Origin: Phycisphaerales bacterium
GTDB taxonomy: Bacteria; Planctomycetota; Phycisphaerae; WQYP01
Direction: 5' to 3'
Length of the DNA stretch: 36,171 nt
Assembly (NCBI GenBank): GCA_027313145.1
Contig: DAHVEJ010000018.1
Coordinates: 1-36,171 of the forward strand
Shown here: piece by piece, positions 1 through 36,171 of the stretch
Layout: each line of letters begins with the position of its first letter
How positions within the stretch are numbered: position 1 is the first letter of the stretch
Translations under genes and position numbers: made by a program
Notes under the pieces: generated by a model
What the model saw: only the letters and a program-made list of their open reading frames with translations
What the model was told of the DNA's origin: nothing
The model's database searches: none

Positions 1-300
1 TTGATTTTCATCGACGAGAAAAACGCTTGACAGTTATTTCCACGCTGGGTAACGTGGTGGGGTATTCCGGGGAAGACAATGCGAGCGGTTCGAGGCATGA
101 AGAACAATCTGCCATCATCTGGGCCGGGTGTCAAGAAACAGGTGACTGTCCCTAGATTACCTAGATTACAACGCGTGAAATTGCGGTTGTGGCGAAGTAC
201 CCGGTGGGGAACACTTTGTTTCTTCGTACCGTTGTGGTGAATCCTTTTGGTTGTCGGCTACGCTGCGTTAGACGGTCTTCGCATGGAACGCCAACGCAGC

Positions 301-1242
301 CTAAACGGCATCAAGCTTGTGCCGAAACCGACGCGCCGCCAACAGTAGCGGACAGCCGAGGATCGCCAAAGCCAGTGAGGATGGTTCCGGCACCGGCAGG
401 GTAACTGATGGGTCGGCGAGAAAAGTCGGAATGTCTACACCCGTGGCATACGTCGAAACTGAACGTCCGCTGGTTATCTGGTACAAATCGCCGTTGTTTT
501 CGCTTCCGACGAGCAAATTCCCATTACTTTCGAACGCCATGCCCATCAGTCCACCCGTCGGGAGCGTGGCATAAAGAGATTTGGTGCCAGTTGGCGTGAT
601 TTTATCCACGGTGTCGCCTGATCCCACATAAACATTGTTGCTCTTGTCAATTGCCAAGCCAAATGAATCGGTCAAGCCAGTTGCGAACGTACTTACTGTG
701 CCGCCTGGCGTTACCTCATAAATTGTCCCATTACCATTCGAATCTGCAGTAGACCAATTTGCAAAAAATAGGTTGCCAAAGCTATTAAACGCTATAGACG
801 CTGGGTAATCCGAACCAAGTGATACGAAGGTACTAACCACCCCGCTTGGAGTGACCTTGGAAATCGAGCTGGAGGTTCCAGTTCCTCCGCCAAAGTTGCT
901 GTTTGCGACATAGAGGTTGCCGGCGCTGTCAAACGCAATTCCGAGCGCCCAATTAAAGCCGGTAGCGAAGGTACTCACTGCACCATCTGGTGTGACTTCG
1001 AAGATTGAACCCGAATTACCGAACCCCGCAACATATAGGTTTCCGTTGGGCCCGACAGCCAAGCCGGTAGAATCAGTGATTTGCGTTGCGATCTTGTTGA
1101 CGGTTCCGTTGCTGGCGACGAAAAAAACCCCTGTTTCGCTCATATCGCTTGAGTAAACTGTGTCTGCACTTGCCGCACCCGTGCTGGCGAAGGCAAGTGC
1201 CGGAATTATCAATTGGCATACCAGTCGCGAAAACGATCCCAT
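301..1242 (-). CDS. Secreted NHL/SMP-30-like beta-propeller protein with C-terminal PEP-CTERM sorting signal
   Basis: Repeated 'FATGL..GLAID..NNVYVG' blades; C-terminus VPEPSSLALAILGCPLLLAARRFRHKL; start chosen at ATG 1242 after GGAGG (ORF extends to 1272). Confidence 0.85.
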   Translation of the reverse strand: MGSFSRLVCQLIIPALAFASTGAASADTVYSSDMSETGVFFVASNGTVNKIATQITDSTGLAVGPNGNLYVAGFGNSGSIFEVTPDGAVSTFATGFNWALGIAFDSAGNLYVANSNFGGGTGTSSSISKVTPSGVVSTFVSLGSDYPASIAFNSFGNLFFANWSTADSNGNGTIYEVTPGGTVSTFATGLTDSFGLAIDKSNNVYVGSGDTVDKITPTGTKSLYATLPTGGLMGMAFESNGNLLVGSENNGDLYQITSGRSVSTYATGVDIPTFLADPSVTLPVPEPSSLALAILGCPLLLAARRFRHKLDAV

Positions 1243-1489
1243 GAGAAACCTCCAACATCTTCCTGCCACCAAACCCTATTCTTCGGAAACATTGGTCAGC
1301 CAATCCGGAAGCGGCGAGCCGAACATACCCAGAGCTGATCGCTGATAATGAGACTATTCCGAATCGTATTCCGTGTCAAGGTTTTTTCGCCGAAATTCAC
1401 CGAATTGACGGTTCGGTGCATCCGATAACGACCGCTCCATAGTTCCATCGCGTGGCAGGTTTCGTATCCGGGCCAATAACTGGGGCGAT

Positions 1490-1825
1490 CTAACCATCGC
1501 GTATCCTTTTTAACTCACGTAAATAGGTATACGAGTAAATACCCGTGCTGTGCTGGTCGGACCAGATTATGCGCAGGGCATAGTTGCCTACGAGTTCCGC
1601 GCCGGTGGCGGTAATGGGGCCATCGTACGTGGTGCGCACGACCGGCAGCAACGTGCGGCCTAACAGGTCACGCTCTCCCTGGCAGCCGGCGCAGGGGCAC
1701 ATCCGGCGCAGAAATCGTAATTCAAAATGCGATTTTTCGCCGTCTGACCATTCAATGTCAAGCGATTCAGATTTTTTCAGCGCTATTCGCACGGGTTCAA
1801 CGGACGCGGGATTTTCCATGAACAA
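1490..1825 (-). CDS. DUF971 family protein (gamma-butyrobetaine hydroxylase N-terminal-like)
   Basis: IEWSDGEKSHFELRFLRRMCPCAGCQGE and 'GNYALRIIWSDQHSTGIYSYTYLREL' are typical of DUF971. Confidence 0.85.
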   Translation of the reverse strand: MFMENPASVEPVRIALKKSESLDIEWSDGEKSHFELRFLRRMCPCAGCQGERDLLGRTLLPVVRTTYDGPITATGAELVGNYALRIIWSDQHSTGIYSYTYLRELKRIRDG

Positions 1826-1839
1826 TCGTCTCCGGCGAA

Positions 1840-2577
1840 TCAGGCGGCCAATTCACTTACGGCCTGGGCAACATCCAAAGTGCGTTCGTAAATCGCTTTG
1901 CCCACGATAATGCCTTCAATGGGAAGATGTTTCAGGGCACGAATATCATTCAGACTGCCCACGCCGCCGCTATGAATGACGGGTATGCTTCCGGTGTGCT
2001 CCACCAGCGCTTCCGTAGCCGCGATATTGGGGCCCACCAGCGTGCCGTCCCGAGCGATGTCGGTGTAAATAATCGCCGCCAGCGGCCACTGCGCGACGTT
2101 GCGAACCACTTCCAAGGCCGTTGGATTTTCTGTCCCGCTGATGGTCCAGCCGTGCGTACCCACACGGCCGTCGCGGGCGTCAAGTCCCAGTACCAGACGA
2201 TTGCGAAACCGCGTGTCATGCACCATGGCGCGGAACCAATCCCCATCGGAAATCGCACGCGTGCCCAGGATCAGCCGTTTGGCTCCAATGGCCAGGAGAT
2301 ATTCAATGACCTCCTCCGTGCGTATGCCGCCGCCCACCTCCACCCACAAGCCGGTTTCACGGATCAGGCGTTCAATAATTTCCAGATTTACCAGCCGACC
2401 ATCGCGTGCGCCGTCAAGGTCCACCACGTGCAGCCAGCGGCAACCGGCATCTTTGAAGCGCCGTGCAATGTCCAAGGGGTCAACATCATACGTTGTCTGC
2501 TGGTTGTAATCACCACGAAACAGCCGCACGACGCGTCCTCCGCGTAAATCAATGGCCGGTATTAATTCAATGCTCAT
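1840..2577 (-). CDS. hisA: Phosphoribosylformimino-5-aminoimidazole carboxamide ribotide isomerase
   Basis: MSIELIPAIDLRGGRVVRLFRGDY, VEVGGGIRTEE, IYTDIARDGTLVGPN, HSGGVGS motifs. Confidence 0.97.
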   Translation of the reverse strand: MSIELIPAIDLRGGRVVRLFRGDYNQQTTYDVDPLDIARRFKDAGCRWLHVVDLDGARDGRLVNLEIIERLIRETGLWVEVGGGIRTEEVIEYLLAIGAKRLILGTRAISDGDWFRAMVHDTRFRNRLVLGLDARDGRVGTHGWTISGTENPTALEVVRNVAQWPLAAIIYTDIARDGTLVGPNIAATEALVEHTGSIPVIHSGGVGSLNDIRALKHLPIEGIIVGKAIYERTLDVAQAVSELAA

Positions 2578-2696
2578 GAAGTTTCAATTCCTGAAGTTAT
2601 CTGTTGCTGATTCCAATCCATCGGAATCATACGGGATCATCATAAAAGATAATCCATGAAATCGCGAAGCTTTTGCAAGGCCGGTTTTGTCAGGCT

Positions 2697-3311
2697 TTAT
2701 AATGCCGCGAAATTTTTCAAAATCACGCGGCCCGCGGTCTGGCTTTTTTCCGGGTGAAACTGCACGGCCATGACATTATCTTTACAAATGGCTGCGGTGA
2801 ATTCTCCGCCGTAGTCAGAAATTGCCGCGATCTGTCCGGCATCTTTCGGGCGGACAAAATAGGAATGCACGAAATAATAATGCGTTCCGGGGGCAACGTC
2901 CTTGAAAAGAGGACATTGTCCCCGCGGCTGCACACTGTTCCAGCCCATGTGGGGAACCTTCAAATTCGCGGGGGGACGGTCCACGGTAAAACGGATGCAA
3001 TCTCCCGGCACAATTCCCAAGCCGACATGTTCGCCGTCCTCATATCCCTTTTCCATCAGCAGTTGCATTCCCAGGCATATACCCAGCATGGGGCGCTGCG
3101 TGTTAATAAAGTCTTTTATGGCATCCGCCTGTCCCGAGGATTCCAATAGGGCAATGGCGTCAGCAAAGGCCCCGACGCCGGGCAAAATAAGCTTGTCCGC
3201 CCGGCGAATATCAGCTGCGGATTGAATAATTTTCGCCTCTACGCCCAGAAGTTCAAAGGCCTTCTGGACGCTGCGTAAATTGCCCATGGAGTAATCAACA
3301 ATACCAAGCAT
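2697..3311 (-). CDS. hisH: Imidazole glycerol phosphate synthase glutamine amidotransferase subunit
   Basis: MLGIVDYSMGNLRSVQKA, LPGVGAFADA, GICLGMQLL, QFHPEKSQ; start at internal Met 3311 (ORF extends to 3392). Confidence 0.97.
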   Translation of the reverse strand: MLGIVDYSMGNLRSVQKAFELLGVEAKIIQSAADIRRADKLILPGVGAFADAIALLESSGQADAIKDFINTQRPMLGICLGMQLLMEKGYEDGEHVGLGIVPGDCIRFTVDRPPANLKVPHMGWNSVQPRGQCPLFKDVAPGTHYYFVHSYFVRPKDAGQIAAISDYGGEFTAAICKDNVMAVQFHPEKSQTAGRVILKNFAAL

Positions 3312-3463
3312 GAATGTATCCCACACCGCGTAGCCGGGGTCTAATAAATAAAGGGCCTGCACCGGGCATGTTGACCCGCTGAGCAAGCCCATGGAATAAG
3401 ACCGCCGCTGCCGTAAATATCCTGGCAGGCCCGATGGCCCCGCGCCGTCAGCGCGGTAACCCC

Positions 3464-4198
3464 TTACCGCAATACCACAATTTCCACCCGACGATCTTTA
3501 GCGAGGTCTGTGCGGGAGATCATCCGATGGTCGCCAAAGCTTACCGCCGTCATGTAATGGCGGGAGATTCCGTGGTGCGCCAGAAACGCTTCAACGGATC
3601 GCGCCCGGGCCAGACCCAGTGCGTAGTTGTTGGGATAAGGATGATGAATCGGGCGGTTGTCGGTGTAGCCTTCAATGCGAATGCGGCGTCCGGAATAGCG
3701 GGTCCGCAGCAGATGTACAACGCGTAACAGGGCATGTTCCGCACGGAATTGCAGCCGCGCGCTGCCGGAGGCAAACAACACATCGCTGGAAAGCACGAAT
3801 CGCCGAATTTCAGTTCTGGAGCGGCCGGTGCGATGTCGGACGATTCGATGGCGGGGTGTATAAGCGTGGCCATGACCCGACGGCGCATTGCCAAAATTGG
3901 GCAACATGCTGTTTTGCGTGTTCGGCGTGCCGGTGGCCGGGGCCGGTGGTTGCTGTGCCGCGGCGTTTTGTTGGGCGGCCGCGGCGGCAATTTGCTGTTG
4001 CTGTTGCAACTGCTGACGTGAGGCCGCCAGATTGGCCTTGGCGTCGGCAAGCTGTTGCGCCAATTGCTGATTCTGCTTAATTAACTGGGCGTTCTGGGTT
4101 TGCAGGGGTTGATCGGTGCATCCACCAAGTCCCAAGCCCAGCATCATTACTACCCCGGCGGCAAGTATCCCGCGTGTAACATTCATTTTCGGCATCAT
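3464..4198 (-). CDS. OmpA-family lipoprotein with Gln-rich coiled-coil
   Basis: Lipobox-like LGLGGC, Gln/Ala coiled-coil, C-terminal OmpA domain 'IRIEGYTDNRPI...LGLARARSVEAFLAHHGI...DRRVEIVV'. Confidence 0.9.
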   Translation of the reverse strand: MMPKMNVTRGILAAGVVMMLGLGLGGCTDQPLQTQNAQLIKQNQQLAQQLADAKANLAASRQQLQQQQQIAAAAAQQNAAAQQPPAPATGTPNTQNSMLPNFGNAPSGHGHAYTPRHRIVRHRTGRSRTEIRRFVLSSDVLFASGSARLQFRAEHALLRVVHLLRTRYSGRRIRIEGYTDNRPIHHPYPNNYALGLARARSVEAFLAHHGISRHYMTAVSFGDHRMISRTDLAKDRRVEIVVLR

Positions 4199-4358
4199 AA
4201 TTCCTGATCTCCTGTTAAATTGTCCGCTCTGGTGCTAAACGCCCAATGAAGCCTGACAGAAAACATAATTGTACTTTAACCCTGACTATAGGCAAGCGAT
4301 GCAGATTTGCGGTAAATCCGGTAACGCGCGGGCTGTTTTCACGCTACAATTCCACTTG

Positions 4359-5165
4359 ATGAGTAAAAAGCCCGACATCTTGCTGACCCGCGAAGTGCGC
4401 TTTGCTGTCACCGCGTTGGAAAGTGCGCCAGGTGAGGCCAACAATTTCGCGGCCAATCCGCCGCCTAACGGCATTATGCCGGTGGTGACGTTAGCCGTAC
4501 AGGTTGCCGGGCAAGTTAATGCCGCTACCGGCATGCTGGTGAATATTAAACATATTGATCAGATTGTTCGGCGGGTTGCCGCTCCCGCAATGGCCGATAT
4601 GCTTCGTGAGGATATTTATTCGATCGGACCGGGACTGCTGCTGACGGAATTGTTTCAACGCTGCGGCACGGCGCTGGAGCCGCACGCGATAACCGACCTG
4701 ACGCTCAAGGTCAGCCCGTGGATGTATTTTCAAGCCCATGGTGGAGAACTACCTATGATACGAATGGCCCAGAAATTTGAATTTTCCGCCGCCCACCGAC
4801 TCCATAATCCGGCGTTTTCTCCTGAGAAAAATCTGGAACTTTTCGGCAAATGCAACAATCCCAACGGTCATGGCCATAATTATGAATTGGAAGTGCTGGT
4901 CGCCGGGCAACCGGACCCGCACTCCGGGCAGATTATACCGCTGGGAAATTTTCAGCGGCTGGTTAATGAGCACGTTATTGACGTATTGGATCATAAGCAC
5001 CTGAACATGGACTGCCCGGAATTCTCTAACTTAAATCCGACGGTTGAAAATATCGCCCGTGTAATTTTTTCCAAATTGCAAGGTGTCTTTCCGACGGGGG
5101 TAAAACTCATCGCCATTAAAGTATGGGAAACGCCTAAAACCTGCTGCGAAGTTCGGGCGGGATAA
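4359..5165 (+). CDS. Tandem-domain 6-pyruvoyl-tetrahydropterin synthase/QueD-family protein
   Basis: C-terminal half FEFSAAHRLHNP...CNNPNGHGHNYELEVLVAGQ...DHKHLN...PTVENIA...VWET is intact PTPS; N-terminal half aligns as a degenerate copy. Confidence 0.9.
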   Translation: MSKKPDILLTREVRFAVTALESAPGEANNFAANPPPNGIMPVVTLAVQVAGQVNAATGMLVNIKHIDQIVRRVAAPAMADMLREDIYSIGPGLLLTELFQRCGTALEPHAITDLTLKVSPWMYFQAHGGELPMIRMAQKFEFSAAHRLHNPAFSPEKNLELFGKCNNPNGHGHNYELEVLVAGQPDPHSGQIIPLGNFQRLVNEHVIDVLDHKHLNMDCPEFSNLNPTVENIARVIFSKLQGVFPTGVKLIAIKVWETPKTCCEVRAG

Positions 5166-5280
5166 TAGCCGGTTGCCCGAGGCCTCGATCCTTTTGTGAA
5201 TCTGATATCGGAGCCCGTCACGCTTGGTAGAGCTTGCCGGGCCGAGGTATAAACTTTTTCCATGACCACATTCCACATCT

Positions 5281-5488
5281 AACCACGACGCTTCCGCGTT
5301 GGGCTACTTGTTATTTTTCTGGAAAGGCTCTCCGAGCGAGGGGCGTTCTGATAGCTCAATGCGGCAGCGTTGAGTTGTACGCGGAGCGTGATGTGATGAC
5401 ACAGTGCCGCTCGGCCCGTCACGATTGGCACAGCAGGTTCCGCATTGGATTGCGGATAGTTTCCGGAACTGTGTTTCGCATCAAACCC
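5281..5488 (-). repeat. Dispersed ~200-bp intergenic repeat, copy B
   Basis: Reverse complement contains GCCAATCGTGACGGGCCGAG...CAACTCAACGCTGCCGCATTGAGCTA...TAGCCCAACGCGGAAGCGTCGTGGTT, matching copies at 20.9-21.2 kb in the same order. Confidence 0.75.
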
Positions 5489-5540
5489 TGACGCGGCTGC
5501 GCCAGGCTGCGGTGCATTTGCCCGGTGCGGACCGTTGAAA

Positions 5541-6407
5541 TTACGGGTGGTGGACGATCGGCGGGGCGTCCGGCAGTGGGATATTGTTAAGCGTGAAGGG
5601 AATACGGTATTCGTGCCAGCCGGTAAGCACCGTCATGTGTAGCTGCGCACTTGGCCCCGGGGCGGATGTCAGCGGGATCATGAGCTTGTCGATGCCTTTA
5701 GGAAGCTGCGCGATAATGTAGCCGCCACTGATAATCTTGTGATTCTGCTGAACGGAAACGGATCTGAAAACGCCGGCGGGTGCCATGATTTCCAGGATCA
5801 TAAAGCGTGAATGTCGCGATTTTATTATCTGCATAATCCTCAAGCGGACATGGGCGGCCTGCAAACCCGCGTTGGAAATATGCTTGTTCACCAAAGTTAC
5901 CGGGTTGTTCAGGGTAATGGTGCGAAATGTTCCACCCGCCGCCACATCCAACGAACCAATAAGCTCTCTTATCGTGGCGGCTTTGGGGGATGGCGCGGCA
6001 AACCGCAAAATGACGGGAAATCCGACGGCTCCGGCCTGCTGCATGTTCTGATATAGGTGTCCGCGCACCTGGATAATCTGCCGAAAACGCGGTGCGATGG
6101 GCGTAAGAGTGTGGCCGGTATTAAGCACTTCCGTGATAATTCGCACATGATGATAAAAATCCGGGTGCCGCAGCAGTTTGCTATTGATATTCAGGCACAC
6201 GGTTAACCCAAGATGTTTGGCAATGCTTTGGAGATAGGGACCTTTGTCGGTCGCAAAGATCAAAGCGCGCGATTCCGTTACATAAGCAACATTCGTCTGC
6301 ACCGTCGGCGGGGGCGATGCGTTTTGCGCGTGGAGGATTGATGCGGTGCCCAAGAACAGTAGAAACGTCAATACTGGCAGTACATATAAAGGTGCAAGTG
6401 TTTTCAT
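5541..6407 (-). CDS. Secreted hypothetical protein
   Basis: Signal peptide MKTLAPLYVLPVLTFLLFLGTASILHAQ; no recognised domain; start at Met 6407 (ORF extends to 6650). Confidence 0.65.
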   Translation of the reverse strand: MKTLAPLYVLPVLTFLLFLGTASILHAQNASPPPTVQTNVAYVTESRALIFATDKGPYLQSIAKHLGLTVCLNINSKLLRHPDFYHHVRIITEVLNTGHTLTPIAPRFRQIIQVRGHLYQNMQQAGAVGFPVILRFAAPSPKAATIRELIGSLDVAAGGTFRTITLNNPVTLVNKHISNAGLQAAHVRLRIMQIIKSRHSRFMILEIMAPAGVFRSVSVQQNHKIISGGYIIAQLPKGIDKLMIPLTSAPGPSAQLHMTVLTGWHEYRIPFTLNNIPLPDAPPIVHHP

Positions 6408-6554
6408 GTGTCGATGTCTCCGTGCGAAACGCATGGTAACACTATACCATGGGGCCGTTTTGGGCGTTACGGTTTGCCTCGACCGTTTGAATTCCACACA
6501 GTTTACTATTTTTTTCCGGCGCTGTAGGCTATGCCAACTTATCAGGAGAAACAG

Positions 6555-9500
6555 ATGACTGAAAAAATTAGGTATATCGTTCGCACCTTTGTGACGGCGA
6601 TGGCGGTGGCCACTTTTTCTGTGGCCGCTTGCGCGGCGGCAAGGAGCCATAACGGCGGTTTAACCGATTTTGCCTCCTTTGGCACCATGAGTTACAGCGG
6701 ACACCGATTTGCCACCAATAGAACGACTCCGTTGCTGCAACTCACCGATGGCCGACAGATGGAGGCGGCAGGCGGATTTGCGCTGCGCCGGCAAAATATT
6801 GCCGCGTTCCGAGCGGCGTTTACCTATCAGGCACGCAAACTGAATGGCGGCGGGGGTGATGGCGTAGCGCTGGTCATGCAGAATGATCCACGCGGCGTAA
6901 AAGCGCTGGGTGCCAATGGCAATGGATTGGGTTATACGGGCATTGCCCGAAGCGCCGCGTTTGAAATTAATTTATATAACGGTTCGGGGCAAAGCCAGCC
7001 GGCCAGTGAAGGCATAGCGCAGGGCATCACCTCGGGAACGCTTCCACCGGGCGATCATCAGGGGATTAATATCCGCGCCGCCGGCGCTACGGGAAGATAT
7101 GACAGCACCGGGCCGGTAAATCTTCGGTCGGGGCATCCCATCCGCATTACATTGACCTACAACGGATTAACCTTAACGGCTGTGTTAAAAGATGAAATTA
7201 CCGGCCAGAGTTTTATATGGAGCAGGCAACTCGATATTCCATTGGCGGTTGGTGGGGATCGCGCCTATGTTGGGTTTACCGGTGCCAGCGGAGACGCCAC
7301 AGCGGTGCAAACGGTCAGTGATTTTTCCTTTCATTCCGCCAAGCCGACAGCTTTTGCGGCGGTATCGCCGGTGGATTTGGTCAATCCATTTATTGGCACG
7401 GGTGCCGGGCCGGGCGGGAGCATTAATTTGTTTCCCGGCCCATCCATGCCGTTTGGAATGGTGCAATTAAGTCCGGATACGGAATCATCGGGATTCGGTT
7501 ATCACTACTATCAACGCCACATTCAGGGCTTTAGCATGACGCACATGAGCGGCCCGGGCTGTAACAATGAAGGGGATGTATTTTTCACCGCCACCACCGG
7601 ACCGGTGCATACGCAGGTGAAGAACTTCCAATCCGTTTACTCCCACGTCCTGGAATCCGCCAAGCCCGGGTATTATCACGTTCAACTGTTGCGCTGGGGT
7701 ATAAATGCGCAGCTTACCGCCACCAATCGTTGCGGTATGGCCAAATTCACATTCCCCGCCGGCAAACAGGCTAATATCCTTATTCCCATCAGCCATACAC
7801 TTAATTACACCGTGGCTTCCCACGTACAGATTGTCAACAACCATGAAATCACCGGGTATGTGGTGGATCACTGTTTTTGCGGCAATAATCAAAGCTACAA
7901 AGTCCATTTCGTCATGCAGTTCAGCAAACCCTTTGCCGTCAGTGGTACCTGGAGCGGGGAAAAGGGCGTGGGTAAACTACATGTTGATTCGCAAAGCGTG
8001 CGGCAGACGGGCCATAACCAGTGGGTGGGCGGGTATGCCAGTTGGCCGGCATTATCTAAAGCGCAAAGCATTACCGTGCGTGTGGGTATTTCTTATGTGA
8101 ATCTGGCCGGGGCGGAAAATAATCTGCGGCAGGAAGTTGCCGGTAAAAGCTTTCAGAGTATTCGTCGGGCCGCCGCAAAGACTTGGAATCATGAACTTAG
8201 TGTGATCCATATTTCCGGTGGTTTGCCTTCGCAGCGGGAAGTATTTTATACCGCTTTGTATCACAGCATGTTAATGCCCAGCATTTTCAGCGATGCTGAC
8301 GGGCGTTATCTGGGATTTGACGGCCGAATTCACCATGTGGCCGCCGGACATCGTATTTATTGCAATTATTCCGGCTGGGATATTTACCGCAGCGAAATGC
8401 CGCTATTGGCACTCATTGAACCCAAACGCATGGAAGACATGTGCCAATCCATTGTGCTGATGTATCAGCAAGGAGGCTGGATCGACCGCTGGCCGCAGAT
8501 TAATCATTACACCAATGTCATGTGCGGCAGTCCATTAACCACGGTCATGTGCATGGCCTATCTGGATGGTCTGCACGGGTTTAATATCAACGCTGCCTGG
8601 CAGGGTATGTTCAAAGATGCCACGGAAGCGCCGCCCGCAGGCCGCCCCTATCAGGGTGAAAGCAATATTAACTGGATTAACAAGCTGCATTTTGATCCGG
8701 ATAACCATGAAGGGTACGGCTCGGTATCCCAGATTCAGGAAGATTGCGTCGCTTATAGCTCGCTATATTATCTGGCCAAAGCACTGGGTAAAACCCGTGA
8801 TGCGGCGATGTTCCATCAGCGGGCCTTGTATTTCCGCAATGTTTTTGATCATAAAGATCATGATTTCCGCCCGCGGTTATCCAATGGGCAATGGCGTAAG
8901 CCGTTCAAACTCACGCAGTCGCATGGATTTGTTGAAGGTTCCGCCTGGCATTATCAGTGGCTTGCGCCGGGTGACATGGCGTGGCTGGTTCATGCAGTGG
9001 GAACATCGCGGTTTAACCGCCGCCTCGAACATTTCTTCAGCTACAAGACGCCCGGATGGATGGCCCAGTATTACAATCCCTACAATGAAACGGACCTGGA
9101 AGCGCCGTTTGAATTCAACTTCTCCGGCAAGCCATGGCGAACGCAGTACGTGGTTCGCCGGGTGCTGCGGCAGAACTACACGCTTTCTTCCAATGGAATC
9201 CCCGGCAACGATGATTGCGGAGAAATGTCTTCCTGGGCGGTGCTGAGCATGATGGGGCTATATACCGTGGATCCCGCCAGCACAGCGTATGAACTTTGCA
9301 GCCCGGCATTCCCCAAAATCAGCATTCATCTGCATGCCCCCTATACCGGCGGCCGCTTTGTTATTACCACCACCGCCAAACCGGCGTTCACGCCGTATAT
9401 TCAAAGCGTGAAGCTGAATGGTGATGTATATCGGAAGAATTGGATCAACATCAGAGCCTTGACCGCCGGCGGAAGATTGTCCTATGCACTTGGTAAGACC

Positions 9501-9566
9501 CCCAACCGAAACTGGGGTGCCAAACCAAACGATGCCCCGCCATCGTTAAGCAACGGCTCGCGGTAA
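6555..9566 (+). CDS. Secreted GH92-family alpha-mannosidase-like protein with N-terminal legume-lectin-like domain
   Basis: [36 protein letters not shown] and [24 protein letters not shown] are GH92 hallmarks; N-terminal region resembles an L-type lectin; AGGAGA upstream of ATG. Confidence 0.93.
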   Translation: [1003 protein letters not shown]

Positions 9567-9740
9567 CATCCGCCGTGGCGACGGCTGGGGGCCGCTCCTG
9601 ACGCAAACGGGGGTTCGCAAGACCGAGATGGCTGGAGAATCGGTGACCGGGTGTCTGCGGCATGTTGCGAGAATTTAAAAGCTACCTGCGGTTTGCGACT
9701 GGGCCTGTAACCGCAATGTCTTATTTTACCGGAGCTTGGG

Positions 9741-11810
9741 ATGAAAATGTATGAAATGTCTCGACGTGCGGTTATTGGCGTAGCATTACTGGCAGGGCTT
9801 GGGGCAACACGTGTGTCGGCGGCCCCGCACGCACGAATAACCGTTAGCGCCACAGTGCGTGGCCGGGCGGAAAATCCGGGGATGTGGGGGGTGTTTATTG
9901 AAAATATCTGTCATGACGTCGATGGCGGGCTTTATGCGCAGATGATCCGGAATCCTGATTTTAAAAATGATGTGCCCCCCGCGGATTGCAAAGTGGTGCA
10001 TGGCCGATGGCAAGTAGTTAATGGCCACCTGCGGCGGCTGCGACATTTTAAGCGTGTAAAAAATGGGCCTGATGTTGCATGGATCAGTGTCAATGGCCAT
10101 ATTCATTCACCGCCATCCGGCGGACCTCTGTTGGCCTGGAAACCGGTGGAGCCAACTTCGGGGTCGGTGACGTTACGGGTGCAAGATCGTCAACCACTTT
10201 CCGCTGCGCACCGCTTGAGCTTACAGGTAACTGTAAAAAAAGCAGGTGCCGGCGTGGCGAATATCGGATACTGGGGGATGCCGATTAAAAAGGGACGCGC
10301 GTATAAACTCTCTTTTTACGCCCGCTCGCCCGATGCGGCCCGTGTGCGACTTCAAGCTGGTTTGGCCAATGTCAGCGGTACCAAACACTTTGCTCATGAG
10401 GAAATAACAATTGTCGGTACCGCGTGGAGGCGCTACACCTGTTTGCTGCGGGCCGCCGGCTCTACCTACCATGGTGCCATGACGCTGACAACCTCAGCCC
10501 CGGCAACGTTTGATGTTAATTTGGTACTGATGTTTCCGGTATCGGCGAAAACCGGCCAAGCGGAATTTATCCGGCCTGATCTGCTGGGTTTGCTCAAGCG
10601 CATGCATCCCGGATTTTTAAGATTCCCCGGCGGCAATTACATTGAGGGTTATTCGCTGGACGACAGTTACAATTGGCGGCAGACGGTGGGGCCGATGATT
10701 GACCGTCCGGGGCACGTCAACTACTGGGGGTATCGAGATACGGATGGCTTTGGGTATTTGGGCTGGCTTGAATTGGCGCAACAGATTGGTGCTACGCCGC
10801 TGTATTGCACCAGCGCCGGGCTGCTTCATAGTGCCCCCACCATTCCGGGGACCAATCTTAATGTGTACATTCACGAAATGCTCACGGCGGTGGCATTTGC
10901 CAATGATCCCGGCGACACGCGATGGGGCGCGTTGCGCGCCGAATGTGGCCACCCCGCGCACTTTGATCTAAAATATCTCGAAATTGGCAATGAAAATGGC
11001 GGCCCTTCGTACAATCATAATTATCACATAATGGCTGGCGCTTTGCATAAGGCGTTTCCCAACGTGATCCCAATTGCCAATGATTGGGGCGGGATTCCGT
11101 CCGGGCCGTTAAGCATTGTTGATAAGCACTATTATCAAAGCCAGCAATGGTTTTTGAATCATGCCAATCTTTACAATCGTTATCCGCGCACGGCTCCGAA
11201 AATATTTGTCGGCGAGTATGCCGTTGGAAATACCCGCGCCAAATATGGTGATTTTCGGTCCACCCTGGCGGAAACGGCTTTTATGATCGGCATGGAGCGC
11301 AATTGCGATGTGGTGCGATTGGCGTCTTATGGTGTGGCAATAGACAATGCCGGTGCCGTACCGTGTCGCATTAATCTTATTGAATTCAACGACAAGACCG
11401 CCTTTGGTCGTAGTTCATATTGGGTGCAATATCTGTTTAATCACAACAAGCCGGCGGTGGTATATCCCACCCGTGTTCGGATCGCCGGATTGACTGACAC
11501 GCATCCACCCGTTCGACATTTCTTTGCTGATGCGGGGTTAGCCGCCAACCGGCATCGGTTGGTTATCAAAGTGGACAACGCATCGGGCCATGCGATGCCC
11601 GCAACCATTCATGTGAAAGGATTTGCAACCGTGGCCAGCACCGGACCTGCCATTATTTTGCACGAAAATAATCCAGGCCTGGACAATACCTTCCGTCACC
11701 CAGCGCGGGTGGTGCCGAAAAAAAACGCGTTCACTGGTGCCGCCAGCCATTTTCATTACATATTTCAGCCATACTCCATAACTGTTCTGCGCTTACGAGT
11801 GGCGCGCTGA
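9741..11810 (+). CDS. GH51-family alpha-L-arabinofuranosidase-like protein, probably secreted
   Basis: MWGVFIENICHDVDGGLYAQMIRN, FLRFPGGNYIEGY, EIGNENGG (acid/base), FVGEYAVG (nucleophile); N-terminal SRRAVIG signal. Confidence 0.93.
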   Translation: MKMYEMSRRAVIGVALLAGLGATRVSAAPHARITVSATVRGRAENPGMWGVFIENICHDVDGGLYAQMIRNPDFKNDVPPADCKVVHGRWQVVNGHLRRLRHFKRVKNGPDVAWISVNGHIHSPPSGGPLLAWKPVEPTSGSVTLRVQDRQPLSAAHRLSLQVTVKKAGAGVANIGYWGMPIKKGRAYKLSFYARSPDAARVRLQAGLANVSGTKHFAHEEITIVGTAWRRYTCLLRAAGSTYHGAMTLTTSAPATFDVNLVLMFPVSAKTGQAEFIRPDLLGLLKRMHPGFLRFPGGNYIEGYSLDDSYNWRQTVGPMIDRPGHVNYWGYRDTDGFGYLGWLELAQQIGATPLYCTSAGLLHSAPTIPGTNLNVYIHEMLTAVAFANDPGDTRWGALRAECGHPAHFDLKYLEIGNENGGPSYNHNYHIMAGALHKAFPNVIPIANDWGGIPSGPLSIVDKHYYQSQQWFLNHANLYNRYPRTAPKIFVGEYAVGNTRAKYGDFRSTLAETAFMIGMERNCDVVRLASYGVAIDNAGAVPCRINLIEFNDKTAFGRSSYWVQYLFNHNKPAVVYPTRVRIAGLTDTHPPVRHFFADAGLAANRHRLVIKVDNASGHAMPATIHVKGFATVASTGPAIILHENNPGLDNTFRHPARVVPKKNAFTGAASHFHYIFQPYSITVLRLRVAR

Positions 11811-11854
11811 AAAACATGGAAGCCTAAAGCCGTTGGGGCAAACCGTGGGGCGGC

Positions 11855-13276
11855 TTATGACTTGATCCGACGGGCGGCACCGGTTTTTATGGCGGCTTTC
11901 TGCACCGCCGCGGCTACGCGCACGCTGACCTCACGGTTAAATACGCTGGGCACGATATATTCCGGATTAAGCTCTTTGGCTGAAATACAGCCGGCAATGG
12001 CATGTGCCGCGGCAAGTTTCATTTCTTCATTTATTTCCCGGGCACGCACATTCAAGGCACCGCGAAAAATTCCCGGAAACGCCAGGACGTTGTTGATTTG
12101 ATTGGGATAATCACTGCGCCCGGTGGCCATGATAAACGCCTTGCGGCCGGCTTCCTCCGGCATAATTTCCGGTACGGGATTGGCCAGGGCGAAAATAAAG
12201 GGATGTTTGGCCATTTTTTTCACCGCCTTGCCATCGAGCAATCCGGGGCCGGATACACCCACCAGGACATTGGCATTTTTTAGCGCATATTCCAGCGTTC
12301 CCTGTACCTTATGCGGATTGGTATGTTGCGCCAGCCAGAGTTTATTTTCCGTCAGGCCATCGCTTCTGCCTTCATGGATAATTCCGTGGCGGTCACAGAC
12401 CAGAATATCGCCGGCTCCAGCGTTAAGCAGTATTTTTGCGATGGCGGTGCCGGCGGCACCGGCTCCGGCGATGGCGATTTTAAGATCCGCGATTTTTTGA
12501 CTCGTAAGCCGCAGGGCGTTAATCAGTGCCGCCAGCACCACGACGGCGGTTCCGTGCTGATCGTCATGAAATACGGGTATATCGAGCGCTTCTTTGAGCC
12601 GATTTTCAATCTCAAAGCAGCGCGGGGCCGAGATGTCTTCCAGATTGATGCCGCCGAAACTTACCGCCACCGCACTGACAATGCGCACGATTTCATCGGT
12701 ATCTTTGGTGTTCAGGCACAGGGGCCACGCGTCGATGTTGGCAAATTCCTTAAAGAGCATGGCTTTGCCTTCCATCACCGGCATGGCACCTTCAGGCCCG
12801 ATGTCCCCCAGGCCCAGCACCGCGGTGCCATCGCTGACGACCGCCACAGAATTTCCTTTGATGGTCAATTGCCACGCTTTGGCGTGATCCTCGGCAATGG
12901 CCATCGAAACCCGGGCCACGCCGGGCGTGTAGGCCATGGAAAGTGTATCGCGCGTGGTGATGGGGACTTTGTTCTGAATGCCGATTTTCCCCCCCAGGTG
13001 CAGGAGAAATACCCGATCCGATACTTGAACCACTTTGACTTTGTTTATTTTGCGCACCGCGCTGACAATCTGTTGAATATGTTCCTGATCCCGTGCTCGA
13101 ACGGTAATATCGCGGGTCATGAGTTTGGAATCGCTGGAAACAATATCCACCGCACCAAGATCAGCCCCGAATTTTCCGATGATCTGGGTAATGCGTGAAA
13201 ACATTCCGATGCCGTTGGGATAACTTAGCCGCATGGTAAAAGTGTAATTTACTGACGGTCCTGATTGAATCGCCAT
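11855..13276 (-). CDS. NAD(P)-dependent malic enzyme with N-terminal ACT domain
   Basis: TRDTLSMAYTPGVARV, VSDGTAVLGLGDIGPEGAMPVMEGKAMLFK, VFHDDQHGTAVV; N-terminal ACT-like YPNGIGMFSRITQIIGKFGADLGAVDIV. Confidence 0.95.
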   Translation of the reverse strand: MAIQSGPSVNYTFTMRLSYPNGIGMFSRITQIIGKFGADLGAVDIVSSDSKLMTRDITVRARDQEHIQQIVSAVRKINKVKVVQVSDRVFLLHLGGKIGIQNKVPITTRDTLSMAYTPGVARVSMAIAEDHAKAWQLTIKGNSVAVVSDGTAVLGLGDIGPEGAMPVMEGKAMLFKEFANIDAWPLCLNTKDTDEIVRIVSAVAVSFGGINLEDISAPRCFEIENRLKEALDIPVFHDDQHGTAVVVLAALINALRLTSQKIADLKIAIAGAGAAGTAIAKILLNAGAGDILVCDRHGIIHEGRSDGLTENKLWLAQHTNPHKVQGTLEYALKNANVLVGVSGPGLLDGKAVKKMAKHPFIFALANPVPEIMPEEAGRKAFIMATGRSDYPNQINNVLAFPGIFRGALNVRAREINEEMKLAAAHAIAGCISAKELNPEYIVPSVFNREVSVRVAAAVQKAAIKTGAARRIKS

Positions 13277-13540
13277 GGTGTAATGACTCCATTTAAAGCA
13301 ACAGTCCACATTTGTCAGGCTCCATGCAACACGCATGAAGTCCACCATCCAACCCCGCCTGAACCAATGTATGAAGTACGCCGCCCCTCCCGCAGCTCAA
13401 GAATTATGGTACTGATGACTGGAGCATTACGCAAACCGGTGGAATTCTGATGGAATTCTGACATACCTTAAGGGTATTTGAGTTGCTGCTTAGCGCGAAG
13501 GGGTTTCGTTGAGTACCAATTCGATAAACAAGGCAATGAG

Positions 13541-14236
13541 TCATGAAGTAAGAGACTCAATCTGCGAAATCCAGGCGTTAAAATGTGGACATGCCTGCCG
13601 CAGTGCGGGCAGGCCAATTTTCGCAGCGGCCAGTGGCCCTGCCGACGCCTTACGGACCTTGTATGCCGCAAGATGGTTGATTATCCGTTTTGAGGGAGCA
13701 GTGGCTTTACCGTCATTTATCTCCTCCGGTGTTTTCCCGGTGTTCCGCACCTCCGCCAGTAAATCATCTACTGCGCTGGATTGTTCAATAAAAATATCCT
13801 TAAGCACATCGCACCTGACGAGCAGCAAGGTTTCGAATTCATGGATCTGCAGATAGGGAATAAAGCGTTCAAAGTTGAGGTCGTTTGCCCAGGCGGATTC
13901 CAACTTTGCAACGCGATCATTGGCTCGTCGTTCACCGGCGGTTTCTCTGTAGCCGGGAAATTCATCGACAAATGCTCCTAAACCGTAATAATCAAGCATC
14001 GTGGTAAACCAAACGCTTTGGTCCCGTCCCTGAGACTTGATCCAGGAACTTAGATCGTCCTTCCAGTGGCCATATCGTCGGCCACCTCCTTGTGCCGCCG
14101 CATTTCCCCGGCGACCGCTGGTGACCACCTTGCTGGCCGACGTCGTAATCCCGAATCCTCCGAAATGCGGAGACAATACCTCGTTGACAAAGCGTTCTTC
14201 CGCATCGCCTTCAACAATGATGTTAAGGCGTATCAT
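13541..14236 (-). CDS. DUF4276 family protein (predicted TOPRIM-like)
   Basis: MIRLNIIVEGDAEERFVNEVLSPHF start, 'YGLGAFVDEFPGY', 'RFIPYLQIHEFETLLL' typical of DUF4276; overlaps the upstream ATPase gene by 4 nt. Confidence 0.85.
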   Translation of the reverse strand: MIRLNIIVEGDAEERFVNEVLSPHFGGFGITTSASKVVTSGRRGNAAAQGGGRRYGHWKDDLSSWIKSQGRDQSVWFTTMLDYYGLGAFVDEFPGYRETAGERRANDRVAKLESAWANDLNFERFIPYLQIHEFETLLLVRCDVLKDIFIEQSSAVDDLLAEVRNTGKTPEEINDGKATAPSKRIINHLAAYKVRKASAGPLAAAKIGLPALRQACPHFNAWISQIESLTS

Positions 14237-15348
14237 CCCGGCCTCCCGCCAAGCACGTTCTTATCCCAAAGTTCGCCAAGGCTGTATCGCCCCAGCCAAG
14301 CTTGCAGCGCGGCTTGATCCAAGCGGTGAAAGGTGGATTCTCGCTGGTGTCGTTCCACAACCACCACATCTTGCGGTTCAAACGCGTCTAACAGCTGTGC
14401 AGATTGTGTCGCAACGATTACCTGAACGTTCTGCGATGCCGCCTTGATTAACCCGGCGATTGTCGCAATAGCATGCGGGTGCAGGCCGAGTTCCGGCTCA
14501 TCGAGAATCAGCAAATCCGGCAGCGCGTCGGCCGGTTGTAAAAGCAGCGTCGTCAAGGCCATGAATCGCAGCATTCCGTCGGATGCCTGATGCGCACCAA
14601 AAATGCAGTCCGTGCCCCGTTCCCGCCAGGACAGAAGCACATTTCCGTTTTCCGGCTCCCATTGAAAATCATCAAAAAAAGGTAAGCTTTGTCGCAGAGT
14701 ATCAACAATGCGTTGGTAGTACGCAACGGAACTGACGTTCCCTTTCAGCCGATGCAGGACTGCCGCCAGATTCCCCGCATCCTCCTTAAGCCAGCGACCA
14801 TCATCGACGCTCCAAGACTGGCGCATTCGGGAGGTAAATGACGTATTGTGAAATTGATATACCACAAACTTCTGCAACATGGCGTAGATAGCCTTTGGCG
14901 TCGGTTCCTGCTTTTCTGCGCGGGCTTTTAACAGTGACTCTTCGTGCCCTTGCCCCAGTGCCACGCGCGCCCCAGCGGCGACCCCAGTGGGCAGGTAGCG
15001 AACGCGTTCAAACTGGAAATAGAGCCGATCTGTCGCCGCATAGTCCAAACCAAATTCATATTCGTTGATTCCTTTTTCGGCTTGAATTTCAAATGATGAG
15101 CGGATTTCAGGAGTAACGGCGGGGCCGTCATGGAGCCAAGAGTGAGCTTTGCCGGTTTGCGTAAGGTGCCCCTGCAGGTTACCTGACATAACGTGGCTAA
15201 GCATGCGGAAGAAAGAAATGAAGTTGCTCTTTCCGGCACCATTGGCACCGATCAATACGGTCAATGGTCCCGGGGCGAACCCATGCAATGCTTTAATGCT
15301 TTTAAAGCCCTGAATGCTTAGCTTAGTGAGCCTGGGGCGTGCGGGCAT
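14233..15348 (-). CDS. AAA-family (SMC/OLD-like) ATPase
   Basis: Walker A LIGANGAGKSNFISFF, signature region, Walker B DLLILDEPELGLHPHAIATIAGLIKAAS, followed by VIVATQS. Confidence 0.93.
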   Translation of the reverse strand: MPARPRLTKLSIQGFKSIKALHGFAPGPLTVLIGANGAGKSNFISFFRMLSHVMSGNLQGHLTQTGKAHSWLHDGPAVTPEIRSSFEIQAEKGINEYEFGLDYAATDRLYFQFERVRYLPTGVAAGARVALGQGHEESLLKARAEKQEPTPKAIYAMLQKFVVYQFHNTSFTSRMRQSWSVDDGRWLKEDAGNLAAVLHRLKGNVSSVAYYQRIVDTLRQSLPFFDDFQWEPENGNVLLSWRERGTDCIFGAHQASDGMLRFMALTTLLLQPADALPDLLILDEPELGLHPHAIATIAGLIKAASQNVQVIVATQSAQLLDAFEPQDVVVVERHQRESTFHRLDQAALQAWLGRYSLGELWDKNVLGGRPG

Positions 15349-15600
15349 GTTGCCGCCTCCTTTTTCCTTCTGGCAGGTGCGAGGTTAAATATTTTTTGTG
15401 ACTCCACATCGGAGAGCTTTGCCGGCAATCTCGGATTGATCTAACCATGGTAAATCGTATCTCCGACGGCACAACCACCAAGTTCAAAAGCACGCGGCAA
15501 CGCCCAGTCATGCTTCCCTTCCAAAGTAAAGTATAACGTATAAGTGTGGACCAGTCAGGGTTTCAGGACCGGTTTCAGGACGGCCTATGCGCGATTCTGC

Positions 15601-18156
15601 TTACCACGGCGAATTCATATTTCCCGGCACGTAGCGGGCCAGTACTTCCGTGCTCCAGGGCCGCAGATGCACTGTCAGCGTCTTGCCGATTACCGCATAA
15701 CCCGCGTTACGCTTGGCTAAAATCGGCCGTCCTTTACCATCGGCGGTTGGTGGATAATCCAGTCGCATTTGTTGTGGGTTCAAATAATTTAAGAGGTGAT
15801 GCCCGCGGTCAGATTTAAAAATCGGCAAGCGGATGGTGCGCTGGGCAGCACTGCGGTTGATGATGATATACACATTCTGCTTTCCCAAACTGCGATAGAA
15901 AGCAAAAATATCGCGCAGCGGATAGGCCAATAATTGGCCGTAAAAGCCCAATTGCAGTGCCTTAAGTTGCCGCCGCATCGCAATGGCCTGCCGATAAAAT
16001 TCCAGCACCCGCTCATGCACGCGCACATCCGGTGTGTCATACGGTTCCAAGTCTTTCCAAACCATCGGCAGACGATCGGCCGGGTCACTGGCACCCCACA
16101 TGCCTACTTCATCGCCGTACCAGATGCACGGGGCACCGACAAAACTCATTTGAAAGGCGGCGGTTTGCTCCAGGCGGCGGTAGGCCGTGGGAGTCGGTTC
16201 AGCGGTGTTGTAATGCGGATTCGTCTGCAGTCGGTCATTGGCACCAAAATCCAGCAGTGGATTCATAATTCGGGACACGAAGCGGTCCGTGTCCTGGCTG
16301 TCGATAATATTCATCTGATCCAGGTCCACCTGATACGGATAATAGTTCAGTAACTGCATCAATCGGTTGCCGAAGCGTTTGGGGCCGATTCCGGGCAGAT
16401 TGTTTCCGCGTTTGTCGGCAAAATAGTTGGTGCAAATCGTGGCGAAGGGATAATTCATCACCGCGTCAAACTGATTGCCTTTATTGAGCCACGCTTGGGC
16501 CGGCGGCCAGACTTCGCCGATGATAACCGCCTTGGGATTGATCTTTTTGACCAGCTTTCGCCAGGCAATCCAATACACATGCGGAACATCCGGAGCGGTA
16601 TCGAGTCTGATGCCGTCAACGCCGTTGGCCGGATTGCCGTTGGGAGCCAGCCAGCGTTTAGTGGCCGCAAACATATAATTGCGGACGCCTTTGGCCAGCC
16701 CATAGCGTTTGCTTAACGCGAACATGGGCATGGATCCATCCACGCCATCCCAAGCCTTGTACTTCACGGGCGGACCCCAACTGATGATCTGAAACCAACT
16801 GGCGTAGGGGGATTGGCGGCCATATTTCAAGACATTTTGAAATGGCCCGAAATTTTTTCCGCAATGCCCGAACGGAATATCGATAATCACCTTGAAGCCT
16901 TGTCTGTGCGCTACTTTTATGAAATGCAAAAATACTTTATCCGATGCCGACCATTGCCATGTTGCGGGATTTAACGGATTTTCCCCATGCAATTTTTCCA
17001 GAGAACCTTTTATTCCGAATCCGTCGTCAACATGGATAAAACTGGAAGGATCATATTTATGAATACTTGGGGATTCAAACACCGGGGTAAGATACAAACT
17101 ATTGACACCCAGACGGCGCAGATAAGGCAGTTCGTCCTGAATGCCTTGTATGTCACCGCCATAAAACCGGTTATATACATAACTGTAAAAGTTGCCATGT
17201 TCGCCGGCGGGGCGATAGGGCTTGGTCCATGGCCAGCGCCAGGGAATATGTGGGGATGGATCATTGGCTTTGTTCCCGTTGCGAAAGCGTTCGGGAAATA
17301 TCTCATACCAGACGGCCCGCTTCGCCCAGCCGGGCGTGACAACAGCCGATTGCATTACAGCCGTGTAGGCGTGCTGCTGGGCGGCCTGCGAGGAGGCATA
17401 TAAATATCCATCCGCGACATAACGTTTGGCGGTGCCATGCGTCAGAGTGAAGTAATAGTGAATTGATGGCGTTGGAACGGTAAGTATTGTTCCCCAGGTA
17501 CAACTGCCCAGATAGTCTGATTCTTTTCGCAGCGAATAGGCTTTCACGGCAGAGTCCGGCTGCAGGACATCCACAACCGCTTCAGACAGCGCCCCGGTTT
17601 GTGCCGTGAATTCCAGGCGCAGATAATGCCGCGAAACCACATCCATCTGGTTCATATTGTCAGGATTAAATGAAATGGCCGCCGGGCTGATGTTATCAGC
17701 TTGCGGGGCAGGCATGATTTGCCAAGGCGAAGCAATGCGTATTTGGGAATTTACGCCACCCTGTCCATCGCTGATATTGAGCTTCGGGTTGGCCGCGGGA
17801 TCGTTGACCCAATGGTTGCCATTAAGCACGAATTTGTAGGCATGAAGTCCCGGAGATAATAGCACACTGGTGACCCAACGCCCGGCGGCCGTGCGCCGCA
17901 TCGGATTGGCGGTGGAAGACCAGTTGTTAAAGTCTCCCGCCAGATTTACGCGGCGCACGTGCATATCTGCAGGGGGTTGGTACGTAAAAACATGCCGGAT
18001 TTTCGTGGGAATGGCTGCGAGTTTCTGCGGTGATGCCGATGTGTTTGCCGCGTTTGCCGGCACAGCGATGGTCAATAACCCCGCCAACGCTGTAGTAAGA
18101 ATGGCGGTTGTTTTAGAGGCGGCACAAATGCTGGAGCAAAGAGATCGAAGAGTCAT
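15601..18156 (-). CDS. Secreted GH13-family alpha-amylase/neopullulanase-like protein with N-terminal CBM48-like domain
   Basis: VNLAGDFNNWS...GLHAYKFVLNGNHWVNDPAANP (CBM48-like); DGIRLDTAPDVPH, VIIGEVWPP, SQDTDRF GH13 motifs. Confidence 0.93.
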   Translation of the reverse strand: MTLRSLCSSICAASKTTAILTTALAGLLTIAVPANAANTSASPQKLAAIPTKIRHVFTYQPPADMHVRRVNLAGDFNNWSSTANPMRRTAAGRWVTSVLLSPGLHAYKFVLNGNHWVNDPAANPKLNISDGQGGVNSQIRIASPWQIMPAPQADNISPAAISFNPDNMNQMDVVSRHYLRLEFTAQTGALSEAVVDVLQPDSAVKAYSLRKESDYLGSCTWGTILTVPTPSIHYYFTLTHGTAKRYVADGYLYASSQAAQQHAYTAVMQSAVVTPGWAKRAVWYEIFPERFRNGNKANDPSPHIPWRWPWTKPYRPAGEHGNFYSYVYNRFYGGDIQGIQDELPYLRRLGVNSLYLTPVFESPSIHKYDPSSFIHVDDGFGIKGSLEKLHGENPLNPATWQWSASDKVFLHFIKVAHRQGFKVIIDIPFGHCGKNFGPFQNVLKYGRQSPYASWFQIISWGPPVKYKAWDGVDGSMPMFALSKRYGLAKGVRNYMFAATKRWLAPNGNPANGVDGIRLDTAPDVPHVYWIAWRKLVKKINPKAVIIGEVWPPAQAWLNKGNQFDAVMNYPFATICTNYFADKRGNNLPGIGPKRFGNRLMQLLNYYPYQVDLDQMNIIDSQDTDRFVSRIMNPLLDFGANDRLQTNPHYNTAEPTPTAYRRLEQTAAFQMSFVGAPCIWYGDEVGMWGASDPADRLPMVWKDLEPYDTPDVRVHERVLEFYRQAIAMRRQLKALQLGFYGQLLAYPLRDIFAFYRSLGKQNVYIIINRSAAQRTIRLPIFKSDRGHHLLNYLNPQQMRLDYPPTADGKGRPILAKRNAGYAVIGKTLTVHLRPWSTEVLARYVPGNMNSPW

Positions 18157-18226
18157 GAGATAATTCCTGGTTACGCCAAATTAAAACCGCATAGCGGGCA
18201 ACCCGCCATGGCAGGAGGAAAAGGTG

Positions 18227-19363
18227 CTATCGCGTACGCACAATACTGGTAGATTCGCGCAGGACCAGATGCGTGGGCAGCACATCCGCGACACGATCCA
18301 CTTTGCCGCGAATCCGGCTCACAAGCCGCTCACATGCCGCTACCCCCAATTCATACAGCGGCAAATGCACTGTGGTTAAACTGGGGTTGGCATAGGCCAG
18401 ATGTTGAATATCATCAAAGCCCACCACCGAAATATCCTGCGGAACTTTGCGTCCGTGCTCCACAAGATAACGGATCGCGCCCAGCGCCATTTTATCATTC
18501 CCGCATAGCAGGGCGGTAATGTCTTTATCACGGTGGGTCAAAAGGTCTGCCGCCGCGGCTCCGCCTTCGTCGGTAAAACAGCCGTCGGCCAGCCAGGATT
18601 CTTTAACCTCAATACCGGCGTTGCGCAGTTCTGTGGTGTAAACCTCCAAGACATCACGCGCCGTGGGGCTTTCAGGGGCGGCGTAAATCATGCCGATGTT
18701 CCGGTGCCCGAGTTGCAGCAGGCAATTCATGGCCTGCTTGGCTCCCATGCGATAATCGCAATGGACAAAATCCAATAACCCGTCACCAAAGCGGTTATCC
18801 ACCAGAATCATCGGATATTGCCGCAGATCAGAAAGGAATGTGTGCTTTTCATTAAATCCCAGGCATAGTACGCCGTCAACAAATCGCCGCTCATAGAGTT
18901 CTATATGTTTGCCTTCTTTGATGTATTGGGGTTTGGCTTGTTCAATGAGCAATTTGTGGCCCAGTTTGCCGGCGCGGTCAGATATGCCGCTTAAAATTTC
19001 ACCAAAATAGGCATCGGCAAACGCATGACGCAGCGGCGGTAGAATTACCGCAAGGACCTGGGTATATCGGCTTGAAAGGCTTTGCGCCAGACGATTGGGT
19101 CGATAGCCCATGCTGTCAATTACCCGCTGGACGCGCACATGCGTACCACGGCTGATGCGCGGATTCTGATTAAGGACCATGGAAACCGTGGCTATTGAAA
19201 CGCCTGCTTGTTTAGCAACATCACGAATACTGATGCGGTCGGGCGCATTTTCTTCAACCGGCAGAGCATTAAAGTTTACCTGAATCGGTTCGGTAGTGCT
19301 GGTCAGGGCGGTCCGGGCAATGTCGGGAGATTCAGTTGTTTCGCCTTTTAATTTTTCAGCCAT
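18227..19363 (-). CDS. LacI-family transcriptional regulator
   Basis: ISIRDVAKQAGVSIATVSMVLNQNPRISRGTHVRVQRVIDSMGYRPN HTH plus periplasmic-binding-like sensor; AAGGA upstream of ATG 19363. Confidence 0.96.
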   Translation of the reverse strand: MAEKLKGETTESPDIARTALTSTTEPIQVNFNALPVEENAPDRISIRDVAKQAGVSIATVSMVLNQNPRISRGTHVRVQRVIDSMGYRPNRLAQSLSSRYTQVLAVILPPLRHAFADAYFGEILSGISDRAGKLGHKLLIEQAKPQYIKEGKHIELYERRFVDGVLCLGFNEKHTFLSDLRQYPMILVDNRFGDGLLDFVHCDYRMGAKQAMNCLLQLGHRNIGMIYAAPESPTARDVLEVYTTELRNAGIEVKESWLADGCFTDEGGAAAADLLTHRDKDITALLCGNDKMALGAIRYLVEHGRKVPQDISVVGFDDIQHLAYANPSLTTVHLPLYELGVAACERLVSRIRGKVDRVADVLPTHLVLRESTSIVRTR

Positions 19364-19412
19364 TGTGAATCCTTTTACCTTCTTACACCCAGCCCATTTG
19401 CCGAACGCCAAG

Positions 19413-19435
19413 GTTAACTGTTTAATCAGTTTAAC
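19413..19435. promoter_or_regulatory. Candidate autoregulatory operator of the LacI-family gene (inverted repeat)
   Basis: GTTAACTG-TTTAAT-CAGTTTAAC near-perfect inverted repeat overlapping a minus-strand -10 (TAAACT, with TTGACA 16 bp upstream). Confidence 0.45.
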
Positions 19436-19455
19436 AATTTATTAAATCATGTCAA
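19428..19455 (-). promoter_or_regulatory. Candidate sigma70-type promoter for the LacI-family gene
   Basis: Minus strand TTGACA (plus 19450-19455), 16-bp spacer, TAAACT (plus 19428-19433). Confidence 0.5.
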
Positions 19456-19589
19456 GTTTAATTATTCCATTTAGTGAATTTTCTTAAAGATGTCGTGCGG
19501 CACTTGTGGCTCTCAGTTGGGTGGCGGTAAAAAAATAGGGCCAGGTACGGGCATGGGCCGAAAAATACCAATAATTCTGGACTTTGTTA

Positions 19590-19618
19590 TTGACACGCCG
19601 CATCAATCGAACTATACT
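19590..19618 (+). promoter_or_regulatory. Near-consensus sigma70-type promoter
   Basis: TTGACA - 17 bp - TATACT. Confidence 0.7.
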
Positions 19619-19681
19619 CTGTTCATCTGAGGGAGGTTGTACCTGAATCACCCCCAGTATTTTTTAAGTGCTTGGACGTGT

Positions 19682-19718
19682 AAAGTTCTCAATAGGCGTT
19701 GGTCTAGAGAACTTTTTT
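19682..19718 (+). promoter_or_regulatory. Terminator-like hairpin in the leader (candidate attenuator)
   Basis: AAAGTTCTC ... GAGAACTTT (9-bp perfect stem, 16-nt loop) running into a 6-T tract, between promoter and CDS. Confidence 0.5.
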
Positions 19719-19811
19719 AAGGCCGGAGAAGTGAACCGGTTAAATTAGCTGCGGATTTCGTGAGCGGGTGTCTACCGCTTTATTTGGTTCCTTTTTATGG
19801 GAGACTCGGTT

Positions 19812-20750
19812 ATGCGTATGTTTCAAAAAAATCACGGGAAGAGTTTGAAGGTAGTACGGCTGCTGGCGTTGCCTGCGATGGCCGCATTGGCGGTTGCCGG
19901 AATGAGCCAAAGCTCGCAGGCGGCGCTGGTGGCGTCGGATAACGCGGGGAATTATACATGGAGCCAGTGGACTGGAACGACACCGCCCAGCCAGGGAACC
20001 GGATTTCAAGGGTGGAAGATCGCAACCGAGGGTAGCGGTTCAGCCGGAATTTACTTGGCCACCGGAACTGGTGCAGGTGGGGCAATCGGAACTGGCTCCT
20101 CAAACAACAGTTGGGGCGTTTACGCAAACAACGGCGGTAATCCAAGCGACAGCGGCTTCATTCAGATCGACCGCAGCTTTACCAACGCCGCTGATTCCGG
20201 CGTAGGAAAGCTGGATCCCGGGCAAACCTTCAGTATCGCGCTTTCCAGCGACGGCGTTAGTTCGCCATATGCAATTGGATTTAATCTGCAATCGACTGGG
20301 AGCAGCAGCCAGTACCTCTTCCAGATGATCTTCGACGGCGGAAATAAATCTATGCAGATCAACGACGGATCGGGATCGTACACCCTTTTGAGCGTTCCCT
20401 CTAGCGATTTCGGCACCTCCAACGTTGATAATGGCGGGATCGTGGCAAATATTACGATCGGCTCCGCAGTGGCTGGCGGCGGCTACAATTACAGCTTGGC
20501 GGTCACCAATGCTGCAGGAACCACGACCTACCAGACGGTTTCCGGGCGCAAAACGCTCACCGGGCAAATCAACCAGTTCCAGGTGTTTGACAGCAACGCG
20601 GGGGCCAACATGTATTTCAACAATATTGCGGTGACTGGCTCGCCTGTGTCCGCCGTTCCGCTTCCCGCGACTTTCGCTTTTGTGCTTGCGGGTGGTATTG
20701 GCTTGGCGGGAATGCGTATGAAACGCCGACACCGCAATATCCAAGCCTGA
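19812..20750 (+). CDS. Secreted protein with VPLPA-CTERM sorting signal
   Basis: N-terminal signal; C-terminus AVPLPATFAFVLAGGIGLAGMRMKRRHR; beta-rich Gly/Ser body. Confidence 0.85.
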   Translation: MRMFQKNHGKSLKVVRLLALPAMAALAVAGMSQSSQAALVASDNAGNYTWSQWTGTTPPSQGTGFQGWKIATEGSGSAGIYLATGTGAGGAIGTGSSNNSWGVYANNGGNPSDSGFIQIDRSFTNAADSGVGKLDPGQTFSIALSSDGVSSPYAIGFNLQSTGSSSQYLFQMIFDGGNKSMQINDGSGSYTLLSVPSSDFGTSNVDNGGIVANITIGSAVAGGGYNYSLAVTNAAGTTTYQTVSGRKTLTGQINQFQVFDSNAGANMYFNNIAVTGSPVSAVPLPATFAFVLAGGIGLAGMRMKRRHRNIQA

Positions 20751-20776
20751 AAAGCGGTTGAGGTAAAATCTCTTTT

Positions 20777-20814
20777 CGGCGGGCGCGGTTCAACCGCGTC
20801 CGCCGCTTTTTTTT
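20777..20814 (+). terminator. Rho-independent terminator
   Basis: GGCGGGCGCGG-TTCAA-CCGCGTCCGCC stem followed by 8 T, 27 nt after the CTERM-gene stop codon. Confidence 0.85.
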
Positions 20815-20899
20815 ACAGGTTCCCCTACGTACAACCGCAATCGCAAAATTGCCACCAGCCCGCTCTGACTCTTTTCTGGTTCTGTGGCCCTGTGGCCCT

Positions 20900-21085
20900 G
20901 TGGTTCAATGCGCAATGCCGTCGGTGAAAACGCCAATCGCGACGGGCCGAGGTGCATCGTGTTATCAAACGGTAAATCGCCGCCAACTCAATGCTGCCGC
21001 ATTGAGCTAACTGAATACCCTGCGGTCGGACGCGAAACGCGCTGGGAAAAAACAACCGTTAGCCCGACGCGGAAGCGTCGTGGTT
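20900..21085 (+). repeat. Dispersed ~200-bp intergenic repeat, copy A
   Basis: GCCAATCGCGACGGGCCGAGGTGCAT...CTCAATGCTGCCGCATTGAGCTAA...GCCCGACGCGGAAGCGTCGTGGTT. Confidence 0.85.
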
Positions 21086-21218
21086 CGATGCGGAACGTGG
21101 CCACGGCAACAGTGTACATCCCGGTCCGGCACGCACGGTGCCAATCGCGACGGGCCGAGGTGCATGGTGTTATCAAACGGTAAATCGCCGCCAACTCAAC
21201 GCTGCCGCATTGAGCTAA
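21079..21218 (+). repeat. Dispersed intergenic repeat, copy C (tandem to copy A, 208-bp period)
   Basis: 79-bp segment 21140-21218 matches 20932-21010 with 2 mismatches. Confidence 0.85.
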
Positions 21219-21253
21219 TGGAACGCTTTGCGGTCAGGGACCTGACTGCACTG

Positions 21254-22822
21254 TTACTTTCTTGCGGTGGAATTCTGATTTTTTAGCACCGGCGAATTGC
21301 GGATGTACAGGTGGGTAACGCGCACAAAATGTGCCGCTGTAACGCCCTTGGCCAACTGAGCTTCAAAATGATTAATCTGCAATCCGTGAACATCTTTGCA
21401 GATCATGGCGGGGCGGTAATCGGCTTTCTTGAAGCTGACTTTTATATTTGCAAGTTCAATGTGCCGCGCATGGCGGACAAATACGCCGTAAGACGGCATC
21501 ACGCCGATATGCGTGGGGCCGGGATAGCCCCGATTAAGTTCCGGCGGATTGCGCCGGGCATCTTTTCGTGTGCCGCCGCCGTTAAAGATCAGTCGGATAT
21601 TATCCAGCCGGATATCCCGCACGTCATGGTGGGGTAGGCCGGTGATTTGAATGCCGCTCATGGATCCGACATTGGTAGCCAGAATATTGGATATCAGGAT
21701 GTGCCGCAGGTGGCCCACGGTTACCGGTGGTGGAGCACGATCACGGTCGCCCAGCGTCACGTAAATGGGACAATCTTTGACGTTCCGCATGGTAATATTG
21801 GAGATGTTGACATCCTCCAGTACCGCTCCGTCCACCTCTTCCACCGCCAGGCCCAGGCAATCGCGAAAAGTGCAGTTGGAAATGGTGATATTTTTGAATC
21901 CGCCGTCCGATTCGGTACCCAGTTTGATGCGCCCATTTTCGCGCCGGCTCGGAAGCATTTTTCCGTTGATCAGCGTTCCTTCCTTAAAGCCCGAAAGTTG
22001 GCAATTGGTGATGGTGACATTTTCGGTGGGCCATAACCGATGGAGTGCGTCGGTGGCTTTCAGGCACAGGCCGTCATCATTTGGCGAGTTAATCCGGCAG
22101 TCGGAAACAAAGGTATTGCGGCAACAATCAATATCCACACCGTCACGATCGGTGTCGATGGTGATGTTATTAAGCGTCAGTAAATTACAGCCGGTGACAA
22201 GAATGCCGAAGTGTCCGCCATGGATTATGGTCACATCACGTATTAACACGTTGGTACAAAGTTTCAGCGCAATGGCTTTATCCCCCACACCCGGAAGTTT
22301 GACTCCAATGGTCCGATGATATTTAGCCCAGCGAAACGCATCTGTGGTCAATCCGCCGCCGTTAATTTCTCCCATACCTGTGATCGCAACATTTTTGAGA
22401 TGTTCCCCCCAGATCAGGCTGTTGTGAAAATAAGTGTGGCCGCCATCTTGATAAGCTTTTCCCGCAAACGGCTCGGCGGGGTCATAGGCACCCAGCGCTA
22501 TGGGAGCGCCAAGAATTTCCGCCCCGGGCTGTAAATGCAGATTTATATTGCTTTTCAGATGAATGCTGCCGCACAAATATATTCCCGCCGGCACATCAAC
22601 CGTGCCGCCGCCGTGGGCGTTACAGGCCGCGATGGCACGGTTAATCGCGGGACTGTCCAGATGCTTCCCATTCCCTGCTGCGCCAAAGCGTCGCACGTTG
22701 TATCCATGAGCCGCCACTTGCGCGGATGCTGCCGTACCCTGCAAACTTACACCCGCCAGAAGCGCGGCAAGAAGAGTTATGAAGAATCGTCCGAACAAGC
22801 GTGTTGAAACTGAAACGTGCAT
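21254..22822 (-). CDS. Secreted GH28-family polygalacturonase-like protein
   Basis: YNVRRFGAAGNGKHLDSPAINRAIAACNAHGGGTVDVPAG, DTDRDGVDIDCCRNTFVSDCRINSPNDDGLCLKA, GRIKLGTESDGGFKNI; signal peptide from Met 22822. Confidence 0.93.
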   Translation of the reverse strand: MHVSVSTRLFGRFFITLLAALLAGVSLQGTAASAQVAAHGYNVRRFGAAGNGKHLDSPAINRAIAACNAHGGGTVDVPAGIYLCGSIHLKSNINLHLQPGAEILGAPIALGAYDPAEPFAGKAYQDGGHTYFHNSLIWGEHLKNVAITGMGEINGGGLTTDAFRWAKYHRTIGVKLPGVGDKAIALKLCTNVLIRDVTIIHGGHFGILVTGCNLLTLNNITIDTDRDGVDIDCCRNTFVSDCRINSPNDDGLCLKATDALHRLWPTENVTITNCQLSGFKEGTLINGKMLPSRRENGRIKLGTESDGGFKNITISNCTFRDCLGLAVEEVDGAVLEDVNISNITMRNVKDCPIYVTLGDRDRAPPPVTVGHLRHILISNILATNVGSMSGIQITGLPHHDVRDIRLDNIRLIFNGGGTRKDARRNPPELNRGYPGPTHIGVMPSYGVFVRHARHIELANIKVSFKKADYRPAMICKDVHGLQINHFEAQLAKGVTAAHFVRVTHLYIRNSPVLKNQNSTARK

Positions 22823-22942
22823 AAAATATTTTCTCCGCAAAAAGCACAGCCGCAGAAACTTACCGCAGGGAACACATATATGCAAATACGTTTGCGCTTC
22901 GGGCGTGAATAACTATGAGGATTTGTGCGCACATTTAAGATT

Positions 22943-23350
22943 TTAAGCCGGGTTTTCGCCACCGACTTCATCGAGCACATGTTCGGCCACAAAAATAGGC
23001 ACCTGATTGGCAACGCCCAGGGCAATGGCATCACTGGGGCGGCTGTCAACTTCAACACTGTGCCCGTCCTGCCGGATAATCAGCCGGGCGAAAAACGTGT
23101 GATCCTGCAAATCGCTGATAACAATGCGTTCCAGTTTGCCGCCAAGTTGTTCGATGACGCTGGAAAGCAACTGATGCGTTTGCGGGCGCGGAAATGCCGT
23201 TCCCTTTAACCGATGGTCAATGGCCAGAGCTTCAGCCGAGCCAATCAGAATGGGCAGCGTCCGCGGTCCATCGACTTCCTTAAGAAAAATAAACTGCTGA
23301 TCGGAAGTTTCGGAAATGATAATACGTTTAAGTTCAACCTGTACGGCCAT
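22943..23350 (-). CDS. Bifunctional nuclease family (DUF151) protein
   Basis: LPILIGSAEALAIDHRLKG...RPQTHQLLSSVIEQLGGKLERIVISDLQDHTFFARLII...VDSRPSDAIALGVANQVPIFVAEHVLDE. Confidence 0.93.
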   Translation of the reverse strand: MAVQVELKRIIISETSDQQFIFLKEVDGPRTLPILIGSAEALAIDHRLKGTAFPRPQTHQLLSSVIEQLGGKLERIVISDLQDHTFFARLIIRQDGHSVEVDSRPSDAIALGVANQVPIFVAEHVLDEVGGENPA

Positions 23351-23475
23351 GCGGAAACTCCATTTCATGACCCGCCATCGGGCGGTTGCCAGCCAACGCT
23401 TAGCATAAGTATACTCTCCTTTGCGTGTTCAAGTTGGGTCCGTACTTCCCGCAGAGGTGCGTCAGGAGTTTGCAA

Positions 23476-26451
23476 ATGCTTATCTGCCGGCACCGGAGCG
23501 TTCTGCGTTCCGCAACAGTATTGTTTTTATTTTCGGCGGCGTTAGCCAATGGTCAATCTGTTATGCCTCCCAATGTTGCCGCAACCGCCGGGAAAATCGT
23601 GGCCGGAATTCACGGTTCATTTGAGGGGCGCATAAATTACACCCCCAATCGGACCATGCCTGGCGGCCCCCTGGTCGGCAACGGTGATCTGGGTGTGGTG
23701 ATGGGCGGTCGATATGCCAATCAGCCGATATTTTACTTTGGGAAAACAGATTTTTACGGCGTGCTGCGCGGCCGCATGATGCCGATGGGGCACTTGTCGC
23801 TTAATATTCCCGCCTTGCGCGGCGGAAAAATGTCGCTTCAAGAAAATATCGGCCCCGCGACTATCAGTGGAACCCTGCATTCCCCCGCTGCCACCCTGGC
23901 CATGCAATCCTGGGTAGCGGCAAAGCAAAATCTTATGGTGCTGCAATTGCATAATATTGGCGCGCAATCAATGACCATCCAATCCACCTTGCTTGATGCG
24001 TGGAATACGCCGGGTATTAATGCGATTCGCGTGCATGAAAACGAGTTGTCCGGCTTGGCAGTTTCACCGGATTCGGTACAGGTATACCTGGGCAATCGGG
24101 TGAAAATGGAAGCCGATTCACGTGGGCAAAAGCCCATGAATTCATCTTTTGCTTTTTCGGGTCGTATTGCGGATATCGCATTATTCCGCCGGGCGATGAC
24201 GGGTCCCGGCTTACCGCCGCAAAAATCCATTTTCGTGGCCTGGCACCTGCGGCATCTTGCCAGCCACGCCCTGCAGCAGGTCTCGGTCGTATCGTCTTCA
24301 CATGGGGCGGCGGGTAATTTCGCGGGTATGCAACATGGTCTGATTCGCCTGGGGGTTTTGCGAATCCCACAGAGGCAATTCACCGTATCGGCATGGATAG
24401 ATGTAACAAAGCCGTATGAGAATAGTTTTGTTTTCTCCGCCATGGCCAACCCCTACTGGCCCCGGAGATTTCCGTATCATCGCGGACTAAGTTTGCGGCT
24501 CAATAATGGACGCTTTGAAGCCAAACTCAATCGCACCGCTGTGACTTCCCGCAACCGCCTGCCGATGAATCAGTGGGTGCAAATAGCCGTCAGCTATAAT
24601 GCGAAATCTCTAACGCTGTATGTCAATGGCCACGCCGTGGGTTCCACTACCGCATTTCCCACCACGGCCCAGGTGATGGGTTCAGATAAATGTTCCATTC
24701 ACACGGGTGACAAACACTTACCATGGGATGGCTGCGGTCCCAACGGTGTTTTGGTTCAGCGTGTTCTGGGGGCTTCCGCAAACATACGCCATGGTACGCT
24801 TACATTTACAATCCCCGCCGGTGCCAACGTTCGTCTGCTGGTCGCGGCAATGGATAGCCATGACACGTCGGATTATCGCGCTGCGGCGGTCAAAATGCTC
24901 ACCACCGCCAACCAAGAAAATCTCGCCCGGCTTTACGCACAGCATACACAATGGTGGAAAGGATTCTGGTCCAGATCCTATGTTGAAATTCCGGATAAGC
25001 TTCTTGAAAATCAGTGGTATGGATCGCTTTACGTTCTGGCTTGCTGCAGCGAGCCGGGCGATACGGCACCGGGTTTGTGGGGTAACTTTATTACTTCCCG
25101 CATGATGGGCTGGCAGGGGGATTACACCCTGGATTACAACTTTGAAGCGCCGTTCTGGGCGGCATGCCCGACGAATCATGCGGCGCTTGCGGATAATTAC
25201 GATTCCATTCTGCTGAACTGGATGCCGCGGGGCCGGGCGATTGCGAAGCATTATGGTCAGCATGGTTTATACTACTTCACGCAAATGACGCCTGTGCCCG
25301 GCTGGAGCGATGATCCCTCACATTTTCTGGGGCAAAAATGCGGTGCTGTATTTGCGGCTGTAGATTGTATCCAGCGCTGGCGGTATACGCGCAGTGCTGT
25401 GTATGCCAAAAAAATCTGGCCCTTTCTCACGGGTGTCGCGGATTTCTGGGATCATTATCTGAAGCTACAGAATGGCTTGTATATGGATATCAACGATGCC
25501 GCCGATGAGGGCTTTCACCGTAATGATGTGAACCCTGCTGCGGATTTAGCTTTTATCCATCTGTTGTACCAGAACCTGATTCCCATGAGTCGGCAGTTGC
25601 ATAAGGCCGCAGCCCAACGGCGGCACTGGGCCGATATTCTGGCGCATTTAAGTCCGCTGCCGGTGGTATCGCCCTCCGATGTCAATGAAATTTACGTTGC
25701 ACCGCCCTCGCGCACGCTTACGGATTTGTTGGGTGCGCGGCGCACCGACGGCAAGCTGGTGCTGCGTTTCGCGCAAAAAGGTACAGGCTGGGCTAATCGC
25801 AATTATGCATTGCGTTTTGGTCCGCGCAAGCGCGCTGTTATCACTGCTTCCAGTGCGGGGATGGATTCACTTCAGGCCGTATTTCCCGGTTGGCAGATTG
25901 GTCTGGAAAGTTCACCGAAAATGTTGAAGGCCGGCCGTGACACCACCGAACTTATGCGAATCTGGTACGATGCAAACGATTCCTCCAGTTTTTATCCCGC
26001 CGCCGCCGCCGTCGGCTATAACCCGGAAAAAATCCTCCGTCATCTGCATATATTCGTTCAGCACAACGCCTTTCCTAATTTCGCGTACAACATTCACAAC
26101 GGCGGAGTAGAAAACGAGGCCACCGTACCCACAGCTCTTTGCGCCATGTTGATCCAGAGCTATCAAAAAAATATTCATCTGTTTCCCGATTGGCCGCTTA
26201 ATGAGACCGCTCGTTTTGGCAACCTGTTGGCCTGCGGCAATTTTCTGATTTCCAGCGCGATGAGATCGGGGCGTGTTGGGTATGTAAAAATCATCAGCAA
26301 CGCCGGTCAGCCGCTGCGGCTAAGTAATCCGTGGCCCGGGCAAAGTGTGCACTATCAGATTGTCGCCGGCAAACAGGGTACGCTAAGTGGCACTGTGGTC
26401 ACGCTGGCCACCCATGCCGGTGAAATAATCAATCTGCGCGCAGGGCAGTAA
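23476..26451 (+). CDS. Secreted GH95-like glycoside hydrolase with an inserted LamG/concanavalin-like domain
   Basis: N-terminal 'MPGGPLVGNGDLGVVMGG', catalytic-domain-like GDYTLDYNFEAPFWAACPTNHAALADNYDSIL and VENEATVPTALCAMLIQSY; middle region FTVSAWIDVTKP...WVQIAVSYNAKSLTLYVNGHAVG is LamG-like. Confidence 0.75.
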   Translation: MLICRHRSVLRSATVLFLFSAALANGQSVMPPNVAATAGKIVAGIHGSFEGRINYTPNRTMPGGPLVGNGDLGVVMGGRYANQPIFYFGKTDFYGVLRGRMMPMGHLSLNIPALRGGKMSLQENIGPATISGTLHSPAATLAMQSWVAAKQNLMVLQLHNIGAQSMTIQSTLLDAWNTPGINAIRVHENELSGLAVSPDSVQVYLGNRVKMEADSRGQKPMNSSFAFSGRIADIALFRRAMTGPGLPPQKSIFVAWHLRHLASHALQQVSVVSSSHGAAGNFAGMQHGLIRLGVLRIPQRQFTVSAWIDVTKPYENSFVFSAMANPYWPRRFPYHRGLSLRLNNGRFEAKLNRTAVTSRNRLPMNQWVQIAVSYNAKSLTLYVNGHAVGSTTAFPTTAQVMGSDKCSIHTGDKHLPWDGCGPNGVLVQRVLGASANIRHGTLTFTIPAGANVRLLVAAMDSHDTSDYRAAAVKMLTTANQENLARLYAQHTQWWKGFWSRSYVEIPDKLLENQWYGSLYVLACCSEPGDTAPGLWGNFITSRMMGWQGDYTLDYNFEAPFWAACPTNHAALADNYDSILLNWMPRGRAIAKHYGQHGLYYFTQMTPVPGWSDDPSHFLGQKCGAVFAAVDCIQRWRYTRSAVYAKKIWPFLTGVADFWDHYLKLQNGLYMDINDAADEGFHRNDVNPAADLAFIHLLYQNLIPMSRQLHKAAAQRRHWADILAHLSPLPVVSPSDVNEIYVAPPSRTLTDLLGARRTDGKLVLRFAQKGTGWANRNYALRFGPRKRAVITASSAGMDSLQAVFPGWQIGLESSPKMLKAGRDTTELMRIWYDANDSSSFYPAAAAVGYNPEKILRHLHIFVQHNAFPNFAYNIHNGGVENEATVPTALCAMLIQSYQKNIHLFPDWPLNETARFGNLLACGNFLISSAMRSGRVGYVKIISNAGQPLRLSNPWPGQSVHYQIVAGKQGTLSGTVVTLATHAGEIINLRAGQ

Positions 26452-26515
26452 ATCCTCCGCCTGATAGGCTGCTCTATTACGCTCAAAATCTGGCAATGTC
26501 ATGGTGGGACTCCCG

Positions 26516-26557
26516 GCCACTGCATACAGCGCATAAATTTATTTCTACAGCGCAAAA
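26516..26557. promoter_or_regulatory. 42-bp repeated site, copy 1: direct repeat TACAGCGCA with 21-bp period
   Basis: GCCACTGCATACAGCGCATAAATTTATTTCTACAGCGCAAAA; one mismatch to 28837-28878. Confidence 0.7.
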
Positions 26558-26853
26558 CTCCACAGACAATCGAGTGTCAAATTCGCGGTTGTATCGTTTC
26601 TACCGGGCGAAAATCGAAGCTGCCGCCGGCTGGGAGAAATGCCGAAACGTGTTGATGGTAGCGGCTTTCGCCGTTTTCCGGCGCGTGCGCGAATAGCACC
26701 TGCCGCCCGAAGGCGATTGATGGAATGTCTATTAAATCCGAATATTTTTGGCGATGCCCCAGAGGTTGACAAATTGTTCGGTGGAGTTTGCAATTGGAAA
26801 AGCTCATGGATTTGTTGACGGTGGGTAAGGTAACTTTGATAAGGGAAAATTCT

Positions 26854-27399
26854 ATGGCGATATCGGGCATTCGGGAAAAAATGAATGAAAACCAAAAGCC
26901 GTTTGTTATCGGGGGCATTGTGATGGCCTGTTTGGCCGTTGGATTGTTAATTTGGGAACTAAAACCCGTCAGCGCTCCGCCTGCCCCAAGCAGTTACTAT
27001 TTTTATGATACGTCCAACGGCAGTATTACCACGGAACCGGTCACCGCCATTTCACCGCTGAAGGGTGCCGGGGGCAAAGATACGCTGGTACAGGCGTTTT
27101 TTTTCACCTGCAGCACGTGTGGCGATAAAAAGATCGGCTACCTGCTGAAGTATACACGCCGTGCCAAGGCGGCAAAAGCATATCTTGCCCGCCCGCCCAG
27201 CGGCACAATGACCCCCCAGCAGTCCATGCAATTTAATTCCTCCCTTTCCAAATACCAGGTCGCGGTAGCCATGGGCACACTGGTGCGTTTGCCGGCTAAA
27301 GGATCGCACTGGTACCCCATCGCCGGCCCAATTGGATCGCAAATCACCAGCCCGCCTCGCTGTTCTGCAACGGCACTGGCTAAACCCTGTTTCCCATGA
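26854..27399 (+). CDS. Membrane-anchored hypothetical protein with CxxC motif
   Basis: N-terminal TM segment PFVIGGIVMACLAVGLLIWEL; QAFFFTCSTCGDKKIGYLLKYT; followed by a strong plus-strand terminator. Confidence 0.65.
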   Translation: MAISGIREKMNENQKPFVIGGIVMACLAVGLLIWELKPVSAPPAPSSYYFYDTSNGSITTEPVTAISPLKGAGGKDTLVQAFFFTCSTCGDKKIGYLLKYTRRAKAAKAYLARPPSGTMTPQQSMQFNSSLSKYQVAVAMGTLVRLPAKGSHWYPIAGPIGSQITSPPRCSATALAKPCFP

Positions 27400-27528
27400 C
27401 CGATTCAATGCTGTCGCGCTGAGCTGCCGACGCGCCATTGGGCAATGCCAAGTGCTACAGAGAATAGCTGTTAGCGGCGCGGCGGCACACTTAGATACGC
27501 ATTACCATTACAAAAAAGTCCGCACATT

Positions 27529-27556
27529 ACGCCGGCCCAGCGCTGGCGTTTTTTTT
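27529..27556 (+). terminator. Rho-independent terminator
   Basis: ACGCCGGC-CCAGC-GCTGGCGT stem (one G-T pair) followed by 8 T. Confidence 0.8.
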
Positions 27557-27586
27557 GCACAGTCTATGCTATCTCTGACTTGGCCC

Positions 27587-27629
27587 CAAAACAAAACCGG
27601 CCGCCTTTTCTATTCGATCAGGCGGCCGG
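27587..27629 (-). terminator. Rho-independent terminator for the minus-strand prepilin gene
   Basis: Perfect CCGGCCGCC/GGCGGCCGG 9-bp stem; on the minus strand followed by TTTTGTTTT. Confidence 0.7.
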
Positions 27630-27763
27630 CTTTAGGAGGGTGTAAGGAGGTGGGGTAATTCCAATTTCAAATTGACGGAATCGCCCAAAATCTCAATTAG
27701 CTGCATGCGTTTAGGCAGCGCTGTGCGTGAGGTAACTTCTCCTACCACATTCACAACAACGTG

Positions 27764-28695
27764 TTACTGCGGTTGGTATAACGCAGCGAGCTGTGCCCGT
27801 TCGGTCTGCAGATCTGACTGAGTGGGGTTCCAATTTTGGTTCCATTGCAGCGTCCAAAGATCGGGGAGCTTAACGGCTTCCGCATGGCCGTCCGCGAACG
27901 CAACATTGGTTGTAAAGCCATGCCGGACGGAAAGAAATCTGGTCATAAAATCCCACCAGACATTACCGCTGTTATACAGGTTGGTGGTCAAGCTCCCCCC
28001 TGGGGTATTCCAAACACTTGGGCAGCCCTCGGGCATAAGCCCGTCGAGAATCAGCGGCACCTGATTGGTTGGGGCGCTGTTTTGATAGAATTACCCCAGA
28101 ACATGCTGGTTGTATTCCCGGCCCAACTTGGGGCTAGGCCATTCAGGTAGTTCTGACCGTCGGCGTCTGAACCGTTGTAGTTGTAAATAAAGCCATTAAA
28201 TGTGTAACTGCAATAGATGGTACCTACACCGAACGTAGCCGGCGGGTTGTTCGGATTCAGGAAAGCGGCGGGAACCTGACCGGAGTTGTAAAGATTGCCA
28301 TTCTGATGCAGGAAAACGCGGCACCAAGGCGTGACAGGATCATTTGCGCCTTCCACCCAGCCGATGCCATAATTTACAGTCGTCGCGGGACAAATATAGG
28401 ATGCAGGCGTGGTCATAAACGGCGCGAGCATTTCGAACCACCCTCCCGCGTTGTCACCGTTTCCGCCAGAGGCCGATTGCCGTGTCATGAAACCGTATTG
28501 CGAGACGTACTCCGCATAGGCGGTGCCGAACTGTCGCAGGTTAGAGAGGCATACAGTGTTGGTAGCCAGCTTCTTCGCCCGTGCCAACGCCGGTAGAAGC
28601 AATGCAATCAGCAGGGCGATGATGGATATAACCACCAGCAGTTCAATGAGTGTGAAGCCTTTTGGCTTACGACCAATAGGATGTGTGACTTTCAT
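27764..28695 (-). pseudogene. Type II secretion/prepilin-like protein with H-X9-DG motif, interrupted by a frameshift
   Basis: [42 protein letters not shown] at N-terminus (frame of ORF 28051..28758); HGFTTNVAFADGHAEAVKLPD in ORF 27764..28060; frames meet near GGGG at 28071-28074. Confidence 0.8.
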
Positions 28696-28836
28696 AAATA
28701 AAGTCCTCCGAAGAAAAAATACCTGAACCTTCCAGTTTTTCAGTCCCAGGCGACACACCTGAGGCTGCTTAGTTATTTATTTGTCCATCTCGTGTCATCA
28801 AGACTTTACTAATAATAATGATCCAAAAGCTTGACG

Positions 28837-28878
28837 CCACTGCGTACAGCGCATAAATTTATTTCTACAGCGCAAAAT
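28837..28878. promoter_or_regulatory. 42-bp repeated site, copy 2, overlapping a candidate promoter of the XylR-type regulator
   Basis: GCCACTGCGTACAGCGCATAAATTTATTTCTACAGCGCAAAA; TTGACG (28832) - 17 bp - TAAATT (28855) overlaps it; 39 bp upstream of the ATG. Confidence 0.7.
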
Positions 28879-28917
28879 TATTATAGGTATTTTGTCGCTC
28901 AAATGGAGTGTTGTATT

Positions 28918-30132
28918 ATGAGAAAAACCGTTAAAAGTAAGCGTATTCGCGGCAAGAGTTCCAGGCGAATTGCGCTATTTCTCGAAGAAATGGGACCCTA
29001 TGGCGAGCGTGCTATGCAGGCTATCGCGCAGTTTGCCCGAGGCCGGGGAACCTGGCGCGTCGATATGGCCAACTTTGGCGAAGTTACTGCCGATGAGATT
29101 ACCGCCGGAAAAGTCGATGGCGTTATTTTCGGCCGCTGGGGGGCGTTGCCGGAGTTGCTCAAGGCTATCAACCATAGCGGCGTGCCGACGGTGGATATTT
29201 CCGGTTCTGATGAAGTGCAAACACCTCCCGCCCGCGTGATGCCCGATGACCGTGGCGTCGGAATAATGGCAGCCGAACATTTTCTCGCCCGTGGTTTTGA
29301 GCATTTTGCGTATTATGGCCTGCCCGAGGAATTTAATCATCGCTGGGAAAAAGCCCGACGGGATGGATTCCGCGATACGCTTGCCGGCCGCGGCTTATCA
29401 ACGGATTGCTTCAGTGGCTCCGCCCGTGGATGGAATGAACTCCATGATCGCGTCCATCTGTTGGCTTTGAGCCGCTGGTTGATCAAGTTGCCCAAGCCCT
29501 GCGCGGTGCTGGCCTGTATTGATGCCTTCGCGTATGAAATTCTGCGTTTGGCGCGGGAATCCGGCATGGCGGTTCCCGAGGATATCGCGGTCTGCGGTGT
29601 GGATAACCGCCTGTGGATTTGCATGCTGGCCAACCCCACCATTACCAGTATCCCCCTTGACGGCGTGCAGGCCGGGGCACGCAGCGCTCAATTGCTTGAC
29701 AAACTCATGGCCGGCGGCGCGGTTCCGAAAGAGCCGATACTCATTGCGCCCCTGCCCATTGAACATCGCGAATCTACCGATGTCTACGCCTTCCATGACG
29801 CCGACGTGGTGGAAGCACTGCACTATATTCGGGATCATTGCAACCGGCCGATCACCGTGTCGGATATCCTTCGGACAATTCCTGTTTCCCGAAGATCGTT
29901 GGAAATGCGATTTAAAAGCCTGACCGGTCAGACGTTGCAGGCGGAAATCTGGAGAGCGCATTTGGACCGTGCCAAGCGACTGCTGCTGGAAACGGATCAA
30001 TCCATCTATGACGTTGCCGAAAATTCGGGATTTCGCACGTCCGCGACTTTTAATGTCATGTTCCGCCGGGCCGTTGGCAAGACGCCCACCGAATTTCGTC
30101 GGCAGGTTAAATTGCCAATGCGACAGCCTTAA
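28918..30132 (+). CDS. XylR-type regulator: LacI-like sugar-binding domain plus C-terminal AraC HTH
   Basis: Sensor 'AEHFLARGFEHFAYYGLP', 'LACIDAFAYEILRLARESGMAVPEDIAVCGVDN'; C-terminal 'PVSRRSLEMRFKSLTGQTLQAEIWRAHLDRAKRLLLETDQSIYDVAENSGF...FRRAVGKTPTEFRRQ'. Confidence 0.93.
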   Translation: MRKTVKSKRIRGKSSRRIALFLEEMGPYGERAMQAIAQFARGRGTWRVDMANFGEVTADEITAGKVDGVIFGRWGALPELLKAINHSGVPTVDISGSDEVQTPPARVMPDDRGVGIMAAEHFLARGFEHFAYYGLPEEFNHRWEKARRDGFRDTLAGRGLSTDCFSGSARGWNELHDRVHLLALSRWLIKLPKPCAVLACIDAFAYEILRLARESGMAVPEDIAVCGVDNRLWICMLANPTITSIPLDGVQAGARSAQLLDKLMAGGAVPKEPILIAPLPIEHRESTDVYAFHDADVVEALHYIRDHCNRPITVSDILRTIPVSRRSLEMRFKSLTGQTLQAEIWRAHLDRAKRLLLETDQSIYDVAENSGFRTSATFNVMFRRAVGKTPTEFRRQVKLPMRQP

Positions 30133-30202
30133 TCGGTTCGGCGGGAATTTTCGGCGGCGTGTTCTACTTCGGTATAAGAGCCGATACAGTGATTTCCGTT
30201 AC

Positions 30203-31069
30203 TTATCCGAATTGGCCGGTGACGTAGGCCAGGGTTTGCTGGTGGTCGGGGTTGTGGAAGATTTTATCGGTGGCACCCACTTCAATAAGGTTGCCCATAT
30301 AGAAAAACGCGGTCTGATGGGCCACGCGCACGGCCTGGTGCATATTGTGCGTGACAATCACGATGGTCATGGTTTTGCTTAATTCATTAATCAGCGATTC
30401 AATGGTTTTCGTGGCGATGGGATCCAGCGCCGAACAGGGCTCATCCATCAGCAGTACTTCAGGGTCTACCGCAATGGCCCGGGCAATGCAGAGACGCTGC
30501 TGCTGGCCGCCTGAAAGGGACAACGCGGAAATATGCAGGCGGTCTTTGACTTCATCCCAAAGCCCGGCCGAGCGTAAGGATTTCTCAACCTTTTCGGCAA
30601 TCACCGTCTTTCCGCGAATGCCATGAATTCGCAGCGGATAGGCCACATTTTCAAAAATGCTTTTGGGAAATGGATTGGGTTTCTGAAATACCATGCCGGT
30701 GCGTTTGCGCAATTCCATCACATCCACCCGGCGGTCATAAATATCAGAACCGTGGATTTTGATACTGCCGCGCACGTGGCAATGTCGGATCAGATCATTC
30801 ATGCGGTTAAAGCAGCGAAGAATGGTTGATTTGCCGCAGCCTGACGGCCCGATAAACGCCGTCACTTCGCCATGGGCAATGTGCAGATTTACGCCGTGAA
30901 CCGCCCGGCCTTTTCCATAAAATACTTCGAGGTTCTTTATTTCTATTGCCTGCCGCTTGGCGTGGTGGTCCGGAGCCACCGGAATCATGCGCGGCAAATT
31001 TCCGGCATGACCGTTATGTTGCGACGCGTGCGGGCGTGAGGCGGATTCCGTTGTAATTGGCGGCGTCAT
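30203..31069 (-). CDS. pstB: Phosphate ABC transporter ATP-binding protein
   Basis: [111 protein letters not shown]. Confidence 0.95.
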
Positions 31070-31656
31070 GGTAAATACCTCCGCGATTTTCAGTCGCTTG
31101 CTTTTTGCTTGTCTGCCCGGCGTACGCCAAGCAAAGGTTCATCAAACCCATGCAATAACAGTATGACATCGGTAGGGATGGAGCAAGGGTTTTCCGGTAA
31201 AAAAGTCCATATTAGCGCAACATTATCCATTGAGTTACGCAGTTTTAGCGCAATGTTAATATTTTTACGAAAATGAAAATACCCTGTGGGCCGCACAAAG
31301 CCGCTAAATACAAAACAACCCGAATTAAAAAACTCATCGCGTAGAGCTTCGCCGCGTAAAAGTTGCAACGGTTATGGTTCGTTGGCCCTGCGAAAATCGG
31401 CGTTGGCCTTTCGTGCTCGGCGGGGGCGGATATTCTTTGCGTCGTACGATGTTTGAGTCACTGCGCTGGCAGTCGCGGGCGATGGGGCAGGGAGAAAAGG
31501 TTTCAGTGGAGCTGGCTGCCTATTTCGACGCCACCACGGGAAGTTTTCCGCGAAGCCCTGCGAACCCCGGCCGGTGCCTGGGCGTAATACATTATCGAGA
31601 GCGGAGCAGGCTTCCCTTTCGCGCGCCTATGATCGCTATACTTAAAGCGGTGCGAT

Positions 31657-32271
31657 ATGGCGTGGCCATGGTTTTATGATTTAGCGGTGTCTCCACTGGA
31701 GGTTCTGGGATTATCCCGGCTGCGGAAAAATCTCGTGGCCCAGGCTGCGGGCCGAGTTTTAGAAATCGGCGGCGGAACCGGCGCGAATATGTCCCATTAC
31801 AGCACCAACTGCCAACTGGTGCTCACTGATCCGGATGAGGCCATGCTGCGGCGTGCCGGCAAGCGAAGCAATATTGTCGCGCGCACAGCGAACCGGGTGG
31901 CGGCCGATGCGCAGTGCCTGCCGTTCCGGTCCGCGAGTTTTGATATGGTCGTCGCTACCTTGGCGTTCTGTACCATTCCCCAGCCGGCGATGGCTTTCCG
32001 GGAAGTTCAACGCGTACTGCGACCCGCAGGAAAACTATTGCTTTTGGAACATGTCCGCGCTGCCGGCCCATGGATTGTCCGATTGCAAAATGCCTTAACG
32101 CCGTCGTGGCGCATCCTGGCCGATGGCTGTCACCTTAATCGCGATACTCTGGGCGTTGCCACGGCCAATGGTTTCCAAGTGGTTCAGAAACGCTATGCCC
32201 TGAACGGGGCCTTGCTGACCGCAATACTCATAGCCAATGACTCCACAGCCGCAGCGCGGAACGGCAAATAA
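31657..32271 (+). CDS. Class I SAM-dependent methyltransferase
   Basis: VLEIGGGTGANMSHY motif I, LPFRSASFDMVVATLAFCTIPQP, REVQRVLRPAGKLLLLEHVRA. Confidence 0.9.
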   Translation: MAWPWFYDLAVSPLEVLGLSRLRKNLVAQAAGRVLEIGGGTGANMSHYSTNCQLVLTDPDEAMLRRAGKRSNIVARTANRVAADAQCLPFRSASFDMVVATLAFCTIPQPAMAFREVQRVLRPAGKLLLLEHVRAAGPWIVRLQNALTPSWRILADGCHLNRDTLGVATANGFQVVQKRYALNGALLTAILIANDSTAAARNGK

Positions 32272-32273
32272 TA

Positions 32274-33623
32274 TTACCCCGCCGATACCACGCCCATGGC
32301 ACCGGGCTTGCCGGCACCGGGCATTAATTCCGGACGGCCGATGGCGCGATAAATCAATCCAGCGGCCAGGACTTTGGTGCTGCCGAGGCAATTTCGCCCG
32401 TCAAAAACATATTTGCCACGCATCAGGGATGCGATGTGCGGCCAATCCTGGGTGATAAATACCGACCAGTCGGTAACCACCGCAACGGCATCAGCGCCGC
32501 GTGTGCATTCATCGACGCCCTTGGCCCATGTAACTTTATCACCGAGTGTGCGCCGGGCATTTTCCATGGCCTGCGGATCATACACTCGAACTTTTATGCC
32601 GGCGGCCAGCAGCGCGTGAATAACTTCAATGCTGGGGGCTTCACGCATATCATCGGTATCGGCCTTAAAGGCCAGCCCCCATATCGCCACCTGCGGTTCC
32701 GCTACTGCGGCCAGAGCTTTGATAATGCGCGTGGCAAAGGCTTTTTTCTGTCGGGTGTTGGCCTTTTCAACACCGCTTAACAAATGCGGTTCCAAGCCGA
32801 ATTCCTGCATCTGGTGCACCAGGGCGGCGACATCTTTAGGAAAGCATGATCCGCCGTAACCCACGCCCGCTTTTAAAAAGGATGGCCCGATGCGTTTGTC
32901 CGTGCCGATGCCGACGCGCACGGATTCAATATCGGCACCGATGGCCTGCGCCAACTGGGAAAGCTCATTAATAAAGCTGATGCGCACCGCCAGCATGGCG
33001 TTGGAGGCGAATTTGGTGAGTTCCGCGCTTTGCCGACTCATGGAGAAAATGGCATAGCCGCGGTCAATTAACGGTTGATAAATTTCACGCAGAACTTCCA
33101 TACCAGCGTTGGAATTGGCCCCGAAAACAATGCGGTCCGGCTGCATGAAGTCCTGGATGGCGGTGCCTTCGCGCAGAAATTCCGGGTTGTTGACCACTTC
33201 AATGCGGTGCGGACTCTTGGCTACCTGCTGGGCGACAAGCTCGCCGGTGCCCGGTGGAACCGTGCTTTTAATGACCAGTGTTTTGGGGCCGTTGGCGTGC
33301 TTAAGAACATCTTCCACAGCGGCAAATAACATACTTAGATCCGCTCCGCCCTTGGGGGACGGCGGCGTGCCTACCGCAATGAACACACCTTGCGATTCTT
33401 TAATCGCCGCCGCGATATCCGTTGTAAAGCTTAGCCGGCCCGCCGAAGCTTCCGCTAAAATCAATTCCGATAAACCCGGTTCATATATGGGAACCTTGCC
33501 CTGCGCCAGCCCGGCGACGCGCTTGGCATCCACATCCACGCCGATGATCTTATGGCCCAGCGCCGCCAGACATGTGCCGCTAACCAAGCCGACATAACCA
33601 CATCCGATAACCGCAATTTTCAT
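32274..33623 (-). CDS. ugd: UDP-glucose 6-dehydrogenase
   Basis: MKIAVIGCGYVGLVSGTCLAALGHKIIGVDVD, GVGYGGSCFPKDVAALVHQ, IWGLAFKADTDDMREAPSI; start at Met 33623. Confidence 0.95.
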   Translation of the reverse strand: MKIAVIGCGYVGLVSGTCLAALGHKIIGVDVDAKRVAGLAQGKVPIYEPGLSELILAEASAGRLSFTTDIAAAIKESQGVFIAVGTPPSPKGGADLSMLFAAVEDVLKHANGPKTLVIKSTVPPGTGELVAQQVAKSPHRIEVVNNPEFLREGTAIQDFMQPDRIVFGANSNAGMEVLREIYQPLIDRGYAIFSMSRQSAELTKFASNAMLAVRISFINELSQLAQAIGADIESVRVGIGTDKRIGPSFLKAGVGYGGSCFPKDVAALVHQMQEFGLEPHLLSGVEKANTRQKKAFATRIIKALAAVAEPQVAIWGLAFKADTDDMREAPSIEVIHALLAAGIKVRVYDPQAMENARRTLGDKVTWAKGVDECTRGADAVAVVTDWSVFITQDWPHIASLMRGKYVFDGRNCLGSTKVLAAGLIYRAIGRPELMPGAGKPGAMGVVSAG

Positions 33624-33855
33624 GAAAGCTCCAAAATAAGGCAGCCGAAAGGTGCTTACATTACACCCAAGCCCCACCGCGCCGGAACTGCTGCACGTGA
33701 ACAAAACCACAAGTATAGTGTTCAACGCCCCGGGCATCACCGGCCGCCCGGAGATTATCGGCAATTTTCGTCATTGTTCTGAATTTGTCCAATGAAATGC
33801 AAAATCCGTTAAAATAGCGGTGGCGTGCGTGCGGTTCGCGCAAGAGCGATGTTTT

Positions 33856-33939
33856 ATGGCTCACGGACCTACGCTTAAAGCGACCGGCTTTAAAATCCGG
33901 ATTAAAAAAGGCTCCCGACCAGTGGCGGGATGGTGCTGA
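33856..33939 (+). other. 27-codon basic small ORF (MAHGPTLKATGFKIRIKKGSRPVAGWC) ending 2 nt before obgE
   Basis: Read directly: ATG 33856, TGA 33937-33939; obgE ATG at 33942 in another frame. Confidence 0.3.
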
Positions 33940-33941
33940 CG

Positions 33942-35135
33942 ATGTTTATTGATGAAGCGGAAATTGAAGTATTTGCGGGCAAAGGGGGCAATGGGTGCGT
34001 TTCCATGCGCCGGGAGAAATATATTCCCCTGGGTGGGCCGGACGGTGGTGATGGCGGCAAGGGGGGCAGCGTCTATCTGGAAGCGACAGAGGGGGTGGAA
34101 ACTCTGCTGGATATGGTTGGGCGACATCATTGGCGGGCGGGCAACGGCGAAAATGGTCAGGGCAAGAAAAAGGCCGGCAGCGATGGCAACGATCTGGTGA
34201 TTCGTCTGCCGGCGGGAACGATGGTCTACGACGCGCAAACCGGGTTGCTCCTGGTTGATCTGCTGCCGGTGGGGAAACGGGCATTGGTGGCCCGGGGTGG
34301 AAAAGGTGGACGGGGCAATTTGCAATTTACATCGTCGGTGCGGCAGGCTCCGGATTTTGCGGAACCGGGGGAACCGGGGCAGAATCGAAAATTAAAATTG
34401 CAACTTAAGCTCATTGCGGATGTCGGCTTGATCGGCAAACCCAATGCCGGTAAATCCACACTGCTGTCACGGTTATCCGCGGCGCGGCCGAAAATCGCGG
34501 ATTATCCTTTTACCACCCTTAAGCCGCAGTTAGGCATTGCGGAACTGGATATGGAACGCCGCCTGGTGCTGGCCGATATTCCAGGCTTGATTGAAGGTGC
34601 CTCGGAAGGGGCGGGATTGGGGTTGGATTTTCTGCGGCATATTGAACGCACGCGCGTTCTGGTGCATTTGTTAGATATGGTTCCCATGGATGATACGGCC
34701 CCCATTGACAGCTACCATGCCATACGCGCGGAACTAATAGCCTACAGCCCTAAACTGGCGGCCAAACCGGAAATTCTGGTCGCCAATAAAATGGACCTCA
34801 CCGGAGCATCGGAAGCACTGGCGGATTTGCGCACGGCGTTACCCGGAAAACAGATTCTGGCGGTCAGCGCCGCCACCGGCACCGGCTTGCGGCCGTTGCT
34901 GGAAGATTTGTGGCAGCTTATTATTGCCACTCCACCCGGCGACGCGGTTGAGGAAACTCCGCCGATGATCGCGGTGAACCTGGATCGTGTGCGGGAATCT
35001 TCCGCCAAACTGGCCGATGCGCAGTTGGCGGCGGAAGTGGAAGCGATTAAAGCGGATGATGTTCGCAAGGGCAAGTACTATCGGCGTACCAAAGCGGATC
35101 GAACCAGAGACCGCAATAAAAAAAGACTTTCATAA
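33942..35135 (+). CDS. obgE: GTPase Obg/CgtA
   Basis: MFIDEAEIEVFAGKGGNGCVSMRREKYIPLGGPDGGDGGKGG, GLIGKPNAGKSTLLSRLSAARPKIADYPFTTLKPQLG, LADIPGLIEGASEGAGLGLDFLRHIERT. Confidence 0.97.
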   Translation: MFIDEAEIEVFAGKGGNGCVSMRREKYIPLGGPDGGDGGKGGSVYLEATEGVETLLDMVGRHHWRAGNGENGQGKKKAGSDGNDLVIRLPAGTMVYDAQTGLLLVDLLPVGKRALVARGGKGGRGNLQFTSSVRQAPDFAEPGEPGQNRKLKLQLKLIADVGLIGKPNAGKSTLLSRLSAARPKIADYPFTTLKPQLGIAELDMERRLVLADIPGLIEGASEGAGLGLDFLRHIERTRVLVHLLDMVPMDDTAPIDSYHAIRAELIAYSPKLAAKPEILVANKMDLTGASEALADLRTALPGKQILAVSAATGTGLRPLLEDLWQLIIATPPGDAVEETPPMIAVNLDRVRESSAKLADAQLAAEVEAIKADDVRKGKYYRRTKADRTRDRNKKRLS

Positions 35136-35152
35136 CAACATGGAGCGCAATT

Positions 35153-35935
35153 GTGAGCGTGATTGCCATTGACATAGGAAACACCCGCATCGGCGTGGGG
35201 TTATTTACCGCCGGGAAAAGTGCCGACCCGGCCCTGCGGTTCAATCATTCCGATCTGCAATCCGAAATGCTGGCGTATCTTGAGAAACTCTCCACCGGCG
35301 TAACCGATGGCGGCCGGCGGCCTGATGGGGTGGTGTTGGCCAGTGTCGCCCCCGAATGGACGGACCGCGTGGCGGAGCTTATCAGCAATCGCTGCTCAAT
35401 GACGCCGGAAATTGTGGGTAGGGATCTGAAAATTCCCGTGCAAACCAATCTGACCGATGAATCCACCGTGGGTGTGGACCGTCTGCTTGGAGCATTGTGC
35501 GCGTATGTGAATACCGAGCAGGCCTGCGCCATTATCAGTGCGGGGACCGCTTTGGTAGTGGATTGTATTGATGATGCGGGGATTTTTCTTGGCGGGGCCA
35601 TTGCGCCGGGCCTGGCGCTGGCGGCCAAGGCCATGCATACGGGCACCGCGCAACTTCCCATGGCGAATCTGGATTTGCCGCAGGAACCCTTTGGCCGCGA
35701 CACGATGGCAGCACTGAATCTCGGGGCGTATGCGTCCATCCGCGGCGCGGCGGCGTATCTTCTGGAACGGTACGCGGAAAAGCTCGGTCATTGGCCGCAT
35801 GTGGTGGGTACGGGCGGCGATGCGATGCGCGTCTTCGGCAACAGCGGCCTGGTGGATTCCTTTATTCCCGATCTGGTGCTGCAAGGTGCCGCCTTGGTCT
35901 GGGAGCATCATCACGGGGAAGATATTGCAAGTTGA
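35153..35935 (+). CDS. coaX: Type III pantothenate kinase
   Basis: IAIDIGNTRIGVGLF, GVDRLLGALCAY, IISAGTALVVDCID, FLGGAIAPGLALAAKAMHTGTAQLP; GTG start. Confidence 0.94.
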   Translation: MSVIAIDIGNTRIGVGLFTAGKSADPALRFNHSDLQSEMLAYLEKLSTGVTDGGRRPDGVVLASVAPEWTDRVAELISNRCSMTPEIVGRDLKIPVQTNLTDESTVGVDRLLGALCAYVNTEQACAIISAGTALVVDCIDDAGIFLGGAIAPGLALAAKAMHTGTAQLPMANLDLPQEPFGRDTMAALNLGAYASIRGAAAYLLERYAEKLGHWPHVVGTGGDAMRVFGNSGLVDSFIPDLVLQGAALVWEHHHGEDIAS

Positions 35936-36094
35936 GCAATCCGCAAGGCCGGGAGATTTGCGGATTCAGCGTTGCAAGGCACAGAGCTTGGCAAAACGGA
36001 TGGTGCGCATGAAAACACAGTTCATAATATGTTCACGACGGTGGCCGGGGCGCGTGGAAAGCAAAAATAAACTGTAACAATTAACTCGGCGGTA

Positions 36095-36171
36095 TGTTGT
36101 GTTTCAATAGAAATGTCACCCCCTTGTTTCAATAGAAGTGTCACCCCACGGGCTGGTTGGGATATACCGGT
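36095..36171. mobile_element. Possible terminus of an IS21-like insertion sequence (truncated by window edge)
   Basis: Two 23-bp direct repeats TGTTTCAATAGAA(A/G)TGTCACCCC at 36100-36122 and 36125-36147, 25-bp period. Confidence 0.4.

Follow-up and report, generated by a model that had tools for sequence, protein, structure and literature searches.

Profile matches identify the two overlapping genes described here as a solitary copy of the catalogued candidate system HEC-01, which is neither PARIS nor OLD. We consider it probable (about 0.68) that the pair is a candidate defence module in which an ATPase senses infection and gates a Toprim-fold DUF4276 nuclease that stops phage growth. This reading starts from the observed pairing and overlap of the genes, purifying selection on both, the ATPase motifs, a Toprim-type motif register and secondary-structure order in the partner protein, the embedding of relatives in R-M or helicase-methylase operons, and relics of the pair. 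The genes lie in a 36,171-nucleotide stretch of DNA from a Phycisphaerales bacterium (here called the window), to which all positions below refer unless another locus is named.

The gene pair and its family

The upstream gene, HEC-01A, encodes a 371-amino-acid ABC-type (AAA_21 / RecF-SMC-like) ATPase (positions 14233 to 15348, minus strand, ATG start), and HEC-01B encodes a 231-amino-acid DUF4276 protein (13541 to 14236, minus strand, ATG start). The DUF4276 start codon lies inside the ATPase stop codon, giving a four-base ATGA overlap (14233 to 14236, minus strand) that indicates translational coupling, and this or a nearly identical junction is found in most relatives of the window pair. An earlier note, made from the sequence, had placed two open reading frames here that overlap by ATGA and had read a Walker A motif, a Walker B motif and a DUF4276 N-terminus of MIRLNIIVEGDAEERFV. 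All of these were found as claimed: GANGAGKSN occupies ATPase residues 34 to 42 (15223 to 15249, minus strand), and the Walker B / D-loop segment LLILDEPELGLHP occupies residues 279 to 291 (14476 to 14514, minus strand). In an alignment of 19 relatives, the Walker A residues G34, N36, G39, K40 and N42 and the Walker B / D-loop residues D283 to P291 are invariant. A C-terminal tail, YSLGELW-x-KNV-x-GGRP, is also conserved and could serve as a partner-binding segment. The ATPase is presumed to act as sensor and regulator.

ABC ATPases usually carry a His switch. The window ATPase has TQS (residues 314 to 316), invariant in the 19 relatives, at what we take to be the position of that switch.

The pair has malic enzyme, arabinofuranosidase and GH92 enzyme genes on one side and alpha-amylase family and LacI regulator genes on the other, so the description of it as sitting alone between metabolic genes was correct. 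No defence genes were found in the annotated neighbourhood and no tRNA in the window, and a search around the pair for terminal repeats or tRNA as marks of a mobile element gave nothing convincing.

The ATPase matches Pfam AAA_21 (E = 9.7e-32), and the product of 13541 to 14236 matches Pfam DUF4276 over the whole domain (E = 1.1e-45), its sole Pfam match. Among the PADLOC models, the ATPase matches HEC-01A PDLC04175 over residues 6 to 370 (E = 2.8e-128) and the DUF4276 protein matches HEC-01B PDLC04188 over residues 1 to 229 (E = 1.4e-67), matches that speak to family and not to function. The runner-up models for the ATPase are distant (AriA, 6.5e-31; Mad3, 1.7e-29; PDC-M07A, 1.3e-27; AbiLi, 8.4e-26; Old, 6.2e-19), and for the DUF4276 protein HEC-01B models are the only ones that match, the AriB and OLD models of PADLOC giving no hit. 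Since the HEC-01A and HEC-01B models are the best matches, the pairing had already been catalogued. The earlier proposal of a two-gene PARIS- or OLD-like defence module therefore holds for a candidate defence pair made of an ATPase and a Toprim-like partner; the family itself, going by the PADLOC model ranking, is HEC-01. Membership in PARIS was rejected, as the partner is DUF4276 rather than DUF4435/AriB and the ATPase ranks AriA far below HEC-01A, and so was membership in OLD, whose proteins are single polypeptides and whose model gave only the weakest of the E values above.

HEC-01 stands for "Hma-embedded candidate" 01 and comes from the Payne et al. 2024 preprint (doi 10.1101/2024.01.29.577857), as cited in PMC12111858; that paper describes HEC-04 as active on T4 and T5, and PMC12988326 describes several HECs as active, HEC-06 among them. 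None of the papers searched mentions DUF4276, PF14103 or HEC-01A/B. HEC-01 is a catalogued candidate for which we found no characterization in the literature searched.

The DUF4276 protein and the Toprim domain

OLD enzymes use a Glu, a D-x-D motif, an acidic residue four positions after the Glu, an S/T/D-x-E motif and a Lys or Arg, with E377, D431 and D433 as one set of metal ligands and D381, S478 and E480 as the other (PMC7049728). Most of this pattern is present in the window protein. Motif I, VEGDAEE (14195 to 14215, minus strand), holds E9 and E13; the motif II position, LDYY (13985 to 13996, minus strand), holds D82 with a Tyr (Y84) in place of the second Asp; HEFE (13832 to 13843, minus strand), the counterpart of S/T/D-x-E, holds E133 and E135; and APSKR (13685 to 13699, minus strand) holds K183 and R184. 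There is no variation at E9, G10, D82, E133, E135, P181 or R184 in 23 HEC-01-type relatives and almost none at E13 and Y84. From these positions, E9 is the presumed ligand of metal A and E13 that of metal B, and K183 or R184 is the candidate catalytic Lys or Arg.

A second DUF4276 subfamily (19 members) differs at motif II. Its invariant residues include E8, D67, D69, E111 and E113, that is, a full D-x-D, whereas the HEC-01-type members, the window protein included, have D-x-Y. The two subfamilies align over nearly their whole length (hhalign E = 3.5e-10), which brings VEG/VEE at the N-terminus and HEFE/EELE further on into register, and the motif I Glu is invariant in both family alignments. 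With D-x-Y in place of D-x-D, HEC-01-type members may bind metal A differently or not at all.

Both subfamilies could be brought into register with OLD Toprim domains. The D-x-D subfamily aligned with a profile E value of 3.4e-4, the Glu residues and the D-x-D motifs of the two sides being matched to each other, and motif I of the HEC-01-type group aligned with the VEGD/VEGE of the OLD Toprims, motif I being the only stretch aligned when this group was compared by itself. In six profile comparisons with OLD Toprims, the real score was unmatched by any column-shuffled target (195 to 199 in each). These results support the suggestion that VEGDAE is a Toprim motif I. A comparison of the DUF4276 profile with DUF4435, represented by three sequences only, was not significant, and a profile search of solved structures with the DUF4276 alignments returned nothing credible.

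The AlphaFold model of the D-x-D subfamily (pLDDT, 93.3) has the order b1-a1-b2-a2-b3-a3-b4-a4, with the Glu at the end of b1, the D-x-D at the end of b3 and the E-x-E after b4. The model of the window protein (pLDDT, 88.4) begins with the same order of strands and helices. Foldseek gave no match at E <= 0.001 for the two models against the PDB or for one of them against BFVD, and no Toprim was among the 50 matches listed. Structure prediction, a check proposed in the earlier note, yielded a Toprim-type order of elements for the D-x-D subfamily, the start of that order for the window protein, and no Foldseek match at that threshold. On the basis of the OLD profile alignment, the acidic positions and the predicted strand-helix order, the DUF4276 protein is probably a Toprim with a modified motif II.

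Distribution, genomic settings and probable loss of the pair

A same-strand relative of the window ATPase lies just upstream at 43 of the 48 DUF4276 loci examined, in most cases with overlapping genes or a gap of no more than about 10 bp; three of the other five loci are at a contig edge or are relics. Of 149 genomes sampled from the phylum, 27 carry the family; all 14 control genomes lack it. Genomes that have it can carry several copies: the window genome has four DUF4276 places, the other three of which also match HEC-01B models, and five species of the same genus have three to seven DUF4276 matches each at scattered positions. One query against viral contigs and phage records found no relatives.

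At the site of the window pair, between the malic enzyme and alpha-amylase genes, one sister species (G155) has an intact pair with 86% and 73% identity. Synonymous divergence between this pair and that of the window is near or above 1, and the dN/dS ratios are 0.08 for the ATPase and 0.10 for the DUF4276 gene, which indicates purifying selection on each of them wherever they are retained. The intact pair at the sister-species site, its low dN/dS and the 43 of 48 paired loci together argue against chance: the two genes form a genuine unit that is conserved. Another species (G152) apparently has the pair at this site as well, split across two contigs. In G151, only a DUF4276 relic (about residues 41 to 146; L015, 9635 to 9958) remains between the alpha-amylase and malic enzyme genes and the ATPase gene is gone, and in G150 the site is empty except for 42 bp left over from the ATPase gene (G150:C75; L075, 4907 to 5269), 93% identical to the G155 locus (L005). 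The contig of G153 ends too early to be counted for presence or loss. As the pair is intact in some sister species and reduced to relics in G151 and G150, it was probably ancestral at this site and lost at least twice; the DUF4276 relic and the ATPase scar mark the pair as accessory DNA.

We also compared positions 14100 to 15300 of the window with a locus of genome YP3.bin105 (L010). The pair is 97 to 99% identical and the flanking alpha-amylase gene 90 to 98% identical, and the dS of the ATPase is 0.04 versus 0.16 to 0.20 in nearby genes. A recent exchange is possible from these values.

Several relatives are embedded in R-M or helicase-methylase operons. Elsewhere in the window genome, a second pair lies between a Schlafen-AlbA gene and HsdR in the order HsdS, TIR, unknown, Schlafen-AlbA, ATPase, DUF4276, HsdR (G000:C318; L049, 125 to 8915); in this type I R-M operon, the Schlafen gene is of the Schlafen-AlbA_2 family and the DUF4276 gene overlaps HsdR by 10 bp. 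In the same-genus genome G150, a DrmD/HmaA-like helicase, a type III methylase, the HEC-01 pair and a type III restriction endonuclease (G150:C166; L154, 2261 to 13289) form one overlapping run. In a further genome (G162), an HmaB-like methylase gene precedes and overlaps the pair, and at another locus (L019) a SNF2 helicase gene lies 2 bp upstream of it. In Aeromonas media, A. veronii and Ideonella, plasmids carry the pair next to genes for helicases, for DNA methyltransferases and for an Mrr protein; further plasmid copies are not embedded, plasmid pTR11_2 has VapBC adjoining the pair, and a Nostoc plasmid copy (L058, 4320 to 7456) adjoins an AIPR family gene. Since the search was in part directed at embedded cases, these establish recurrence and not rate. 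Nine HEC-01-type neighbourhoods from across the phylum showed no enrichment of defence genes over eight control stretches; their neighbours were metabolic, and beyond the pair itself only a generic protein-kinase match occurred among the PADLOC families listed. The defence-island enrichment that had been suggested as a check was thus absent from the nine-region phylum sample, although the defence context is clear at several other loci.

Candidate mechanism, alternatives and known systems

In the mechanism that we favour, the ABC ATPase would bind ATP, recognize a sign of infection, and hold or activate its co-translated DUF4276 partner. Once licensed, the DUF4276 protein, as a Toprim-fold, metal-dependent nuclease, would cut nucleic acid, either phage DNA or host tRNA, and this cleavage would halt phage growth, probably by abortive infection. 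The nuclease chemistry, the trigger, the substrate and the antiviral outcome are the parts that we infer, and the combination of ATPase sensor and Toprim nuclease is modelled on PARIS (AriA/AriB) and OLD: AriA releases AriB, which cuts tRNA (PMC12409363), and in OLD a similar chemistry cuts DNA (PMC7049728). A more specific version, which we regard as rather unlikely, would make HEC-01 a portable guard cassette that enters operons of the type I, type III and Hma-like kinds, detects when a phage inhibits the restriction machinery and then releases, on host RNA or phage DNA, a Toprim nuclease whose metal site is altered to D-x-Y, with solitary copies guarding something else in the cell.

The solitary position of the window pair amid metabolic genes and the purifying selection on it would also suit a housekeeping role in DNA repair or chromosome maintenance, by a RecF/SMC-like ATPase with a Toprim partner whose defence context is incidental; according to PMC12796447, the archaeal OLD-family ATPase Cran1 acts in the cell cycle and not in defence. 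Such a role is unlikely for a family that is confined to a minority of the genomes sampled in the phylum, occurs in three to seven differing copies per genome in the same genus, travels on plasmids, is embedded in R-M operons and has decayed in two sister species. A toxin-antitoxin-like addiction module, with one protein restraining the other, would account for the overlapping genes, the plasmid carriage and the VapBC neighbour on pTR11_2, and Pfam names AAA_21 a "putative AbiEii toxin." This label is, however, a broad family name that comes with no AbiEii match, small toxin-antitoxin modules do not usually contain a large ATPase, and the repeated R-M embedding favours defence. We find such a module quite improbable, and it overlaps with the favoured explanation, as the PARIS ATPase also restrains its effector. 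Finally, the pair may be a defence module in which D-x-Y marks a degenerate Toprim, with DUF4276 binding nucleic acid or acting as a structural partner of the ATPase. The near invariance of Y84 beside an invariant D82, and the retention of D-x-D in the other subfamily, fit this possibility; the (nearly) invariant E9, E13, D82, E133, E135 and R184 are unexpected for a dead enzyme and make it quite unlikely. 

Under the favoured reading, a defence module with a nuclease effector, HEC-01 gains a candidate mechanism that can be tested on named residues of a Toprim site. In a single planctomycete genus, the analysis also finds the module inside R-M operons of both types, I and III, and it documents presence and decay of the pair at one site.

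The window pair resembles HEC-01 in the nearly full-length matches of both proteins, in gene order and coupling, and in having plasmid and sister-species relatives in helicase/methylase operons; it differs in that the embedding in an Hma or other R-M operon, which is the discovery context and is not required of each copy, is absent. MADS Mad3 and PADLOC PDC-M07A are related ABC ATPases, but both matches are far weaker than that to HEC-01A, and no other MADS gene is present among the annotated neighbours. PARIS likewise consists of two genes, the AriA ATPase and the DUF4435 Toprim tRNase AriB, and the E-x-E of DUF4276 resembles the EIEN motif of DUF4435 proteins; in contrast to AriB, the DUF4276 protein has no DUF4435/AriB model match, and the ATPase is far closer to HEC-01A than to AriA. 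The OLD family (classes 1 and 2, including GajA) shares the combination of ABC ATPase and Toprim and the acidic positions (a Glu, a Glu/Asp four residues later, the motif II Asp and x-E; PMC7049728), but OLD is one fused protein whereas the window system has two genes, and DUF4276 has Tyr for the second Asp and no OLD-like_TOPRIM Pfam match. If the partner is indeed a Toprim nuclease, HEC-01 would join OLD, Gabija and PARIS as a further form of ATPase-Toprim system.
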